Position numbers and translations under genes: made by a program
NCBI GenBank assembly: GCA_004294095.1
Contig: RDZR01000032.1
Location: 1 to 64,000, forward strand
Source: Verrucomicrobiota bacterium
GTDB taxonomy: Bacteria; Verrucomicrobiota; Verrucomicrobiia; Verrucomicrobiales; Akkermansiaceae
Reading direction: 5' to 3'
DNA length: 64,000 nucleotides
In this document: positions 1 through 64,000 of the stretch, in pieces
Layout: each line of letters opens with the position of its first letter
Numbering within the stretch: the first letter of the stretch is position 1
Notes under the pieces: model-generated
Told to the model about the DNA's origin: nothing
Database searches by the model: none
What the model saw: the letters and a program-made list of their open reading frames with translations, nothing else

Positions 1-12
1 AAAAAAAAAAAC

Positions 13-3000
13 ATGAAAAAGCTGGCATCATTCATTACTTACTGCACGATGACAATCGGTTCCGTATTGGCTGATATCGTTGTCGTCAATTCTGCATCGG
101 TGGTATCACCTGATGCCGGCGAAGCGAAAAGCGCGGTTGTTTCATTCAACGCAGGGACTACCGCCAACAAGCTCATCGTGCAAGTCAGTTCGGAGGGACA
201 AGCGATCTCCTCAATCACCTATCATGGAGTCAACTTAACCCGAGCGGTTGCGAGTGTCGGAAGAAATTTGGGCATTTTCTATTTGGACAATCCGTTCACC
301 GGCGGCGCAGCAAATCTATCGGTTAACCTTGGAGCAGGCACCTCGAATGGGATCGCCGTAGGCGTGGTTTCAATCTCCGGAGCTGAAAATGGCGTTGCCG
401 CCACGGCATCTGCCAGTTCTTCTAACAGCGTTTCTTTGTCAGTGCCGCAATCTGGCAGTTTCGTGATGAGTGGCTATGCCGCTAACGGCGGTGGCACCAT
501 CACTCTACCTGCTGGACATACAGAAATTTATAATTCGACGAACATTGGCTCCGCCCATGCTGCCGCAAGCTACTCCACTGGCCAGCTTTCTGGCACTCAG
601 ACTTATACATTTGGAGACACAAATATTTCCTCTCCGGCAACATCTGCTGCGATCTTTTCTCCTACCAATGGCGCCCCAGAGCTCTCGAGCACCAGCCCAG
701 CCTCTGGCTTAACTGCCGTAGCACTGAATGCTAACTTAGTTGCGACATTCAATGAAACCATGCAAAAAGGAACCGGCAACATTACCATTTTTCGTTCGGA
801 TGGCACGGTGTTTGAAACTCTCGTCGTAACCTCCACAGCTGTAACGTTGACCGGAGCGCAGGTGACGATCAATCCCGTTAACAATTTTGAAAATGGAACG
901 GCATATCATGTTTTAATTGATCCTACTGCGTTGCGCAATACGACTGGCGGATTTTTCCCAGGAATCTCAAACCCTACCGGGTGGAGTTTCACCTCTCTTG
1001 TCAATTTCACCTCGCTTCCTGATTTGGCCACTGTGGATGGGCGGCTCACGCGAATGATGCAACAAAACATCACAAATCCTTGGCCTGCGACGACTAATGC
1101 ACCTGGGATGGCTTCCTACGCACTGGCCGCGTTAAATCTTGGCACCACCGTGGTGACCGCCAATGATTTAATCAACCAATTCCACGGCAACTATCCGGTT
1201 CCAGATACCGACACGATCGACTTTGAGTCCTACTTTTGGCTACACATGATGTGGCGAATTTACCATGACCCAACAATGAACGCCCGTCTCACACCAATGG
1301 CTCGCAGCAATATTTTAAACATGATGTGGCGGTGGATTCGGAGCCGCAGTAAACTCAGTGATGCACAGCGCTCGGCTTGGGTCTATCATGGTAGTGAAAA
1401 TCATGACGCGATGCAAAAGGGTGGCTTTTTACTCTGCGCTGAGGCCCTCAAAAACGCGCCGGGCTATGGTCCCAACATTGTTTTAGCCGATGGCGGGACT
1501 ATCGCCCAACACGCAGCAGCATGGAGCGAGTATTTTCCACGTTACTTCGTAGATCGTGCTCGCGAAGGCATCAACGCGGAAATCGCAAACCCAACCTACG
1601 CGAAATACTCCGTCGGCGTTTATTACAACATCATGGACTTTGCCGAATCACCGACCCTCCGTGCCTTAGCCAAAAGCTTTATTGATCTGTATTGGGCTGA
1701 CAGCGCTTCAGACTGGTGCACCTCCGGCACACGGGGCGGCGGGCAAACACGCTGCTACAAGGACGATTATCTTCGCCTTGGCAGCACATATTCATTCGAT
1801 GAGCTGCTTTGGGCCTACGGATGGCATAGCAATGTTGGCATTTCCCGCACCTATAGCTTAATAACCTCCGCAAGTTCCTATCGCGTTCCCCCTATCATCA
1901 CCGCTTGCGCATCAGGTGCCCGTCCAAACTATCTATATACCTCTCGCCGCTTTGGCCTCAGTGGTGGAACTTTAGGCGATGACAATTTCATCGCTTTTGA
2001 CAACGGTAATTCATTCATCCGCCGCGATACATGGGTCACACCTGATTTCACAATGGGCTCCATGACCTTTGACATGAACAGGGACTATGTGCAAATCATC
2101 GACCAAAATCGCGCCATGGGCGTGATGTTCAGCACCGGAGTAAATGACCGCGTCATGGTCTTTGGCAAAGGGGCTGCCAGCGATGATAAGAGCTACGCCG
2201 ATCTCAACGGCATCACTCGAGCCAACTGCATGATCGTGCAACGCGACCAGAACGCAAACCGCAGCGGTAATGGCACCTTGGTTTTTGTGGCCCAAAAACT
2301 CTGGAATACGCGTGTTGAAACTGGCGGCTGGCTTTTCATTAGAAGTGGTAACGCCTACTGCGCGCTGCGGCCAGCGGATGGCACCTACAGCGCTGGAGCT
2401 GCGGCACATGGGGTAGATCTTGCCATGAGCAACATATGGGCGCCGGTGATTATTCAGATGGGCCAAGTTGCGAATTACACAGACTTCGCAGCGTTCCAAT
2501 CCTCGGTGATTGCTAATACTCTAACCTTCACGTCTAACACACTCAACTACACCAGCGAGGCGGGCGATGTCTTCACTGTTTATGCCAATAGCAAAACAAC
2601 ACCGCTCGTAAACGGATCTACCGTGAATCTTAATCCTCCAAAAGCATACGACAGCCCTTATCTCTCGATGGTCCATGGTTCTGCTCTGGCCACGGTGTCC
2701 TATCCAGGTTTTGCTGATCTCCTGTTGAACTTCGGCACGTTTAGCACTTGGATTTCTAGGCCAGAATTTGGGCTTACGGCAGCCGACAGAGATCTCTTTG
2801 ACGATCCTGACGGCGATAGTATTGATAACGGTATAGAAAACTTCTTCGGCACTCACCCAGGCAGGCCCACGCAGGGCTTACTTGCAGTCTCCGCTGGCAA
2901 TGTGAATGGCGCTTTTGTATTCACTCACCCACAAGGAATTCTCGCTCCAGACCTCAGTGCAAGATACCGCTGGTCAACCGACCTCACCACTTTCCATGAT

Positions 3001-3147
3001 GGCGGTGCGTCAAGCGGAGGAACCACCGTGAACTTCACAATTCAGCTGAACACACCCGTAGCGGGCACCACCACAGTAACTGCAACAGCCACAGGAACAA
3101 ATCCGTCCCGCCTATTCTTCAAAGTGGAGGTGGCAAAAATCGACTAG
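13..3147 (+). CDS. Large secreted protein: Ig-like domain, probable alpha/alpha-toroid catalytic region, verrucomicrobial C-terminal tail
   Basis: The protein has 1044 residues and begins with a Sec signal peptide that ends near SVLA-DI. Residues about 220-330 (NGAPELSSTSPASG to GWSFTS) look like a bacterial SbsA-type Ig-like domain. Residues about 345-620 are helix-rich with many Trp and His and a GSENHD motif, which suggests an (alpha/alpha) toroid of the kind seen in polysaccharide lyases. A beta-rich stretch follows (about 640-850). The C-terminus has a DPDGDS..NGIEN motif and a beta domain ending in PSRLFFKVEV, a tail common on verrucomicrobial exoproteins. I cannot name the substrate; an extracellular glycan-degrading enzyme is the best inference. 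The ATG lies behind an A-rich stretch at the window edge. It contains very few copies of the TGTTAGA word that is dense elsewhere. Confidence 0.7.
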   Translation: MKKLASFITYCTMTIGSVLADIVVVNSASVVSPDAGEAKSAVVSFNAGTTANKLIVQVSSEGQAISSITYHGVNLTRAVASVGRNLGIFYLDNPFTGGAANLSVNLGAGTSNGIAVGVVSISGAENGVAATASASSSNSVSLSVPQSGSFVMSGYAANGGGTITLPAGHTEIYNSTNIGSAHAAASYSTGQLSGTQTYTFGDTNISSPATSAAIFSPTNGAPELSSTSPASGLTAVALNANLVATFNETMQKGTGNITIFRSDGTVFETLVVTSTAVTLTGAQVTINPVNNFENGTAYHVLIDPTALRNTTGGFFPGISNPTGWSFTSLVNFTSLPDLATVDGRLTRMMQQNITNPWPATTNAPGMASYALAALNLGTTVVTANDLINQFHGNYPVPDTDTIDFESYFWLHMMWRIYHDPTMNARLTPMARSNILNMMWRWIRSRSKLSDAQRSAWVYHGSENHDAMQKGGFLLCAEALKNAPGYGPNIVLADGGTIAQHAAAWSEYFPRYFVDRAREGINAEIANPTYAKYSVGVYYNIMDFAESPTLRALAKSFIDLYWADSASDWCTSGTRGGGQTRCYKDDYLRLGSTYSFDELLWAYGWHSNVGISRTYSLITSASSYRVPPIITACASGARPNYLYTSRRFGLSGGTLGDDNFIAFDNGNSFIRRDTWVTPDFTMGSMTFDMNRDYVQIIDQNRAMGVMFSTGVNDRVMVFGKGAASDDKSYADLNGITRANCMIVQRDQNANRSGNGTLVFVAQKLWNTRVETGGWLFIRSGNAYCALRPADGTYSAGAAAHGVDLAMSNIWAPVIIQMGQVANYTDFAAFQSSVIANTLTFTSNTLNYTSEAGDVFTVYANSKTTPLVNGSTVNLNPPKAYDSPYLSMVHGSALATVSYPGFADLLLNFGTFSTWISRPEFGLTAADRDLFDDPDGDSIDNGIENFFGTHPGRPTQGLLAVSAGNVNGAFVFTHPQGILAPDLSARYRWSTDLTTFHDGGASSGGTTVNFTIQLNTPVAGTTTVTATATGTNPSRLFFKVEVAKID

Positions 3148-3338
3148 CTTATCCGCATCGAAGCCCAAGTGAGGGCTCGCTGGATTTTAAAAGACGTTAG
3201 CCAACAGCCGCTGTTTTTAGCGACTCGAGCATTTGGGGAGATAAGATTAAATCGTCCATTGAATCGCGAATCAAAAAAAGCCAATTTCCACAACCATGGC
3301 TTGCCATTGATAACAACTGCTTCTATGGACTGCGCGTC

Positions 3339-3956
3339 ATGGCAAGTATCGGTTCTTTTTCTTTTCCAACGTCTGGGTTTGATGCGGTCATTTTTGATTG
3401 TGACGGCACACTTGTCGATTCCATGCCGGCGCATTTTGACGCATGGTGTGAAGCGTTGGCACTGTATGGAGCAGCAGGAATTTTTAAGGAAGATGTGTTC
3501 TTTGCGATGGGCGGTCGTCCGACCAAAGACATCGTTGGCGAGCTCAATGATGTTTATCATCTCAAGCTGAATCCTGAAGAAGTCGCATTCGCAAAACGTG
3601 AAGCATTTCTGAATCGCCTCCATCAGATAACTTTAATTGATGAAGTGGCAAATTTTGCTCAATCACTACGAGGAAAAGTGCCGCTTGCCATCGCCTCTGG
3701 TGGCTCGCGCATGGTGGTTGAAAAAACACTTAGCATGCTCAACGTCTCGGATTGGTTTGATGAAGTCATTACCGCCGATGATGTCAAAGAAGGAAAACCA
3801 GCACCGGACATGTTTCTCAAAGCGGCCAAGTTAATGAATGTGAACCCGGCGGCTTGTTTGGTGTTAGAAGATGCTCCTGCAGGCATCATCGCTGCAGAAA
3901 GAGCCGGCATGCAAGTGATCAGTATTCCCTCCCCACTTTGCTCATCTCAATCCTAA
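3339..3956 (+). CDS. HAD-IA family phosphatase (beta-phosphoglucomutase-like)
   Basis: This 205-residue cytoplasmic hydrolase has all four HAD motifs: DCDGTLVDS near residue 20 (nucleophile and acid Asp), ASGGSR near 118, KPAPDMF near 150 and EDAPAGI near 171. Length and cap position fit the sugar-phosphate phosphatase/beta-phosphoglucomutase group, but the substrate cannot be read from the sequence. Its last 15 bases overlap the end of the convergent bioF gene. The 190 bases upstream hold no gene. Confidence 0.85.
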   Translation: MASIGSFSFPTSGFDAVIFDCDGTLVDSMPAHFDAWCEALALYGAAGIFKEDVFFAMGGRPTKDIVGELNDVYHLKLNPEEVAFAKREAFLNRLHQITLIDEVANFAQSLRGKVPLAIASGGSRMVVEKTLSMLNVSDWFDEVITADDVKEGKPAPDMFLKAAKLMNVNPAACLVLEDAPAGIIAAERAGMQVISIPSPLCSSQS

Positions 3957-5081
3957 CAAATAGGGAATGAGCCGCTCAATTTCTGGCAAGGGATGAACGG
4001 CAGATAAACTGATCCTCAAGCGGGCTTTTCCGTGGGGCACCGTGGGGAAACGAATGGCCGGAACCCAAAATCCGGCATCTTCTAACAATTTTGATGCTTC
4101 CAAAGCTGCTTCATTGCGGCCTAGGACCAGCGGAATAATCGGCGAAAAAACATCCGCCACTTGCGCCATCATTTGAATCCGCTCCCGCAGCATTTGCCGC
4201 CGCTCGCGTCCCATATCAGATTGCATGCAATCCCAGGCCACACACGCTGCGTGGGCCAGTGCTGGCGGCGGTGCCGTTGAATAAACAAAGGAGCGCGCCT
4301 TGTGGACAAACAAATCAATCCACGCCTGAGACGCGGCCACATAACCACCGCTTAGACCCGCGGATTTACTCAAGGTGCCCATTTGAAAGGCGATGCGAGC
4401 CTGCAAATTTTCTTGTTCCGCAAGCCCCATACCGCGCTCGCCAAAGACGCCGAGCCCATGCGCTTCATCCAACCAAAGCATCGCATCAAAGCGCTCGACC
4501 AATTCCACGGTTTCGAGAAGTTTGCAAACATCTCCATCCATGCTGAAGACCGATTCGGTCACTACCAGAATTCGGGCCGTAGGAAATTTCCCCCTAACAA
4601 AACTAAGCAATGATTCTAACCGATCGAGATGTTGGTGTGGATAGACGCGCAAGGTTGCTCCGGACAAGCGGCAAGCATCGATCAAGCACGCGTGTGCCAA
4701 TTTATCAATAATCACATAATCGCCCTTGCCAACAATCGCAGGAATGCAGCCAAGTGCGGTAGCGTATCCAGAGGAAAAAACCAAGGCTGCTTCTGCTTGC
4801 TTGGAAGCCGCAATTTTTTCTTCTAACAGCTTATGTGGCCCAAAGGTGCCGGAGACGAGGCGCGATGCTGCGGAGCCAACCCCATGAATTTGCAACCCTT
4901 CTGCCATGGCTTGAGCAATTTTAGGCTCTTGTGAAAAACCTAGATAATCATTGCTCGCAAACGATTGAAGCACTTTGCCGTCAGCCACGACTTGGCTGCC
5001 TTGCCGTTCTTCTAACAAACGCATGGTCCGGCCTAAGCCCGCCGCTTTGAGTGCTTCCAGCTCGGATGACGGCAGACGCAT
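3942..5081 (-). CDS. bioF: 8-amino-7-oxononanoate synthase (BioF) or close alpha-oxoamine synthase
   Basis: This is a PLP-dependent enzyme of the alpha-oxoamine synthase family. BioF condenses pimeloyl-ACP/CoA with alanine in biotin synthesis. Visible motifs are SNDYLGFS, the Ser-rich VSG loop, H in KLAHACL, DEAHGLGVFGE, and the PLP lysine in GTLSKSAG. The C-terminal FPTVPHGKARLRISL block matches BioF well. I use the ATG at 5081 (379 residues, normal for the family); a TTG at 5123 would add 14 residues and overlap the upstream gene. No other bio gene is visible, so 2-amino-3-ketobutyrate CoA ligase activity is not fully excluded. Confidence 0.85.
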   Translation of the reverse strand: MRLPSSELEALKAAGLGRTMRLLEERQGSQVVADGKVLQSFASNDYLGFSQEPKIAQAMAEGLQIHGVGSAASRLVSGTFGPHKLLEEKIAASKQAEAALVFSSGYATALGCIPAIVGKGDYVIIDKLAHACLIDACRLSGATLRVYPHQHLDRLESLLSFVRGKFPTARILVVTESVFSMDGDVCKLLETVELVERFDAMLWLDEAHGLGVFGERGMGLAEQENLQARIAFQMGTLSKSAGLSGGYVAASQAWIDLFVHKARSFVYSTAPPPALAHAACVAWDCMQSDMGRERRQMLRERIQMMAQVADVFSPIIPLVLGRNEAALEASKLLEDAGFWVPAIRFPTVPHGKARLRISLSAVHPLPEIERLIPYLLGLR

Positions 5082-5097
5082 CTGGAGAAAAGTGAAG

Positions 5098-6003
5098 TTA
5101 CGATCCTGCAACGGGACGCTCAAGCGCCCACTCTAACAATTTGCTAGAATCCGTCCAGATATGAGGCGTGGTGGATTTTAGCACGACCACGATCACCGAG
5201 CGCCCATTGAGTGAGCCTGTCGAAATCAAACAACGCCCGGCACGATTGGTGGTGCCAGTTTTCATCCCATCACAGTAGGGCACCGTTTTGAGTAGGCGGT
5301 TGGTATTTTCTAACAGCCTAGTTGCTCCGTTGTTAAACTGAAAACGGTAGGCCTTAGTCGATGTGTAGGACCGCAGCAGCGGGCTGCGATACGCGGCGCG
5401 GGCAGCAATGGCCATGTCCCGTGCGGTGGAAAATTGCTCGGCATCTGGCAACCCGTGAGGATTCAAAAAATACGAATTTCTCATGCCGAGATTCGCCGCT
5501 TTTTGATTCATCATCATGGAAAATCCTTCTTGGCTGCCAGCCACATCTCGCGCCAAGGCACGACCAACATCATTCGCACTTTTCACCATCAGCACTTTGA
5601 GTAATTCACGCCGTGTGTAAACTTCACCTGGCTTCAAGCCCAGCTTGGTCGGCTCACAATCCGTATCCGATGCCGTGATGGTGACTTGTTGATCGATATT
5701 GCCAGCAGCGAGAACGCACAGTGCCGTAACCACCTTCTGCGTGCTGGCCACTTCGCGGCGCACATCCGCATTTTTCGCATACAAAACTCGGCCGCTAACT
5801 ACATCGATGACGATGGCGCTTTCACCTGCAATCGGTGGCGGCGGCTGATTGGGAATGGCAGCGACGCGTAGTGGTTGCCGATCATCGGATGCCGGGCCAT
5901 ACGGTGAAGATGCGGACCTTGGGGGTGGATTGCCACCGCACGACGTCGCCAATGCTAAAATGATGAGTAAAAACGACCAATATGCTAAGTAGCGCCGGAC
6001 CAT
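5098..6003 (-). CDS. D-alanyl-D-alanine carboxypeptidase, S11 family lipoprotein
   Basis: This 301-residue penicillin-binding protein trims the terminal D-Ala from peptidoglycan stem peptides. The N-terminus is a lipoprotein signal with lipobox LATSC, so the enzyme is anchored outside the cytoplasm. The S11 catalytic set is complete: STQK (SxxK, near residue 87), SAND (SxN, near 141) and KTGTT (near 248). It lacks the C-terminal PBP5 stalk domain, which makes it a minimal DacA-type enzyme with a lipid anchor in its place. It lies 16 bases upstream of bioF and is probably cotranscribed with it. Confidence 0.9.
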   Translation of the reverse strand: MVRRYLAYWSFLLIILALATSCGGNPPPRSASSPYGPASDDRQPLRVAAIPNQPPPPIAGESAIVIDVVSGRVLYAKNADVRREVASTQKVVTALCVLAAGNIDQQVTITASDTDCEPTKLGLKPGEVYTRRELLKVLMVKSANDVGRALARDVAGSQEGFSMMMNQKAANLGMRNSYFLNPHGLPDAEQFSTARDMAIAARAAYRSPLLRSYTSTKAYRFQFNNGATRLLENTNRLLKTVPYCDGMKTGTTNRAGRCLISTGSLNGRSVIVVVLKSTTPHIWTDSSKLLEWALERPVAGS

Positions 6004-6074
6004 GCGTGGATCATTTCTAAGAATGATAAAGCATCAAGCCACGATTGCAGAAAAACGCATCATGGCGGTTAATT

Positions 6075-6512
6075 TCAAAAATTTTTCGGCGGCAACAAAA
6101 TGTCGTCCGCCTCAGCGCCTAAATCATCTGGCAATGGCACTTCTTCGAACGATACCGGTCCGCTAAACCAAGAAGAATTTCTAACCGCATCGCGATCGCG
6201 GCTTTTGACATAAGCGAGTGCTCGCTCCTCTCCGGTTTTCATCTTTTTCAAATCTTTCTCGCGAACCTCCACCACTGGCACACCGGCGGGACGAAAGGCA
6301 TCGAAAGGTGAAAGTTGCGCAAGTGAGGCAAGTTTTTTCCCTGCTGCTTGAGAACCATGAGCAATCGCACCTGCGGAATCACGGCCTGCTTGCGACAAAG
6401 TTCCACAAGAAATGAGTGGCATGGTTAGCAATACCGCAGAGCAAGTTTTGAGTAGCGTTGAGAAATTCCTCTTCACAAGCGTTAAGCTACCCAAAATCTG
6501 CGCATTGTCCAT
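6075..6512 (-). CDS. Small lipoprotein of unknown function
   Basis: The 145-residue protein has a lipoprotein signal with lipobox LISCG near residue 36, after a longer than usual N-terminal region. The mature part is Ala/Gly-rich at first (SQAGRDSAGAIAHGSQAAGKK), then charged, and ends LPPKNF. I do not recognise the family. It lies 71 bases upstream of the carboxypeptidase lipoprotein and reads the same way, so an envelope role is a reasonable inference. An internal start at residue 13 would shorten the signal. Confidence 0.6.
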   Translation of the reverse strand: MDNAQILGSLTLVKRNFSTLLKTCSAVLLTMPLISCGTLSQAGRDSAGAIAHGSQAAGKKLASLAQLSPFDAFRPAGVPVVEVREKDLKKMKTGEERALAYVKSRDRDAVRNSSWFSGPVSFEEVPLPDDLGAEADDILLPPKNF

Positions 6513-6688
6513 AGAGACTTCAAAGAAATGATGTAAGTCATTGATGATGAAGCTAAAATAGAATTTTAACCCACTCGGCGTTATTCAATAAAAATAAAAT
6601 AATGTGCCATCATTCGAGTGCACCTTCCACCGTTTAGCTCTGCAAATCTCTTCTATGAACCGCGGTTTTGATCCATAATGGCGGTCAC

Positions 6689-8374
6689 ATGGTTACACAC
6701 TCAAACCCATCTAACACAATTGAAGAAGTTCCCGCTTGGTGGAAAGAAGCTGTTTTCTATCAGATTTATCCTAGCAGTTTTGCGGATTCTAACAGCGATG
6801 GGATTGGCGATTTACCCGGCATCTTGAGCAAGTTAGATTATCTAAAAGAGCTGGGGATCGATGCCTTGTGGATTTCACCCATTTATCCATCTCCCAAAGA
6901 CGACAATGGTTACGATATTTCTAATTACCAAGATGTTGATCCCGCATACGGCAGCTTGGCTGATTTTCAAAAGTTGTCTGCTGGATTGAGAGAGCGCGGT
7001 CTGAGGCTGATTCTTGATCAGGTGCTAAATCACTCGTCGGACGAGCATCCGTGGTTTCAAGAAAGCCGCTCATCACGCGATAACGCGAAACGCGATTGGT
7101 ATTTATGGGAGGATGCAAAAGGCTTCGATGCCAATGGAAAACCGATCCGCCCTAACAATTGGAAATGCGCGTTTGAAGGCTCAACTTGGACTTGGGACGA
7201 ATCAACACAACAATTCTACCTGCACCTATTTTCCCCTAAGCAACCCGATCTAAACTGGAAGAATCCAGAAGTCCGCAAGGCACTTTACGAGGTGCTCAAT
7301 TTTTGGGCGGCCCAAGGCGTGGATGGTTTCCGCCTCGATGTGATCAATATGATCGCCAAAGCGGAAGGATATCCTGACGCACCGAGGCCTGAGGGAAATA
7401 CGGATCCTTTTGTCTCATTAAATTGCCTCTCGTGCAATAACCCGCCGCTGCACGACTACTTGAAGGAAATGTATCAAGCCGTATTCGCGAATCGCGATCT
7501 TTATGCCGTCGGTGAAACGTGGTGTCTGGATTCAAAAAACACCTTAGATTTCACCGGATATGATGCCAAAGAATTGCACGGTGCCTTTTACTTTTATTTC
7601 CACTGGGCACCAACGGGCAAAGAGCAATTCGAGAATTTTTACACTCTCTATCAAGCGACGCATCAAAAATCATGGCTCACCGTGACGCTCGGAAATCACG
7701 ATTCACGGCGCATTATCTCCAAGTTTGGCGACCCGGAAAATTATCGCCATGCCTCTGCCACATTGCTTGCGACTTGGCTGCTCACCTTACCCGCGACGCC
7801 GTTTTTATTCCAGGGCGAAGAGCTCGGTCTCACGGATATGACGTTTGATCGCATTGAGGATTATCGTGATATTCAAACGGTCAATCGCTATCGCACTGCC
7901 CGCGAGCAGGGGCTATCAGATCGAGAGGCACTGGCATCGGTGCAGGAAGATAGCCGCGATAATTCACGCACGCCCATTCCATGGGATGATGGCTCGCAAG
8001 CAGGATTCACCGATGGCAAACCTTGGATCCCCGTCGCCGAAGTTCATCGCTCGCATCATGCTGCTGGCGCGTTGAAGGACCCGAAATCCATTTTTCATGG
8101 CTATCGCGAGCTGCTCGCTTTAAGGAAAAAAGTGAAATCATTGATCTACGGATCTTTTGAGCCGCTCGCGGATCCTACCCAAGTCATCGCCTATCGCCGT
8201 GGTGCTTGGCGTGAACATCCGGAAGTTCTCATCGCACTCAATTGGAGTTCGGAACCACAACCATGGCCTTTCGCTGTCAAGCCATCCGATGTTGTGCTTT
8301 ATCAAAACTACGAAGAAGCATTTCAGGAAAGCATGCGGCCATGGGAAGTTTGCGTCATGCAATCGGTGAATTGA
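6689..8374 (+). CDS. Alpha-glucosidase, GH13 (oligo-1,6-glucosidase type)
   Basis: The enzyme has 561 residues from the ATG at 6689; a TTG at 6668 would add seven. It is a GH13 (alpha/beta)8-barrel enzyme that releases glucose from alpha-glucosides. Landmarks are FYQIYPSSFADSNSDGIGD, LDQVLNHSSD, GFRLDVINMI (nucleophile Asp), VGETW (acid/base Glu) and LGNHDSRR (third acid). QVLNHSS and the loop after the nucleophile fit the oligo-1,6-glucosidase, trehalose-6-phosphate hydrolase and sucrose isomerase subfamily. No signal peptide is seen, so it acts in the cytoplasm. It stands alone and is closed by a hairpin at 8418-8451. Confidence 0.9.
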   Translation: MVTHSNPSNTIEEVPAWWKEAVFYQIYPSSFADSNSDGIGDLPGILSKLDYLKELGIDALWISPIYPSPKDDNGYDISNYQDVDPAYGSLADFQKLSAGLRERGLRLILDQVLNHSSDEHPWFQESRSSRDNAKRDWYLWEDAKGFDANGKPIRPNNWKCAFEGSTWTWDESTQQFYLHLFSPKQPDLNWKNPEVRKALYEVLNFWAAQGVDGFRLDVINMIAKAEGYPDAPRPEGNTDPFVSLNCLSCNNPPLHDYLKEMYQAVFANRDLYAVGETWCLDSKNTLDFTGYDAKELHGAFYFYFHWAPTGKEQFENFYTLYQATHQKSWLTVTLGNHDSRRIISKFGDPENYRHASATLLATWLLTLPATPFLFQGEELGLTDMTFDRIEDYRDIQTVNRYRTAREQGLSDREALASVQEDSRDNSRTPIPWDDGSQAGFTDGKPWIPVAEVHRSHHAAGALKDPKSIFHGYRELLALRKKVKSLIYGSFEPLADPTQVIAYRRGAWREHPEVLIALNWSSEPQPWPFAVKPSDVVLYQNYEEAFQESMRPWEVCVMQSVN

Positions 8375-8417
8375 TTCATACTCTCAAGGCACTCACTGAA
8401 TGGTGAGCATACATAAA

Positions 8418-8451
8418 AAATCCCGCGGTGCACTATGGCATCGCGGGATTT
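8418..8451. terminator. Bidirectional hairpin terminator
   Basis: A perfect 10-bp stem, aaatcccgcg (8418-8427) with cgcgggattt (8442-8451), encloses a 14-base loop. It is flanked by A-rich and T-rich ends and sits between the convergent glucosidase and PII genes, so it can stop transcription from both sides. Confidence 0.8.
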
Positions 8452-8485
8452 AAAAGAAATCTGTCTGACTGACAGCCTTAAGAAA

Positions 8486-8899
<414 letters not shown>

Positions 8900-9039
8900 T
8901 TATAACAACACTTTAACATCTGAAGACATCCATCGCCAGCAAAATTTAGACATTGTTCATGATAAGAGAATGAAACTTGGACATTCGCTTTATTGAAACA
9001 ATTGAAGCGGTTTCATGAATTTTCCAGACAGCTAACCAG

Positions 9040-9465
9040 TTATGCTTTGGTTTTGAGAAGATCACGAATTTCTGTGAGCAATTTTTCTTCGTTGCTAGGC
9101 TCTGGCGGTGGGGCGGCTGCCTGTTCTTTGGCCATCGCTGCTTTAGCGCGATTGATCGCTTTAACGACCAAGAACATCACGAACGCGACGATCAAAAAAT
9201 TGATGCCTACGGTGATGAAGTTTCCGTAAGCAAATACAGCACCCTGATCTTTCGCGTCTTTAAGGTTGGTTGCAGTCACGTTATTAGACAGTGCGATGAA
9301 CATGTTAGAGAAGTCCATCCCACCGGAAGCTTTCCCAATGAGAGGCATAATCAGGTCTTCGATGAATGATGTCGAAAACTTCGTAAATGCCGCACCCATC
9401 ACGAAGGCGACTGCCATATCGATTAGGTTCCCCTTGAGTGCAAATTCTTTAAATTCTTTTAACAT
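9040..9465 (-). CDS. mscL: Large-conductance mechanosensitive channel MscL
   Basis: This 141-residue inner-membrane channel opens under membrane tension to release solutes on hypo-osmotic shock. The N-terminal [19 protein letters not shown] amphipathic helix and first membrane segment are conserved, and a second membrane segment lies near residues 85-105. The C-terminus ends in a short charged helix ([12 protein letters not shown]) after an Ala/Pro-rich linker, as is usual. It is a single gene with no neighbour in the same unit. Confidence 0.95.
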
Positions 9466-9538
9466 AACTGACGCGATGATTTACATAAGATGAAGTTTTT
9501 GCGGTCAAGAAATTTTTCATCCGCCATGGAATTGCGCC

Positions 9539-10510
9539 TTGGCAGAATATGATTACGCCGCATTGTTTGCCGATATGATACGTAAATCCCCAGCGACGCT
9601 GCGGCAACTTATCCAAGAGGTCGGCACCGTCGATGCAATTGGTATTGAAGAGCGTGTCTCTAAATACGGCACTCGTAGTATTAAAAAACAAGCGAAGCGC
9701 GCGGGACTCAAGTTGGCCATATCCATGGTGGATCTCACAACCCTCGAAGGAAAAGACACACCTGGCAAAGTCGCTTCACTATGCCAAAAAGCCATACGCC
9801 CCCACGACGATCCGGAATTGCCAACCACCGCGGCAGTCTGCGTTTACCCATCGATGGTCAAATACGCAGCGGCATGCGTGCGTGGCACATCGGTCAAAGT
9901 CGCCTCTGTCGCCACCGCATTCCCATCTGGGCAATTGCCACTCAAGTTGCGCTTGGCCGAGGTGCGCTCGGCGGTGGATGCTGGCGCGGATGAGATCGAT
10001 ATGGTCATCAATCGTGGTGCCTTTCTAACAGGTGAACTCGCCATGGTGCAAGATGAGATCGCCGCCGTTCGCGATTGCTGCGGACCGTGCGCGCTGAAAG
10101 TAATTTTGGAAACCAGCGAGCTGGAAACATACGATCTCATCCGTGCCGCCTCGCGACTGGCGATGCAAGTGCTGCGCGAAGGAGACTTCATCAAAACTTC
10201 CACCGGAAAAACTTCGAGCAACGCGACGTTAGGCAACAATCAAGTGATGTTAGAAGCCATCCGAGACCACTATTTTGAGACCGGCATTTCGATTGGCATG
10301 AAGCCCGCAGGAGGCATCCGCACAGCCAAGCAAGCATTACAATTTCTAGTTGCGGTTAAAGAGACGCTTGGAGATGCGTGGCTCACGCCTGCCCGTTACC
10401 GCTTCGGAGCTTCTGCCTTGCTCAACGATTTACTGCGCCAATGGGTGAAAGAAACGACTGGCGTTTATCAAGCATCCTACACGTTCTCTGAATCATCTTC
10501 TGCTTACTAA
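9539..10510 (+). CDS. deoC: Deoxyribose-phosphate aldolase (DERA), long eukaryote-like form
   Basis: The enzyme cleaves 2-deoxyribose-5-phosphate to glyceraldehyde-3-phosphate and acetaldehyde, in catabolism of deoxynucleosides. The Schiff-base Lys is in DFIKTSTGK and the second active-site Lys in GMKPAGGIR. At 323 residues it is longer than E. coli DeoC, and its C-terminal RFGASALLNDLLRQW resembles animal DERA. The start is TTG at 9539, with a GGA about nine bases upstream; the first in-frame ATG is 9575. The next genes encode an aldehyde dehydrogenase able to oxidise the acetaldehyde, which makes a coherent operon. Confidence 0.9.
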   Translation: MAEYDYAALFADMIRKSPATLRQLIQEVGTVDAIGIEERVSKYGTRSIKKQAKRAGLKLAISMVDLTTLEGKDTPGKVASLCQKAIRPHDDPELPTTAAVCVYPSMVKYAAACVRGTSVKVASVATAFPSGQLPLKLRLAEVRSAVDAGADEIDMVINRGAFLTGELAMVQDEIAAVRDCCGPCALKVILETSELETYDLIRAASRLAMQVLREGDFIKTSTGKTSSNATLGNNQVMLEAIRDHYFETGISIGMKPAGGIRTAKQALQFLVAVKETLGDAWLTPARYRFGASALLNDLLRQWVKETTGVYQASYTFSESSSAY

Positions 10511-10522
10511 ACAAAGCGCGCC

Positions 10523-11995
10523 ATGCCTGCCAAACGCACACCTGTTAGAGAATTACTTTTTGGAAATCTCTGGGAATACGATCCCGCTCCGGAGACCGCG
10601 GATCCTAACATCCAATCGCGCTACCAGTTATTCATCAATGGCTCATTCCGTGCACCACTAACGAAAAAATATTTCGATTCATTAAGTCCACGCAATGCGG
10701 CTAAACTATCAGAAATTCCGATTGCAGGAAAATCCGATGTGGACCTTGCCTATCAGGCAGCCGAGAAGGCATTTTCTTCGTGGGGGAAATTGCCCGGCAA
10801 AGAGCGCGGCAAATACCTCTACCGCATCGCCCGCTTGCTGCAAGATCGGGCGCGTGAATTCGCGGTGGCGGAAACACTCGATGGTGGCAAGCCGATCAAA
10901 GAAGCACGCGATTTTGATGTTCCGATGGCAGCTGCCCATTTTTTCTATCATGCAGGCTGGGCGGATAAGTTAGAATACGTGGCCCCGGGCCGCCAAGTTT
11001 CACCGCTGGGCGTGATTGGCCAAATCATTCCATGGAATTTTCCACTGCTGATGATGGCTTGGAAAATTGCTCCAGCTCTGGCGATGGGCAATACCGTGGT
11101 GATTAAACCAGCCGAGACGACATCCATCACCGCGCTTAAATTCGCACAAATTTTGTTAGATGCGGAGCTGCCCCCGGGTGTAGTCAACATCATCACCGGC
11201 GCGGGCGAAACAGGCTCGCTGATTGTGAATCATCCCACCGCAGCGAAAATTGCATTTACTGGATCCACCGTAGTTGGGAAATCGATCCAACGCGCACTCG
11301 CAGGCAGCGGCAAGCGACTCACTTTAGAATTGGGAGGAAAAGCAGCGAACATCATTTTTGAAGATGCCCCGATTGATCAAGCGGTGGAGGGCATCATCAA
11401 TGGCATTTTTTTCAATCAAGGGCACATCTGCTGCGCGGGATCTCGCCTGCTCGTTCAAGAATCCATCGCCAAGCAAGTTTGCCAAAAGCTCAAGCAACGC
11501 CTTGCCACATTGCGCACTGGCGATCCGTTAGATAAAAATACCGACATCGGCGCGATCAATTCGTCTGAACAACTCAAGCGCATTGAGCATCTCGTTCAGG
11601 CTGGCATCGATGAAGGGGCGACGATCTATCAGCCAGCCTGCCAATTGCCGAAAAATGGCTACTATTTCCCCCCTACCCTGTTTACGGATGTTTCGCAAAG
11701 CCAGCGCATCGCCAAGGAAGAAATTTTTGGCCCGGTGCTATCGATCCTCACCTTTCGCACGCCAGAAGAGGCGATCGAAAAAGCGAACAACACACCTTAT
11801 GGATTGAGTGCCGGAGTGTGGACGGATAAAGGCTCGCGCATTCTAAAAATGAGCACCGAGCTCAAGGCCGGCGTCGTCTGGGCCAACACCTATAACAAAT
11901 TTGACCCCGCATCGCCATTTGGTGGTTACAAAGAATCCGGCTTCGGGCGCGAAGGCGGCATGCAAGGTTTGTTAGATTACGCCACCATCGATTGA
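10523..11995 (+). CDS. Aldehyde dehydrogenase, catalytic half of an ALDH16-like enzyme
   Basis: This 490-residue NAD(P)-dependent aldehyde dehydrogenase keeps the whole catalytic set: Asn in IPWNFP (171), Glu in LTLELGG (269), Cys in GHICCAGSR (303), and the EEIFGPV and PFGGYKESGFGR motifs. It starts 12 bases after deoC and probably oxidises the acetaldehyde made there to acetate. The frame ends with TGA at 11993-11995. The same frame then stays open through seven codons into the next gene, whose product resembles the C-terminal domain of ALDH16. The pair may therefore be one ALDH16 gene split by a single stop. Confidence 0.9.
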   Translation: MPAKRTPVRELLFGNLWEYDPAPETADPNIQSRYQLFINGSFRAPLTKKYFDSLSPRNAAKLSEIPIAGKSDVDLAYQAAEKAFSSWGKLPGKERGKYLYRIARLLQDRAREFAVAETLDGGKPIKEARDFDVPMAAAHFFYHAGWADKLEYVAPGRQVSPLGVIGQIIPWNFPLLMMAWKIAPALAMGNTVVIKPAETTSITALKFAQILLDAELPPGVVNIITGAGETGSLIVNHPTAAKIAFTGSTVVGKSIQRALAGSGKRLTLELGGKAANIIFEDAPIDQAVEGIINGIFFNQGHICCAGSRLLVQESIAKQVCQKLKQRLATLRTGDPLDKNTDIGAINSSEQLKRIEHLVQAGIDEGATIYQPACQLPKNGYYFPPTLFTDVSQSQRIAKEEIFGPVLSILTFRTPEEAIEKANNTPYGLSAGVWTDKGSRILKMSTELKAGVVWANTYNKFDPASPFGGYKESGFGREGGMQGLLDYATID

Positions 11996-12016
11996 TCGCA
12001 ACCATTTTCAAAACGC

Positions 12017-12883
12017 ATGAACCGTCTCCCAATTACCAAGACTCCGAAATGTTACGTCGGCGGAGCATTTATCCGCTCAGAGAGTGGCCGCACCTACACA
12101 CTCCATGGTGCGGATGGCAAATTCCACTCGAACATTCCAGCCTGCACGCGCAAGGATGTGCGCAATGCAGTGGAAGCCGCCGCCAAAGCAGGTGCTGCTT
12201 GGGCCCAACGCAATGCTTACAATCGCGGGCAAATTCTCTACCGCATCGCGGAAATGCTCGAAGCTCGCAAAGACGAGCTGGCGAGTGCGATTGCTCTAAC
12301 AGATACGGATCTGAAGCAAGCCAAGCGCGAAGTGGAAATCACGCTCGACCGCATCATCCACTACGCCGGATGGACGGATAAATTTCAGGCATTGCTAGGC
12401 AGCGTGAATCCGGTTTCCTCCGCCCATTTTAATTTCACAGTAACGGAGCCGATGGGCATCATTGGCATCCTCGCTCCCGAACAACCAAGTCTGTTAGGTT
12501 TGCTATCCATGATTTTACCAGCCATCAGCGCTGGCAATAGCGTCGTCGCACTCGCATCCGAATCGCGGCCCTACCCATCGATTCTGTTAGGCGAGATTTT
12601 AGCCACCAGTGATTTACCCGGCGGAGTGGTCAATCTTCTCACTGGAAGCCGCAAGGATATGTTAGAAACATTTGCCAGCCATGCTCAAATTCGCGCCGTC
12701 ACAGCTGTTGCCAATTTGCATGAGCGCACCGCGATCCAATCGGCGGCAGCAGAGTGTGTGAAGCGTGTGCAATTTTTCTCAGAGGAGAAACCCATCGATT
12801 GGGAATCAGCGAATCAGCAGGGACTTTACGCAATCCGCTCGTGCTTGGAGTTTAAGACCACTTGGCATCCAGTAGGTGTGTGA
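12017..12883 (+). CDS. ALDH16-type C-terminal pseudo-aldehyde-dehydrogenase domain
   Basis: The product has 288 residues and covers only the first part of an ALDH fold: CYVGGAFI, RNAVEAAAKAGAAWA, the EPMGIIGIL and NSVVALAS coenzyme-fold regions, LPGGVVNLLTG, and a short tail ending KTTWHPVGV. No GxxCC catalytic motif is present. This matches the second, inactive domain of ALDH16 proteins, including the ending of human ALDH16A1. In that family the domain is fused to a catalytic one and helps assembly. Here it is in the same frame as the upstream ALDH, separated by one TGA and seven sense codons. No clear ribosome-binding site precedes the ATG. Confidence 0.75.
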   Translation: MNRLPITKTPKCYVGGAFIRSESGRTYTLHGADGKFHSNIPACTRKDVRNAVEAAAKAGAAWAQRNAYNRGQILYRIAEMLEARKDELASAIALTDTDLKQAKREVEITLDRIIHYAGWTDKFQALLGSVNPVSSAHFNFTVTEPMGIIGILAPEQPSLLGLLSMILPAISAGNSVVALASESRPYPSILLGEILATSDLPGGVVNLLTGSRKDMLETFASHAQIRAVTAVANLHERTAIQSAAAECVKRVQFFSEEKPIDWESANQQGLYAIRSCLEFKTTWHPVGV

Positions 12884-12934
12884 AATCACATCGCTAAGCC
12901 GTCCGTTAAGTTTTTAGTAGAGATCGATTGCCAG

Positions 12935-14050
12935 TTAGTTCTCTGGCTTGGAGGGATTTTCCTGAGCTGGTTGTTGATCGACTAATCCGCTAGCAATCAT
13001 TTCCACGAATGAGCCCGGCAGCCCAGTGTAATGAACCTTTCGTTGTTGATCTAACACATATACAAGTGGCGATTGGCCGATGCGGAATTGTTTCGAGAGC
13101 GCGCGCTCGGCATCGGAAAAATTGCGCCAAGTGACTCGTCCGTCAGCTTGCAATGCCCGAAGCCGATCCAGCGGATCTGGATTCACGCCAAGAACGACGA
13201 CTGGTTTGCCTTTCATTTTTTCTGCTAGATCAGCCGTCATTTCGACCAAGCGTGCGGATTCCGCGTCATCCGCGCTCCAGAACACAAGCACGATGACTTT
13301 ACCGAGGTAATCGGAAAGCTTGAGTGCTTGATTTTCGGCATCCATTCCTGTTAGATCGGGAGCGACGCGGCCTTTTGTTAGAAAACGAATGATATAAAGC
13401 TCGTCTTCCGCCAATTGCGAAACCGGCATGCCATCGAGTTTTTCTTCAGAGCTTTGGATCACCGCCTTGCGCAAATATTGAAGCCGCAGCTTCATGAGGT
13501 CAGGTCCATCGCCAAGTTCTTTGAGCTTGATGGCTGCGGCCAATGCAGCCACACCCTGCACTTTTTGATCAGGATGCTTTTCCTGGATTTTTTTAAGTAA
13601 TTCTAACGCACGTGGATCGCGCAAGGCTACCAACGCTGGGAAGCTATCTGATATTTGCTTGCTGGCTAAGTGGTGAGATTCGAATGCTTGAAAAATGGCA
13701 TCTGTCTCTTTGCCAAAAAGTGGCCGCTTGATGCCGGTCTGGTCTTCTGATGTGAGCGGTTGAGTGACTTGTAAAAACCAGCTCGCTGGAGCAATCGTCC
13801 ATGATTGATTAAGATCAGGTAAAATTTGCGCCCAGATGGAACGGGCTGCCTTCGCTGGATCAGGACGAGTCGCCTCGATGGCAGTGCGCTGTTCCTGATC
13901 TTTGGCACCGCGCATGCGCTCGATCCATGCCGTCATCGCCTGCTGATATGCTTCTTTGATGCGCGAAGTTTTTTCAGGAGATGCCTGAGCCTGATCAACA
14001 ATCATGCCGATCCAAAAGAATGCGGTGAGCAAAAGACAAATCAATTTCAT
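12935..14050 (-). CDS. Exported TlpA/redoxin-fold protein lacking cysteines
   Basis: The 371-residue protein has a signal peptide ending near AQA-SPEK. A helical N-terminal region of about 210 residues is followed by a thioredoxin-like domain (about 225-350) with the TlpA pattern APDLTGMDAEN..LKLSDYLGKVIVLVFW, VVVLGVNPD and PLVYVLDQQRKV. Where relatives have WCxxC the sequence reads FWSADDAES, and the mature protein has no cysteine at all. Thiol chemistry is therefore impossible, and a binding or scaffold role is more likely. It is divergent from the OpgC-esterase gene. Confidence 0.75.
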   Translation of the reverse strand: MKLICLLLTAFFWIGMIVDQAQASPEKTSRIKEAYQQAMTAWIERMRGAKDQEQRTAIEATRPDPAKAARSIWAQILPDLNQSWTIAPASWFLQVTQPLTSEDQTGIKRPLFGKETDAIFQAFESHHLASKQISDSFPALVALRDPRALELLKKIQEKHPDQKVQGVAALAAAIKLKELGDGPDLMKLRLQYLRKAVIQSSEEKLDGMPVSQLAEDELYIIRFLTKGRVAPDLTGMDAENQALKLSDYLGKVIVLVFWSADDAESARLVEMTADLAEKMKGKPVVVLGVNPDPLDRLRALQADGRVTWRNFSDAERALSKQFRIGQSPLVYVLDQQRKVHYTGLPGSFVEMIASGLVDQQPAQENPSKPEN

Positions 14051-14250
14051 GACTCAAAGCTAGCCATGCAATCCACTTGAGCAATTCTGAAAAATTTCCT
14101 CCAAAACGGAAGGACTCAGTAAAGTGCACCTAACATCTATTCTGGTGGGCAAACTCACATAATGCGTTGCAAAGCGATTGAACCCATTCACGCTTTTCCG
14201 ATCAAAAATCATGTCGATCGAGTCCGCATACAAAACCCAGCCCATTAGGA

Positions 14251-16086
14251 ATGCAGACACCCCGTCCTTCTAGCGCTCGCGAGCCAGCATATGACACGTT
14301 GAGAGGCGTTCTGCTGGTCGTTATGGGACTGAATCACATCCCGTCATTTCTCTACTGGCTGACACAGCAGCCTTTTGGGCATGTGACCGCCGCGGAAGGA
14401 TTCATCTTTCTTGCCGGCTTGATGGTCGGGAAAATTTACAGCAAAAAATGGCTCAATGCAGGGGCATCAATGACAAGTGGCTTGCTTCTGAAGCGCTGCC
14501 GCACGATCTACTTTGCCCATCTTGCGAGCATCGTTGGAGTCCTGCTGTGGATGTTTTTCTATCAGCAAGTCACTGGCAAATTGCCATTTTCCACCCCATG
14601 GATTTTGTTAGAACAACCATGGCCATTATTACTCAACACCGCATTGCTGATCTATCAGCCTGGATTATTCGACATTTTACCCATGTATTGTGGGTTCCTG
14701 CTGCTCTCTCCGCTGATTTTGAAGCTGTTTATTTCGGGCCATGCACTGCGAGTGTTGGCTGCATCAATGGTAGTCTGGCTGCTCACCAATCTCTTTCTTC
14801 AGCCGCTGCCTTACGCAAATGAATTTTACAATACCGGAGCATTTCATTTCACTGCGTGGCAGTTGTTATTTGTGTTAGGAAAATGGATCGGCTATCGCCA
14901 AGCCATCGGGCTGCCAGCACTTTGGCTACCCAATCGTTTGCAAATCATTCTGTGCTTGGCTTGCGTCATATTCCTCAGCGCGACGAGTCACGGCTGGATC
15001 ACACTCGGCATCTCGAAAGAAACGTGGTTTAGCCTATCTAACAAAACGGTCTTACCTCCACTCAGAGTATTGAATACTTGCCTTGTTTTTATCCTCGTCG
15101 CTTGCGCTGTGCGGCGCTGGCCAACACGATTTTCGATTCCTTTTTTCTCGGTTATGGGCAGAAATTCTTTGGCTGTTTTTTCCGTTCATTCCCTCGCCGT
15201 CAGCATCATGTTAGGGTTTCCCCAATTTTTTGATTGGCCAAAGTATGGGAACGTTCTCGGTCCGATCGTGCTGGTAAGCATCCTTTTTCTAACAGCCATC
15301 ATCGCGGATCGGTTCAAGAAAAAAGTGCCCCAACGCGTCAAATCCAAAGACGTTTCTGAGCCTGATTTTAGCACGCAGGCTCAACAATTTTCATCAAGCC
15401 ATGGCATGAAATTGCCTTACCAATGGATCGAGCCAACTCCATCTAACAATAATGCTCGTTACCCGTTAGTGCTCTTTCTTCATGGCTCCGGTGAGCGCGG
15501 CAATGACAACATTTCCCAAATGCAGCAGGGCATGCCCGACTTACTCGTCACCATGAAAAAATTGGGCCAATCTTCTTTTTTGTTAGCTCCTCAATGCCCA
15601 ACTGAGATTCGTTGGCGGCCGATCGATAAGGCGACCATGCGCCCGATCTCCACTCCAGATGAAAATTTACTGTTAGATGCACTCGAGGAATTGGTAACGT
15701 CAAAGCTCAGCGATCCACGCATTGATCCGTCCCGCTTCTACCTCACGGGCATCTCCATGGGCGGCTATGGGACATGGGAATTGCTGCGCCGCAATCGACT
15801 TCCCATTGCCGCCGCCATGCCGATCTGCGGGGCGGGCATTGCTGAGGACACCACGGCTTTTGCTGAAAAACCGATTTGGATTTTCCACGGAGAAATGGAT
15901 AGCGTGGTGCCAGCTTTATTTTCCCAAGAAATGGCAGCCGCATTGCGACACGCCAAGCTCACACTTTATCCAAATGTAGGCCATGATTCGTGGGCGAAAA
16001 CTTACCAAAATCCGGAAGTGATCCAATGGCTCTTCAATCAGCGGTTGTTAGAAAATGGGTCTCTCACGAAGATGCCTTTGGGATGA
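14251..16086 (+). CDS. OpgC-type membrane acyltransferase fused to an alpha/beta hydrolase
   Basis: This 611-residue fusion has two parts. Residues about 15-365 form a polytopic membrane domain of the OpgC family (LRGVLLVVMGLNH, AAEGFIFLAGL), which in other bacteria adds acyl groups to periplasmic glucans. Residues about 385-611 form a soluble esterase domain with HGSGERG as oxyanion loop, nucleophile Ser502 in GISMGGYGTW, Asp550 in GEMDSVVP and His578 in VGHDSW. The combination suggests adding and removing acyl groups on the same exported substrate, which is inference. The C-terminus overlaps the end of the convergent WYL regulator by 23 bases. Confidence 0.8.
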   Translation: MQTPRPSSAREPAYDTLRGVLLVVMGLNHIPSFLYWLTQQPFGHVTAAEGFIFLAGLMVGKIYSKKWLNAGASMTSGLLLKRCRTIYFAHLASIVGVLLWMFFYQQVTGKLPFSTPWILLEQPWPLLLNTALLIYQPGLFDILPMYCGFLLLSPLILKLFISGHALRVLAASMVVWLLTNLFLQPLPYANEFYNTGAFHFTAWQLLFVLGKWIGYRQAIGLPALWLPNRLQIILCLACVIFLSATSHGWITLGISKETWFSLSNKTVLPPLRVLNTCLVFILVACAVRRWPTRFSIPFFSVMGRNSLAVFSVHSLAVSIMLGFPQFFDWPKYGNVLGPIVLVSILFLTAIIADRFKKKVPQRVKSKDVSEPDFSTQAQQFSSSHGMKLPYQWIEPTPSNNNARYPLVLFLHGSGERGNDNISQMQQGMPDLLVTMKKLGQSSFLLAPQCPTEIRWRPIDKATMRPISTPDENLLLDALEELVTSKLSDPRIDPSRFYLTGISMGGYGTWELLRRNRLPIAAAMPICGAGIAEDTTAFAEKPIWIFHGEMDSVVPALFSQEMAAALRHAKLTLYPNVGHDSWAKTYQNPEVIQWLFNQRLLENGSLTKMPLG

Positions 16087-16900
16087 CAAAATGCGGCACA
16101 ATCGGATCGCCCTCTTCGTGGAGATGCATCTCCGCCAACCAATAGCGCTTAAATGCTTGGCGCACTCTCATTTCTAACACATCAGAATTGAGTCCATAAT
16201 CAAGCTTGAGTGATTCTTTTTTGCCCTCGTCGAGCATCGGATTGATCTGCAATTTCAGGTCTTCCCAAGTATTCCATGCCTCATCTTCAGGTAATTTCTG
16301 GCCCGCCAGCTCAGGCCAACTTGCGGACTGAATGCGCCCTAACACAAAATCTCTCCAAGCCGAGCGTTGCTCACACCAAGCACGCAAATGCCAGCGGTGT
16401 CCATCCCAAGCCATGGCGCTAGGATGCAAAACACGCGGGCCTTTGATGCCGGATGAAAGTGAGAGATACTCCACCGTAATTTTTTTTCCTGCTAGAAGCG
16501 CCATCATCACTCGCCGCGCAACATCCAAATCCACTCGCCGCATCGGCATCTGTAAAACCGCCCATTGTCCGCCCGATGCTTCGCTCGAATCCGAGCGACT
16601 TGCCGCCATGCTCACATTCGCTCCTAACAAAACTGCCACCGCTTCATCTAAATTTGGCGTTGCTAAATGCGGCTTAAAATCCGCCGTCGCCTCGTAACGT
16701 TTACGCTTCGTCTGATAGAGAATCCCCTCTTCATTGATCTCGATGTATTTTTGCAAATCACTCGACGCTTGGGCCATCGAAATACGAAACCACTCTATCA
16801 AGTCACTGCGCCCCACCCAACCTCGCCACCAGAGGCAAAGCTCGACCATCCGCAACCGCTCATGCGCCGCCCAGTTTTCTTGATTCGTCAAATTTCCCAT
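16064..16900 (-). CDS. WYL-domain transcriptional regulator of BrxR/CapW type
   Basis: The 278-residue protein has an N-terminal winged helix (HERLRMVELCLWWRGWVGRSDLIEWF, then AQASSDLQKY) and a WYL domain (ITVEYLSLSSG..GPRVLHPSAMAWDGHRWHLRAWCE, about 145-195), then a C-terminal extension. The N-terminal pattern is that of the BrxR/CapW repressors which control anti-phage islands. No defence genes are seen within the window, so its target is unknown. A strong ribosome-binding site (AAGGAG, seven bases before the ATG at 16900) supports the start. A palindrome at 16924-16936 lies just upstream and may be its operator. Confidence 0.8.
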   Translation of the reverse strand: MGNLTNQENWAAHERLRMVELCLWWRGWVGRSDLIEWFRISMAQASSDLQKYIEINEEGILYQTKRKRYEATADFKPHLATPNLDEAVAVLLGANVSMAASRSDSSEASGGQWAVLQMPMRRVDLDVARRVMMALLAGKKITVEYLSLSSGIKGPRVLHPSAMAWDGHRWHLRAWCEQRSAWRDFVLGRIQSASWPELAGQKLPEDEAWNTWEDLKLQINPMLDEGKKESLKLDYGLNSDVLEMRVRQAFKRYWLAEMHLHEEGDPIVPHFVIPKASS

Positions 16901-16923
16901 CGTTTTCTCCTTCGTTAAGTAGT

Positions 16924-16936
16924 CTTAATCATTAAG
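16924..16936. promoter_or_regulatory. Palindrome upstream of the WYL regulator, candidate operator
   Basis: CTTAATCATTAAG is a perfect inverted repeat (6+1+6) 23 bases upstream of the regulator's start codon, close to where its promoter should lie. WYL repressors of this type bind inverted repeats and often control themselves; that this is the site is inference. Confidence 0.4.
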
Positions 16937-17088
16937 ATAAATTTACTTGTAAGCGAGACATTCACGCTTGTCATGTTTTTTTCTTAAATGTATAAAAAAA
17001 CGATTAATTCGTTATTAAAAGTAATTTTCACTTAAGCATAAAGTTGAGCTGCGAATCAATCAAAGCTCAATGGCCCCCCACCCTAGCG

Positions 17089-17207
17089 CACCGGCATCCG
17101 GCAGCGGACACATGTTTTTGAATCTTTCAAATGTGATGAATTTGAAGTGGCCTAATCAGCCGCAAGGATTGCACTCCAAAGCAGGTGTCCGTTGCCTGAT
17201 GCCGGTG
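17089..17207 (+). other. Long imperfect inverted repeat, candidate structured RNA or leader
   Basis: Two 23-base arms, 17089-17111 and 17185-17207, pair with one mismatch and one G-U. They enclose 73 bases that contain a second perfect 7-bp stem (TTCAAAT at 17126-17132 with ATTTGAA at 17140-17146). The folded unit ends about 70 bases before the UDP-glucose pyrophosphorylase start. The element has no stem-T-run ending and no open frame. It could be a leader RNA, a small RNA or a remnant of a mobile palindrome. The rest of the 16937-17088 spacer is A/T-rich and shows nothing I recognise. Confidence 0.5.
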
Positions 17208-17279
17208 AGTTCCGCGGCGGCCTAAAAAAAGTGGGCTTAAGATGGATTGAACGTGACCACCACCGAGCATGCTTTCACG

Positions 17280-18695
17280 ATGCAAAAAACGCGTTGGCGT
17301 GAACTTTTGATGACGATGTTCGATCTATTTGAAAAAAAAATGCAAAGTGTGGGCCTCAATGACGCGGTCATCCGCTCATTTCGCAGAAATTACGAAGCCC
17401 TGCTAAGACAAGAAACCGGCCTCATCCCGGAAAGTGAAATCGAATCGGTAGAAAATCTGCCGTCGGCGGATCAGTTAGATGCAGCCGAAAATGCGAGTCA
17501 TTTGCTCTCACAATTGGTGATGATCAAACTCAACGGCGGGCTCGGGACGAGCATGGGACTTCAAGCCGCAAAAAGTCTGTTAGACGTCAAGCCCGGGCTG
17601 AATTTCATCGATCTCATGGTGCGCCAAACTCTCGACCTACGTCAACGCTGTGGGCATCCGGTGCGCTTGCTTTTGATGAATAGCTTCAGCACCAGCCAAG
17701 ATACGTTAGATCATCTCCAACGCTACGCTGATAAGAATCTAGCAAGTGCGGATGAGGTGGAAATGATGCAAAATCAGATCCCAAAAATTGATGCTGCGAC
17801 TCAGCAGCCAGTCACGTGGCCACAGGATCCATCGCTCGAGTGGTGCCCACCGGGCCATGGCGATCTTTACCCCGCCCTCGTCGGCAGCGGCTGGTTGGAT
17901 AAACTGTTAGATCAGGGAATTCGCTACGCGTTTGTCTCCAATTCAGACAATTTAGGTGCCATTGCCGATGAAAAATTACTCCAGCATTTTGCACAATCCG
18001 GCGCACCTTTCATGATGGAAGTCACTCGCCGCACTGCCGCAGATCGCAAAGGCGGCCACCTCGCGATGCGCCGCAGCGATGGCCAATTGCTGCTGCGCGA
18101 AGTGGCCCAATGCCCGAAGGATGATGAGCCATTTTTCCAAGACATCGAGCGCCACGCATTTTTCAACACCAATAGCATTTGGCTCAGGCTCGATGTGCTG
18201 AAAGAAAAACTTGCCGCCAACGATGGCGTTTTGCCGCTGCCGATGATCGTGAACAAAAAAACCGTCGATCCTCGCGATTCTACGTCGCCCGCAGTAGTTC
18301 AGTTAGAAATTGCGATGGGTGCTGCGATCGAGTGCTTTGAAGGTGCCATCGCGTTAGAAGTGCCGAGGAGCCGTTTCGCGCCAGTGAAAACGACGGCAGA
18401 TTTGTTCGCACTGCGCTCAGATGCCTACGAAATTTCCGAGGAGGGCCAAGTGGCACTCCATCCAAAACGTGCTGGAATTCCCCCCGTTATTTCGCTTTCC
18501 GATGAATATAAATTAGTCGATTCGCTCGACGATCTCGGACTTCCAAGTTTGGTGGACTGCGATTCATTGCGGATCGAGGGGCCAATTTTTTTCACTCCCA
18601 ATACCATTCTTCGCGGTGATGTGGAAATTCTCAATCGCAGTGATCAGCGGGCGACCATTGATGGTGTCTTTGAAAATCAGAAATGGGCACTTTGA
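17280..18695 (+). CDS. UTP-glucose-1-phosphate uridylyltransferase (eukaryotic UGP2 type)
   Basis: The enzyme makes UDP-glucose from UTP and glucose-1-phosphate, for glycogen, trehalose or envelope sugars. It belongs to the UDPGP family typical of eukaryotes and some bacteria, not the GalU family. Motifs are KLNGGLGTSMG (nucleotide loop), NSFSTSQDT, PPGHGDLYPAL, SNSDNLGA and VPRSRFAPVKTT. I use the ATG at 17280 (471 residues); a TTG at 17247 and an ATG at 17310 are also possible, and no clear ribosome-binding site decides between them. The long inverted repeat at 17089-17207 lies in its leader. Confidence 0.88.
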   Translation: MQKTRWRELLMTMFDLFEKKMQSVGLNDAVIRSFRRNYEALLRQETGLIPESEIESVENLPSADQLDAAENASHLLSQLVMIKLNGGLGTSMGLQAAKSLLDVKPGLNFIDLMVRQTLDLRQRCGHPVRLLLMNSFSTSQDTLDHLQRYADKNLASADEVEMMQNQIPKIDAATQQPVTWPQDPSLEWCPPGHGDLYPALVGSGWLDKLLDQGIRYAFVSNSDNLGAIADEKLLQHFAQSGAPFMMEVTRRTAADRKGGHLAMRRSDGQLLLREVAQCPKDDEPFFQDIERHAFFNTNSIWLRLDVLKEKLAANDGVLPLPMIVNKKTVDPRDSTSPAVVQLEIAMGAAIECFEGAIALEVPRSRFAPVKTTADLFALRSDAYEISEEGQVALHPKRAGIPPVISLSDEYKLVDSLDDLGLPSLVDCDSLRIEGPIFFTPNTILRGDVEILNRSDQRATIDGVFENQKWAL

Positions 18696-18741
18696 TCTGC
18701 AAGTAACTTGCATGAAGGTGCTATTCACTTAGACTCATCCT

Positions 18742-19638
18742 ATGAAAATTCTATTAGCGATCGTATGTGCCGTCTTGGCGTGCCAACTCAGTGCCGAACC
18801 TCTCAAAGTGGTTGTTCTGCATCCTCTTCTTGGAGACATCGCCCGCAACGTAGGCGGCGAGCAGGTGATGGTGATCGATTTGTTAGGGCCGAATGGGGAT
18901 CCACACCATTTTCAACCGACCAGTGAGGACTTGAAAAAAACTGGCAACGCGCAGCTCTATCTCGCCTCCGGTAAAGGTCTCGAAAGCTACTTACCGACAC
19001 TTCGCGAAATCATAGGCGGCCAGGCAACAATCATTGAAGTAGGAGCCACGTTGCCATCGCTTGAAGGTGGTTGCGATCACGAAGAAGATCACGATGAGCC
19101 AGCTGGCCATGATCACGAACACGGCCTTGATCCGCATTGGTGGCACTCGATCGATGCGTTCCGCCGCGCCACCCAAGTCGTAGCCGATGCATTCGTGCAA
19201 GCTGCGCCCGAGCATGCAGATGAATTCCGCGCCAGTGCTGAGCGTTACCGCGAATCCCTCGATAAACTCGAAACTTGGAGTAAGCGCGAAATTGCAAAAA
19301 TCCCTCGCGAAGCACGCCACTTGGCCACCGCGCATGCCGCATTCAACTACTTTTGCCATGAGTTCAGCTTCACTCCGCATTCGGTGCAAGGAATCAATCG
19401 CGAACAAATTCCCGATGCTGAGACGATGGCTCTCATTTTGAAAAAACTAAAAGATGAGCAAGTCGCTGTGATCTTTCCTGAAGAAGAGTCGAATCCAAAA
19501 ATCCTTCAATCTCTAACAGCTGACACCGGCATCCGCTTGGGCAAGCCCTTGATTGCCGATGGGATTGGCATGACGAGCTATGAGGAAATGATGCGCCACA
19601 ACGTCAACGCCATCGTCGAGGCCCTCGCACCACGCTAA
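18742..19638 (+). CDS. Zinc/manganese ABC transporter substrate-binding protein (ZnuA-like)
   Basis: This 298-residue periplasmic metal-binding protein of the cluster A-I family has a signal peptide ending near LSA-EP. Likely ligands are His in NGDPHHFQPT (near residue 54), His in the DPHWWHS segment, His in ATAHAAFNYF and Asp in LIADGIG. An acidic His-rich loop (CDHEEDHDEPAGHDHEHG, near 110) is the mark of zinc-specific ZnuA. No permease or ATPase gene lies next to it; the neighbour is a convergent dus gene overlapping by four bases. It must work with components encoded elsewhere. Confidence 0.88.
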   Translation: MKILLAIVCAVLACQLSAEPLKVVVLHPLLGDIARNVGGEQVMVIDLLGPNGDPHHFQPTSEDLKKTGNAQLYLASGKGLESYLPTLREIIGGQATIIEVGATLPSLEGGCDHEEDHDEPAGHDHEHGLDPHWWHSIDAFRRATQVVADAFVQAAPEHADEFRASAERYRESLDKLETWSKREIAKIPREARHLATAHAAFNYFCHEFSFTPHSVQGINREQIPDAETMALILKKLKDEQVAVIFPEEESNPKILQSLTADTGIRLGKPLIADGIGMTSYEEMMRHNVNAIVEALAPR

Positions 19639-20648
19639 GTTTCCGCAAGCTCGATCGAAGACAAGGAATACGCCGCGAGATCCTCAACCGCCATCAATGA
19701 TGAGACGTGGCATAGCATCTGACGCAGCGTTTTGGCTCGCGGAAATCCTTTGCAATAGGCCATCAAGCGCGAGCGCATCGCCGTGATGGTCTGCGCCTCG
19801 CTGCCGTAACGATTGCTCTCGACCGCAAGCTTGCAATGACGAAGAACCAAGTGCCATCTCTCGTCAGCAGCGATTTCAGGCAACATTTCGCCGGTGTTTA
19901 GAAAGTGCTTTGCCTCGCGAAATATCCACGGGTGGGCCATCGCTGCGCGTCCTATCATCACTCCAGAAACGGCGGATGTCGCTTTCCTGCGATGCAAATC
20001 CGCGCCTGATTGGATATCGCCATTGCCGATTACAGGCACGGAAACTGCTCGCGCTACGGCATCGATCACCTCCCAATCTGCTAGGCCGCTATAACCTTGG
20101 GAACGAGTCCGTCCATGCACCGCGATGGCTTGGATTCCGCAGCTTTCCAAAATTTTAGCAACCGCCACTGCATTGATCGATGTCTCATCCCAGCCGATGC
20201 GGATCTTTGCTGTTACCGGCACTGAGTCCCCCACTGCTTGCACCACTCCGCGGGCGACATCTTCTAACAGCGGGCAATCTTTGAGCAAAGAGGATCCGCC
20301 GTTGCGAGCGACGACTTTGTTGACTGGGCAGCCGAAGTTAATATCGATAAAATCTGGCCTACTGCGATCGATGATTTTTCGCGCCGCTTCACCCATGCGC
20401 TGACCATCCGCGCCAAACAACTGCACGCCCACGGGCCGCTGCCCTTCGGTAAATTCGGTGTATTTCCGCGTCCGCTCGTCCGCCTGCAAAATGCCTTCCG
20501 CAGAGACAAACTCAGTGACCATCACATCCGCGCCAAGCTCCTTGCAAATTTGCCGGAATATCACATCCGTCACCCCCGCCATCGGCGCGAGATACAGTGG
20601 AAACGCAGCGTTAGAAAACCAAGGAAGCACGGCGGCAGCATGCACCAT
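19635..20648 (-). CDS. tRNA-dihydrouridine synthase (DusB-like)
   Basis: This flavoenzyme reduces uridine to dihydrouridine in tRNA. The 337-residue protein shows APMAGVTD at the FMN site, NFGCPVNKVV with the catalytic Cys, KIRIGW, VHGRTRSQGYSG, and the GNGDI and GRAAM phosphate-binding loops. Length and the GCPVNKV motif fit DusB. The start is the ATG at 20648. It is a single gene, about 50 bases downstream of the HAD phosphatase that reads the same way. Confidence 0.92.
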   Translation of the reverse strand: MVHAAAVLPWFSNAAFPLYLAPMAGVTDVIFRQICKELGADVMVTEFVSAEGILQADERTRKYTEFTEGQRPVGVQLFGADGQRMGEAARKIIDRSRPDFIDINFGCPVNKVVARNGGSSLLKDCPLLEDVARGVVQAVGDSVPVTAKIRIGWDETSINAVAVAKILESCGIQAIAVHGRTRSQGYSGLADWEVIDAVARAVSVPVIGNGDIQSGADLHRRKATSAVSGVMIGRAAMAHPWIFREAKHFLNTGEMLPEIAADERWHLVLRHCKLAVESNRYGSEAQTITAMRSRLMAYCKGFPRAKTLRQMLCHVSSLMAVEDLAAYSLSSIELAET

Positions 20649-20696
20649 CTGCCACAGTTGTCGATCCTTTCAAAAAACAAGTCTTGGTCTTAGCTG

Positions 20697-21368
20697 TTAG
20701 ATGAGATCAATCGCTTGCTCTAACGAATCCACCGCGATGTCTGCACCAGCAGCCAACAAAACATCTTGGCTGAAATATCCAGTCGTCACCGCAAGGCAAC
20801 GAGCACCCATGGCCTTGGCGCACAGCACATCTTTGGGCGTGTCTCCGATCACCCAAGTATCCGCCGCGGAGTGAATTTTGCCTTTGGTCTGATTCGCACG
20901 TTGCAGTGCGATCGGACCTAACAGATTCCGATCTGCCTCATCGCAGCCGTAAGCACCAAAGTGAAAATGGTGGGCCACACCGAAGTGCCGCACTTTGATC
21001 GCTGCACCACCTCGGGTATTTCCAGTGAGCAGGCCAACTGAAGCGCCATTGCGTGCGGCGATAAAATCTAACAAATCCACTGCGCCCTGATGCACTCGCC
21101 AGGGGAAATTTCCTTGAGAGAAATTCCACTCCAAGCGCGACTCATAATGAGCAAAAAATGCGGCAACATCATGCGCGCTCATGGCAACTTGAAAGTATGC
21201 TTCTAACTGTTTGATCAATGACAAGTCAGTGGCACCCGCAAGATCAAATGCTGGCGGTTTTTTCTGAAAAAAATGGAGCGTCGCTTCGTTGAGCGATGTC
21301 AATCCAGCACCACTAGTATCACCCAGCGTGCCATCGATATCAAACAGGTAGAGCTTCTCACCCGCCAT
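20697..21368 (-). CDS. HAD family hydrolase (phosphoglycolate phosphatase-like)
   Basis: The protein has HAD motifs FDIDGTLGDT (near residue 10), LLTGNTR (near 115) and GDTPKDVLCAKA (near 177), with the lysine probably in the segment between. The substrate is unknown. The ATG at 21368 lies five bases after the infC stop. A GTG at 21377 would instead overlap that stop as GTGA, so translational coupling to infC is likely either way. In most bacteria infC is followed by rpmI and rplT, which are absent here. Confidence 0.82.
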   Translation of the reverse strand: MAGEKLYLFDIDGTLGDTSGAGLTSLNEATLHFFQKKPPAFDLAGATDLSLIKQLEAYFQVAMSAHDVAAFFAHYESRLEWNFSQGNFPWRVHQGAVDLLDFIAARNGASVGLLTGNTRGGAAIKVRHFGVAHHFHFGAYGCDEADRNLLGPIALQRANQTKGKIHSAADTWVIGDTPKDVLCAKAMGARCLAVTTGYFSQDVLLAAGADIAVDSLEQAIDLI

Positions 21369-21373
21369 GAACG

Positions 21374-22060
21374 TCACGCAGATGGTTGAGTCGGATCCTG
21401 CTCATCATCGGGCACATCATCCGGAACATCATCGTCGGTTTCTTCAGCCTCGTCCTCTTCAAAATCGTCTTCATCGATCAATTCACCGTGGAAAAGATGG
21501 AATTTACGCTTTCTTTGATGCGCGGGAAGTGGGGAAAGAATCATCGCCACAGCGCGCCCATTGAGGCGCGGCGGTTGATCGACTTGGGCCATGGTTTTAA
21601 GATCTTCAATGATGCGATTCAGCACCACGAAGCCGAGGTCTTTATGCGCATTTTCTCGTCCACGGAATTGCAGCACGAATCGGCATTTATGGTTGTTTTC
21701 TAAAAATCCCTCCGCCTTGCCCAACTTGATGTTGTAATCGTGCTGTCCGGTGCCAACGCGGAATTTTACTTCTTTCATCCGAGTGGCGCTCTTCGATTTC
21801 TGCTTCTTGAGCTTGGCTTGCTCGTATTTGTATTTGCCGAAATCGACAATTTTACAAACCGGCGGGTCCACTTGGCCGGCGATTTCCACCAGATCCAGGC
21901 CCATGGCCATTGCTTTTTGTAGTGCGTCGCGCGAGCTCATGATGCCGAGTTGCTCGCCGGTGGCGAGAATCACACGGACTTTCGGTGCACGAATCCGGTC
22001 ATTGATCCGCGTCATATCGCGGAAACGACCCCTAGGTTGGTTTTTTTGTGGTTTAGCGAT
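21374..22060 (-). CDS. infC: Translation initiation factor IF-3, with ATC start codon and acidic C-terminal tail
   Basis: IF-3 binds the 30S subunit and checks the start codon. The core is typical: RINDRIRAPKVRVI, G.QLGIMSSRDAL..A...GLDLVEIA, PPVCKIVDFGKYKYE, KEVKFR, HDYNIKLGKAEGFL and FRGRE. The best start is ATC at 22060, eight bases after a perfect GGAGG (22069-22073). No ATG fits: the only in-frame ATG (22015) lies at MTRIND, and GTG at 22126 has no such signal. Rare start codons on infC serve self-control in other bacteria. The last 40 or so residues are very acidic (DEDDFEEDEAEETDDD), an extension not found in E. coli. Confidence 0.93.
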   Translation of the reverse strand: MAKPQKNQPRGRFRDMTRINDRIRAPKVRVILATGEQLGIMSSRDALQKAMAMGLDLVEIAGQVDPPVCKIVDFGKYKYEQAKLKKQKSKSATRMKEVKFRVGTGQHDYNIKLGKAEGFLENNHKCRFVLQFRGRENAHKDLGFVVLNRIIEDLKTMAQVDQPPRLNGRAVAMILSPLPAHQRKRKFHLFHGELIDEDDFEEDEAEETDDDVPDDVPDDEQDPTQPSA

Positions 22061-22068
22061 GGCTGTAT

Positions 22069-22073
22069 CCTCC
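22069..22073 (-). promoter_or_regulatory. Shine-Dalgarno GGAGG that fixes the ATC start of infC
   Basis: The minus strand reads GGAGG, eight bases, then ATC GCT AAA. The strong match and ideal spacing decide for ATC against the GTG and ATG alternatives. Confidence 0.75.
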
Positions 22074-22126
22074 GATGGCTGGGGTTGACGCGATGAATTT
22101 ACGACAAGCGAATCCGCAAATCGCAC

Positions 22127-22466
22127 TCAGCGCGAAAGTGGGGTTGGAACGATGGATCACACGCAAAATCATAAACAACAATCGCTCATGAGGCAGGATG
22201 GAAATCCTACCGCGCGCAGTGAATCATCTATTTTTCGTTCCGGGAAAATCATTGAACGGCAAGGCCGGGTGGCTGAATAGCAACAAATATGTTAGATTTT
22301 TGGAAACCACTCATACCTGCTCAATCAGCACTATTCAAAAAATTACACTAAAGCTCGCTTGATAGCAAGTCACATTTTTCTGCGTTTTCCGCTTGGCTCG
22401 TGAGAGCCGTTCATCATGATTCTTGTTAGCAAGATGGCCTTCAGAAGCACTTAAAACGATTTCAAC
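22127..22466. other. Divergent intergenic spacer with short hairpins
   Basis: This spacer between infC and the GYF/CD225 gene holds no open frame of note. It has two similar short inverted repeats, CTTGATAGCAAG and CTTGTTAGCAAG, about 65 bases apart, and a GGCTC/GAGCC hairpin between them. I cannot assign a function. An infC leader on the minus strand and a promoter for the plus-strand gene are expected here but are not recognisable. Confidence 0.35.
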
Positions 22467-22988
22467 ATGCAATGGTATTACGCACAAAACGGATCGCAAA
22501 AAGGCCCGATAGCCGAGGCTGAAATGTTAGGCAAGGTAAGATCGGGCGAGCTTGGGCCCAACGACATGTGCTGGCGCGAAGGCATGCAAGACTGGCTGCC
22601 CATTTCACGGGTGGAAAGTTTATCAATCATCGCCGCACCGATGGGAGTGCCAAATGCCGCTGAGGCATCTCCTTATACGCCACCAAGCACTGTCCCACGC
22701 GAGTATAACCAATCGAGCGCCCATATTACCAATTACCTCTGGCAGGCCATTGCGGTGACGGTTTTGTGCTGCGTTCCATTCGGCATTCCAGCAATTATCT
22801 ACGCTGCGAAAGTCGATGGCTTAGTCGCCCGTGGTGAATATGACGCTGCGAGAGCGGCTTCCAAAAGAGCGAAGCAATGGTGCATCGCGGCATTGCTTTC
22901 CTTCGTTGTCATTGTGATCGTTGCATTGCTTTTTGGAGCTATTGGGGCAGCGTTGGAGCAGCAGCATTTGGCTCCGTCACAGCCGTGA
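22467..22988 (+). CDS. GYF-domain and CD225/dispanin membrane protein
   Basis: The 173-residue protein begins with a bacterial GYF_2 domain (QWYYAQNGSQKGPIAEAEM..W.EGMQDWLPI, 2-50). A Pro-rich linker leads to a CD225/dispanin domain (NYLWQAIAVTVLCCVPFGIPAIIYAAKVD, then GEYDAARAASKRAKQWC, about 88-140) with two membrane segments. CD225 is the family of the animal interferon-induced transmembrane proteins; its bacterial role is unknown. The stop is five bases before the next gene, a DUF2752 protein, so the two are very likely cotranslated. Confidence 0.85.
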   Translation: MQWYYAQNGSQKGPIAEAEMLGKVRSGELGPNDMCWREGMQDWLPISRVESLSIIAAPMGVPNAAEASPYTPPSTVPREYNQSSAHITNYLWQAIAVTVLCCVPFGIPAIIYAAKVDGLVARGEYDAARAASKRAKQWCIAALLSFVVIVIVALLFGAIGAALEQQHLAPSQP

Positions 22989-22992
22989 TGCC

Positions 22993-23403
22993 ATGCATAA
23001 AAATCGGCTACTTTGCGTTCTGTTAGGTCTGCTTTTGATCTGCATTGTCGCCGCCCAAATCTATCAGAAAGGCCCTGATGGGCTGCGCTATCATCCGGGT
23101 TGTTTCATTTACAAAGCCACTGGATTGTTCTGCCCGGGCTGCGGCATGACGCGTGCCTCTTACGCCTGCATGCATGGAAATTTCGCAGCAGCCATTCGAG
23201 CAAATCTGTTAGGCATGATTTTGTTGCCGATCGCCGCACTTGCCATCGCTTGGGAAGTTTTTGCATGGGTTCGGCAAAAACCGACACTGCACAGAATCCA
23301 TCTGAGCCGTCGCATCGGTTTATTTGTGTTGGTCGTGATCGGCACATTTACCATTTTGCGAAACGTGCCGATCTATCCGTTGACGCTGCTGGCTCCGCCA
23401 TGA
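22993..23403 (+). CDS. DUF2752 family membrane protein
   Basis: The start is the ATG at 22993 (136 residues); the longer open frame runs into the previous gene. Three membrane segments are visible, near 7-25, 75-97 and 112-130. The family signature lies between the first two: LFCPGCGMTRASYACMHGNFAAAIRANLLG, where CPxCGxTRA is the DUF2752 mark. The two Cys could bind metal or form a disulfide; no function is known. It is commonly found beside CD225/TM2-type proteins, as here. Confidence 0.85.
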   Translation: MHKNRLLCVLLGLLLICIVAAQIYQKGPDGLRYHPGCFIYKATGLFCPGCGMTRASYACMHGNFAAAIRANLLGMILLPIAALAIAWEVFAWVRQKPTLHRIHLSRRIGLFVLVVIGTFTILRNVPIYPLTLLAPP

Positions 23404-23449
23404 TGCAACGAGTCTTGCATGCTTGAGAAAACCGATCTAATTCAAAACC

Positions 23450-24193
23450 ATGCCGTTACTTTTGGGAGTCAATATCGACCACGTCGCCACCTTGCGCCAA
23501 GCGCGCTACGCATTGTCACCCGATGCCCCGTTGATTGAGCCATGCGTCATCGAAGCAGCTAGAGCGGCGATTGCCGGTGGAGCGGATTCGATTACGATCC
23601 ACGTCCGCAGCGACCGCCGCCACATGCTCGATGCAGATGCGGTGAAGCTGCGCGAGATGCTCAACGTTCCGCTGAATTTAGAAATGGCGGTGACCGATGA
23701 GATGGCAGGCCTCGCGCTCAAATGGAAACCGGAATTTGTCTGTCTTGTCCCAGAAAATCGGTTAGAAATTACCACTGAGGGCGGGCTCAATGTGTTAGGA
23801 AATTTTGATAAAACCCGAATGACGATCGCCAAGCTGCAAGACGCTGGCATCCGCGTCAGCATTTTCATCGATCCGGACCTCACTCAAGTGGAAGCTGCCG
23901 GAGAAGCATGTGCGGACATGATCGAGCTGCACACCGGATCGTTCGCAAATGCGGTGGGCGATGCTCAAGAAGCCGAGCTCAGCCGCCTCATTGAAGCTGC
24001 AAAAATGGCTCATCCGAGCATGCAGGTCAACGCAGGTCATGGCATTCATTATCAAAACGTCGCCTCCATTCTGCGCATTCCGCACCTCGCTGAGCTCAAC
24101 ATCGGGCACAGCATTATTTCGCGAGCGGTGTTCACAGGCCTGACGCCTGCGGTGAAGGAAATGAAAGAGCTGCTTGCTGCCTACTCAGCGTAA
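23450..24193 (+). CDS. pdxJ: Pyridoxine 5'-phosphate synthase
   Basis: PdxJ condenses 1-deoxyxylulose-5-phosphate with 3-amino-2-oxopropyl phosphate to give pyridoxine 5'-phosphate, in the DXP-dependent vitamin B6 pathway. At 247 residues it is standard, with LGVNIDHVATLRQAR, IHVRSDRRH, the catalytic Glu in LNLEMA, EITTEGG, NAGHG and ELNIGHSIISRA. It is followed seven bases later by acpS, a pairing conserved across many bacteria. Confidence 0.96.
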   Translation: MPLLLGVNIDHVATLRQARYALSPDAPLIEPCVIEAARAAIAGGADSITIHVRSDRRHMLDADAVKLREMLNVPLNLEMAVTDEMAGLALKWKPEFVCLVPENRLEITTEGGLNVLGNFDKTRMTIAKLQDAGIRVSIFIDPDLTQVEAAGEACADMIELHTGSFANAVGDAQEAELSRLIEAAKMAHPSMQVNAGHGIHYQNVASILRIPHLAELNIGHSIISRAVFTGLTPAVKEMKELLAAYSA

Positions 24194-24199
24194 GATCGG

Positions 24200-24583
24200 A
24201 TGGAAATTTTCGGCATAGGCATTGATGTGGTTGAGATCGCGCGGATTGATCGTGCCATCGAGGCCCATCAGGATCGTTTCCTGAAAAAAATTTTCACCTC
24301 CCAGGAGCGCGAGTATTGTAAAGATCGGCGATCCTCCGCGCTCCACTTCGCGGCCCGCTTCGCAGCAAAAGAAGCGGCTGCAAAGGCACTCAAGACCGGC
24401 ATCGGCGGCGATGCGGGCTGGTTGGATCTTGAGGTGATCAACGGCCCAAGCGGCGCTCCTGAAATCCGCTTGCATGGAAATGCGGCGGCATTTGCCAAGC
24501 GCCACGGCATTACTCAAATTTTAGTTAGCTTAAGCCATTCTAAAGATTACGCTGCGGCCAACGCACTCGCCATCTGCCAGTGA
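24200..24583 (+). CDS. acpS: Holo-[acyl-carrier-protein] synthase
   Basis: AcpS moves 4'-phosphopantetheine from CoA to acyl carrier protein. The 127-residue protein has the Mg-binding GIDVVEI (Asp near residue 9) and FAAKEAAAKAL (Glu near 58) with the catalytic region between, and VSLSHSKDYAAA near the end. It follows pdxJ closely and belongs to the same unit. Confidence 0.95.
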   Translation: MEIFGIGIDVVEIARIDRAIEAHQDRFLKKIFTSQEREYCKDRRSSALHFAARFAAKEAAAKALKTGIGGDAGWLDLEVINGPSGAPEIRLHGNAAAFAKRHGITQILVSLSHSKDYAAANALAICQ

Positions 24584-24598
24584 GCATTCGTTCCATTT

Positions 24599-24609
24599 CT
24601 AACTGTTAG
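24599..24609. repeat. Palindrome made of two opposed GTTAG words before hemB
   Basis: CTAACTGTTAG is a perfect inverted repeat (5+1+5) formed by two head-to-head copies of the frequent word GTTAG. It ends four bases before the hemB start codon, in the place of the ribosome-binding site, so a hairpin here could affect hemB translation. Confidence 0.4.
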
Positions 24610-24613
24610 CTGT

Positions 24614-25618
24614 ATGATGCATCGCCCACGCCGCAATCGCCGCACTCCTGCCATTCGCGCAATGATTCAGGAAACAATCCTGCAACCAGCGGATTTCATT
24701 CTACCATTGTTCATCCACGAAGATAGCAATGATGTGGCGATCGAATCCATGCCCGGTGTGACTCGCTGGTCGCTCGCCGGCATGCTCAGCGAAGCGGGTG
24801 CGGCTCATGCGTTGGGCATTCCCGCCGTCGTTTTATTTCCAAAAATTGAAGATGCGCTAAAAACCCCCACTGCGGATGAATCATGGAATGCTGATGGACT
24901 TGTGCCACGAGCCATCGCCGCATTGAAAACGGCCTATCCATCATTGTGCGTCATCACCGACGTCGCACTCGATCCCTACAATTCTGATGGCCACGATGGA
25001 ATCGTCCTCCATGCCGCGGATGGATCATTGGAAATCGTCAATGACGCGACCATCGAGATTCTTTGCCGCCAAGCCGTTTGCCAGGCCCAAGCCGGAGCAG
25101 ACATCGTCGCCCCATCAGACATGATGGACGGACGCGTCGCGGCGATACGCAAGGCACTTGATGCGGAATCCTTCACTCAAGTTTCGATTCTCAGCTACAC
25201 GGCGAAGTATGCGTCCGCGCTATATGGACCATTTCGCGGAGCACTTGATTCGGCACCGAAAGCCGGTGATAAAAAAACCTATCAGATGGATCCGGCAAAT
25301 GCCCGAGAAGCGTTGCGGGAGGCGGTGCTCGATGCCGAAGAAGGTGCCGATATCTTGATGGTCAAACCTGCAATTTTTTATCTCGATGTGCTCGCCTCAA
25401 TCCGCGCGCAAAGCAACTTGCCACTCGCTGCTTACCAAGTGAGCGGTGAATATTTAATGCTCAAAAGCGCGAGCCAAGGTGGGTGGATTGACGAAAAGGC
25501 CGCTGTGCTCGAATCCCTCACCGCCATCAAGCGCGCTGGCGCGGATATGATCCTCACTTACTACGCCAAGCAAGCCTGCGTCTGGCTTTCCGAACATGAA
25601 GAAAGGGTGGCACGATGA
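24614..25618 (+). CDS. hemB: Delta-aminolevulinic acid dehydratase (porphobilinogen synthase), non-cysteine metal site
   Basis: HemB joins two 5-aminolevulinates to porphobilinogen in haem synthesis. The 334-residue enzyme carries both Schiff-base lysines (SYTAKYASALYGPFR and MVKPAIFYLD) and the YQVSGEY substrate loop. Where zinc enzymes have three Cys, this one reads DVALDPYNSDGHDG, with Asp instead, so it belongs to the Mg-dependent or Zn-independent group. Two ATGs lie in tandem (24614, 24617). Its stop overlaps the next start as ATGA. Confidence 0.95.
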   Translation: MMHRPRRNRRTPAIRAMIQETILQPADFILPLFIHEDSNDVAIESMPGVTRWSLAGMLSEAGAAHALGIPAVVLFPKIEDALKTPTADESWNADGLVPRAIAALKTAYPSLCVITDVALDPYNSDGHDGIVLHAADGSLEIVNDATIEILCRQAVCQAQAGADIVAPSDMMDGRVAAIRKALDAESFTQVSILSYTAKYASALYGPFRGALDSAPKAGDKKTYQMDPANAREALREAVLDAEEGADILMVKPAIFYLDVLASIRAQSNLPLAAYQVSGEYLMLKSASQGGWIDEKAAVLESLTAIKRAGADMILTYYAKQACVWLSEHEERVAR

Positions 25619-26796
25619 AAATGCACCGCATTTTGGCGCAGGCCGCTGTGTCTCTCACAAAATCCGTTTTTCGTGAGCATCAAGTGTTAGATCATGCTCT
25701 AGCAGAAGCCTGCGAAGCAAATCCCAAGTGGGGCAAACGCGATCGCGCCTTTCTAGCAGAAACCGTCTATGAAGTCGTGCGTTGGCGGCGGGCCTTAGCC
25801 TTTGTGGCTGATTGTGAGGAAATTTCTGCCTTATGCGCAGCGCAATGGACGCGTATGGGTTATGAAATTCCAGAATGGTGGGCGCATCATGGCTGCTCAC
25901 AGGATGAAATGCGCGTTCGCGAAAATAATCTCAACGATCAACCACGCGCGATCCGAGAATCGATTCCAGATTGGTTAGATGAATTCGCTTTTAATCAGTT
26001 AGGTGAAGCATGGGACGCAGAGATTAGCGCACTCAACCGCCGTGCAATCGTTTTCCTCAGAGTAAACCGTTTGCAAGCCACGGTGGAAGAAGTCATCGCA
26101 TGGCTCGCCAGTCATCAGGTGCATGTCGAGCAGGTGCTCGGTGTGGAGAATGCCTTGTGTTTGCCTCAAGGCCAAGTGCTGCCGAAATCATTGCGTCACG
26201 ATGGGCGCATTGAAATCCAAGACGCAGGCTCACAATTGATTGCGCCGCTGTTAGATGTTTCTGGCACCATGCGCGTAATCGATGCATGCGCCGGTGCGGG
26301 AGGAAAAACCTTGCAGATCGCCGCATTGATGCGCGGCCGCGGACGCATCGATGCGCTTGATGTGGATGCCAAAAAACTCAACGAACTCCGGCTCCGCGCA
26401 AAACGTGCAGGAGCCGCTGGATGCATTCACACACACACGATTGGGCCCAGCACTCCAAGTATTTATCACGACACTGCGGACCGGCTGCTCATCGATGCAC
26501 CATGCTCTGGGCTCGGCACTCTGCGCCGTCAGCCGGATCTGAAATGGCGGCTCAAGCCCGCAATGTTAGAACGCATCCAATCTCTGCAAGCGCGATTGTT
26601 GTTAGATTATCCAGCCATGCTCAAAGTCGGCGGCAAACTCGTCTATGCGACGTGTTCAATTTTGCCTTCCGAAAACAGGCAAGCCATCGAGCCATTGATT
26701 GCAAGCGGCAACTTCTCGCTGTTAGAAGAACGCGCCATTTCGCCAGCAGATGATGGCTTTGATGGATTTTATGCCGCTGTTTTGAAGAGAAACTAA
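25615..26796 (+). CDS. 16S rRNA m5C methyltransferase, RsmB/NOP2 family
   Basis: This 393-residue SAM-dependent RNA methyltransferase has an N-terminal NusB-like helical domain (about 1-130) and a Rossmann domain. Motifs are DACAGAGGKTLQIA (SAM), DALDVD, DAPCSGLGTLRRQPD and YATCSILPSEN; the Cys in the last two are the release Cys and the nucleophile. The architecture fits RsmB (m5C967), although neighbours fmt and def are absent. The ATGA overlap with hemB shows translational coupling. It ends seven bases from the convergent pyrD. Confidence 0.88.
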   Translation: MKMHRILAQAAVSLTKSVFREHQVLDHALAEACEANPKWGKRDRAFLAETVYEVVRWRRALAFVADCEEISALCAAQWTRMGYEIPEWWAHHGCSQDEMRVRENNLNDQPRAIRESIPDWLDEFAFNQLGEAWDAEISALNRRAIVFLRVNRLQATVEEVIAWLASHQVHVEQVLGVENALCLPQGQVLPKSLRHDGRIEIQDAGSQLIAPLLDVSGTMRVIDACAGAGGKTLQIAALMRGRGRIDALDVDAKKLNELRLRAKRAGAAGCIHTHTIGPSTPSIYHDTADRLLIDAPCSGLGTLRRQPDLKWRLKPAMLERIQSLQARLLLDYPAMLKVGGKLVYATCSILPSENRQAIEPLIASGNFSLLEERAISPADDGFDGFYAAVLKRN

Positions 26797-26803
26797 ACGC
26801 CAA

Positions 26804-27838
26804 TTAAGTTGCGTTCTCAAAACTCGCTAACTCATGCACCAAGCGTGGCCCTTGGTAAATGAACGCCGTGTAAATTTGCAGCAATGAGGCACCTGCGTTG
26901 AGCATCAATCGCGCATCTTCAACCGATGCAATTCCGCCAACACCAATCAACGGAATACGCCCGCCGAGATGCTCGGCGAAGGATGAAAGCGTTTCCAAAC
27001 TTTTCTCAAACAGTGGTCTGCCTGATAGACCGCCCGCTTCAACTGCCAACGGATGAGACGAAATCGCCGTGCGATCGATGGTGGTATTGGTGGTGATCAA
27101 GCCATCCAAGCCACCTTGTAAAAATACTTCTGCTAGATCTTTGATTTGCTCGCAGCCGAGATCAGGCGCGACTTTAAAACAAAGCGGCACATACTTGCCC
27201 GCCGTTTCTGCGAGCTGTGCTTGATCGCGCTTCAGACTTTCTAACATCTTCGCGCTGGCATCTGCCGCTTGTAGATCACGCAGCCCCGGAGTGTTAGGCG
27301 ATGATAAATTGATCACGATGTAATCTGCAACTGGGTAAGCCACGCGCAGGCCGATGCGATAATCATCAATCGCTTGCTCATTTGGCGTATCTTTATTTTT
27401 CCCAATGTTAAATCCAAGCATGCCATTGAACGTGCGGGAATGCCGCGCATGCTCAACCGCCACTTCAATCCCGGGATTGTTAAAGCCCATGCGATTGATA
27501 ATCGCTTCTCTATCCGTTAGGCGAAACAACCGTGGCTGCGGATTGCCCGGCTGAGGACGCGGCGTAAATGTGCCGACCTCGATCGCGCCAAAGCCCATGC
27601 GGCCCAGCGCGTCGATGCAATTGGCCGATTTATCCAGACCTGCTGCCAGCCCGATGCGATTGGGAAAGGCCAAACCCATTGCTTCAATCGGTTGATTGGC
27701 ATGCTTTTGGCCTAACAAAAAACCTAGCAGATTGAGATTTTCCGCCACGCGCAGTCCATTCATCCCGATGTGGTGGGCCCGCTCTGCATCCAACTTAAAA
27801 AGGGCACGGCGGGCGAACGGGTAAATGGACTCAATCAC
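26804..27838 (-). CDS. pyrD: Dihydroorotate dehydrogenase (quinone), class 2
   Basis: PyrD oxidises dihydroorotate to orotate with FMN and membrane quinone, in pyrimidine synthesis. The 344-residue protein has the class 2 N-terminal helix region (IYPFARRALFKLDAERAHH), GLAAGLDK, the VGTFTPRPQPGNPQPR loop, NRMGFNN, the catalytic Ser in NLSSPNTPGLR, FKVAPD, TTNTT, GGLSGRPL and GVGGI. The start codon is GTG at 27838; the following 301-base spacer belongs to the sigma-factor promoter. Confidence 0.95.
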   Translation of the reverse strand: MIESIYPFARRALFKLDAERAHHIGMNGLRVAENLNLLGFLLGQKHANQPIEAMGLAFPNRIGLAAGLDKSANCIDALGRMGFGAIEVGTFTPRPQPGNPQPRLFRLTDREAIINRMGFNNPGIEVAVEHARHSRTFNGMLGFNIGKNKDTPNEQAIDDYRIGLRVAYPVADYIVINLSSPNTPGLRDLQAADASAKMLESLKRDQAQLAETAGKYVPLCFKVAPDLGCEQIKDLAEVFLQGGLDGLITTNTTIDRTAISSHPLAVEAGGLSGRPLFEKSLETLSSFAEHLGGRIPLIGVGGIASVEDARLMLNAGASLLQIYTAFIYQGPRLVHELASFENAT

Positions 27839-27940
27839 GCTCCAGATTATTCGTTTAGGTGACGAATTTGTCGAATGTTGATGACAGACGTAGCCGATTT
27901 TTTCGGATTTGACGCAAAATCGAATTGTGCTGGCTTAGCA

Positions 27941-27953
27941 TTTACAATGTAAA
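27941..27953. promoter_or_regulatory. Palindrome TTTACAATGTAAA upstream of the sigma-factor gene
   Basis: A 5-3-5 inverted repeat lies about 100 bases before the predicted -35 element. It shares TTACA/TGTAA half-sites with the 16-bp palindrome at 28020-28035, in the opposite arrangement, so both could bind one regulator. Confidence 0.35.
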
Positions 27954-28019
27954 AGTCGATCATTTTCAATCAGTTGTGAAGATTATCAAAAAGCAAAACT
28001 TACTGAGGTGAAAAATTTC

Positions 28020-28035
28020 AAATGTAATTACATTT
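28020..28035. promoter_or_regulatory. Perfect 16-bp palindrome just upstream of the sigma-factor promoter
   Basis: AAATGTAATTACATTT is a perfect 16-base palindrome whose end lies 14 bases before the likely -35 hexamer. This is where an activator or a repressor of the sigma-factor gene would bind. The regulator is not identified. Confidence 0.5.
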
Positions 28036-28049
28036 TTCGGCTTTTGGTA

Positions 28050-28079
28050 TTGACTTCGTATTCACAATGAGAGTATTTT
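28050..28079 (+). promoter_or_regulatory. Probable sigma-70 promoter of the sigma-factor gene
   Basis: TTGACT (28050-28055) and TATTTT (28074-28079) are 18 bases apart, 60 bases before the ATG. The -35 box differs from consensus at one position and the -10 box at two. Confidence 0.5.
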
Positions 28080-28139
28080 AGAAAAAACCGAATAAATCTC
28101 ACCCTTGTTACGTTTAAAAAACCGCAACCCCATACGAAC

Positions 28140-28997
28140 ATGGCAAACGAATCAGACAGCAGCTTGAAAATCTACTTTCGCGAAATCTCCAAAACCCCGC
28201 TACTTAGTGCGGAAGAGGAAATTCGCTTGGCGGAACTTATTCGCAGTGGCGACCAAAAAGCACGCAATCAAATGATCCGAGCCAATCTGCGCTTGGTAGT
28301 GAAAATTGCGCAAGATTACTCAAATTATGGAATGCCGATCATGGACTTAATTTCCGAAGGGAATATGGGCCTCATGAAAGCAGTCGATCGCTTTGATCCA
28401 ACCAAAGGTGGCAAACTTTCCACTTACGCCGCGTGGTGGATCAAACAAGCCATCAAACGCGCTTTGGCCAATCAATCTAAGACGATCCGCCTGCCAGTCC
28501 ATATGGTTGACAAGATCGCGAAAATGAGACGGATAGCGACCATTTTGACTGAGGCGTTGGGTCGTGAGCCTACGGACCAAGAACTTGCCGATGAAGTCGG
28601 GCTGCCCGTGCGCAAGTTGGCACTGCTACGCCAAGCGTCATACCGCCCAGCATCGCTCGATGCACCTATCATGGAAGGTGAGGTTACTCAGTTCAGCGAA
28701 GTGATCGAAGACGATCGCGCGACAGATCCGTTAGAAAGTCTATCTGATAAAAACATCCACGGCGAGTTGGATGGATTGCTCTCAGTGCTCGACGAGCGAG
28801 AGCGCAAAATCATCGACGAGCGCTTTGGCCTCAGCGGCGGCGAAGGGCTGACGTTGGAGGAAGTCGGCGTAGAATTCGGTGTCACACGCGAACGGATACG
28901 CCAATTACAGAACTCGGCTTTGCAGAAAATGCGCAAGGCTTTGATGAAAAAAGAACGCCCCTTTCAACTTCCAAATTTACTCGAGGGCGTTGCCTAG
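28140..28997 (+). CDS. RNA polymerase sigma factor, group 2 (RpoD/RpoS-like)
   Basis: The 285-residue sigma factor has region 1.2 (DSSLKIYFREISKTPLLSAEEE), region 2 (NLRLVVKIAQDYSN..MDLISEGNMGLMKAVDRFD, then TYAAWWIKQAIKRAL), region 3, and region 4 with the helix-turn-helix LTLEEVGVEFGVTRERIRQLQ. It has no region 1.1 and no long spacer, so it is not the 500-600-residue housekeeping factor of this phylum. A stress or stationary-phase factor is likely. The upstream region has palindromes and a promoter, and a strong terminator follows, so it forms a single-gene unit. Confidence 0.92.
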   Translation: MANESDSSLKIYFREISKTPLLSAEEEIRLAELIRSGDQKARNQMIRANLRLVVKIAQDYSNYGMPIMDLISEGNMGLMKAVDRFDPTKGGKLSTYAAWWIKQAIKRALANQSKTIRLPVHMVDKIAKMRRIATILTEALGREPTDQELADEVGLPVRKLALLRQASYRPASLDAPIMEGEVTQFSEVIEDDRATDPLESLSDKNIHGELDGLLSVLDERERKIIDERFGLSGGEGLTLEEVGVEFGVTRERIRQLQNSALQKMRKALMKKERPFQLPNLLEGVA

Positions 28998-29056
28998 TTT
29001 GAAACAATTTTCATGCTGACTTGAATAGTAGTGTTTGTGTAGGATAACATGGAATT

Positions 29057-29095
29057 CAGCCGCAGTGGAGTATAACATTTCGCTGCGGCTGTTTT
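29057..29095 (+). terminator. Rho-independent terminator of the sigma-factor gene
   Basis: A perfect 9-bp stem, CAGCCGCAG (29057-29065) with CTGCGGCTG (29083-29091), is followed by TTTT, 60 bases after the stop codon. Confidence 0.85.
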
Positions 29096-29229
29096 CATCA
29101 ACTCGCTAACCAACAAGATTTAGAAAATTCAGTCGCAACTTGCGCACGATTAAGAAACGTGGCACATTCTTTGTGGCAGCCGGAGTCATGGTGACTTCAG
29201 CTCTAAATTCCCCACCACATCCAATCATT

Positions 29230-29640
29230 ATGACTAATCCATTCTCAACAACAAGTGATCTTAATCCGAAAGACGGATTTACCCAAACGCCTTCATCCGT
29301 AGCTCAAGCCGCCAACGATTTGCGCGCCGCAGCGAGTGAAAAAGCCCGTGAATTCGCCCACGTGGCCGAGGATACCGCTGCACAAATCAAGCAACGCGCG
29401 GTCGAATCTGCCGGGCACTACAAAGCAATCGCCACCGAGAAAGCAATTGCTTTCAAATCCTCAGCTTGTGACAAAGCCCAGCAATTAAAAGGCGCGGCTA
29501 ACGATCAATGGAATGAAACGTGCACTAAAGCGAAAGAATTTCAAATCACCACCGAAGATTACATCAAACAAAACCCCACAAAGAGTGTGCTAACCGCCGT
29601 GGCGGTTGGTTTTTTAGTAGGATTGATCGTGCGCAGATAA
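29230..29640 (+). CDS. DUF883 (ElaB/YqjD-like) membrane-anchored stress protein
   Basis: The start is the ATG at 29230 (MTNPFSTTSD, 136 residues); a TTG at 29140 would add an unlikely 30-residue leader. The body is an Ala/Lys/Glu-rich amphipathic helix of about 95 residues with repeats (AASEKAREFAHVAEDTAAQIKQRAVE). It ends in one membrane segment with small residues (SVLTAVAVGFLVGLIVRR). That C-terminus is the mark of YqjD/ElaB proteins, which in E. coli sit in the inner membrane and contact ribosomes in stationary phase. Two genes like yqjE and yqjK follow, which copies the E. coli order. Confidence 0.8.
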   Translation: MTNPFSTTSDLNPKDGFTQTPSSVAQAANDLRAAASEKAREFAHVAEDTAAQIKQRAVESAGHYKAIATEKAIAFKSSACDKAQQLKGAANDQWNETCTKAKEFQITTEDYIKQNPTKSVLTAVAVGFLVGLIVRR

Positions 29641-29693
29641 ATCATCAGCCGCTTGTTTGGATTCTAACAAAGATCTGAATCACCTAACTGATA

Positions 29694-30125
29694 ATGAATC
29701 ATTCAAAATCCGAGCAAGAGCAACTAGGAGCAGCTTCTGCGGCTTCCCAATCTAACAATAAAACCCAACCTAATTTTTTAAGTGCTCTGCTGGCATTGAT
29801 CGCTACGCGGGCCGAACTCATTCGGTTAGAATCATGTCAAGTGGGACGGCAAATGGTCTCGTGGGCCATCTTATGCATCGTGATCGTCATTGCCGTGTTC
29901 ATGGGCTGGGTGCTTCTGTTAGTTAGCATTATTGTCTGGTGCGTCACGAGCCAAGCATGGCCGTGGCACTGGGTATTTGGCGGATTCGCAGCAGCGCATT
30001 TGTTAGTTGCTCTGATTGCGGTGTTGATATTGCGCCGTGGAAGTTCACCATGTTTTGTAACGACGCGCGAAGAATTTAAAAAAGACCGCATATGGCTGGA
30101 AAGTTTTCATCAAAAGAGCAAGTAA
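29694..30125 (+). CDS. YqjE-like membrane protein (holin-X/DUF1469 type)
   Basis: The 143-residue protein begins with a soluble stretch and a short amphipathic helix (LSALLALIATRAELIRLE). Two hydrophobic segments follow, about 55-82 and 92-112, then a charged tail (TREEFKKDRIWLE). The ATRAELIRLE...W pattern before two membrane helices is that of YqjE/phage_holin_3_6 proteins. It sits between the YqjD-like and YqjK-like genes. Confidence 0.75.
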   Translation: MNHSKSEQEQLGAASAASQSNNKTQPNFLSALLALIATRAELIRLESCQVGRQMVSWAILCIVIVIAVFMGWVLLLVSIIVWCVTSQAWPWHWVFGGFAAAHLLVALIAVLILRRGSSPCFVTTREEFKKDRIWLESFHQKSK

Positions 30126-30496
30126 GGAATCAAGTCTATCAGAGCGACGCCGCGCGTGAGTGTTTGAACGGGGAGGTTCGAAAAATCCTTCATGCACTAG
30201 ATGTTCCATCACGTTTGAAGAGCTCGGTTCTGAGCAAGCCATCTCATTGGTTATTCGGGTCGTTAGGCTCGGGACTATTAGCTGGCATGCTTTTTCGCAA
30301 AAAGCGCCGTCCAGTCGTTGCGAAAGCACCTCACAAATTTTCCAGTGCTTTACTCGCTCTCATCTTGACCGCGGCTCAGCCGATGGTGAAAATCTTTCTC
30401 GCACGATTGTTCGAGCAGCAATTACGATCAAAATCCATGGTTAGATCCAGACCGAGTGATTCGGTTTTAGAATCTAACACTGCCAATCATCCATAA
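30092..30496 (+). CDS. YqjK-like small membrane protein
   Basis: The 134-residue basic protein (pattern SKPSHWLFGSLGSGLLAGMLFRKKRR, then SSALLALILTAAQPMVKIFLA) has two short hydrophobic stretches. It overlaps the previous gene by 34 bases. I do not recognise the sequence itself; its position after YqjD- and YqjE-like genes suggests the third member of that set. Sixteen bases separate it from the first PilT-like gene, so the two groups may share a transcript. Confidence 0.6.
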   Translation: MAGKFSSKEQVRNQVYQSDAARECLNGEVRKILHALDVPSRLKSSVLSKPSHWLFGSLGSGLLAGMLFRKKRRPVVAKAPHKFSSALLALILTAAQPMVKIFLARLFEQQLRSKSMVRSRPSDSVLESNTANHP

Positions 30497-30511
30497 TTTA
30501 TAACTGTTATC

Positions 30512-31594
30512 ATGTCCGAGCACCAGGTCCTTGACCATGTTGATCAATACCTCTCCTTAGGCCGCGAATATCAATGTTCCGACCTTCATTTGCCCACCGC
30601 ATATCCGCCGGCATGGCGTCGCTTCGGGCAACTTTCTCCGATTTGGGATGATCATCCACCTTTGGCAGCTAAAGACACCGAGCGCCTCGCAAAATCATTC
30701 CTCACGGATGTTGAATGGACTCGTTTGCAAGAAAAAGGCGACATCGATTTTGCCTACTCATCAGTCAATGGACGCTACCGCGCATCCGTGGTCAAGCAAC
30801 GCTTAGGATACGACATGGTTTTCCGAATCATCGATAATTCCGTGCGATCGCTCGAAGAGATCGGCCTACCTCTCGAACACATTCTTCCACTTACTCGCTA
30901 TCAGAATGGTCTCGTCTTGGTGACGGGATCTGTCGGCTCAGGGAAATCCACCACGCTGGCGGCACTCGTGGACTTCATCAATCGGGACCGCGAAGACCAC
31001 ATTCTCACGTTGGAAGACCCGATCGAATACGTCATCGCCTCCAAAAACTGCCACGTGAACCAGCGCGAAGTGCACACCCACACCGAGTCTTTCGCAAAGG
31101 CATTGCGCGGTGCCCTGCGGGAAGATCCGGACGTCATCATGGTCGGAGAAATGCGTGACTTGGAGACGATCCAACTCGCGCTAACCGCGGCCGAAACGGG
31201 CCACTTAGTGTTAGGGACTTTGCATACAGGAAATGCTCCGCGCACGCTTGACCGTGTGCTCGATGTTTTCCCAACTGATCAGCGCGATCAAATTCGCATC
31301 ATGGTCTCTGAATCATTGCGGGGCGTTCTTTCTCAGCAACTTGTCCCACGCGCAGATGGAAATGGACGAGTGGTGGCGCTCGAACTGTTAGTCAATACCG
31401 CTGCTGTGGCCAACTGCATTCGCGAAGGTAAAACATTCATGCTTCCGGGTGTGATGCAAACCGGCAAAAACGTTGGCATGATCACGATGGATGAATCATT
31501 ACGTCGGCTTTACGTCGATGGCATCATCAGCCGTGAAGACTTGCTTTTCCGCTCCGAAGATAAAGGTGCCATGCGTGCATTCCTTGAGTCTTAA
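30512..31594 (+). CDS. PilT/PilU-family type IV pilus retraction ATPase, first copy
   Basis: The 360-residue hexameric secretion ATPase has Walker A GSVGSGKSTT near residue 139, the Asp box ILTLEDPIEYV near 164, Walker B DPDVIMVGEMRD near 206 and the His box GTLHTGNAPRTLDRV near 236. VANCIREGKT near 302 is the PilT-type C-terminal signature. Such ATPases pull in type IV pili for twitching and DNA uptake. A second, diverged copy follows 45 bases later. No pilus assembly gene lies next to them. Confidence 0.9.
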   Translation: MSEHQVLDHVDQYLSLGREYQCSDLHLPTAYPPAWRRFGQLSPIWDDHPPLAAKDTERLAKSFLTDVEWTRLQEKGDIDFAYSSVNGRYRASVVKQRLGYDMVFRIIDNSVRSLEEIGLPLEHILPLTRYQNGLVLVTGSVGSGKSTTLAALVDFINRDREDHILTLEDPIEYVIASKNCHVNQREVHTHTESFAKALRGALREDPDVIMVGEMRDLETIQLALTAAETGHLVLGTLHTGNAPRTLDRVLDVFPTDQRDQIRIMVSESLRGVLSQQLVPRADGNGRVVALELLVNTAAVANCIREGKTFMLPGVMQTGKNVGMITMDESLRRLYVDGIISREDLLFRSEDKGAMRAFLES

Positions 31595-31639
31595 TTCGTC
31601 AGTTCTGCTTCTTTTCAAATTCGTTTTTCGCATCATTCC

Positions 31640-32749
31640 ATGGCTCGCATCGATACTTACTTCCGCTACCTCATTCAAAGCAAAGGCTCTGACCTTCATC
31701 TATCAGAAGGTCAACCGCCAAAAATTCGAGTGCATGGTGCGGTCTCCGCCATTCCAGAACAACCTGTCCTCGAAGGCGATGATTTCAAAAATCTGTTAGA
31801 GGAAATTTGTGACCCTGCCGCGTTTGCACGATATCTCGAAAAAGGCGATCTCGACTTTGCCTACGAGATGGATGAAGACTCGCGCTTTCGCTGCAATTAT
31901 CTCAAACAGCAAAATGGACTGGGCGCGGTCTTCCGGCTAATTCCTACCGAGTTGGCATCGTTAGAAGCGCTTGGCGTGCCGGAAATCGTCAAAGAATTCG
32001 GACACATGAGATCAGGTCTTGTGTTGGTGACTGGTCCCACTGGTTCTGGAAAATCGACGACGCTTGCTGCGCTGTTAGATTACATCAACATCAATTTCAA
32101 TCGCCACATCATCACCGTTGAAGAGCCGATCGAGTTTGTGCACTCGAATAAAAGATCCATCATCACGCAACGAGAGGTTCCGATTCAGACCCCATCATTC
32201 GCAGATGGCTTACGAGCCGCCTTGCGCGAAGATTCCGACATCGTGCTCGTGGGTGAAATGCGGGATTTGGAAACCATTTCGCTCGCACTCACCGCCGCAG
32301 AAACTGGGCTTTTGGTCTTCGGCACGCTGCATACCAACAACGCTCGCAAAACGGTGGACCGTATCATTGACGTCTTTCCGGCAGATCAACAATCCCAAGT
32401 CCGCACCATGTTGGCGGCATCGCTGCGCGGAGTCGTCGCTCAATTGTTGTGTAAACGAGTCGATCGTCCAGGCCGCACAGCCGTGCACGAAATCATGTTC
32501 GCGACATCAGCCGTGTCCGCCATCATTCGTGAAGGGGCGACACAAAAGCTCTACGACGTAATTACCGGCGGTAAAAGCGATGGCATGCAATTCATGGACG
32601 AATCGATTTGGTCCAAATTGCGCGAAGGCATGATATCGCCAGAAGAAGCCTACATGAAGGCAATCGATAAAACGCGCTTCAAACGTTTTCTACCGGAAGC
32701 ATCCCAGCATTTGGGTGACGCATCAGGCGAAAATCCACTGACTCACTAA
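31640..32749 (+). CDS. PilT-family type IV pilus retraction ATPase, second copy
   Basis: The 369-residue protein has the canonical PilT start (YFRYLIQSKGSDLHLSEGQPPKIRVHG), Walker A GPTGSGKSTT near residue 132, EEPIEFVH, Walker B SDIVLVGEMRD, the His box GTLHTNNARKTVDRI, and VSAIIREGAT near the C-terminus. It is closer to classical PilT at the N-terminus than the first copy. Tandem pairs often act as PilT and PilU, where one needs the other for retraction. The spacer to the next gene holds two tandem TCTAACA words (32752 and 32762). Confidence 0.9.
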   Translation: MARIDTYFRYLIQSKGSDLHLSEGQPPKIRVHGAVSAIPEQPVLEGDDFKNLLEEICDPAAFARYLEKGDLDFAYEMDEDSRFRCNYLKQQNGLGAVFRLIPTELASLEALGVPEIVKEFGHMRSGLVLVTGPTGSGKSTTLAALLDYININFNRHIITVEEPIEFVHSNKRSIITQREVPIQTPSFADGLRAALREDSDIVLVGEMRDLETISLALTAAETGLLVFGTLHTNNARKTVDRIIDVFPADQQSQVRTMLAASLRGVVAQLLCKRVDRPGRTAVHEIMFATSAVSAIIREGATQKLYDVITGGKSDGMQFMDESIWSKLREGMISPEEAYMKAIDKTRFKRFLPEASQHLGDASGENPLTH

Positions 32750-32780
32750 TTTCTAACATTTTCTAACAGATATTTCCCCC

Positions 32781-33797
32781 ATGGCAAAAACCAATGAATT
32801 TTTCGTCGGCCTAGACATCGGCGGCACCACAGTTAAATCCGTCTTGGTCGATTCTCTGGGGGAGCAAATTGGGCCATTGGTGGAAGTCCGCAGCATGGTC
32901 AAAGAGGGCTATGAAAAAACGTTTGCCCAGCTTGATGACGCGATCGATCAGCTCGCAGCAAACGCGGGAACGACGCGGTTGTCGATCGGTGGCATTGGTC
33001 TTGATGTTCCTGCACCCAGCAGCCACGGAGTGATTTGGGGCCGCGCTAATTTAGGAGACGATTGGGTAGGCACGGACATTCAGAGCAAACTTTCCGAACG
33101 CACTGGCAAGCCCGTCTTCATGACCAATGATGGCAATGCTGCGGCGGTTGGCGAGTATGCCATGCGCAAAAAACATCTTGGTAGTTTGCTGCTAGTCGCT
33201 CCCGGCACCGGCCTTGGCGGCGGCTTGGTTTTACCTGGCGGTAAATGTTATGAAGGTGCCAATGGCATGGCACTGGAAGTGGGCCACATCAGTGTGCCAT
33301 TTTTAGAAGATGATGGCACTTTGCCAGACTGCACTTGCGGGCTCAAGGGCTGCGCGGAAGCATGGGTTTCATTAGTCGCGTTACGGCGGCGGTTGCGATT
33401 TGAATTGGCCAAGCCGGAGTGGGCAAATCACCCACTCCAAGGAGATGCACCGATTGAGGAAAAAGCGTTTCGTTTGCGAGATTTTTGCGAACAAGGCGAT
33501 GCTTTAGCCGTGAAAATTTTCAAGCAGCAGGGATTCATTCTTGGCTATGCGATTGCAGATCTCGTCCGCGTCTTTGATCCGGGTCTCGTCATCATCGGTG
33601 GTGGTCTAGCAGAAACTTCTTTCCGCGATCAATACATGGATTGGATCATGGAAGGCTTCAAAGATCGTGCCTGGCCCGTTTATCTTCGCAGCCCGATCGA
33701 CCCAGAAAAAATCACCACTGACTTTGAATGGGCCATCGGTGGTGATGCAGCTGCAGCCATTGGCATGGCATACACCGCTCGTGAAATGTTTGCCTGA
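32781..33797 (+). CDS. ROK-family glucokinase
   Basis: The 338-residue sugar kinase of the ROK family has ATP-binding DIGGTTVKS near residue 11, TNDGNAAAVGE with the catalytic Asp near 115, the GTGLGGG loop, EVGHISV with the zinc His, and the zinc cluster CTCGLKGCAE near 180. It probably phosphorylates glucose, possibly from the GH13 glucosidase in this region; the exact sugar is not fixed by motifs. Confidence 0.88.
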   Translation: MAKTNEFFVGLDIGGTTVKSVLVDSLGEQIGPLVEVRSMVKEGYEKTFAQLDDAIDQLAANAGTTRLSIGGIGLDVPAPSSHGVIWGRANLGDDWVGTDIQSKLSERTGKPVFMTNDGNAAAVGEYAMRKKHLGSLLLVAPGTGLGGGLVLPGGKCYEGANGMALEVGHISVPFLEDDGTLPDCTCGLKGCAEAWVSLVALRRRLRFELAKPEWANHPLQGDAPIEEKAFRLRDFCEQGDALAVKIFKQQGFILGYAIADLVRVFDPGLVIIGGGLAETSFRDQYMDWIMEGFKDRAWPVYLRSPIDPEKITTDFEWAIGGDAAAAIGMAYTAREMFA

Positions 33798-33934
33798 GGC
33801 GATGGCGGTCCATGCTTTTTGATTATCAGCAAAAACGAAACTTTTGGGAAATGATTTACAGCGCATGGCGTGACTCTCTATCATGAGCGTCTGTGATCTT
33901 GAATACTGGCCATTCCCATCCTTTGCTGCAAAGC

Positions 33935-34579
33935 ATGAGCATAGAAGCTCATCCCTCCATACCAACACCCCAGAACGGAGCCTCACAAACTGTCGAACGC
34001 ATTCGTGAGATCATCATAGGCCGTCAACTTAATCGGTTAGAGCAACGCATCAATCAGCTTGAGACTCCCCCACCCGCAGAGAAATCTAACGGCCGAGTCG
34101 CCGCTGATATCGATACCGAATGGATGGAAAGATTGCTCCACCATGAAGCAAAGCTAGAAGCACTCCAAGATCAAATGACTCGCCTAACAGGTGCCACACG
34201 TGAAATGACTGAAAGCCGCCTCGCACAATTCCGGGAGGAAACACAGCGCTTGGCATCGCATATTCACCAAAAGGCCGCGTATTCAGCACAAAATGCAACT
34301 CCAGCGGTTCAGGTGTTAGAAACCAAAATTGGGAGTTGGTTAGGTGATTGGCAGCATTCTTTTTACAATCATTTACAAGAGCGTGATCGCCAACTAAACG
34401 ATCATTTGCATCAAGAAACAACCACTCTTCGAGAAACGGTAGAGGCTCAGATGACTCGTCTTGAAAGCTGCCTAATGAATCAAAAAGAGATCGAAGAACG
34501 CTTCCAACGCATCGCTCGTGCTGCAAAAGCGTTGGCTGAGTGTGCCGCATCGCCAACGCCATTTCCAAGTGCATCATGA
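33935..34579 (+). CDS. Coiled-coil protein of unknown function, first of a coupled pair
   Basis: I start it at the ATG at 33935 (MSIEAHPSIP, 214 residues); a GTG at 33893 would add 14. Most of the protein is predicted coiled coil: ERIREIIIGRQLNRLEQRINQLE near residue 20, then long Glu/Gln/Arg heptads to the end. No signal peptide or membrane segment is seen. The stop overlaps the next start as ATGA, so the two products are made together. The first segment resembles the start of proteobacterial and cyanobacterial proteins whose next domain looks like the following gene. Confidence 0.7.
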   Translation: MSIEAHPSIPTPQNGASQTVERIREIIIGRQLNRLEQRINQLETPPPAEKSNGRVAADIDTEWMERLLHHEAKLEALQDQMTRLTGATREMTESRLAQFREETQRLASHIHQKAAYSAQNATPAVQVLETKIGSWLGDWQHSFYNHLQERDRQLNDHLHQETTTLRETVEAQMTRLESCLMNQKEIEERFQRIARAAKALAECAASPTPFPSAS

Positions 34580-35472
34580 AGATGAGGATTGCTCCCCTGC
34601 CCACTCCTCCAAGATCTACCAATCCTGAGTTGACGCCACTAAGCGCGAACTTGCAGCCATTGCCAATCGCACCTCAACGCTGGCGGGCAAAACTGAGTCA
34701 ATTCGCATGTCCCCTACCCACAATTACTTCTGATGGACTAGATAAACTCTCTCAGCGAGAGCCTTTGTTAGATAATATCAAGCAGACAGTATTGTTAGAA
34801 ACGAATGAACAACCATTTACCGATCAAGATTTAAAAGAGGCCTTATCACCGATCATCGAAGAAGCGATGAAGCAAGCTGTTAGCTCACGCGAGCGCGGCA
34901 TGGATGATCAGTTAGAACCAATGTTGCGCGCGACGATTAGGCATGTGATGGCAGAGTCATCAGCACAAGGTCCATTCCGTCAATTACGTCCGTTAGATCG
35001 GATCTCCTGGCTGCTTCAGGCATTATTTACCAGCCGCACTTTTGATGAGTTATTGTTTGAAAAAACTAGGCGCTTCATGGTCGAAGAAGTTTTTTTAATC
35101 GATCGCGAGACACTCGCGATGATTTCTTACGCGAGTCGAGATCCTGCGCGCCATGCATCCGCCAAGCGCGTTAAAAATACGATCCATCGATTGGTGAATC
35201 ATGTGCGCTATGAAGATGGCAAATTACAGCCAATCATCGAGCTCTATCAGGGCCGCAGCGCTCGTGCCTACGAGGGGCAATTCACGATTTTAGTAGCCGT
35301 AATGCGCGGCACACCAAGCCAGGTGGTGCCTGCCGATTTGAAATTTTCTTTGCGCCGCATCGAAGATTTTTTCCGTGCAGAATTAAGTAAACTAGGCACT
35401 CCATTGTTGCGAGAACTCCAGCCATTTTTGGAAGACTGCTTGCTGATTCAAGCTCCCGCCACGCGGCAATGA
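34576..35472 (+). CDS. Unknown protein, second of a coupled pair; possible soluble module of OmpA-like proteins
   Basis: The ATG at 34576 overlaps the upstream stop (298 residues). The N-terminal 60 residues are Pro-rich. Then come LKEALSPIIEEAMKQAVSSRE, a helical middle (SWLLQALFTSRTFDELLFEKTRRFMVEEVFLIDRETLAMISY, near 150), and a mixed domain with LVAVMRGTPSQVV. The order of P.IEEA, EEVFLIDRETL and VMRG resembles, from memory, the cytoplasmic part of some OmpA-tailed proteins of cyanobacteria and proteobacteria. No OmpA domain is present here. Function unknown. Confidence 0.6.
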   Translation: MKMRIAPLPTPPRSTNPELTPLSANLQPLPIAPQRWRAKLSQFACPLPTITSDGLDKLSQREPLLDNIKQTVLLETNEQPFTDQDLKEALSPIIEEAMKQAVSSRERGMDDQLEPMLRATIRHVMAESSAQGPFRQLRPLDRISWLLQALFTSRTFDELLFEKTRRFMVEEVFLIDRETLAMISYASRDPARHASAKRVKNTIHRLVNHVRYEDGKLQPIIELYQGRSARAYEGQFTILVAVMRGTPSQVVPADLKFSLRRIEDFFRAELSKLGTPLLRELQPFLEDCLLIQAPATRQ

Positions 35473-35534
35473 GATTGGGCATTTGACAATCGCCCCTTGA
35501 CCCCAGGGCAATCGCCCACTACCACCATCCGCGT

Positions 35535-36731
35535 ATGGGATTTCACACACTTGGGCTCTCCGCAGCCGTTCTGGAAGCCATTGAGGAATCTGGATATAAT
35601 ACACCGACGCCGATTCAGGCGCAGGCCATTCCAATCATTCTCGAAGGCAGAGATGTAATCGGGGCTTCGCAAACGGGAACAGGAAAAACTGCCGCGTTCG
35701 CGCTGCCCTCGCTCTCCAAAACAGAAAAAATAGGCAAACCACAGATCTTGGTGTTAGAACCAACCCGCGAGCTTGCGCATCAAGTGGCCGAACAATTTGA
35801 AAAATACGGCAAGCACACCGGCATGAAAGTCGCCCTGCTCTACGGCGGGGTCGGCATCGGTGCTCAATCGGAACAATTAATGGCCGGCGCGGATATCGTC
35901 GTCGCCACGCCTGGCCGCCTCGTCGATCATTTCTATCGCACCACGATGCGCTTTGGCGCGGTGAAAGTTCTCATCCTCGATGAGGTGGACCGCATGCTGG
36001 ACATGGGTTTTCTTCCGCAAGTGAGAAAAATCGTCAACCTCTGCCCGTGGGAAGGCAGACAGACCCTGCTCTTTTCGGCGACGATGCCACCGGCGATTCA
36101 GACCTTTGCGCAATGGTGTTTGACCGATCCACTGAGCATTGAAGTTGCACGCACATCGATTCCGACCAGCGTCACGCACGCTTTTTATCCTGTGGCCATG
36201 GATCAGCGCGATGAGATCATGTTAGAATTGCTCAAGCAAACCGACTACCACTCGGTGATGATTTTCACCCGCACGCGCAAGGAAGCAGACGAGCTGACCT
36301 CGCTAATTAAATCCACGGGCCAGAAAAAAGTCGCGGCCATGCATTCAGACATCAGTCAAGTGGACCGCATGAAGGCCCTCGCCGGATTTAAGGCAGGTGA
36401 TTACGAGATTTTGGTGGCGACGGATGTGGCAGCTCGCGGCATCGATATTTCTGGGGTTTCCCATGTGATCAATTACCGCGTGCCGGAAAATGCCGAGGAC
36501 TACGTGCACCGCATTGGCCGCACCGGCCGAGCTTCTGCCGAGGGCGATGCATTCACTATTCTAACAGCTGATGAATTGGATTATGCCAAATCTGTTGAAG
36601 TGTTCATTGATCAAGAAATTCCGCGGCGTAAACTTGAAGATTTTAACTACACTTACACCGCTCTGTTAGACGACACCCCAATCAAGCCGGTTCGCCGCAA
36701 AAAAACGGGTGGAGGAAAAAAACGCCGCTGA
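35535..36731 (+). CDS. DEAD-box RNA helicase (RhlE/DbpA-like)
   Basis: The 398-residue ATP-dependent RNA helicase has the Q motif (F.TLGLSAAVLEAIEESGYNTPTPIQAQ), motif I ASQTGTGKT, Ia PTRELAHQ, motif II DEVD in place of DEAD, SAT, and in the second domain TDVAARGID and HRIGRTGRA. The Val in motif II occurs in some RhlE-type proteins and should not stop ATP hydrolysis. The short basic tail (PVRRKKTGGGKKRR) probably binds RNA. Roles could be ribosome assembly or mRNA decay. Confidence 0.92.
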   Translation: MGFHTLGLSAAVLEAIEESGYNTPTPIQAQAIPIILEGRDVIGASQTGTGKTAAFALPSLSKTEKIGKPQILVLEPTRELAHQVAEQFEKYGKHTGMKVALLYGGVGIGAQSEQLMAGADIVVATPGRLVDHFYRTTMRFGAVKVLILDEVDRMLDMGFLPQVRKIVNLCPWEGRQTLLFSATMPPAIQTFAQWCLTDPLSIEVARTSIPTSVTHAFYPVAMDQRDEIMLELLKQTDYHSVMIFTRTRKEADELTSLIKSTGQKKVAAMHSDISQVDRMKALAGFKAGDYEILVATDVAARGIDISGVSHVINYRVPENAEDYVHRIGRTGRASAEGDAFTILTADELDYAKSVEVFIDQEIPRRKLEDFNYTYTALLDDTPIKPVRRKKTGGGKKRR

Positions 36732-36794
36732 TTGCAAGGTGGATTTCCCAAAACTTGTTCTTCACACGAGCTCAAATTGTGGCATTTATGGTGA

Positions 36795-37541
36795 ATGCGA
36801 AATTTTTTGATTCCACTGGTTGCATGCTTGATGGGCTCAGCGTTGCTCTCCTCATGCGGCGTGGCACCAGAATTGAAGCCTAGCTTAGGCGGCTACGGGC
36901 GCGACGAATATGGCCATCGCCCAGGGCCGCAGGGATTTCGCACCGTCATCTTAGATGCCGGGCACGGCGGCAAAGATAGTGGCGCAATTAGCCAGCACAC
37001 GGGCATGAAGGAAAAAGACCTTACGCTTGATACCGTGAAACGAGTCCGCGCGGAACTAGGGAGCGAATTCAACGTCGTCCTGATGCGAAATGGCGATTAT
37101 TTTATCGATTTGGATGAACGTGTGGCGCGCACCAATCAATATGCCAATGCAATTCTCGTCAGCATCCACTATAACAGTAGTAGATCACCGTCAACGCGTG
37201 GCGTGGAAACGTATTACTGGCGAGTCGATAGCCATGGGTTAGCAACTCGTAGCCAGCGTGCGATGACCTCCGTGGCTGGCGAATCTAACAGCCGCGGGCT
37301 TGTCCGGCGCCGCATACGTCTCACGCGCAATCCACAGATTCCTTGTCTATTGTTAGAACTTGGATATCTGAGCCACGCTCAAGAAAGCCGTCTCGTAGCA
37401 TCTCCGGAATATCGGCAAAAGCTGGCGCGAGGGATTGCCGGAGCGATTCGCCAGCAAGCGCAAATCGGCGATGCTGGCACAGGCCCGCTGCCGCGCCCAA
37501 TCAACGCGCCTCCAAGCCGGCCAACCGACGCGCCTGAATAA
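36795..37541 (+). CDS. N-acetylmuramoyl-L-alanine amidase lipoprotein (Amidase_3)
   Basis: The 248-residue zinc amidase cuts the bond between MurNAc and the stem peptide. It has lipobox LLSSCG near residue 21, zinc ligands in ILDAGHGGKDSG (His), MKEKDLTL (Glu) and VSIHYNSS (His), and catalytic Glu in LLELGYLS. The C-terminus is a Pro-rich tail. It is an outer-membrane or inner-membrane anchored cell-separation enzyme, and the next gene follows 18 bases later. Confidence 0.9.
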   Translation: MRNFLIPLVACLMGSALLSSCGVAPELKPSLGGYGRDEYGHRPGPQGFRTVILDAGHGGKDSGAISQHTGMKEKDLTLDTVKRVRAELGSEFNVVLMRNGDYFIDLDERVARTNQYANAILVSIHYNSSRSPSTRGVETYYWRVDSHGLATRSQRAMTSVAGESNSRGLVRRRIRLTRNPQIPCLLLELGYLSHAQESRLVASPEYRQKLARGIAGAIRQQAQIGDAGTGPLPRPINAPPSRPTDAPE

Positions 37542-37559
37542 TTTCTAGATTCATTGATC

Positions 37560-38414
37560 ATGAAACCCATCCATTACGCGATTGCAGTGATTATGCTGGT
37601 GATAGGAATTCTCATTGGCCATCAACTTCCAAAGATCACTGGAAATGAGGCTGAGGCAGCCTCATCTAACCAAAGCGATTCTCTCCAAGATGAAGCAAGG
37701 ATGAATGCCCAAAGCAATCACACCGGGAAAACCATCGCGCCAAGCAATAGGACCAAACTTGCGGAGCGCGATATGAAGCACCAAGGCAAAAGCGGCCGAG
37801 TCGCCATCCCATTGGAAAAAGTAGCGAAAATCTTGGAATCACGTCCTACTTACCAAGATCATTTTTTTAACAACCAACAAGCACTGGATGAAGCACTGAC
37901 CATGCTTGGTGCCAATGATGACGAAAAAGCGCGCGTGCTGCAAGTGATGGACCAAACCAGAGAAGACATCCTGAGTGCGGAAAAGCGCCTTTTACGTCCA
38001 GAGTATGCCGCAGATGGCAGCATGAGCATCGATTTTTCTCCAATGGCAGAAAGTGTGCAGCATATCCTCAACCGCACTCAAGAAGGCATCCGCGGCGCAT
38101 TGCCTGCGGACTTGAGCGAGACTTTAGTCAAATCAATCAAATGGGATCGGTTCTATGGCGATATGGCCACCGATTCGACAAACAACAACGGCAAAGTCGA
38201 TTTCAAATTAAGCCGGAATCAGATGGGCATGATCGAATATTCCGTTGTTTTTGGCAATCGAGGCTCGATCGCTGGCAGCTCTAGCCCAGTGAATGAAACT
38301 CACCGCCACTCCGCAAGTTTACCCGCAGATGATTATTTTCCTGAGCGCTGGAAACCACTTTTCAAAGGTATCAAGATGGCGGTGATCGAGGAAATTGAAG
38401 ATACAAAACCATGA
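37560..38414 (+). CDS. Membrane-anchored protein of unknown function
   Basis: The start is the ATG at 37560 (284 residues). One N-terminal membrane segment (IHYAIAVIMLVIGILIGHQL) is followed by a polar exported region rich in Asn, Gln and Ser, then a folded domain (about 80-280). That domain has helical DEALTMLGANDDEKARVLQVMDQTREDILSAEKRLL. I recognise no family. The distance to the amidase suggests a shared transcript. Confidence 0.6.
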   Translation: MKPIHYAIAVIMLVIGILIGHQLPKITGNEAEAASSNQSDSLQDEARMNAQSNHTGKTIAPSNRTKLAERDMKHQGKSGRVAIPLEKVAKILESRPTYQDHFFNNQQALDEALTMLGANDDEKARVLQVMDQTREDILSAEKRLLRPEYAADGSMSIDFSPMAESVQHILNRTQEGIRGALPADLSETLVKSIKWDRFYGDMATDSTNNNGKVDFKLSRNQMGMIEYSVVFGNRGSIAGSSSPVNETHRHSASLPADDYFPERWKPLFKGIKMAVIEEIEDTKP

Positions 38415-38461
38415 TTCTGAAAAAAACTTGAGGCGCATCGCATTTTCCAGCGATTTACCAG

Positions 38462-38490
38462 TTGACACACTGCTCAGAGCTTCCTAGTTT
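38462..38490 (+). promoter_or_regulatory. Promoter of the rplM-rpsI operon
   Basis: A perfect -35 TTGACA (38462-38467) is 17 bases from TAGTTT (38485-38490), 55 bases before the rplM start. Between promoter and gene lies a CACTCGGTGAGTG hairpin, where an L13-type autoregulatory leader could be, though I cannot show that. Confidence 0.6.
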
Positions 38491-38545
38491 TCCCGCCCTT
38501 CACCCACACTCGGTGAGTGCAGAGATTTTTAGACACTAGATTCCA

Positions 38546-38977
38546 ATGAAGACGTTTTCCGCCAAGCCACATGAAGTCGAGCGTAAGTGGCACATCATCG
38601 ATGCCAAAGGCAAAGTCCTCGGCCAAGTCGCCGTCGAAGCTGCCCGTTTGCTGCGTGGCAAGCATAAGCCGATTTTCACCTCTCATGTGGATACGGGTGA
38701 CTTTGTCATCGTGGTGAATGCCGATCAAGTCGTGCTCACTGGCACTAAAGAAAATTCCAAGATTTACAGCCGTTTCTCCGGCTATGTGGGTGGAAAAAAA
38801 GTAGAAACTCCACGTATCGTGCGCGAGCGTCGGCCAATCTTGTTAGTCGAGCGAGCCGTTTGGGGCATGCTTCCCAAGACTCGTCTGGGCCGCACCCAAT
38901 TTACCAAGCTCAAAGTTTATCCCGGTGAGCAACACCCTCACGAAGCACAGCAACCTTCGGTTTACGAAATCCGCTAA
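38546..38977 (+). CDS. rplM: 50S ribosomal protein L13 (uL13)
   Basis: The 143-residue L13 is typical: [41 protein letters not shown], the [10 protein letters not shown] region, AVWGMLPK(T)RLGR and [14 protein letters not shown]. It binds 23S rRNA early in assembly. It forms the usual rplM-rpsI operon, 21 bases before rpsI. Confidence 0.97.
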
Positions 38978-38998
38978 CATTTCATTTTCACCATTATT

Positions 38999-39394
38999 AT
39001 GTCCGCTACAATGACACAAAGTGCCACCGGCCGCAGAAAAACCGCAGTGGCTCGCGTTTGGCTCAGTGAAGGCACCGGCCAGATCATCATCAATGATCGC
39101 AGTTTTGAAGAATATCTTCCCACCATGGAGCTTCAAAATGCCGTGCTTGCTCCGTTCCTTGCTTTATCACTTACCAATAAGTTTGATTTAAAAGTCGCCG
39201 TTAAAGGTGGCGGCAAGCAATCGCAGTCCATTGCCATTCGTCATGCACTTTCCCGCTCACTCACTCATGTGGATGAGGCGCATCGTAAAGTCATCAAGCC
39301 GCTTGGTTATCTAACACGTGACCCAAGAATGAAAGAGCGTAAAAAGCCTGGACAACCCGGTGCTCGCAAGCGCTTCCAATTCTCGAAGCGTTAA
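38999..39394 (+). CDS. rpsI: 30S ribosomal protein S9 (uS9)
   Basis: The 131-residue S9 has ATGRRKTAVARVWL near the start, then GGGKQSQSIAIRHALSRSL, and ends in the conserved DPRMKERKKPGQPGARKRFQFSKR. The last residues reach the P-site tRNA in the ribosome. A shorter start at the second Met (MTQSATGRR) is possible. A terminator follows. Confidence 0.97.
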   Translation: MSATMTQSATGRRKTAVARVWLSEGTGQIIINDRSFEEYLPTMELQNAVLAPFLALSLTNKFDLKVAVKGGGKQSQSIAIRHALSRSLTHVDEAHRKVIKPLGYLTRDPRMKERKKPGQPGARKRFQFSKR

Positions 39395-39421
39395 TTCACA
39401 AAATTCTCTTTTCGTTTCATC

Positions 39422-39458
39422 AAAAAAAGCCACACCAAATCGGGGTGGTTTTTTTTGC
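39422..39458. terminator. Terminator after rpsI
   Basis: A-rich DNA, a GCCACACC/GGGGTGG stem with one mismatch around AAATC, and eight T residues form a hairpin terminator. The A-run on the left lets it also serve the rhodanese gene on the opposite strand. Confidence 0.75.
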
Positions 39459-39485
39459 GTGCCAATTGCGGCAAAATGGGTGACT

Positions 39486-39845
39486 TCAACCATAGCGAGG
39501 CATCACTCGATCAATTTCGATTGCCCATTGCTCGATGCCACCTGCCATGGAAAAAACATGAACAATCCCCCACTCTCTAAGCATCATCGCGGCGCGCAGT
39601 GAACGCATGCCGTGGTGGCAATAGACAACCACCCCACGAGAATGAGATTGGGATAGGATCAATCGCTTTTCAGAAAAATCTCCGAGAGGGATCCAATCGC
39701 TACCAGCAATCTGGCAATATGCACGCTCATCCTCTTCGCGGCAATCAAGCAACCATGGCCGCTCGCTTTCCGGCAGTGATTGCAATGCGGCAACTTGCCA
39801 AACAGAAACTTCCCATGTGAGAGCTGGATCTGGTAATCCATTCAT
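39486..39845 (-). CDS. Single-domain rhodanese-like protein
   Basis: The start is the ATG at 39845, which overlaps the stop of the L,D-transpeptidase gene as ATGA (119 residues). The rhodanese fold is clear: LLDCREEDERAYCQIAGSDWIPLGDF, the active-site loop YCHHGMRS with the sulfur-carrying Cys, and MAGGIEQWA. Such proteins move sulfane sulfur. Translational coupling to a cell-wall enzyme is unexplained and may be chance. Confidence 0.88.
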   Translation of the reverse strand: MNGLPDPALTWEVSVWQVAALQSLPESERPWLLDCREEDERAYCQIAGSDWIPLGDFSEKRLILSQSHSRGVVVYCHHGMRSLRAAMMLREWGIVHVFSMAGGIEQWAIEIDRVMPRYG

Positions 39846-40468
39846 TCGACGATCACCGGTGTGCCGATCGATACGTTGTTGAAAAAATGCTCTGACATGT
39901 GATGAGGCATGCGGATGCACCCGTGGGATGCCGCATATCCCGGTAAATAGCCAGTATGCATGCCGATACCGCCGTTGAAGCGCATGAAATTAGGCATCGG
40001 CGCGTTGTAGAAGACTGCTCCGGGCGGGACTTTATCGGTGCGGATGTCCACGCTATCATCGATCGTCTTTCCAGTCGCACGATCTTTAAACACTCCGTAA
40101 GCGGATGACTTATGGTCTTTGTTTTTTTGAGTAATTTTATAACGTCCAGCAGGTGTGCCGCTGTCTTCTTTGCCGCTCGAAATTTTCGAGACCCCCACCA
40201 AATTTCCTCCTTTATAGAAATACGCTTTTTGCTCAGAGCGATTGATTCGGATCAATGGACTGCCGCTCACCCCATCACCTTCCCAATAGGAAATATCATC
40301 ATGAATCGCTGGTGGCGGATGATGCGGGCCGCCTGAGGTTTGCTGAAAAATCGGGCCTCCCACTCCAGCCATGTATCCAGCACTCGCAGGGCCAGAAGGC
40401 GCACATGAAGCTAGAGAAAAAAATACAGCAGCACCAAGCATTGCTTGGACATGGTCGGAAATTTTCAT
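39842..40468 (-). CDS. L,D-transpeptidase lipoprotein (YkuD domain)
   Basis: The 208-residue protein has lipobox SLASCA near residue 22 and a YkuD domain (about 70-208) with SPLIRINRSEQKAYFYKGG, SSGKEDSGTPAGRYKI, and the active site MHTGYLPGYAASHGCIRMP (His and catalytic Cys). It links stem peptides through 3-3 bonds or attaches proteins to peptidoglycan. It is a typical envelope enzyme, here probably attached to a membrane. Confidence 0.9.
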   Translation of the reverse strand: MKISDHVQAMLGAAVFFSLASCAPSGPASAGYMAGVGGPIFQQTSGGPHHPPPAIHDDISYWEGDGVSGSPLIRINRSEQKAYFYKGGNLVGVSKISSGKEDSGTPAGRYKITQKNKDHKSSAYGVFKDRATGKTIDDSVDIRTDKVPPGAVFYNAPMPNFMRFNGGIGMHTGYLPGYAASHGCIRMPHHMSEHFFNNVSIGTPVIVE

Positions 40469-40508
40469 GCACCAAATATGCTTAAAAAGGATATAAAGTC
40501 AAATTTTC

Positions 40509-41228
40509 TTAAGGATTCGTCTGAGCCGCCTTATTTTCAAGAGCAGCCTGTTCTCTTGATTCAGCAATCATTTTAACACCTAATTCCCCTTGGCGAAGAT
40601 CTTCTGGCTTGATGATGAAGGCAAGAATGCGAGTTTGGTCCGTGATGTTCCAAACAGAATCGTAAAGGAGCTTGTTGGCTTCTTTTTCAAACGCCATCTG
40701 GACTTGGGTGGCTGCATCTGGCTTTAGATCGGGACGAACTAATACAGGTGTCCAGTTTGCAGGAAGTCGCGCCACTTTTTCACCGCATTTGATGAGAATA
40801 TTGGCTCCAAATGTGTTGAAAATTTTCGCAGATCCCCACCCAAATCCCTGCTGGCTGTCATCTACCACCAATAGCCGTAGTCCGGTTGCCGCTTTTTTGT
40901 CCGGCAAAAGCAAAATCAATGGGCGCGTGATTCCTTGTGGATTGGGAATTACCATGTCCGTATGGGGTAGTGGCGGCTTTGCCGTCGCTGACGGTGTGTC
41001 CAGAGCGCGTAAAATCATCGGCTTGCCTTCCGCTGGCATTGGCAAACGCGAGGTTCTGGATCGCTCACTTAAGTCTTCGATAAGCTGCAATTTTTCACCC
41101 GCTACCCATACCAGCTTCCGCTGGGCCACACTTTCATCCCATGCCAAGATCTTTGCACCTTGCCCGTAAACCGAAGAGACAGCAGTCATTGCACAAAAAA
41201 CAGCGCATAAGGAAATTAATTTTCTCAT
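40509..41228 (-). CDS. Secreted partner protein of the first Verru_Chthon-A-like gene
   Basis: The start is the ATG at 41228 (MRKLISLCAVF, 239 residues); the open frame begins upstream but the signal peptide starts here and ends near VYG-QG. It follows the giant Verru_Chthon-A-like gene by 42 bases. Residues about 118-220 (RLLVVDDSQQGFGWGSAKIFN to AFIIKP) can be aligned by eye with the partial protein at 63380, which follows the second Verru_Chthon-A-like gene in the same way (RLQVVDASPQKFAKGHMMWFN). No known domain is recognised. The constant pairing suggests that the two products work together outside the cytoplasm. Confidence 0.7.
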   Translation of the reverse strand: MRKLISLCAVFCAMTAVSSVYGQGAKILAWDESVAQRKLVWVAGEKLQLIEDLSERSRTSRLPMPAEGKPMILRALDTPSATAKPPLPHTDMVIPNPQGITRPLILLLPDKKAATGLRLLVVDDSQQGFGWGSAKIFNTFGANILIKCGEKVARLPANWTPVLVRPDLKPDAATQVQMAFEKEANKLLYDSVWNITDQTRILAFIIKPEDLRQGELGVKMIAESREQAALENKAAQTNP

Positions 41229-41270
41229 AGGTGAGAGATAATGAACGCCAACGACAAAAAAATGCAAGTC

Positions 41271-44200
41271 TTACAATTCTTCTGGAGCCAATTCACGATA
41301 CGAAACAATCTCAAATCGCCTGCCGAATATGCGATTAACGGTAGATTTCAAGCCAAGAATGGGTGTGTAGGCAGGATCTAACGAATCCACAAATTCTGGA
41401 ACACGCTGCACCACGGCCTCAATCACGACCTTGGCCTTGATCCTATTGGTAGCTGCATCGAATGATTCACCGTAGCCTCGAATCGTGAACGTATCTGAAC
41501 GAGCGGTCAAACGTGGGCCGATTGAGTTAAGAACATCTGCTTGAGTCAAGTAACCAGGAATGGAGACACCGGTGTCTTTGTCTGGCGCGACAAGGTTGTT
41601 GCGCCCCTCCTCCGAATAAATGGTTTCATCGATTTCTTGGTAATTCACATTCGAATTGATGCGGGCCTTCCCTATCGCAGCTTGAATAGCCCCTGCTAAA
41701 CCTTCTTCCGCACCACTCAACTGACGATTGACAAACTCACCCAACGATAGAAAAGGACCGCGTTTTTGGACTTGCTTAACGATCTCAAGTGCAAGGGTAT
41801 TGACCTCAGCACTGGTAAGTCCTCGGTAGCCTTCCCAATTGTCATTCGCTTCATTACGAGGACGACTCATGCGGGAGAAATAGCTCAGGCCTTTGCGAGG
41901 CGGGCCTCCATTATCGACTGTGAAATTAGCATCCTGCAAGCCTGAGAGCAGAGCAGTCCAAGCACCCACACTCATGGAATTTACGTTGAACGCGCCATCT
42001 AACATCAAGTTGCCAGCTATTTTAAGGCAGCCTTCAGGCTGGCTCAGTTCATTCAACAAGGCATCATTCGATTTACCACCCGTGTGAAGGACCATGGAAG
42101 AATTACGAAGAGGAAACTCACTGGGATCATTCATAAAATCCTGCAAAACATTCGTGTAAGGTTTGTTGATTCTGCCATTCTCATCATTCCATGAGTTTTT
42201 ACCACCAGTAGCTGATGGTGAAACGTCAGATGCCACACCCGAGAAAAAGTATTTATCCCATAATGCTTCATTTGCGAGATAAGAAAAGTCAACAACTGGA
42301 AAATCCGTAGTCAGTGTAATCTTATCAACATCTCTGATGCTATCTAATCTAATACTATGACCTGCCTCAATTTTTTTCATTGCGATGGAGCGTGACATAT
42401 ATGGCATCGCCCAACTATTGCCAATCTGGAAAGCCGTCGAGAATGCGCTAGTCGAGATGTCTAAATGTTGAAATCCAGCCAAAGAAAGGAGTGGCGTTTG
42501 CGGCACTTCAAAAAACGGCAAAGATGTTTTGCCCTGCCCGGCTGAATGATTAACTCCGGAATAAGCATTACCATTTCGATCTAGACTAAGCGGAGCATCA
42601 ATGTTGCTAAAGTATGGCTCTAAAACTAAATCATACTGAGGTCCACTTGTTGCCTTGTCAAAGTTGGACAAAATTGGGTTAGTAAATGCGCTTCTTGGAT
42701 TAGTGGTGAAAAGTAGATCCCCCGTCTGAAAAATAGGAGTTCCAGCCGGTAAATTAGAAGTTCCAGCCTTTGCGGTTCGGCGATAATAGGTGATTTTGGC
42801 CAGTGGAATAGACTCAGTTGTAGATAAACGCACAGCGCTACTAGAATCAATTCCGCCCTTTGTAGAAGGCTGCGTGCGACCTTGGCCCCATTCTTTATCT
42901 CGTGGTGATGAAAAATGCATCTCTGAAATTACATTTCTATTACGGTTAACAGGATCTGAAAAACTAAAATTACGTCCATCTTCCATCACAATAAAACTTT
43001 CAAATTTGCCAGCACTATAGCGAATTGCGCCTGAAAATGTATCTAGCTCTTTAAATATATATGGACCACCTTGATGCGCCGCAGTGCCGTCAAACCCATC
43101 TACTCCAGTAATAGAGTCAGCCAAGTGCATTTTGACCGCAATGCCTGAATTAAATCTCAAGTCCGACGAATCTGCGATTGGTATCATATCGAATGTTCTC
43201 TCTAGAATACTAGGTATCCTCTGAAAAGCCTGCAGTCCAGGACTTCTTAGCTGGAATGCTTTTAGCTCACCAGGAGCTAGGCGAATAGGCGCTGGATTAC
43301 TTTTATTCCCATTACTCGATAGATATAAATAAAAGTAAGGCCAGTCAGAACGACCTTCAATCATGCCTGGCTTGGCGTTAAAAAAATGAGTAAGTGTACC
43401 TCCCCCAGGTCTGAAGGTTTTATTCCTTCCGGCGACACCTGATTCTCCTGTCCCTTTTCGAACGATGGCCCAACCTTCATGTCCAAAGGGAAAATCTAGC
43501 AGAGGATAAACCACAAGACCAGGAGATTCAACGGCGACATTGTAAGGATTCCAAATGACAACGACTGGATTGATGACTAAGCAAAATTTGCCGTCTGCGT
43601 TAATTTGTACGCTCATAGTCATCACTAATCGGTCGAGAACAGGCTGCAAAGGTCTATTCGCATTGCCGGGACCAGCCTTCAGATCGTTATAACCTTCTGA
43701 AACCGCAGGATGAACGCCGAGTCGAGTAAATGCTGTCGGTGATCCGTCACCACCATATAAATGGAACGCAGAGCGATAGTGGCTACGAAGAGTATCGAAT
43801 GTCGCTGCTGCTGAGCCAGGGAAATTAACATCTCGCGGCTGACGTGAATAGAGAACTGACACGGTAGTATTCCCATCCTCAGCCATAGGAGTATATAAAG
43901 GAACCTGGCCTTGATAGCTTGGGTTATCACTACTGCGAAATGGGTTATCAAAATCGTTCCATACATCTTGTGCAAACTGGCTGCTCGGCATCTCAAAAGC
44001 AAGGCTGAGATCTACTTTCAAGCCACCGTTGACAACGTCGGTAAGCAATCCACGCGAATCCGTGGTTAAATCATAGCGATAGATGTTCGGATCTTGGGGG
44101 AATGACTGATCTCCACGGAATGCTTCAATCACAGGATCTTCAATTCTAAGTTGGCTTAGTGAAAGCACTCGACTCGCCATTAGATTGAAACCTGCGTTAG

Positions 44201-45014
44201 GTTGCTTCATTCCCGGGGTATTCGCTAGGCTGGGGCGAGGTTGAGCCATCAATACATCGTTAGGATGTGTCAACTGATCGGGTCCACCAATATTGATTTT
44301 CGCCTTGGTATTTTCTTGAATCACGGCATAAGCAAGACGTCCTTGAATGACATTTGCTTTATCCGTAAGATGGATCGGTTCAGCATTGATTGCAAAATGA
44401 TTGGTCGGTTGGCCACTTGCCTGGCCATTCCGTTTGCTGGTAAATAGCTGTGGCCAGTTATCTTTAACTCCCGCTCCTGATTGAACGGCATTCGGCACGG
44501 GTGTGCGATACCAGTTCGAATTTTTCGCATCATTAGGATTTTTTGTAGAAACCAACCAGCGGCGGAATCTATTATTTTTTTCCGTCGCATAATCCTCGAC
44601 CGTTTTATTCATCGGACTCTTTCCCACTTCGGGCGACCAAGAATCCCAAACACCTGCCACGGCATACTGAGCATTGATTTCTTCGCCAATTGCCTTGGGG
44701 GCAGTATTGGAATCCAAGATGCCCGCATCCGCTGTAATCCGGCGATCATCGCCTGCTTCTGATTGAAGAGCAGAGAGTGCCAGCATCACGGCCAGCCTTG
44801 CATTCGCACGCGCCTCAGCCAAAGATTGGCTCTGAGAGGAGGTGCGCAAGGTGATGGATGAAAGTGAAAGGAGACCTACCGCGATCACCGTCAGCAAAAT
44901 CATCAATGTCAAGGTGACAATGAGCGCAAAGCCTTTAGGCTGCTTGCTGGCAGATTTTGTCCGAAAATGAGGCTTCTGCTGCAATGTGATACCTCTAGAG
45001 GGTTTCGTCTTCAT
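41271..45014 (-). CDS. Verru_Chthon cassette protein A-like giant exported protein, copy 1
   Basis: The ATG at 45014 gives 1247 residues; a TTG at 45032 is also in frame. After a basic stretch a prepilin-like segment appears: KGFALIVTLTLMILLTVIAVGLLSLSSITLRTS (about 28-60), with Gly before the hydrophobic helix and no Glu at position 5, as in PilX or GspK. Then comes ARANARLAVMLALSALQ. The long middle has Asn/Ser-rich beta-type sequence. The C-terminus has EIVKQVQKRGPFLSLGEFVNRQL and QADVLNSIGPRL.ARSDTFTIRGYGES, resembling GspK. The family is known from Verrucomicrobiota. The second copy lies at 59736. Confidence 0.8.
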   Translation of the reverse strand: MKTKPSRGITLQQKPHFRTKSASKQPKGFALIVTLTLMILLTVIAVGLLSLSSITLRTSSQSQSLAEARANARLAVMLALSALQSEAGDDRRITADAGILDSNTAPKAIGEEINAQYAVAGVWDSWSPEVGKSPMNKTVEDYATEKNNRFRRWLVSTKNPNDAKNSNWYRTPVPNAVQSGAGVKDNWPQLFTSKRNGQASGQPTNHFAINAEPIHLTDKANVIQGRLAYAVIQENTKAKINIGGPDQLTHPNDVLMAQPRPSLANTPGMKQPNAGFNLMASRVLSLSQLRIEDPVIEAFRGDQSFPQDPNIYRYDLTTDSRGLLTDVVNGGLKVDLSLAFEMPSSQFAQDVWNDFDNPFRSSDNPSYQGQVPLYTPMAEDGNTTVSVLYSRQPRDVNFPGSAAATFDTLRSHYRSAFHLYGGDGSPTAFTRLGVHPAVSEGYNDLKAGPGNANRPLQPVLDRLVMTMSVQINADGKFCLVINPVVVIWNPYNVAVESPGLVVYPLLDFPFGHEGWAIVRKGTGESGVAGRNKTFRPGGGTLTHFFNAKPGMIEGRSDWPYFYLYLSSNGNKSNPAPIRLAPGELKAFQLRSPGLQAFQRIPSILERTFDMIPIADSSDLRFNSGIAVKMHLADSITGVDGFDGTAAHQGGPYIFKELDTFSGAIRYSAGKFESFIVMEDGRNFSFSDPVNRNRNVISEMHFSSPRDKEWGQGRTQPSTKGGIDSSSAVRLSTTESIPLAKITYYRRTAKAGTSNLPAGTPIFQTGDLLFTTNPRSAFTNPILSNFDKATSGPQYDLVLEPYFSNIDAPLSLDRNGNAYSGVNHSAGQGKTSLPFFEVPQTPLLSLAGFQHLDISTSAFSTAFQIGNSWAMPYMSRSIAMKKIEAGHSIRLDSIRDVDKITLTTDFPVVDFSYLANEALWDKYFFSGVASDVSPSATGGKNSWNDENGRINKPYTNVLQDFMNDPSEFPLRNSSMVLHTGGKSNDALLNELSQPEGCLKIAGNLMLDGAFNVNSMSVGAWTALLSGLQDANFTVDNGGPPRKGLSYFSRMSRPRNEANDNWEGYRGLTSAEVNTLALEIVKQVQKRGPFLSLGEFVNRQLSGAEEGLAGAIQAAIGKARINSNVNYQEIDETIYSEEGRNNLVAPDKDTGVSIPGYLTQADVLNSIGPRLTARSDTFTIRGYGESFDAATNRIKAKVVIEAVVQRVPEFVDSLDPAYTPILGLKSTVNRIFGRRFEIVSYRELAPEEL

Positions 45015-45336
45015 AAATTTCTTGGGGTTCAAAGGGTTTTTAAAAGCTCCGATTGGGCGCGAATGCTTGTGATAAGGAAAACTTGGATTGCAAATGTAAA
45101 TACGTCAAGTGGTCTTTTGCAAACTTTCTCAAAAATGTGCGCTGTGCGAAAAGAATGCAAAATAAGTCATGCGCGAGTTCTCCGTGCGATGTAAATCGTT
45201 GAGAATGCTGATGAGGAACGACTTTATTGAATCTTAAATTTAGACAAAAATTCACCATCCACAGCAGAACTTCCTATTCCCACAAAATTTTTCGTCCTAG
45301 GGTTGCAGGATTCTTCTCCGGCGCGTAGTAAAAGGC
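45015..45336. other. Divergent spacer between the Verru_Chthon-A-like gene and sppA
   Basis: This 322-base spacer contains no credible gene. It must hold promoters for both sides, but I see no clear -35/-10 pair, palindrome or hairpin. It is A/T-rich and contains no TGTTAGA word. Confidence 0.4.
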
Positions 45337-47133
45337 ATGCAAAGTGCATTTTCTCGATTGAGTGCCGCCATTTTTTCAGTCATCATCGGGCTGGCCATTC
45401 CAGCATTGGCAGAAGATTCTCCAACAGTGGCGATTTACGACCTCGAAGGCATCCTTTCGGAAACTGGCATCGCTGAGGAATCATTCGCCGATCTGGGCAT
45501 GGCGGGATCGCGGCCGCTGACGATGACGGAACTGTCACTCAGCCTTCAAGCAGCGGCAAAAGATCCGAATCTCAAAGGCGTGGTGCTTGATTTGGGCGAT
45601 GCTTCCGTGGATTTTAGTCAAATCCAAGAAATACGGCGCTTGCTGATCGCTCTGCGCGAGAAAGAAAAGGACGTTTGGCTTTATTCAGAAACGCTCTCTA
45701 ATGGCATCGCTCTGCTGGGCAGCGCCGCCAATCATTTTGCCTTGATGCCAGAAGCGGATTCGGATTTCAACGGACTCCTCATCGAGTCTCTCTATTTCAA
45801 AGGCATGCTCGATCACCTCGGCATCCGCGCGGAAGTGATCCATATTGGAGATTACAAAAGCCTCGGAGAGCATTTTTATCAAAGTGGTCCCAGCGATTTT
45901 GCTCGCCAGCAAGAGGAATCCCTCGCCGATTCGTTCATCCAGCAATGGCTCAGTGACATCGCCACCGGTCGGAAAATCAGCATCGATGATTTAAAAAAAC
46001 TGATGGACCGCGGCTGGCTCTCGCCCAAGGACGCCGTCGATGCAAAACTGGCCGATAAGCTGCAATACCGCACCGATTTCGTTGCCGAACTTCACGAACA
46101 CTACGGCGACGAGACCCATTTTGATCACGAATATAAGCTCGCCTCGCTCGATGGCCCGGAAATCAATAGCCTGCTGGATTTGATGAAACTCGCTTTCTCC
46201 GATTCATCCAAATCCCGAGGCAAAGAAGACTTCATCGCCGTCGTCGCCATGGAAGGTGACATCAGCGACGAATCGATCGCCCCGGTGCGCACGGAAATTC
46301 TTGAGTTGGCCAAGGACCCACGCGCCAAAGGTCTCATCCTCCGAGTCAATTCTCCGGGCGGATCCGCCCTCGCCAGTGAAGTCTTGTGGGAAGCGACCGA
46401 TGAATGGAATGCCACGAAAAAACCATTCGTCGTCTCGATGGGTGGAGTCGCCGCCAGCGGTGGATACTATATTTCTAGTGCTGCCAACCGCATCTTCGCC
46501 GAGGCGAGCACCATCACTGGCTCGATTGGAGTGATCGGCATCAAATTTGTCATCAAAGACGCGATGGAAAAAATTGGCATCACCACCCACCGCACGCAAC
46601 GCGGAAAATTTGCAGCCATCATGAGCCCGTTTGAAAGTTTCTCCACCGAGGAAGCCGCCGCCGTCAGAGAATCGATGCAAGCAGTTTATCAAACATTCAA
46701 ACAACGCATCATCGACGGCCGCGGCAAGGCGCTCAAAAAGGAGTTGGAATCCATTGCTGGCGGGCGCGTTTTTACCGGTGAAGACGCACTCGAAGTGGGC
46801 CTCGTCGATGAAATTGGCGGGTTGGATACCGCCATCGCCTACCTTAAAAATAAAACAGGCATGAAAGAACCCATCGTGCGCCTCTGCCCGCCACCGATGA
46901 GCGGCCTTGAAGGATTATTTACCAAACCCGATGCAGATGATGATGATGAGTTGATCCGCGCAGGCACAGATCGCCCAGCACACTTGAAGCTTAAATCATG
47001 GCTTGGAGCACATCCAGCAAGCATGATTCTGCCTCAGGAAGTCATCGGGCAGATGCTTAAAATAGTCACCCGCATCGATCAATTTTCAAATGACCGCGTT
47101 CTTCTGTTAGGCCCGTCTTTTGATGTTCGTTAG
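45337..47133 (+). CDS. sppA: Signal peptide peptidase SppA, 67K type
   Basis: This 598-residue serine protease degrades cleaved signal peptides in the membrane. It is the double-length form with two ClpP-like halves. An N-terminal signal/anchor ends near ALA-ED. The general-base Lys174 is in GDYKSLGEHF and nucleophile Ser374 in GGVAASGGYY, with the usual RVNSPGGSALASE and TITGSIGVIG segments. The C-terminal 80 residues are an added tail (DADDDDELIRAG). Confidence 0.92.
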   Translation: MQSAFSRLSAAIFSVIIGLAIPALAEDSPTVAIYDLEGILSETGIAEESFADLGMAGSRPLTMTELSLSLQAAAKDPNLKGVVLDLGDASVDFSQIQEIRRLLIALREKEKDVWLYSETLSNGIALLGSAANHFALMPEADSDFNGLLIESLYFKGMLDHLGIRAEVIHIGDYKSLGEHFYQSGPSDFARQQEESLADSFIQQWLSDIATGRKISIDDLKKLMDRGWLSPKDAVDAKLADKLQYRTDFVAELHEHYGDETHFDHEYKLASLDGPEINSLLDLMKLAFSDSSKSRGKEDFIAVVAMEGDISDESIAPVRTEILELAKDPRAKGLILRVNSPGGSALASEVLWEATDEWNATKKPFVVSMGGVAASGGYYISSAANRIFAEASTITGSIGVIGIKFVIKDAMEKIGITTHRTQRGKFAAIMSPFESFSTEEAAAVRESMQAVYQTFKQRIIDGRGKALKKELESIAGGRVFTGEDALEVGLVDEIGGLDTAIAYLKNKTGMKEPIVRLCPPPMSGLEGLFTKPDADDDDELIRAGTDRPAHLKLKSWLGAHPASMILPQEVIGQMLKIVTRIDQFSNDRVLLLGPSFDVR

Positions 47134-47227
47134 CCCCTCGGTTGGATGGGAAAAACCGTCGATTCAGATTTGCACTTGAGCACGTTGTGGATGTGCCATA
47201 GTCAACGGCCAGCCAATTATCCGCATC

Positions 47228-50200
47228 ATGAGCCAAGTCACCACCCGCTGGGAAAATCAAATTTTCCCCACCTACCAGCCCGCCGCGCCAGATCCGAACC
47301 CGATGTTTTTGGAAAAACGCGTCTATCAAGGATCGAGCGGGAAAGTCTATCCGCTGCCATTTTATGATCGCATTGCTGAGCAACCAATCGATCAAGCGTG
47401 GGAAGTGCTGATCATTGAAAATGAGTTTCTCGAAGTCACCATCATCCCCGCACTTGGTGGGCGCATTCACCGCATGGTGGATAAAACAAATGGCTATGAT
47501 GTCATCTACTATCAGCCAGTAATTAAGCCTGCACTCGTGGGCCTCGCCGGGCCATGGATCAGTGGCGGCATCGAGTTCAACTGGCCTCAGCACCATCGCC
47601 CATCCACCTTCATGCCGGCCGATGTCTGGATACAAAACACAGAAGCTGGCTCGATCACCGTATGGCTCAGCGAGCACGATCCGATGGCTCGTATGAAAGG
47701 CATGCACGGAGTTTGTTTGCATCCTGGAAAGTCCTACTTAGAACTCAAAGGCCGCGTTTATAATCGCACCGAAGACGTGCAGACCTTTTTATGGTGGGCC
47801 AATGTGGCAACCCGCGTGCATGACCAATATCAATCATTTTTCCCGGAAGATGCCAGCCATGTGGCGGATCATGCCAAGCGTGCAACCAGCACTTTCCCAC
47901 TCTGCTCGGGGAGCTACTACGGCGTGGATTATGCAAAACGCGCGAATCTAACAGAAAAATTCCCTGCCGCGAATGATCTCTCATGGTATGCGAATATCCC
48001 CGTGCCCACCTCCTACATGTGCATGGGCTCGCAACAAAATTTTTTCGGCGGTTATGATTTTCGCGAACAGGCTGGCATCGTTCACGTCGCCAATCACCAC
48101 ATCGCCCCTGGGAAAAAACAATGGACGTGGGGTAATGACGCTTTTGGTTATGCGTGGGATCGCAATCTAACAGATGCGGATGAGCTTGGAGAATTCCGTC
48201 CTTACATCGAGTTGATGGCGGGTGTTTATACGGACAATCAACCGGATTTTTCTTACCTACAACCCGGCGAAACCAAATCGTGGCGGCAATATTGGTATCC
48301 GATTCGCGCCATCGGTCCAGCACACCATGCAGATCGCGAAGTGGCGATTTCGCTCATGCTCGATGATGGTCTTGCGAAAGTGGGTGTGGCCAGCACGGCG
48401 GCACATTCAGCAGTGCGCATCGAGCTTTCTAACGGTAGCGATCTGATAGAAGCCACCCATCATGACCTATCCCCTGCTCACCCGTTAACTTGGAATGTCC
48501 GTGCCGGAAATGCTTGCCATCGAAATGAACTCCGAGTCCGCGTGATTCTAGCCAATGGCAGCACTCTAGCAGATTACCAACCAGCCGTTGGCAACGCAAT
48601 GAGCGATGAAGAAATTGCAAAACTCACTGCAAGCGAACCGCCTACTCCACAAAAAATTCGGAGCCTTGACGAGCTTTACATCACCGGCTTGCACTTGGAA
48701 CAATATCGCCACGCCACCCGTTGCCCTGCGAAGTATTGGCAAGAAGCACTGCGCCGTGATCCGCTCGATTCTCGCTGCAATATGGCACTCGGGCGTTGGC
48801 ACCTGCGGCGCGGAGAACTTGATCTAGCAGAAAATTATCTGCGCCGTTCGATTCAACGCCTCACGCTGCGCAATCCGAATCCGGCAGATGGACAAGCATT
48901 CTATCAGTTAGGAAGATGCTTGCGTCTGCGCGATGATAACAAGCAGGCCTACGCCGCATTTTATAAGGCGACATGGGATCAAGCATGGTCTGCCGCTAGC
49001 CATCACGCACTTGCAGAAATGGATTGTCTCATGGGGGATTTTTCCCAAGCACTCGAACACATCGATGCATCTCTGCGCCTTGGAACGGATAACCTACGCG
49101 CACGCAACCTCAAGGCGATGATCCTGCAGAAGCTTAGGCAAAATTCTAGCATGCTCGTGCGCGAAACACTGGAACTCGATCCGTTAGATCACTGGGCGCG
49201 CCATCTAGCAGGTGAGCCATTCATCGCGGATGCTGAAGTGTGCATCGATCTTGCTCTGGATTTTTCGCGTAGCGGATTCTATCAGGAAGCGCTCTATCTG
49301 ATTTCTCTTTCACCGCTTCATCCGCAGCGCGGCATGCAGCCGTCTCTCCTTTATTTGCAAGGATGGATCCAGCATCAGTTAGAAAATCACGAAGCTGCTG
49401 CCAGCGCATTCTCTCTTGCGAGTGTGGCGGATGGTAGCCTTTATTTTCCATCGCGCTTGGAGGAGCAATGCATTTTAGAATGTGCACTGAGCTATCATCC
49501 CGATGACGTCAATGCACACACCGCGCTGGGTCATTGGCTCTACGATCGCCGTCGCCATCGCGAGGCGATTTACCACTGGGAGAACGCGGTGAATTTGCGA
49601 CCAGGGCATGCTGTAGTTTGGAGATGCCTCGGCATCGCTTATTTCAATATTTCTCAGAAACCAAGGAAAGCTCTCGCTGCCTATCAGAACGCGAGGCTCG
49701 CATCGCCAGAAGATGCGCGCTTGCTTTACGAAGCAGACCAGCTTGCGAAACGACTCGGCATTACTCCATCAGAACGCCTCGAAACCCTCCAATCTCACCC
49801 AGAACTGATCCATCTACGAGACGATCTCTGCATCGAACTTTGCTGCCTCTACAATCAATCTCAAATGCCAGATAAGGCGCTTGATTTGATTCAAAATCGC
49901 AACTTCCAACCATGGGAAGGTGGCGAAGGCGGACCACTCGGGCAATTTGTGAGAGCACACTTGTTGTTAGGTTCACAAAAAATGTTTGAGGCTGATTTTG
50001 TTGCGGCTGAAAATCATTTTCGCGCCGCGCTCCAACCACCGCTCAACTTAGGCGAAGCGAAGCATCTGCTTGCCAATCAAAGCGACATCCACCTCGCACT
50101 CGGCGATGCTCTTCACGCTGCTGGCCGCACAGATGAGGCTCGTGATTTTTGGCATTATGCAGCATCGACTCGTGGTGACTTCCAACTCATGAGCGTGCGC

Positions 50201-50533
50201 GAGCATTCTGAAATGTCGTATTTTTCTGCGCTGGCATTGCAACGGCTCGGGCATTCCGATGATGCAAAATCTTTACTGAAATCACTTCTTCGCTTCGCTA
50301 AACAATTGGCAAAAACTGAGGCGAAAATCGACTACTTTGCCACCTCACTTCCCACCATGTTGTTGTTTGATGAAGATCTTCAACATCGCCAGAATCTAAC
50401 AGCGATGTTTCTTGAAGCACAAGCAAGGCGCGGATTAGGCCAATACAAAAAAGCCCGAGCTTTGCTGCTCAAAGTGCTCAAACATGATCCAAACCACGCG
50501 ATGGCGGCAGACCTTCTATCAGCTCAAATCTAA
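47228..50533 (+). CDS. DUF5107 protein with C-terminal TPR region
   Basis: The 1101-residue protein has no signal peptide. Residues about 1-390 form a beta-rich mutarotase-like domain of the DUF5107 type (LEVTIIPALGGRIHRMVDKTNGYDVIYYQP, GGIEFNWPQHHRP, WWAN). From about 500 to the end it has tetratricopeptide repeats, e.g. LGRWHLRRGELDLAENYLRRS, LGHWLYDRRRHREAIYHWENAV and ALGDALHAAGRTDEARDFW. The N-terminal fold suggests binding or cutting of a sugar, but no reaction can be stated. The gene stands as a single unit. Confidence 0.75.
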   Translation: MSQVTTRWENQIFPTYQPAAPDPNPMFLEKRVYQGSSGKVYPLPFYDRIAEQPIDQAWEVLIIENEFLEVTIIPALGGRIHRMVDKTNGYDVIYYQPVIKPALVGLAGPWISGGIEFNWPQHHRPSTFMPADVWIQNTEAGSITVWLSEHDPMARMKGMHGVCLHPGKSYLELKGRVYNRTEDVQTFLWWANVATRVHDQYQSFFPEDASHVADHAKRATSTFPLCSGSYYGVDYAKRANLTEKFPAANDLSWYANIPVPTSYMCMGSQQNFFGGYDFREQAGIVHVANHHIAPGKKQWTWGNDAFGYAWDRNLTDADELGEFRPYIELMAGVYTDNQPDFSYLQPGETKSWRQYWYPIRAIGPAHHADREVAISLMLDDGLAKVGVASTAAHSAVRIELSNGSDLIEATHHDLSPAHPLTWNVRAGNACHRNELRVRVILANGSTLADYQPAVGNAMSDEEIAKLTASEPPTPQKIRSLDELYITGLHLEQYRHATRCPAKYWQEALRRDPLDSRCNMALGRWHLRRGELDLAENYLRRSIQRLTLRNPNPADGQAFYQLGRCLRLRDDNKQAYAAFYKATWDQAWSAASHHALAEMDCLMGDFSQALEHIDASLRLGTDNLRARNLKAMILQKLRQNSSMLVRETLELDPLDHWARHLAGEPFIADAEVCIDLALDFSRSGFYQEALYLISLSPLHPQRGMQPSLLYLQGWIQHQLENHEAAASAFSLASVADGSLYFPSRLEEQCILECALSYHPDDVNAHTALGHWLYDRRRHREAIYHWENAVNLRPGHAVVWRCLGIAYFNISQKPRKALAAYQNARLASPEDARLLYEADQLAKRLGITPSERLETLQSHPELIHLRDDLCIELCCLYNQSQMPDKALDLIQNRNFQPWEGGEGGPLGQFVRAHLLLGSQKMFEADFVAAENHFRAALQPPLNLGEAKHLLANQSDIHLALGDALHAAGRTDEARDFWHYAASTRGDFQLMSVREHSEMSYFSALALQRLGHSDDAKSLLKSLLRFAKQLAKTEAKIDYFATSLPTMLLFDEDLQHRQNLTAMFLEAQARRGLGQYKKARALLLKVLKHDPNHAMAADLLSAQI

Positions 50534-50586
50534 CTATTTTCCGATCTAACTTGCTATTCAATTCATTCGATGATGGGGTTCCATTT

Positions 50587-51195
50587 ATGGAAGATAAACG
50601 GCTGCTGCTTACTCAAAGTGACATCGGCCGATTACCCGCATTTGAGGGATTACCCCCCAACAAAATCATCCAACCGAAAAATCACATCGAAGCTAAGCAA
50701 GCGCTGCTTGATCTCACCGAAGCAAAATGGATTGGCTTTGACACCGAGTCCCGCCCCATATTCACCAAAGGACAAACGTCCGATGGACCTCATGTTTTGC
50801 AGTTCTCCACTTTGCAACGCGCCTACATTTTTCAAACGCACGACGAAGCATGCATCGAGGTGATTCGTTCATTGCTCGGCAATGCGGAGATCCATAAAAT
50901 CGGCTTTGATCTGAAGAGCGATATGGCTCACATCAGGCGAAAATTCAAAGTCGAGCCACTTGGCATGATCGATATCAGCAGGAGCTTCAAATCACTTGGT
51001 TATCCACACTGCATTGGTGTGAAATCGGCGATTGCCATTTTGTTGAAAAAGCAATTTCAAAAATCAAAAAGCACGAGCACCTCGAATTGGTCTGTTAGAG
51101 ATTTATCCGAAAGACAACTCACCTACGCGGCCAATGATGCATATGCGGCGATCCAAGTTTTTCATAAACTGAGAGAAGCAGGCCAACTCCGTTGA
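50587..51195 (+). CDS. DEDD-family 3'-5' exonuclease (RNase D-like)
   Basis: I start at the ATG at 50587 (202 residues); a TTG at 50551 is possible. The three exonuclease motifs are present: GFDTESRP (Asp, Glu), KIGFDLKSDM (Asp) and LTYAANDAYAA (Tyr, Asp), which fits the DEDDy group. There is no HRDC domain, so it is only the catalytic core, like many 'ribonuclease D' relatives that act on RNA ends or DNA. Confidence 0.85.
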   Translation: MEDKRLLLTQSDIGRLPAFEGLPPNKIIQPKNHIEAKQALLDLTEAKWIGFDTESRPIFTKGQTSDGPHVLQFSTLQRAYIFQTHDEACIEVIRSLLGNAEIHKIGFDLKSDMAHIRRKFKVEPLGMIDISRSFKSLGYPHCIGVKSAIAILLKKQFQKSKSTSTSNWSVRDLSERQLTYAANDAYAAIQVFHKLREAGQLR

Positions 51196-51208
51196 GATTC
51201 GCCGAATA

Positions 51209-52429
51209 TTATTTTGTGATAGATTTCAGATAAGCGATGATCTGCTGCAATTGCTCGTCAGAAAGTCGGCCTTCGTAACTAGGCATCGCCGCCGCGTAGC
51301 CATGCACAATCTGTGAATGCGGCTTGAGAATGGAATCGATCACATACGCTTCATCGACGACGACGGAAGAACCATCGATTAACTTTTGTGTCGATCCCCA
51401 AATTCCATCCAACTCAGGAGCAATTTGCGCCGAGCCTTGCATATGGCAAGCCGCGCAACCCTGCGCAAGAAACACTTGTTTCCCCGCAGCGATTTGAGGG
51501 TCCACTTGGGCACTCGCTTCCGCCTGCATCGAGCGTGGCGGATTGAGAAAAAATGCAATCAATCCAGAACCTAACAGAAAAACACCCACGCAACTCACCA
51601 ACCAAAAACGAAAATAATAGCGCGTATTCATCAAGTGCTTAATCGCCATCAATGCGATGATCAAAACCATCAATATCGGCACTTTATTTTCCGCAGCATG
51701 CAGTGCAGGAAAATGCGCACTCAACATCAGAAAAATCACGGGAAACGTCATGTAGTGGTTATGCAAAGAACGCGACTTTGCATTTTTTGCTAATTGCAAA
51801 TCATGATTTCCACCCTCTTTCAGCGTGCGCATGAATCGATGCTGATTTTTGATAATGTGAAAAAAAACGTTGGCCGACATGAACGTCCCCATCATCGCTC
51901 CAATTTGTAAAAACAAGGCACGGCCATTAAAAATCATGCCGAAGGCAATCGCCGCCGCGATCAAAAATGCGAACGAAGCGATGATCCCTAACAGCATATT
52001 TTTTCCCAAAGGCGATCGCCAGATAAGATCATAAATCACCCATCCGCCGACGATGCCCGCCACACTCAAAACGACGGCCCATCTTGCTGTTAGATCAGTC
52101 CGCGTGCTATCGAGCAGGCTCGATCCATTCACATAAAACAACGCTGCTAACAGAAGCGCGCCGGTAATCCACGTGGTGTAAGATTGCCATTTGAACCAGT
52201 GAAGCCTCTCAGGAATCGCATCGGCATGCATCACACGTTTTTCCAAATGAAAGACCCCTCCGCCGTGCAGCATGTCCAGCTCTCCCAGCAAGTCTTTATC
52301 CTGATCTTTCTTGATCATATTGAGCTCCATCCATGTGAAAAGCAGCGAATTCCCAATCCACATGATCCCGGCAATGACGTGCACAAATCGGAAAATCACT
52401 TGGAACCATTCAATCAATTGGGAATGCAT
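51209..52429 (-). CDS. PuuD-type membrane urate hydroxylase with cytochrome c domain
   Basis: The 406-residue protein has eight or so membrane segments of the Urate_ox_N family (FVHVIAGIMWIGNSLLFTWMELNM at the start; HWFKWQSYTTWITG; HNHYMTFPVIFLMLS) and a C-terminal cytochrome c domain. The latter has haem motif CAACH near residue 327 and a Met ligand probably in AAMPSYEG. PuuD oxidises urate and passes electrons to the respiratory chain. No other purine-catabolic gene is near. A different substrate in this phylum cannot be ruled out. Confidence 0.82.
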   Translation of the reverse strand: MHSQLIEWFQVIFRFVHVIAGIMWIGNSLLFTWMELNMIKKDQDKDLLGELDMLHGGGVFHLEKRVMHADAIPERLHWFKWQSYTTWITGALLLAALFYVNGSSLLDSTRTDLTARWAVVLSVAGIVGGWVIYDLIWRSPLGKNMLLGIIASFAFLIAAAIAFGMIFNGRALFLQIGAMMGTFMSANVFFHIIKNQHRFMRTLKEGGNHDLQLAKNAKSRSLHNHYMTFPVIFLMLSAHFPALHAAENKVPILMVLIIALMAIKHLMNTRYYFRFWLVSCVGVFLLGSGLIAFFLNPPRSMQAEASAQVDPQIAAGKQVFLAQGCAACHMQGSAQIAPELDGIWGSTQKLIDGSSVVVDEAYVIDSILKPHSQIVHGYAAAMPSYEGRLSDEQLQQIIAYLKSITK

Positions 52430-52917
52430 AAGAAAAAATGAGCAGAAGCCATGCTAAATTCCCTGATATCATGCAAAGCGATTCTCCACTAGCAATCTTG
52501 CATTGCGATAATTTCTCTCATGGGTCTTTACACTCAGTCACCTGATTTCTCACTCACTGATTCCGAAACAGCATCGTGCTCGTGCGGCACAAATGATGAG
52601 CGCCTACTGAATGAGCATGTGCAAAAAATGAATTCTCGCGTTCAGCAAGGCTGGCGCCCTGGGCCATTTCGCTGCGAGCGATCGCGGTTCCGTTTTTTAT
52701 TTTATTTAAGTCCACAGTCCCACCCGCAGCCGCCCCCAAAATTGCTGAGCAGCAATTCGGGGATGAACAAAATTCCATCGTCAAGCGGGCCGAGGTGGCG
52801 GGATTTCACCTGCTGAGTTCTAGCTGGCATCTGAAACCCAAGGCTTGAGTTCATTTCGTCGGTTTAGCGAACTGCGATTTATTTGACTACTGAGAAGCAA
52901 TGATCTAGAAAATTTTC
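52430..52917. other. 488-base divergent spacer; possible decayed small gene
   Basis: No supported gene lies here. A plus-strand frame from ATG 52520 begins MGLYTQSPDFSLTDSETASCSCG. After a six-A tract (52623-52628) the -1 frame continues with one hydrophobic segment and an Ala/Pro-rich tail, stopping after KPKA near 52848. This could be a frameshifted small membrane protein or chance. Promoters for the puuD-like and VOC genes must also lie here but are not clear. Confidence 0.3.
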
Positions 52918-53391
52918 ATGGCAACATCAGGAATACCAGAAGGCTATCACACACTCACTCCCTCGCTGAACCTGCGCGGTGCCAATGAGGCACTGGCATT
53001 TTATCAGCAAGCATTCAATGCGTTCGAGCGCTTCCGCATGCCAAATGCAAAAGGCGGCGTAATGCACGGCGAATTCCAAATTGGCGACTCCATCGTCATG
53101 TTCTGCGACGAGGATCCCGAATGGGGCGCGCTCGGCCCAGAAACCGTCGGTGGCTGCCCACTGAGTCTTAATCTTTACGTGCCAGACTGCGACGCACTCA
53201 CCGCCCAAGCCGTCGCAGCGGGAGCCAAGCTGTTGCGCCCGCCCACCACTTACCCGTGGGGCGAGCGCAGCGCAATGGTCCACGATCCTTTCGGCTTCCG
53301 CTGGGCCGTCTGCACCCATGTCGAAGATGTCACACCCGAGGAAATCCAACGCCGAATGGCCACTTGGAACCCAGAAACCAATGAGTGGTAG
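52918..53391 (+). CDS. VOC-family (PhnB/glyoxalase-like) protein
   Basis: The 157-residue protein has the paired beta-alpha-beta-beta-beta units of the vicinal oxygen chelate fold: TPSLNLRGANEALAFYQQAFNAFE, HGEFQIGDSIVMFCDE, LNLYVPDCDALTAQAVAAGA and MVHDPFGFRWAV. PhnB-type relatives have this length and the ERSAMVHDPFG segment. The substrate is unknown. Confidence 0.85.
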   Translation: MATSGIPEGYHTLTPSLNLRGANEALAFYQQAFNAFERFRMPNAKGGVMHGEFQIGDSIVMFCDEDPEWGALGPETVGGCPLSLNLYVPDCDALTAQAVAAGAKLLRPPTTYPWGERSAMVHDPFGFRWAVCTHVEDVTPEEIQRRMATWNPETNEW

Positions 53392-53425
53392 TGGCTCGGA
53401 CAATTAGGCAATTCTCGTCGATGGC

Positions 53426-53641
53426 TTAAGTGATGACGCAAGAAGTTTGGGTAACTTGCTCCGCCCGTGTGTCCGAGGCGGACCGTCGGGCATGGTGCAT
53501 GAGCTTTTTCGCCAATTTCAGGAAGTTGCTCGAAATCTGCAGCGCACTTTGGCTTGCCAGCATCAGCTCAGAAAAGGTCATCGTGCCGGATTTCGAGATT
53601 TTAGCTGTGGCGTTTAGGTTAAAAAAATTGACTTGAGGCAT
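53426..53641 (-). CDS. Small hypothetical protein
   Basis: A 71-residue frame begins MPQVNFFNLNATAKISKSG (ATG at 53641; another at 53650). It is helical and Ala/Ser/Lys-rich in the middle (SELMLASQSALQISSNFLKLAKKLM), and its codon choice looks like that of neighbours. It fills the otherwise empty 313 bases between the VOC and peptidase genes. The opposite strand is also open (53430-53636), so the call is tentative. Confidence 0.35.
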   Translation of the reverse strand: MPQVNFFNLNATAKISKSGTMTFSELMLASQSALQISSNFLKLAKKLMHHARRSASDTRAEQVTQTSCVIT

Positions 53642-53704
53642 GTTCTGCATCTTGGGCTGGAATTGGCCTTGCGATGAGGTCAAGCAGCTATACAGAATCG
53701 ATGC

Positions 53705-55036
53705 GTGACTGCTGAACTGAATACACTTTTTGAGTTTTTGCGCTTCCCGAGTGTCTCGACGGACTCGGCGCACTCCGGCGATGTCCGTGCTTGTGCTGAA
53801 TGGTTGGTGAATCAACTCCGGAAGATGAATCTAACAGTCGATTTGCACGAAACGCCAAAGCATCCGGTGGTGGTGGCAAAAAATACGCACGTGGCGGGCC
53901 GCCGCACGGTGATGATTTACGGCCACTATGATGTGCAGCCAGTCGATCCATTAGAACTCTGGAATAGTGATCCTTTTGAGCCAGTCATCCACGATGGAAA
54001 AATTTGGGCCAGAGGAGCAACGGATAATAAAGGCCAGATGCTGGCACATGTGCTCGGGGTGGAAAAAACACTGCGCGAAGTGGGCGAGTTGCCTGTGAAT
54101 CTCACGTTTTTATTTGAAGGTGAGGAGGAAATTGGCAGCCCGCATCTTGCGCCATTTTTGCTGCACCATTATGATGATTTACGCTGCGATGTGGTGGCGA
54201 TTTCAGACACCGGCATGGTCGCGCCAGGCGTGCCAACTCTCGGCTACGGGTTGCGTGGCATTACGTGTTGTGAAGTGGTTCTACGGGGGCCGAAGCGCGA
54301 TCTTCATTCCGGTTTATTCGGCGGCGCGGTGGCCAATCCTGCCTCGGCAATGGCACGCCTCGTGGCAAGTTTGCATGCGTTGGATGGCCGTGTCGCGATT
54401 GATGGATTTTATGATCACGTGCGGGACCTTGCTTTGTGGGAGCGAGAAATGTGGCAACATATTCCCGGCGTGAGTGATGCAGATTTTCTTGCCGTGACTG
54501 GTTCTCACGGCTTGTTCGGCGAGCCGGGATACTCATCCTCCGAACGCACGTGGGCACGCCCAACGGCGGAAGTCAATGGCCTCACCAGCGGCTATCAAGG
54601 TGAAGGCTCCAAAACAGTGCTGCCAGCAGAAGCGCGCGTGAAACTTTCATTCCGCCTTGTGCCTGATCAATCGCCTAAAGAAATTTTAGCCAAAGTGCAA
54701 AATCATCTCGAGTGGCACTGCCCACCGGGCGTCGAGCTGGAATTCATCGCCGGGCACGATGGCAAGCCGTATCTAACAGATCCGCATTCTCCGTTCGGAA
54801 TCGCGGCTCAACAAGCACTTCGCACCTCATTTCAGGCTGAGCCGGTTCTCATTCGCGAGGGTGGCAGCATTCCGATTGTGCAGACATTTCACGATATCCT
54901 TGGCGCTGATAGTTTGCTGTTAGGCCTTGCTCTATCAGATGCACAAATTCACGCGCCTAACGAAAATTTCCCTGTGGAAAATTTCGAGGCAGGCATCCGT
55001 CTCAATCAAGCGTTGCTGGCCGAGTTGGCAAAATAA
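53705..55036 (+). CDS. M20 family dipeptidase/metallopeptidase
   Basis: The 443-residue cytoplasmic zinc peptidase is of the carnosinase/CNDP type. Metal and catalytic residues are GHYDVQPVDP (His, Asp), GATDNKGQ (Asp), EGEEEIGSP (catalytic Glu and ligand Glu), ISDTGM (Asp) and DAQIHAPNE (His). The insertion with GPKRDLHSGLFGG is the dimerisation domain. The start is GTG at 53705; an ATG four bases upstream is out of frame. It probably hydrolyses dipeptides. The next gene, glnS, follows 46 bases later. Confidence 0.9.
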   Translation: MTAELNTLFEFLRFPSVSTDSAHSGDVRACAEWLVNQLRKMNLTVDLHETPKHPVVVAKNTHVAGRRTVMIYGHYDVQPVDPLELWNSDPFEPVIHDGKIWARGATDNKGQMLAHVLGVEKTLREVGELPVNLTFLFEGEEEIGSPHLAPFLLHHYDDLRCDVVAISDTGMVAPGVPTLGYGLRGITCCEVVLRGPKRDLHSGLFGGAVANPASAMARLVASLHALDGRVAIDGFYDHVRDLALWEREMWQHIPGVSDADFLAVTGSHGLFGEPGYSSSERTWARPTAEVNGLTSGYQGEGSKTVLPAEARVKLSFRLVPDQSPKEILAKVQNHLEWHCPPGVELEFIAGHDGKPYLTDPHSPFGIAAQQALRTSFQAEPVLIREGGSIPIVQTFHDILGADSLLLGLALSDAQIHAPNENFPVENFEAGIRLNQALLAELAK

Positions 55037-55082
55037 CAACTGCCGCATTCCATCATCTTTCATCGTTTTTTCGCCCGCATTC

Positions 55083-56762
55083 ATGTCTGACAATTCCCCA
55101 GCCAAGCTCGATTTCATCCGAGAAATCATCGCTGATGATCTCGCCACCGGAAAGCACTCGTCGGTGATCACCCGTTTCCCTCCAGAGCCTAACGGATATC
55201 TGCACATCGGCCATGCGAAGTCGATTTGCCTCAACTTCGGCATCGCCCAAGAATTATCAAACGTCGCTGCCCGTTGCCATTTACGGTTCGACGATACCAA
55301 TCCCGAAAAAGAAGAATCCGAGTATGTGGAAAGCATCAAAGCCGACGTCCAATGGCTCGGTTTCGATTGGCAAGAACACCTCTATTTCGCAAGCGACTAC
55401 TTCGATTTTTTCTACGATTGCGCCGTCCACTTGATCCGCAATGGCTTGGCTTATGTGGAAAAATTATCGTCTGAGGAAATGCGGGTGCTGCGCGGAAATT
55501 TAGTCACGCCCGGCACTGATTCCCCCGGCCGCTCGCGTAGCGTGGAGGAGAATCTAACAGAATTTTCGCGCATGCGTGCAGGCGAATACCGCGAGGGAGA
55601 ATGTGTTTTACGAGCACGCATCGATCTCGCATCGTCTAACATGAATTTGCGCGATCCGGTTCTTTACCGCATCATGCATGCAGAGCATCACAATACCGGC
55701 GGGCGCTGGTGCATCTATCCGATGTATGATTACGCCCATCCGTTAGAAGATGCGGTGGAGCACGTGACCCACTCATTGTGCACTTTGGAATTTGAAAATC
55801 ACCGCCCACTTTACGATTGGGTGATTGCGAATTGTCCGGTGCCTTCAAAACCTCGCCAGATCGAATTTGCGCGGCTCAATCTCACCTACACGGTGATGAG
55901 TAAGCGCAAGCTGTTAGAATTGGTGCAAGCTGCGTTCGTCAGCGGTTGGAATGATCCACGCCTGCCAACGATTTCCGGCCTGCGCCGCCGCGGCTTTCCG
56001 GCGGAGGCGATTCGTCACTTCTGCAAACGCATTGGCATCACGAAATTCAACGGCACCACGGATGTTGCCTTGCTCGAATACGATGTGCGCGATGTCCTCA
56101 ACCGCAGCGCACCGAGGCGCATGGGGGTGCTCAGCCCGCTGCGTGTGACTTTGGAAAATTGGCATGCGGAGCCACTTTCGCACGCCACCTTGCCCAACCA
56201 TCCGCAAGTGCCGGAAATGGGCACGCGCGAGGTGCCTATTTCTTCGCAGATCTGGATCGAGCAAGACGATTTCATGGCTGTTCCGGAGAAGAAATTTTTC
56301 CGCCTCGGCCCGGATCGCTGCGTGCGACTCAAAGGTGGGCACATCATTCGCTGCACTCGTTACGAGACCAATGCCGATGGGCTGGTGGACCACGTCTTCG
56401 CGGAAATTTTACCCGGCACCGTCGGCCAAGATGCTCCCGCTGGCATCGAGTGCCGCGCTGCCATCCATTGGGCCGATGCCGCGACGGCCATCGATGCGGA
56501 AATTCGCCTGATCGATCGGCTATTTTCCGTGGAGGATCCGGACGCGGCGGAGGGCGGCTTCATCCAAGCATTGAATCCATGCTCGATGCAAATCATCACC
56601 GCCAAAGTCGAGCCCTCGCTCGCGGATTGCCCGCCAGAATTTTCCTGCCAACTCGATCGCATCGGCTATTTCATCACTGATTCCATCGATCATGCTAGTG
56701 GTAAGCACTGCGTCCTGAATCGCACGCTGCCGCTGAAAGATTCTTGGTCCAAGCAGCGGTGA
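55083..56762 (+). CDS. glnS: Glutaminyl-tRNA synthetase
   Basis: The start is the ATG at 55083 (559 residues); the longer open frame overlaps the peptidase gene. GlnRS is class I: PPEPNGYLHIGHAKS (HIGH), FDDTNPEKE, the MYDYAHPLEDA and THSLCTLEFENHRPLYDW segments, and VMSKRKL in place of KMSKS. The C-terminal beta-barrel anticodon-binding domain is present. Having GlnRS means that at least some Gln-tRNA is made directly. Confidence 0.96.
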   Translation: MSDNSPAKLDFIREIIADDLATGKHSSVITRFPPEPNGYLHIGHAKSICLNFGIAQELSNVAARCHLRFDDTNPEKEESEYVESIKADVQWLGFDWQEHLYFASDYFDFFYDCAVHLIRNGLAYVEKLSSEEMRVLRGNLVTPGTDSPGRSRSVEENLTEFSRMRAGEYREGECVLRARIDLASSNMNLRDPVLYRIMHAEHHNTGGRWCIYPMYDYAHPLEDAVEHVTHSLCTLEFENHRPLYDWVIANCPVPSKPRQIEFARLNLTYTVMSKRKLLELVQAAFVSGWNDPRLPTISGLRRRGFPAEAIRHFCKRIGITKFNGTTDVALLEYDVRDVLNRSAPRRMGVLSPLRVTLENWHAEPLSHATLPNHPQVPEMGTREVPISSQIWIEQDDFMAVPEKKFFRLGPDRCVRLKGGHIIRCTRYETNADGLVDHVFAEILPGTVGQDAPAGIECRAAIHWADAATAIDAEIRLIDRLFSVEDPDAAEGGFIQALNPCSMQIITAKVEPSLADCPPEFSCQLDRIGYFITDSIDHASGKHCVLNRTLPLKDSWSKQR

Positions 56763-56791
56763 AACCGCGTTGCTTCGCGATTGAAAAATGA

Positions 56792-57808
56792 TCACATTTT
56801 GACGATTTCGACGCGGCGATTTTTAGCTCGGCCGGATTCATCTGCGTTTGGAGCGAGTGGTGCTGCCATGCCAACGCCTACGGGGATGACTTTGGCTGTG
56901 GGGATTTTGTGTTGCTCAATCAGAGCGGCGGTGACTGCTGTAGCGCGCTTGAGGGAGAGCGATTGGTTGTAGCTCAGATCGCCCTGATTATCGGTATGGC
57001 CAACGATGAGATAGGTGCCTGATCCGGAGGTAATGGCTTTGGCCATTTCGGCCAAGGACTCTGTGGACTCGGGTTTGATTTCAGCTTTGTCGGTATCGAA
57101 ATAGATGCCGTAGATCGCGATGCGGCCTGTCGCGTCGATCGAGCTGGTGATTTCCTCGGATTTTACGACTTCCATCCGGCTTTCCATGGCTTGAGTTTCG
57201 AGGATGTCCACGCGAACAACGATCTGACCTTTGTCGAGTTGATGGTCTTCGACGAGCTTAGCGAAACCAGTGGTGACATCATCCAAGCGAAATGCGTAAA
57301 TGGAAACGAATATATCGTTGCCCGCTTTACCTTTGCCTTTGATGGCTGCGTAGCGTTGATCTTCCTTGTTGAATTCGTGCAGATATTGGAGTTGGTCGGT
57401 CTTTTTAGCGCGAGGAAAAGTCCTTTCGACGAAGCGCCCAAAGCCGTCATCAAGCGTATCGTTTTCGGCGCTGAAGAGAGTTTCGTAGCCTGCGGATTTG
57501 AGTTCAGCTTGATATTGGCGGACGGCTTCCAGAGTGGTGGCCCCCTCGGGGAGTTTATAATAGAGGGTTGTAAGCGCGCCCTCCGCTCTTTCCTGCTTGC
57601 TAGCTTTTAGCGATCCAGCGTTGTAATCAAACTCGACCTTTTCGAGCGCGATGAATAGTTCGTCGAATTTAGATTTCTCATACCAGATGATTTCCGAGCC
57701 GGTAATGCGCTTGAAATCTGGATGGTCTTTTGAGCCGGAGGCGTCTTTGGCAAGAACAGGCACTAAAGAGAGCGCGAGGGCGGAAAATGCGATGAATAAT
57801 TTAATCAT
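56792..57808 (-). CDS. OmpA-family outer-membrane-associated protein with DUF4892-like N-terminus
   Basis: The 338-residue protein has a signal peptide ending near VLA-KD. Its N-terminal region of about 200 residues (DHPDFKRITGSEIIWYEKSKFDE) resembles DUF4892. The C-terminal peptidoglycan-binding OmpA domain reads IYFDTDKAEIKPES, VGHTDNQGD, SLKRATAV and NRRVEI. It probably ties the envelope to peptidoglycan. It is a single gene. Confidence 0.88.
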   Translation of the reverse strand: MIKLFIAFSALALSLVPVLAKDASGSKDHPDFKRITGSEIIWYEKSKFDELFIALEKVEFDYNAGSLKASKQERAEGALTTLYYKLPEGATTLEAVRQYQAELKSAGYETLFSAENDTLDDGFGRFVERTFPRAKKTDQLQYLHEFNKEDQRYAAIKGKGKAGNDIFVSIYAFRLDDVTTGFAKLVEDHQLDKGQIVVRVDILETQAMESRMEVVKSEEITSSIDATGRIAIYGIYFDTDKAEIKPESTESLAEMAKAITSGSGTYLIVGHTDNQGDLSYNQSLSLKRATAVTAALIEQHKIPTAKVIPVGVGMAAPLAPNADESGRAKNRRVEIVKM

Positions 57809-57968
57809 GGATCAAAATGCTCCAAAAATATGTGTGTTAGCAAGAAGAGATTTGCGGTGATGCAGGAGTGTCGTTCTTTGCTTTTCTATGAGGTAGATAT
57901 TGAGTTAGATCTGAAAAAAGTGTGATTGAGTGCTGGCAGTCGGCGTCCATTCGCTGCATGCTCGGCTT

Positions 57969-58508
57969 ATGGATCAAGAAATTCTTTGGAAAGGAAGTCC
58001 TTCACAGGTGCTCAATTTAGGCGTGCATGTTCTTGCTCTACTTTTGATCTGTGGGCTGGGAGTCGGTGGCATGTTTTTCCCGCTGGTATGGCTCGCGCTG
58101 CCGCTGCCGATTTTATGGATGGCATGGAATTACCTCAAGGTGCGCTCGCGGGTTTTTGAACTGACATCTGAAAGACTGCGAATTTACATTGGGGTATTTA
58201 ATCAAGTGATTGATGAGGTGGAGTTGTATCGAGTGAAGGATACGACGATGGAGAAGCCGTTTACTTTGCGTTTGTTTGGGTTGAGCAATTTACAGTTAGA
58301 AACGTCTGATCGCTCGCATCCACATGTTTTGTTAGAGGCTGTTAGAGATGGGCAGGAATTGCGTGAATTGTTGCGCAAGCAGGTTGAGTATTGGCGAGAT
58401 CGCAAGCGCGTGCGTGAGGTGGATTTTGAGGAAAATAGCGATGCAGGAGGTGGAAGTTTAAGTGATGGGGAAATGGATGGCGTGAGCGAAACGCCGGGCA
58501 CTCCGTGA
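57969..58508 (+). CDS. Bacterial PH-domain (bPH_2/DUF304) membrane protein
   Basis: The start is the ATG at 57969 (MDQEILWKGSPSQ, 179 residues). Two membrane segments (about 15-55) lead to a bPH_2 domain: VFELTSERLRIYIGVFNQVIDEVELYRVKDTTMEKPF, LRLFGLSNLQLETSD, VLLEAVRDGQELRELLRKQVE. The YRVKD...L..R.FG pattern is that of YdbS/YdbT-like proteins. The tail is acidic. Two tandem TGTTAGA words lie in the gene at 58330 and 58340. Confidence 0.85.
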   Translation: MDQEILWKGSPSQVLNLGVHVLALLLICGLGVGGMFFPLVWLALPLPILWMAWNYLKVRSRVFELTSERLRIYIGVFNQVIDEVELYRVKDTTMEKPFTLRLFGLSNLQLETSDRSHPHVLLEAVRDGQELRELLRKQVEYWRDRKRVREVDFEENSDAGGGSLSDGEMDGVSETPGTP

Positions 58509-58540
58509 AATTGGTGAGAGCGTGGATAGATGCTTGAGCA

Positions 58541-59611
58541 ATGAGTGAAGGTGCTTTGATGATTTTGGGAATTCACGGGCCGCAGTTGTCCGTGGAGGAG
58601 GCGCGGCGTTTCCGTGAGTTGCAACCTGCGGGCTATATTTTGTTTTCCCGCAACATGATCGATCCGCAGCAAACGCGGCAGCTCACGGATGATTTGCGTG
58701 ATTTATCTGAGGAATTGCCGCTAATCGCGATTGATGAAGAAGGCGGGCGTGTTTCCAGAATCCGCGGATTTGCGGCGTGTGCTCCTTCGGCGCAGGCGAT
58801 GGGCGCACATGCGGATATGGGGAAAATTGCCGATGCCGCAGAAATGACGACGGATTTGCTGCTACTTTTAGGAGTGAATTGGAATTTTGCGCCGGTGTTA
58901 GATTTGGATCATTTTCCAAATGCGGCCAATGCGATGGGTGGGCGTTGTTGGAGCCGAAATCCCCAGCGCGTGATCGATTATGTGGGGCAATGGAACCGCT
59001 GGGCGCGCAAGCGTGGAATCGTGACTTGTGCCAAACATTTTCCCGCAGGTGGACGGGCGATGGTGGACCCGCATCATGATTTACCTTCTTCCTCCGCGAC
59101 GCTGGAAGAATTGCTGCGCGAGGATGTGATTCCTTACACCGCGCTGATGCCGGAGTTGGATGCGATTATGCTCGCTCATGTGGATTTCCCGGCGATTGAT
59201 GCCTCACGACCGGCCTCGCTCTCGGCTCGCATCATTCGGCGGTTTTTGCGAGATCAGTTAGGCTTTGACCGGCAGGTGCTGATTCCGGATGATTTGGATA
59301 TGGCCGCGATTCAGAAGCGCTTCGGGCGCGGCGAGGATGCACGGTTGGCAATTGAGGCGGGCAATGATTTGGCGCTGATTTGCCACCAAACTGAAGGCAT
59401 TGAGGCGGTGGCGAAATCGATTGAAGAGTTGCCATGCACGATCTTGGAAGAAGCTCATCAGCGAGTGCACCGGCTGCGGCGGAAACTTAAAACACCCGTC
59501 CCATGGACCGATGCCGCATGGCAAGGTGCTTGTTCACGAATGGCTGCTTTGGGCGATGTGATTAAGGAGCCCCAGGCCATCGTCGAGGCCAGCCCAGTGC
59601 AGGATTATTAG
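58541..59611 (+). CDS. GH3 beta-N-acetylhexosaminidase (NagZ-like)
   Basis: The 356-residue one-domain GH3 enzyme is likely to remove GlcNAc from muropeptides in peptidoglycan recycling. It has AIDEEGGRVSRIRG near residue 68, CAKHFPAGG and VDPHHDLP (the NagZ Asp-His acid/base loop) near 165-185, and nucleophile Asp in IPDDLDMAAI near 248. There is no signal peptide. It follows the PH-domain gene by 32 bases. Confidence 0.88.
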   Translation: MSEGALMILGIHGPQLSVEEARRFRELQPAGYILFSRNMIDPQQTRQLTDDLRDLSEELPLIAIDEEGGRVSRIRGFAACAPSAQAMGAHADMGKIADAAEMTTDLLLLLGVNWNFAPVLDLDHFPNAANAMGGRCWSRNPQRVIDYVGQWNRWARKRGIVTCAKHFPAGGRAMVDPHHDLPSSSATLEELLREDVIPYTALMPELDAIMLAHVDFPAIDASRPASLSARIIRRFLRDQLGFDRQVLIPDDLDMAAIQKRFGRGEDARLAIEAGNDLALICHQTEGIEAVAKSIEELPCTILEEAHQRVHRLRRKLKTPVPWTDAAWQGACSRMAALGDVIKEPQAIVEASPVQDY

Positions 59612-59735
59612 TCGTTTTTTCATCGCTTTTTTTCCAGATAGGCTGGTGCGGTGGTTTTTCGGCGTGTGCGCCTTCGTTACCATCTTGTGTGGCTTCATTC
59701 TTGCCATTTTTTAGTTTTACGCGTAGTCTTTACTT

Positions 59736-62700
59736 ATGAAATACATTGCAAACTATGAATCGTTTCCTTTCAGAAAAAGGAATCGTTTCTTTTTCGTATT
59801 GCGTTTTTTAGGAGTTTCGCGAAAATCTAACAATTATCTGTTAAGAAGGAGAAAAAATGTCGAGCGAGGATTTGCCTTGGTGGTGACCTTGAGCTTGATG
59901 ATTTTGCTCACGGTGATCGCGGTGGGAATGTTATCGCTGAGTGCGATCACCCTGCGGACATCCTCGGCAAGTTCCGATGCGATGCAGGCGCGGGCGAATG
60001 CGAGGATGGCATTGATGTTGGCGATTGGCCAATTGCAGAAGCAAACGGGGCTGGACACGCGGGTTACAGCGCGAGCTGATTTATTGAATCAAAATCACGG
60101 AATGGTCATCGGTGCATGGAAAAGCTGGGAGGGAGCAAATCACGGCACGGATGGCAGGCCGGTGGCACCGGATTACGCGCAGGAGAAGCAGGATCGTTTT
60201 TTAGGCTGGTTGGCATCGCAGACGCCGGATCAGATGGGGCAGATTGGCCAGCCACCGAACACGGCCAAGCGGCGAGATACGGTGGAGTTGTTAGGTGAGC
60301 ACAGCGTGGGAAATGGTCAGGCGCAGCAAAGCAAACAAATCCACTTGCTGCCGATCCAGCTGCATTCCAAAGGTGCCTATGCGTGGTGGGTGAGTGGGGA
60401 AAATCAGAAAGCGCGCATTCCGCAGTTAGAGCGGAATCAAGCGACGAGTCCCGGGCAGGTGGCATCGCGGGCGAAGTCGAGCTTGGCGGTCGATCCTTCG
60501 GTTTTTCGATTGAATTCGCTTTTGGACCAACCTGAGCAAGTCATGTGGGCGCCGCTTCTGGAGCAGGTTGATTTCATCGCAGATGCGGGTGGACAAAAAG
60601 TTTCTCAGGAATTTTGTCATGATTTATCAGCCGTCTCCAGAGGGCTCTTGACCAATACGGCGACGGGTGGTTGGAGAAAAGACATCTCTCTACTCACGGA
60701 AAACTGGGCAATGCTGGGATCCTCGCGCTTGCCGATGTTCCGAGTGAGACCATGGCAAGACATCCAATCTAACAAACCAACTCCAAGCGATGCCTTACCG
60801 AGCCGGTCTTTGCTCTATCCATGGTCGGCCTATCGCAACGTGGTCAACACCGCGCTGGAGAGGCAAGGCGCAATCGCGAGTTGGGCAAATTTGATGCATC
60901 ACGCAACGGCTTACAAGCTAGGCCAGCATCCATCAGGTGCGGCGGTGGGTAGCATTCCGCTGCAATTTAGCGATTACGCGGCAACTCAATCTAGCGGATT
61001 GTATGATTACACGCATCGCAAACGGATTTATCCAGTGATTGCCAGAATCCAGTGGCTTTTTTCCCACTGGTCTGCCCGCGTCAGCAAGCCTGCCACCGGT
61101 GAAGGGCAACCACCCGAGGAAGGCTATGAACCCCGCTTGCTGATGACGCCGATCATCACCATGTGGAATCCCTACAATTTAAATATCTCAGTCAATCCGT
61201 TCAATTTAAACGTGCCGAAACCTATTCCAGTGGCGATGAAACTTCAGGTCTCTGGCAACGATAAGCCGATGGATAAGTTTATGCCGCTGACTGGGAATCG
61301 CTCAATTGATAGGAATCGTAAATCATTAGCTCCGGGAACTGAGACTTACTTGTATCGTATTGACGAAAGTTTTAACCTTGGGCCAGGCGCGACAAAAGTT
61401 TTTAGCCCGGAAGCGATGGATGTGTTGGCGACCAATAACAATGGAGTCAATAACGAGGCCAATCGTTTGAGATTAAAACAAGGGTTGCGTCTCAATGGTG
61501 GCAATTATTTTCCTATCGTGGATAAAGATGGCGCGATTATTTTTGCAAAAGCAGATGCAGAAATCACGGTGGAGGCGAGCTTCGATGTCGTTTTCCGAGA
61601 AACCGTTGGCGACGTCACTGTGCCTCGTGGGGTCGGCATCTATTTGGACGTTGCCGAAGGAAAAATCGCATCTTCGGTTTACCGGATGAGTTACTCGATC
61701 AGTGACGTTAGCGAGATATGGGAGCAAATTGCGGGCTTAGCAAAGTCCACCCCATTAGGTTCGTTGGCCAGTAGCCCGCAGCCATTTATGTCCACTTTAT
61801 TTGGCGCGAGGATGGCGAGCAATACGCAGATTCCAGCCAAAGGGTTCGTGCAATCCAGCCCGCTGGTCAATTTCATATCCATGGGTGTGCGCAATAACGG
61901 AATCAACAACTACATGGCCAAATATCGGGGATCGAATCAACCGGTGAATTCGCCATTTGACTTCAGTTCTCAGCCGCTCACTGCGTTTGATAGTATCTTG
62001 CCCAATGCGAATGATGCTCAACAGACTGGCTACATCATCACCGGATTCAATGCAGATAGCGGCTTGCCACGCTGCGTCGTCGCTGAAGTTCCCGCACGCC
62101 CGCTGCAATCGCTCGGCGAGCTTACTCATTGGGATGCGCGTTTTGGCAATCCAGTGCCGCCGTTTGCTTTTAACATCATTGGAAATAGCGATGCCACGCC
62201 GTTACTTCCATCCAATGCGGTGGCGAATGCGGCTCCGGGGACCACTGTTGAAACGAATCTCCAGCATGATGACTCGTATTGCACCAATCACGTATTGTTT
62301 GATGATTGGTTTATCTCATCCATCGCACCAGATCCGGAAAATTTCGGCAGCGCTGGGCGTGATATGCAGGGCGTCTTCACGGACTTCGTTTCGATGAACG
62401 CGCCTTTGCCCAATCGTGCTTATCGCAGCATTGCCAAAGACATGCATGCCACGCTCAGTAGTGGCGATGGAGCCACGCAAATTTTTAATCAACATGTCAA
62501 TCAACCGGATGCATGGAAGACGATTGCCTCGCGGCTGGAAGTGGATGGCATGTTTAATGTGAACTCAACTTCCATCGCTGCGTGGCGTGCATTGTTAGGC
62601 CATGCTCGCCAGCAAGTCACTCCCTACATGCAACCCAATGCTGCGGGCGCATCCGTTCAATTATCGTCGCCAGAAGATTATGCGTTTTCGCGCTTCAGCG

Positions 62701-63341
62701 TCGCAGGTAGCCCAGAATCTTCGATCCCCACGAGCGATGGACTTCCAGAAGGAAATCAATTCTCTGGCTACAGAAAATTGGATGATGCTGCGCTCGATTT
62801 TTTGGCAAATGAAATCGTCAAACAAGTGCGCAAGCGTGGTCCATTTTTATCTCTAGCAGAATTTGTCAATCGCCAGCTAAGCACGGATGACAATCTAGCA
62901 CTTGCCGGTGCGGTCCAATCTGCACTGTATGAGTTAGAGAAAAGTGGCAATCGTGCCTACAGCGTTTTGAAAAACCCGAATCTCACTCGTGCTGCCGGAG
63001 AGAAGCGCTATGATTATCTTTACTCTGAAGCCGCTAAAGGAAATAGTGCGTATGGTCTTCCCGGATGGATACGCCAAGCCGATGTGCTCAGCCCGATTGC
63101 GCCGATTCTATCTGCTAGAGATGACACATTCACGATCCGCGCTTATGGAGACTCGCGTGATTCTAACGGAAAAATTCTTGCCCGCGCTGTTTGTGAAGCA
63201 GTGGTCACGCGCAGCCGCGAATTTGTGGATCCGGCCGATGATGCTGAGACCAGCACGTTGCCCGTTTCTTTGCCCAACCAAGTTTTTGGCAGACGCTATG
63301 AAATTATCTCGATGCGCTGGCTGCAACCGTCGGAGGTTTGA
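59736..63341 (+). CDS. Verru_Chthon cassette protein A-like giant exported protein, copy 2
   Basis: The 1201-residue protein has a basic, aromatic leader of about 44 residues (ending RRRKNVERG), then FALVVTLSLMILLTVIAVGMLSLSAITLRTSS, nearly the same helix as copy 1 at 41271. ARANARMALMLAIGQLQ follows. Conserved C-terminal blocks are EIVKQVRKRGPFLSLAEFVNRQLS, IRQADVLSPIAPILSARDDTFTIRAYGDS and VFGRRYEIIS. The middle differs from copy 1. I take it as a very large PilX/GspK-like minor pseudopilin. A partner gene starts 38 bases later. Confidence 0.82.
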   Translation: MKYIANYESFPFRKRNRFFFVLRFLGVSRKSNNYLLRRRKNVERGFALVVTLSLMILLTVIAVGMLSLSAITLRTSSASSDAMQARANARMALMLAIGQLQKQTGLDTRVTARADLLNQNHGMVIGAWKSWEGANHGTDGRPVAPDYAQEKQDRFLGWLASQTPDQMGQIGQPPNTAKRRDTVELLGEHSVGNGQAQQSKQIHLLPIQLHSKGAYAWWVSGENQKARIPQLERNQATSPGQVASRAKSSLAVDPSVFRLNSLLDQPEQVMWAPLLEQVDFIADAGGQKVSQEFCHDLSAVSRGLLTNTATGGWRKDISLLTENWAMLGSSRLPMFRVRPWQDIQSNKPTPSDALPSRSLLYPWSAYRNVVNTALERQGAIASWANLMHHATAYKLGQHPSGAAVGSIPLQFSDYAATQSSGLYDYTHRKRIYPVIARIQWLFSHWSARVSKPATGEGQPPEEGYEPRLLMTPIITMWNPYNLNISVNPFNLNVPKPIPVAMKLQVSGNDKPMDKFMPLTGNRSIDRNRKSLAPGTETYLYRIDESFNLGPGATKVFSPEAMDVLATNNNGVNNEANRLRLKQGLRLNGGNYFPIVDKDGAIIFAKADAEITVEASFDVVFRETVGDVTVPRGVGIYLDVAEGKIASSVYRMSYSISDVSEIWEQIAGLAKSTPLGSLASSPQPFMSTLFGARMASNTQIPAKGFVQSSPLVNFISMGVRNNGINNYMAKYRGSNQPVNSPFDFSSQPLTAFDSILPNANDAQQTGYIITGFNADSGLPRCVVAEVPARPLQSLGELTHWDARFGNPVPPFAFNIIGNSDATPLLPSNAVANAAPGTTVETNLQHDDSYCTNHVLFDDWFISSIAPDPENFGSAGRDMQGVFTDFVSMNAPLPNRAYRSIAKDMHATLSSGDGATQIFNQHVNQPDAWKTIASRLEVDGMFNVNSTSIAAWRALLGHARQQVTPYMQPNAAGASVQLSSPEDYAFSRFSVAGSPESSIPTSDGLPEGNQFSGYRKLDDAALDFLANEIVKQVRKRGPFLSLAEFVNRQLSTDDNLALAGAVQSALYELEKSGNRAYSVLKNPNLTRAAGEKRYDYLYSEAAKGNSAYGLPGWIRQADVLSPIAPILSARDDTFTIRAYGDSRDSNGKILARAVCEAVVTRSREFVDPADDAETSTLPVSLPNQVFGRRYEIISMRWLQPSEV

Positions 63342-63379
63342 TTTCCAAAGTGCTTTACTAACATGATTGATCCATCCGA

Positions 63380-64000
63380 ATGAGACTCCTTGTCATTTTA
63401 CTCACCCTCACGTTGCCATCCATGATGATGGCAGAACCTGCCGCCAATCGCACATGCCGTATCATATTTCTCAAAGCACCAGCTGACGCGCCAACGCGCC
63501 TGCAGCTATTCGATGGGGTGCAATCTCAAGAAGTCGAGCTACCGAGGATGAACTTCTCTCCGGTCGTGCAAATTTCTGCGGCGACGAATACGATTTTCAT
63601 GTTAGATAGGGCCATTACTGATGCCAAGCTGTTGCCCGTGGGCTCGCCACAGGTCGCGATTGGACAGCAGGTTAAAGATTTCTATCTGTTAGTTTCGCCA
63701 GATCCGAAGAACCAGATCATCCCGATCCGTTTGCAGGTTGTGGATGCAAGCCCGCAGAAATTTGCCAAAGGCCACATGATGTGGTTTAATTTGAGTGAAA
63801 ATTTGGTTTCTGGGAAAATTGGATCTCAAGTTTTGAAAATGGCTCCTGGCACTAAAAAATTGCTCGATCCACCTTCGAATCAGTTAGGCGAATATGGCGT
63901 TTTATTAAATTTTCAGATGAAAGGCGAAGAGAAACTTTATCCACTCACGCAAACGCGCTGGCGGCACGATCCCGAGTCCAGAGCGGTGATTTTTATTATC
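63380..64000 (+). CDS. Secreted partner protein of the second Verru_Chthon-A-like gene (partial)
   Basis: The frame from ATG 63380 is open to the window end (207 residues visible, no stop). A signal peptide (MRLLVILLTLTLPSMMMA) ends near MMA-EP. The region IRLQVVDASPQKFAKGHMMWFNLSENLVSGKIGSQVLKM to AVIFII aligns by eye with the protein at 40509-41228. Both follow a Verru_Chthon-A-like gene at about 40 bases. Family and function are unknown. Confidence 0.7.
   Translation, partial: MRLLVILLTLTLPSMMMAEPAANRTCRIIFLKAPADAPTRLQLFDGVQSQEVELPRMNFSPVVQISAATNTIFMLDRAITDAKLLPVGSPQVAIGQQVKDFYLLVSPDPKNQIIPIRLQVVDASPQKFAKGHMMWFNLSENLVSGKIGSQVLKMAPGTKKLLDPPSNQLGEYGVLLNFQMKGEEKLYPLTQTRWRHDPESRAVIFII

What the first reader, a model, noticed from the sequence alone, without database searches (positions are those of the whole stretch)
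40509..45014. Module of a giant pseudopilin-like protein plus a small secreted partner, found twice
The giant proteins at 41271-45014 and 59736-63341 share the prepilin-like helix and C-terminal blocks, and each is followed at about 40 bases by a small secreted protein. These partners (40509-41228 and 63380 onward) also align by eye (RLLVVDDSQQGF/RLQVVDASPQKF, ending AFIIKP/AVIFII). The known Verru_Chthon cassette has proteins A to D; here B, C and D are absent and a different partner is constant. This looks like a two-gene variant that has not, to my knowledge, been described.
Basis: partly seen in the sequence, partly recalled or inferred. Interest (0 to 1): 0.65.

Follow-up and report, generated by a model that had tools for sequence, protein, structure and literature searches.

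The report
Giant pilus-tip protein with secreted partner
Relatives of Akkermansia carry up to about twenty copies of a two-gene module, a giant protein built like the tip of a secretion pilus plus a small secreted partner, which may act as interchangeable tips for their surface machines.

Summary
The window has two gene pairs, each a giant prepilin-like protein (A, about 1,200 aa) followed at 42 or 38 bases by a small secreted protein (P, about 230 aa). The pair is conserved: in 79 named Verrucomicrobiota loci plus the window, 73 of 84 testable A genes are followed by P; in three single-contig genomes 41 of 43 A loci are, and all 45 P hits lie beside an A. A and P trees run in parallel.

The interpretation needs correcting. 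A is not Verru_Chthon protein A (24-26 bits against a cut-off of 332; similarity found only in the first helix). Its predicted fold is that of GspK, the Glu5-less minor pseudopilin at the type II secretion tip (Z 10), enlarged by an insertion. P is predicted to be two Ig-like domains. The genome has a T2SS-like locus with its own small GspK, and an Akkermansia-type pilus locus.

Most likely A is a giant alternative tip cap and P its soluble tip partner, working like TcpB-TcpF. A-P contact and the machine used are inferred, not shown. New variant of a known kind.

The parts
40509..41228 (-). P1: small secreted partner (239 aa) with a signal-peptide-like start; two Ig-like beta domains inferred from its relative P2
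   Evidence: profile without window sequences E 1.7e-17; no Pfam/NCBIfam family
41229..41270 (-). 42-base gap between A1 stop and P1 ATG
   Evidence: no terminator-like site listed in the gap
41271..45014 (-). A1: giant GspK-type prepilin-like protein (1247 aa from the ATG at 45014, 1253 aa from the TTG at 45032)
44751..44933 (-). A1 prepilin motif (G at -1, F at +1, no Glu at +5) and following helix
   Evidence: the stretch matched by TIGR02600; GspK model matches here too
41715..41999 (-). A1 C-terminal conserved block (FNVNS ... RGPFLSLGEFVNRQL), GspK-like second-domain motif by eye
   Evidence: likeness of the motif to GspK is recalled, the fold match is (on A2)
59736..63341 (+). A2: giant GspK-type prepilin-like protein (1201 aa)
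   Evidence: model pLDDT 89.8, pTM 0.90; XcpX/GspK Z 10.4/10.0
59868..60050 (+). A2 prepilin motif (G45 at -1) and predicted helix (residues 2-60 of the modelled chain)
62544..62882 (+). A2 C-terminal conserved block (DGMFNVNSTS ... RGPFLSLAEFVNRQLS)
63342..63379 (+). 38-base gap between A2 stop and P2 ATG
63380..64000 (+). P2: small secreted partner, first 207 of 228 aa (ends at contig position 64066, outside the window)
   Evidence: model pLDDT 93.9; profile without window sequences E 2.2e-87

Best explanation
Each pair is a two-gene tip module for a type 4 filament. A is made as a prepilin, cleaved after the conserved glycine, and because it lacks Glu5 and has the GspK fold it caps the tip of a pseudopilus or type IV-like pilus; its large beta-rich insertion forms an enlarged head. 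P is exported by Sec as a soluble protein of two Ig-like domains and docks on the head of its cognate A, as a non-pilin tip subunit or effector. Filament, ATPases and secretin come from the cell's shared T2SS or pilus machine; the many divergent pairs per genome would give that machine different tips. Shown: pairing, parallel evolution, prepilin-like start, predicted folds, presence of machinery genes. Inferred: cleavage, tip position, A-P binding, which machine, and what the head binds.
For: Pairing: 73 of 84 A genes with a readable 3' side; 41 of 43 A loci in three single-contig genomes, 45 of 45 P hits beside an A. Gap -15 to 70 bases in 69 of 73 (start taken as the first Met after -15); by a crude test a hydrophobic signal-like start in 71 of 73 P, small-x-small site after it in 64 of 73, no other membrane-like segment in 73 of 73. 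Parallel trees: Mantel r 0.91 over 92 pairs, 0 of 2,000 shuffles reach it; paralogues inside one genome r 0.94, 0.99 and 0.64. A: no Glu at +5 in 71 of 71 rows; predicted fold matches XcpX 5vtm_X Z 10.4 (218 residues, 3.4 A) and GspK 3ci0_K Z 10.0 (234 of 280 residues, 3.1 A), next row Z 3.7. P: model pLDDT 93.9, two beta domains like the PepT2 extracellular domain (5a9h, Z 11.5, 163 residues). Machinery genes in the own genome: a T2SS-like locus (GspG, further prepilin-like ORFs, small GspK, secretin), five PF00437 ATPases, a GspF-like protein, and relatives of Amuc_1102 and Amuc_1100 with PilM and secretin. PMC10191384 (passages) says tip complexes are capped by a subunit lacking Glu5 and lists non-pilin tip effectors; PMC9565799 (start of abstract and passages) shows a minor pilin binding the secreted protein of its operon.
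Against: No binding evidence: no A-P complex was predicted, and parallel trees also follow from joint inheritance; nearest relatives agree for only 16 of 29 pairs, one of three nearest for 75 of 92. 11 of 84 A genes lack a detectable P. A falls far below the GspK cut-off by sequence (23-25 of 130 bits) and the genome already has a small GspK. No I/J/H-type gene was seen beside the pairs. A head of about 1,150 residues may not pass a secretin. Foldseek alone ranked GspK 12th at E 0.25. A prepilin peptidase was not looked for.
Confidence: 0.5

Rival explanations
1. P is cargo, not a tip subunit: each A is a dedicated carrier that pushes its own P out through a secretin, and P acts free in the medium (closer to TcpF secretion).
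For: P is soluble with a signal-like start and encoded directly 3' of A; TcpF is such a case (PMC9565799, start of abstract and passages).
Against: P is uniform in size (5-95% range 214-258 aa), predicted all beta and with no enzyme family found in 16 members, which suits a binding or structural part better than varied cargo (inference). A flexible N-terminal hook as in TcpF was not tested.
Confidence: 0.2
2. A never enters a filament: it is a membrane-anchored giant periplasmic or surface protein that borrowed a prepilin start, and P is its dedicated chaperone or subunit.
For: No pilin genes were seen beside the window pairs, the neighbours surveyed are mixed, and A is four times the size of GspK.
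Against: The GspK core, helix plus globular part from both chain ends, is predicted, not just a signal.
Confidence: 0.15
3. One reading: a two-gene Verru_Chthon cassette that lost B, C and D and gained P.
For: Both A kinds are giants with a Glu5-less prepilin-like start; TIGR02600 genes are followed by a Glu5-type prepilin ORF in 19 of 24 loci by my reading, so the slot 3' of A is filled in both; by eye the TIGR02600 consensus also shows GspK-like motifs, and the C-terminal comparison gives a weak alignment of like sense (E 0.031).
Against: 24.2 and 25.7 bits against 332.3; hhalign aligns only 64 N-terminal columns, and the C-terminal parts alone reach probability 1.6%; no P hit in the ORFs of 30 TIGR02600 loci.
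Confidence: 0.12
4. Chance neighbours or an annotation artefact.
For: Only two pairs in the own genome, and P1 v P2 alone is a modest match.
Against: The pairing counts above, and 0 of 1,429 control ORFs matching the partner profile.
Confidence: 0.01

Closest known systems
GspK / XcpX (PulK), T2SS minor pseudopilin at the pseudopilus tip (PDB 3ci0_K, 5vtm_X)
   Same: Prepilin-type start without Glu5, predicted core fold (Z 10.0-10.4); the GspK model matches the first 66 residues.
   Different: A is about 1,150 residues mature against 280 in the solved chain; extra part, residues 386-710 of the model weakly like beta domains; sequence far below the GspK cut-off; stands outside the T2SS-like locus, which has its own GspK; paired with a soluble protein.
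Verru_Chthon cassette protein A (TIGR02600)
   Same: Size class, Glu5-less prepilin-like start, many copies per genome (up to 38 first-look candidates).
   Different: No similarity found beyond the first helix except a weak C-terminal alignment; followed by prepilin-like genes and not by P; nearly exclusive genome distribution.
T4b pilus minor pilin plus secreted effector (TcpB-TcpF, CofB-CofJ)
   Same: Tip pilin and soluble secreted protein encoded together; no cross-binding between systems (PMC9565799, passages).
   Different: No sequence match of P to any PDB chain; P predicted as two Ig-like domains; up to about 20 paralogous pairs per genome.
Akkermansia MUL2 type IV-like pilus (amuc_1099-1102)
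   Same: Same family of bacteria; relatives of Amuc_1102 and Amuc_1100 are in the own genome, so it is a candidate machine.
   Different: The window pairs lie on another contig (C38, MUL2-like locus on C79); MUL2 as described is one four-gene locus (PMC13174399, whole text read).
PepT1/PepT2 extracellular domain
   Same: Two tandem Ig-like domains; seven chains with Z 9.9 to 12.2 to the P model.
   Different: Shared arrangement only; no inference of function.

Membership tests
Verru_Chthon cassette protein A (TIGR02600) | whole-protein score above the curated cut-off (332.3 bits) | tested here: not met
   24.2 and 25.7 bits, profile positions 1-61 of 1296 only; 51 of 145 relatives do have a match over the cut-off
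Verru_Chthon cassette protein A (TIGR02600) | homology along the protein | tested here: not met
   hhalign reports 64 N-terminal of 1,131 columns; C-terminal parts alone probability 1.6%, E 0.031
Verru_Chthon cassette | companion prepilins B, C, D (TIGR02598, TIGR02599, TIGR02596; labels recalled) | tested here: inconclusive
   B: no hit in own genome, no positive control; C: only sub-cut-off hits in G000, G004, G049, with G127 positive; D not tested; no Glu5-type prepilin seen beside the pairs by pattern scan
GspK-type minor pseudopilin | prepilin-type start with no Glu at +5 | tested here: met
   no Glu in 71 of 71 rows (rows were picked by a pattern that demands G at -1 and F/A/S at +1 but leaves +5 free); two intact starts that failed the pattern (L073, L124) also lack Glu
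GspK-type minor pseudopilin | GspK fold | tested here: met
   Z 10.4 and 10.0, next row 3.7, on a predicted model; Foldseek alone E 0.25
T2SS GspK equivalog (NF037980) | score above 130 bits | tested here: not met
   24.8 and 23.4 bits. The small T2SS-locus GspK of this genome also scores under the cut-off (51.1 bits)
T2SS GspK equivalog (NF037980) | encoded in the T2SS locus with the other minor pseudopilins | tested here: not met
   the T2SS-like locus is on contig C37 with its own 313-aa GspK; A1 and A2 are on C38
GspK-type minor pseudopilin | position at the filament tip | not testable with these tools
   needs biochemistry or microscopy
T4b pilus secreted effector (TcpF/CofJ) | sequence relationship of P to solved TcpF or CofJ | tested here: inconclusive
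   profile of 16 partners against all PDB chain sequences: 0 hits at E <= 1; I did not check that TcpF and CofJ chains are in that file
T4b pilus secreted effector (works-like) | soluble secreted protein encoded next to a tip-type pilin | tested here: met
   71 of 73 P with signal-like start, 0 of 73 with a further membrane-like segment, by a crude hydropathy test

The most novel reading that the evidence does not exclude
Akkermansiaceae keep a repertoire of interchangeable pilus or pseudopilus heads: up to about twenty A-P pairs per genome, each a giant GspK-type cap with its own secreted co-head, compete for one or two shared filament machines and let a particle-attached glycan feeder change what its filaments bind or export.
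Probability: 0.22. Interest if true: 0.82.

Novelty: new variant of a known kind. Interest (0 to 1): 0.58.

Why it matters
Tip complexes decide what type 4 filaments bind and what T2SS exports, and the tips that are known well are few (recalled). A multicopy family of giant GspK-fold caps, each with a dedicated soluble partner, would give a natural series for testing how tips choose partners and cargo. It also gives a first function hypothesis to two families that Pfam and NCBIfam do not name, in bacteria whose pilus-dependent glycan capture is under study (PMC13174399).

Tried and rejected
Rejected: chance pairing (control); membership of TIGR02600; a fixed cargo gene beside the pairs. For the last, I scanned 54 of the 76 upstream neighbour ORFs found (the shorter or doubtful ones left out by hand); no family recurred in more than 4 of 54, ABC_tran and AAA_21 (25 of 89 families shown). 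The 63 downstream ORFs were not scanned. Of five flanking genes of the window pairs, only the rhodanese had a homologue in the 79 named loci, once. ORFs of about 450 aa after A in five loci were suspected to be long partners; two were tested and are MatE transporters, the other three read alike.

Led nowhere: viral contig scan with P1; PDB sequence searches with P and A profiles; Foldseek alone on A, best E 0.032; promoter and terminator scan, fewer or as many sites as in shuffles; paper searches for 'Verru_Chthon', 'Verru_Chthon cassette' and 'TIGR02600', 0 papers each; four GspK terms together, 0; 'GspK' with 'Verrucomicrobi', 3 papers judged unrelated from the listing; a search on Akkermansia mucin pili, seen as listing only.

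Before the count of 84, 3 A genes cut at the 3' end and 3 unpaired ones with under 500 bases behind them were set aside; two paired ones with less room (L098, L103) were kept, so without them it is 71 of 82. The script counted 40 of 43; one search shows that one miss was my merging error. A further miss (G049:5249944) has a secreted ORF of like layout behind it that the profile does not reach (by eye). In some searches at most 4, 4 and 19 candidates per genome were scored, so presence counts are lower bounds; five of the 11 genomes with A but no P are TIGR02600 genomes with weak A hits (E 4e-6 to 4e-8), probably TIGR02600 proteins. Alignment A4 left out L103 and L112; L073, L121, L123 and the first A of L124 failed the motif pattern. 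The trees used the last 430 residues of A and the last 240 of P; the within-genome test used 10 of 12, 10 of 20 and 9 of 11 A loci.
Full report
1. Observation. A1 (41271-45014, -) and A2 (59736-63341, +) align over two long blocks, E 5e-54 and 2e-38. P1 (40509-41228, -) and P2 (63380 to contig position 64066, +; 228 aa) align with 31 of 106 residues identical, E 6e-6. The gaps between A stop and P start are 42 and 38 bases. Searches of the own genome (2,997,094 bases, 113 contigs, 96.96% complete) found only these two A and two P genes.

2. Is the partner real? In these loci and the window 90 A ORFs were found. Three were cut at the 3' end and three unpaired ones had under 500 bases behind them. 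Of the other 84, 72 have a partner-profile hit directly downstream; L129 was a false miss, so 73 of 84. Two of the 73 (L098, L103) also have under 500 bases behind A; without them it is 71 of 82. All 77 partner hits among 5,030 ORFs lie behind an A: 72 first partners, L129, and four second copies (L102, L105, L109, L122). The A-P gap is -15 to 70 bases in 69 of 73 (start taken as first Met after -15); by a crude hydropathy test 71 of 73 partners have a signal-like start, 64 of 73 a small-x-small site after it, and 0 of 73 another membrane-like segment. A profile from 66 partners without the window sequences finds P2 (E 2.2e-87) and P1 (E 1.7e-17) and none of 1,429 other ORFs of 120-400 aa at E <= 10.

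3. Completeness test. In three single-contig genomes (G004, G049, G067) A and P were searched independently. There are 43 A loci (12, 20, 11) and 45 P hits. 41 A loci have P within 600 bases 3' on the same strand (40 by the first script; one more after correcting a merging error). All 45 P hits lie beside an A; four are extra copies, three behind a pair and one in front of an A. The two unpaired A loci are a 471-base fragment in G067 and one in G049 followed by a secreted ORF of similar layout which the profile misses (by eye). Across 145 related genomes A was found in 92 and P in 83, both in 81, A alone in 11, P alone in 2 (Fisher p 1e-25). Five of the 11 have only weak A hits and carry TIGR02600.

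4. Parallel evolution. Tree distances of A (last 430 residues) and P correlate at r 0.91 over 92 pairs; none of 2,000 shuffles reached it, best 0.24; 75 of 92 pairs share one of their three nearest relatives. Within single genomes, paralogue distances correlate at 0.94 (10 pairs, 0 of 5,000 shuffles), 0.99 (10 pairs, 0 of 5,000) and 0.64 (9 pairs, 63 of 5,000); the single nearest relative agrees in only 16 of 29. A1 and P1 have the same nearest relative, the L220 pair of G067. This shows inheritance as a unit; it does not by itself show contact.

5. Exceptions. Eleven of 84 A genes have no detectable P: L063, L064, L065, L067, the second A of L077, L081, L118, L119, L121, L127 and L134. In L118, L119, L121, L127 and L134 an ORF of 407-470 aa comes next; the two tested (L119, L134) are MatE transporters and the others read alike. 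So A can exist without an adjacent P.

6. What A is. NCBIfam matches only the first 61-66 residues, to TIGR02600 and GspK alike (23-26 bits), in 13 of 14 members each at E <= 0.1; Pfam gives nothing below E 0.2. In 71 aligned rows the residue at +5 is V, I, A, L, M or S, never Glu (rows were picked by a pattern that demands G at -1 and F/A/S at +1 but leaves +5 free). The mature A2 model is confident (pLDDT 89.8, pTM 0.90, 71-row alignment) and begins with a helix of about 60 residues. VIA-align ranks XcpX 5vtm_X (Z 10.4, 218 residues, rmsd 3.4) and GspK 3ci0_K (Z 10.0, 234 of 280 residues, rmsd 3.1) first, the latter spanning the model from residue 30 to its last; the next row is Z 3.7. Foldseek alone had 3ci0_K 12th at E 0.25, so the call rests on the second aligner, and long models are hard for both. 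As the match uses both ends of the chain, A reads as a GspK core with an insertion; residues 386-710 resemble Ig-like and other beta domains weakly (Z 2-3.7).

7. What P is. Pfam shows only two stray single-member hits over 16 members. The P2 model is very confident (pLDDT 93.9, 68-row alignment): two beta domains after the signal region, closest to PepT1/PepT2 extracellular domains (seven chains with Z 9.9 to 12.2; best Foldseek E 1.5e-5). The second domain also resembles many other Ig-like domains. The fold suggests binding or scaffolding rather than catalysis (inference).

8. Relation to the Verru_Chthon cassette. TIGR02600 is over cut-off in 51 of 145 relatives; one of them (G023) is of the window's own family, the rest are other families of the order. 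P is in 3 of those 51 (G023, G093, G104) and in 80 of the other 94 (Fisher p 6e-22). Of 24 such loci, 19 have a Glu5-type prepilin ORF downstream of A by my reading, and no ORF in 30 loci (1,500-base flanks) matches P at E <= 10. Profile comparison of 71 A with 20 TIGR02600 proteins reports only 64 N-terminal columns; the C-terminal parts alone give 48 columns at probability 1.6%, E 0.031. By eye the TIGR02600 consensus also carries GspK-like motifs. So these look like two families of like design, possibly with one distant GspK-like origin.

9. Which machine? The own genome has a T2SS-like locus on contig C37: GspG, three further prepilin-like ORFs (one below Pfam's cut-off), a 313-aa protein with the T2SSK first domain, a very weak T2SSM match below cut-off, and a secretin. 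Five PF00437 ATPases were found: two adjacent on C41, one on C107 and two of 360 and 369 aa in the window; the first C41 one scores best to PilB and GspE models, just under their cut-offs, and C41 also has a GspF-like and a GspG-like protein. That the window's two are PilT-type is inferred from their size. Contig C79 has relatives of Amuc_1102 (E 3.8e-32) and Amuc_1100 (E 5.9e-14), a PilM and a secretin, that is, a MUL2-like locus; PMC13174399 (read whole) describes MUL2 across Akkermansiaceae as a type IV-like pilus for attachment to glycans. A prepilin peptidase was not looked for.

10. Mechanism. PMC10191384 (passages) states that tip complexes of minor pilins are capped by a subunit lacking Glu5, that assembly starts there, and lists non-pilin tip effectors. 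PMC9565799 (start of abstract and passages) shows the minor pilin TcpB binding the secreted TcpF from the same operon. PMC6211770 (passages) places XcpX on top of the T2SS tip complex. A fits the cap and P the effector. Shown here: conserved pair, co-inheritance, predicted folds, motif, machinery genes present. Inferred: cleavage, capping, A-P contact, export route, what the head binds. I put 0.5 on this whole reading.

11. Novelty. Searches for Verru_Chthon, Verru_Chthon cassette and TIGR02600 found no paper; GspK with Verrucomicrobi found 3, unrelated by their listing; Akkermansiaceae with pilin found 4 papers, 3 listed, one relevant; Verrucomicrobi with pseudopilin found 6, of which PMC13274419 (passages) reports 67 homologues of a PulG-like pseudopilin in one Opitutales genome, a parallel expansion of another pilin. 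The library lacks most subscription papers. I file this as a new variant of a known kind.

Noticed in passing
window 30512-31594 and 31640-32749 (+): Two adjacent PF00437 ATPases of 360 and 369 aa, PilT-type by size, suggesting a retractable pilus in this genome.
   Followed up: partly
L036:8075-8908 (contig C38:64074-64907, just past the window): A secreted FGE-sulfatase (SUMF1-like) protein starts 7 bases after P2; no homologue in the ORFs of the 79 named loci, so not a constant third gene.
   Followed up: yes
L102, L105, L109, L122; G004:411454-412113 and 4382555-4383142; G049:3400972-3401310: Some pairs carry a second partner gene in tandem.
   Followed up: no
L077:1148-2035 (-) and L293:3160-4323 (-): A genes followed by secreted ORFs that the partner profile misses but whose layout looks similar by eye; possible very divergent partners.
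   Followed up: no
L118, L119, L121, L127, L134: A lineage, four of five titled Opitutae or Opitutia, keeps A without P before a MatE-like gene.
   Followed up: partly
L135-L158: TIGR02600 genes reach 38 first-look candidates in one genome, and several have long repetitive ORFs, possibly autotransporter-like by eye, directly upstream.
   Followed up: no
window 51209-52429 (-): Urate oxidase N-terminal domain fused to cytochrome c.
   Followed up: no
G000 contigs C8, C7, C112, C37, C13: Scattered prepilin-like starts in frames of about 230-360 codons, seen as weak TIGR02599 hits; apart from the C37 T2SS-like locus, which is a different place, they were not examined.
   Followed up: no
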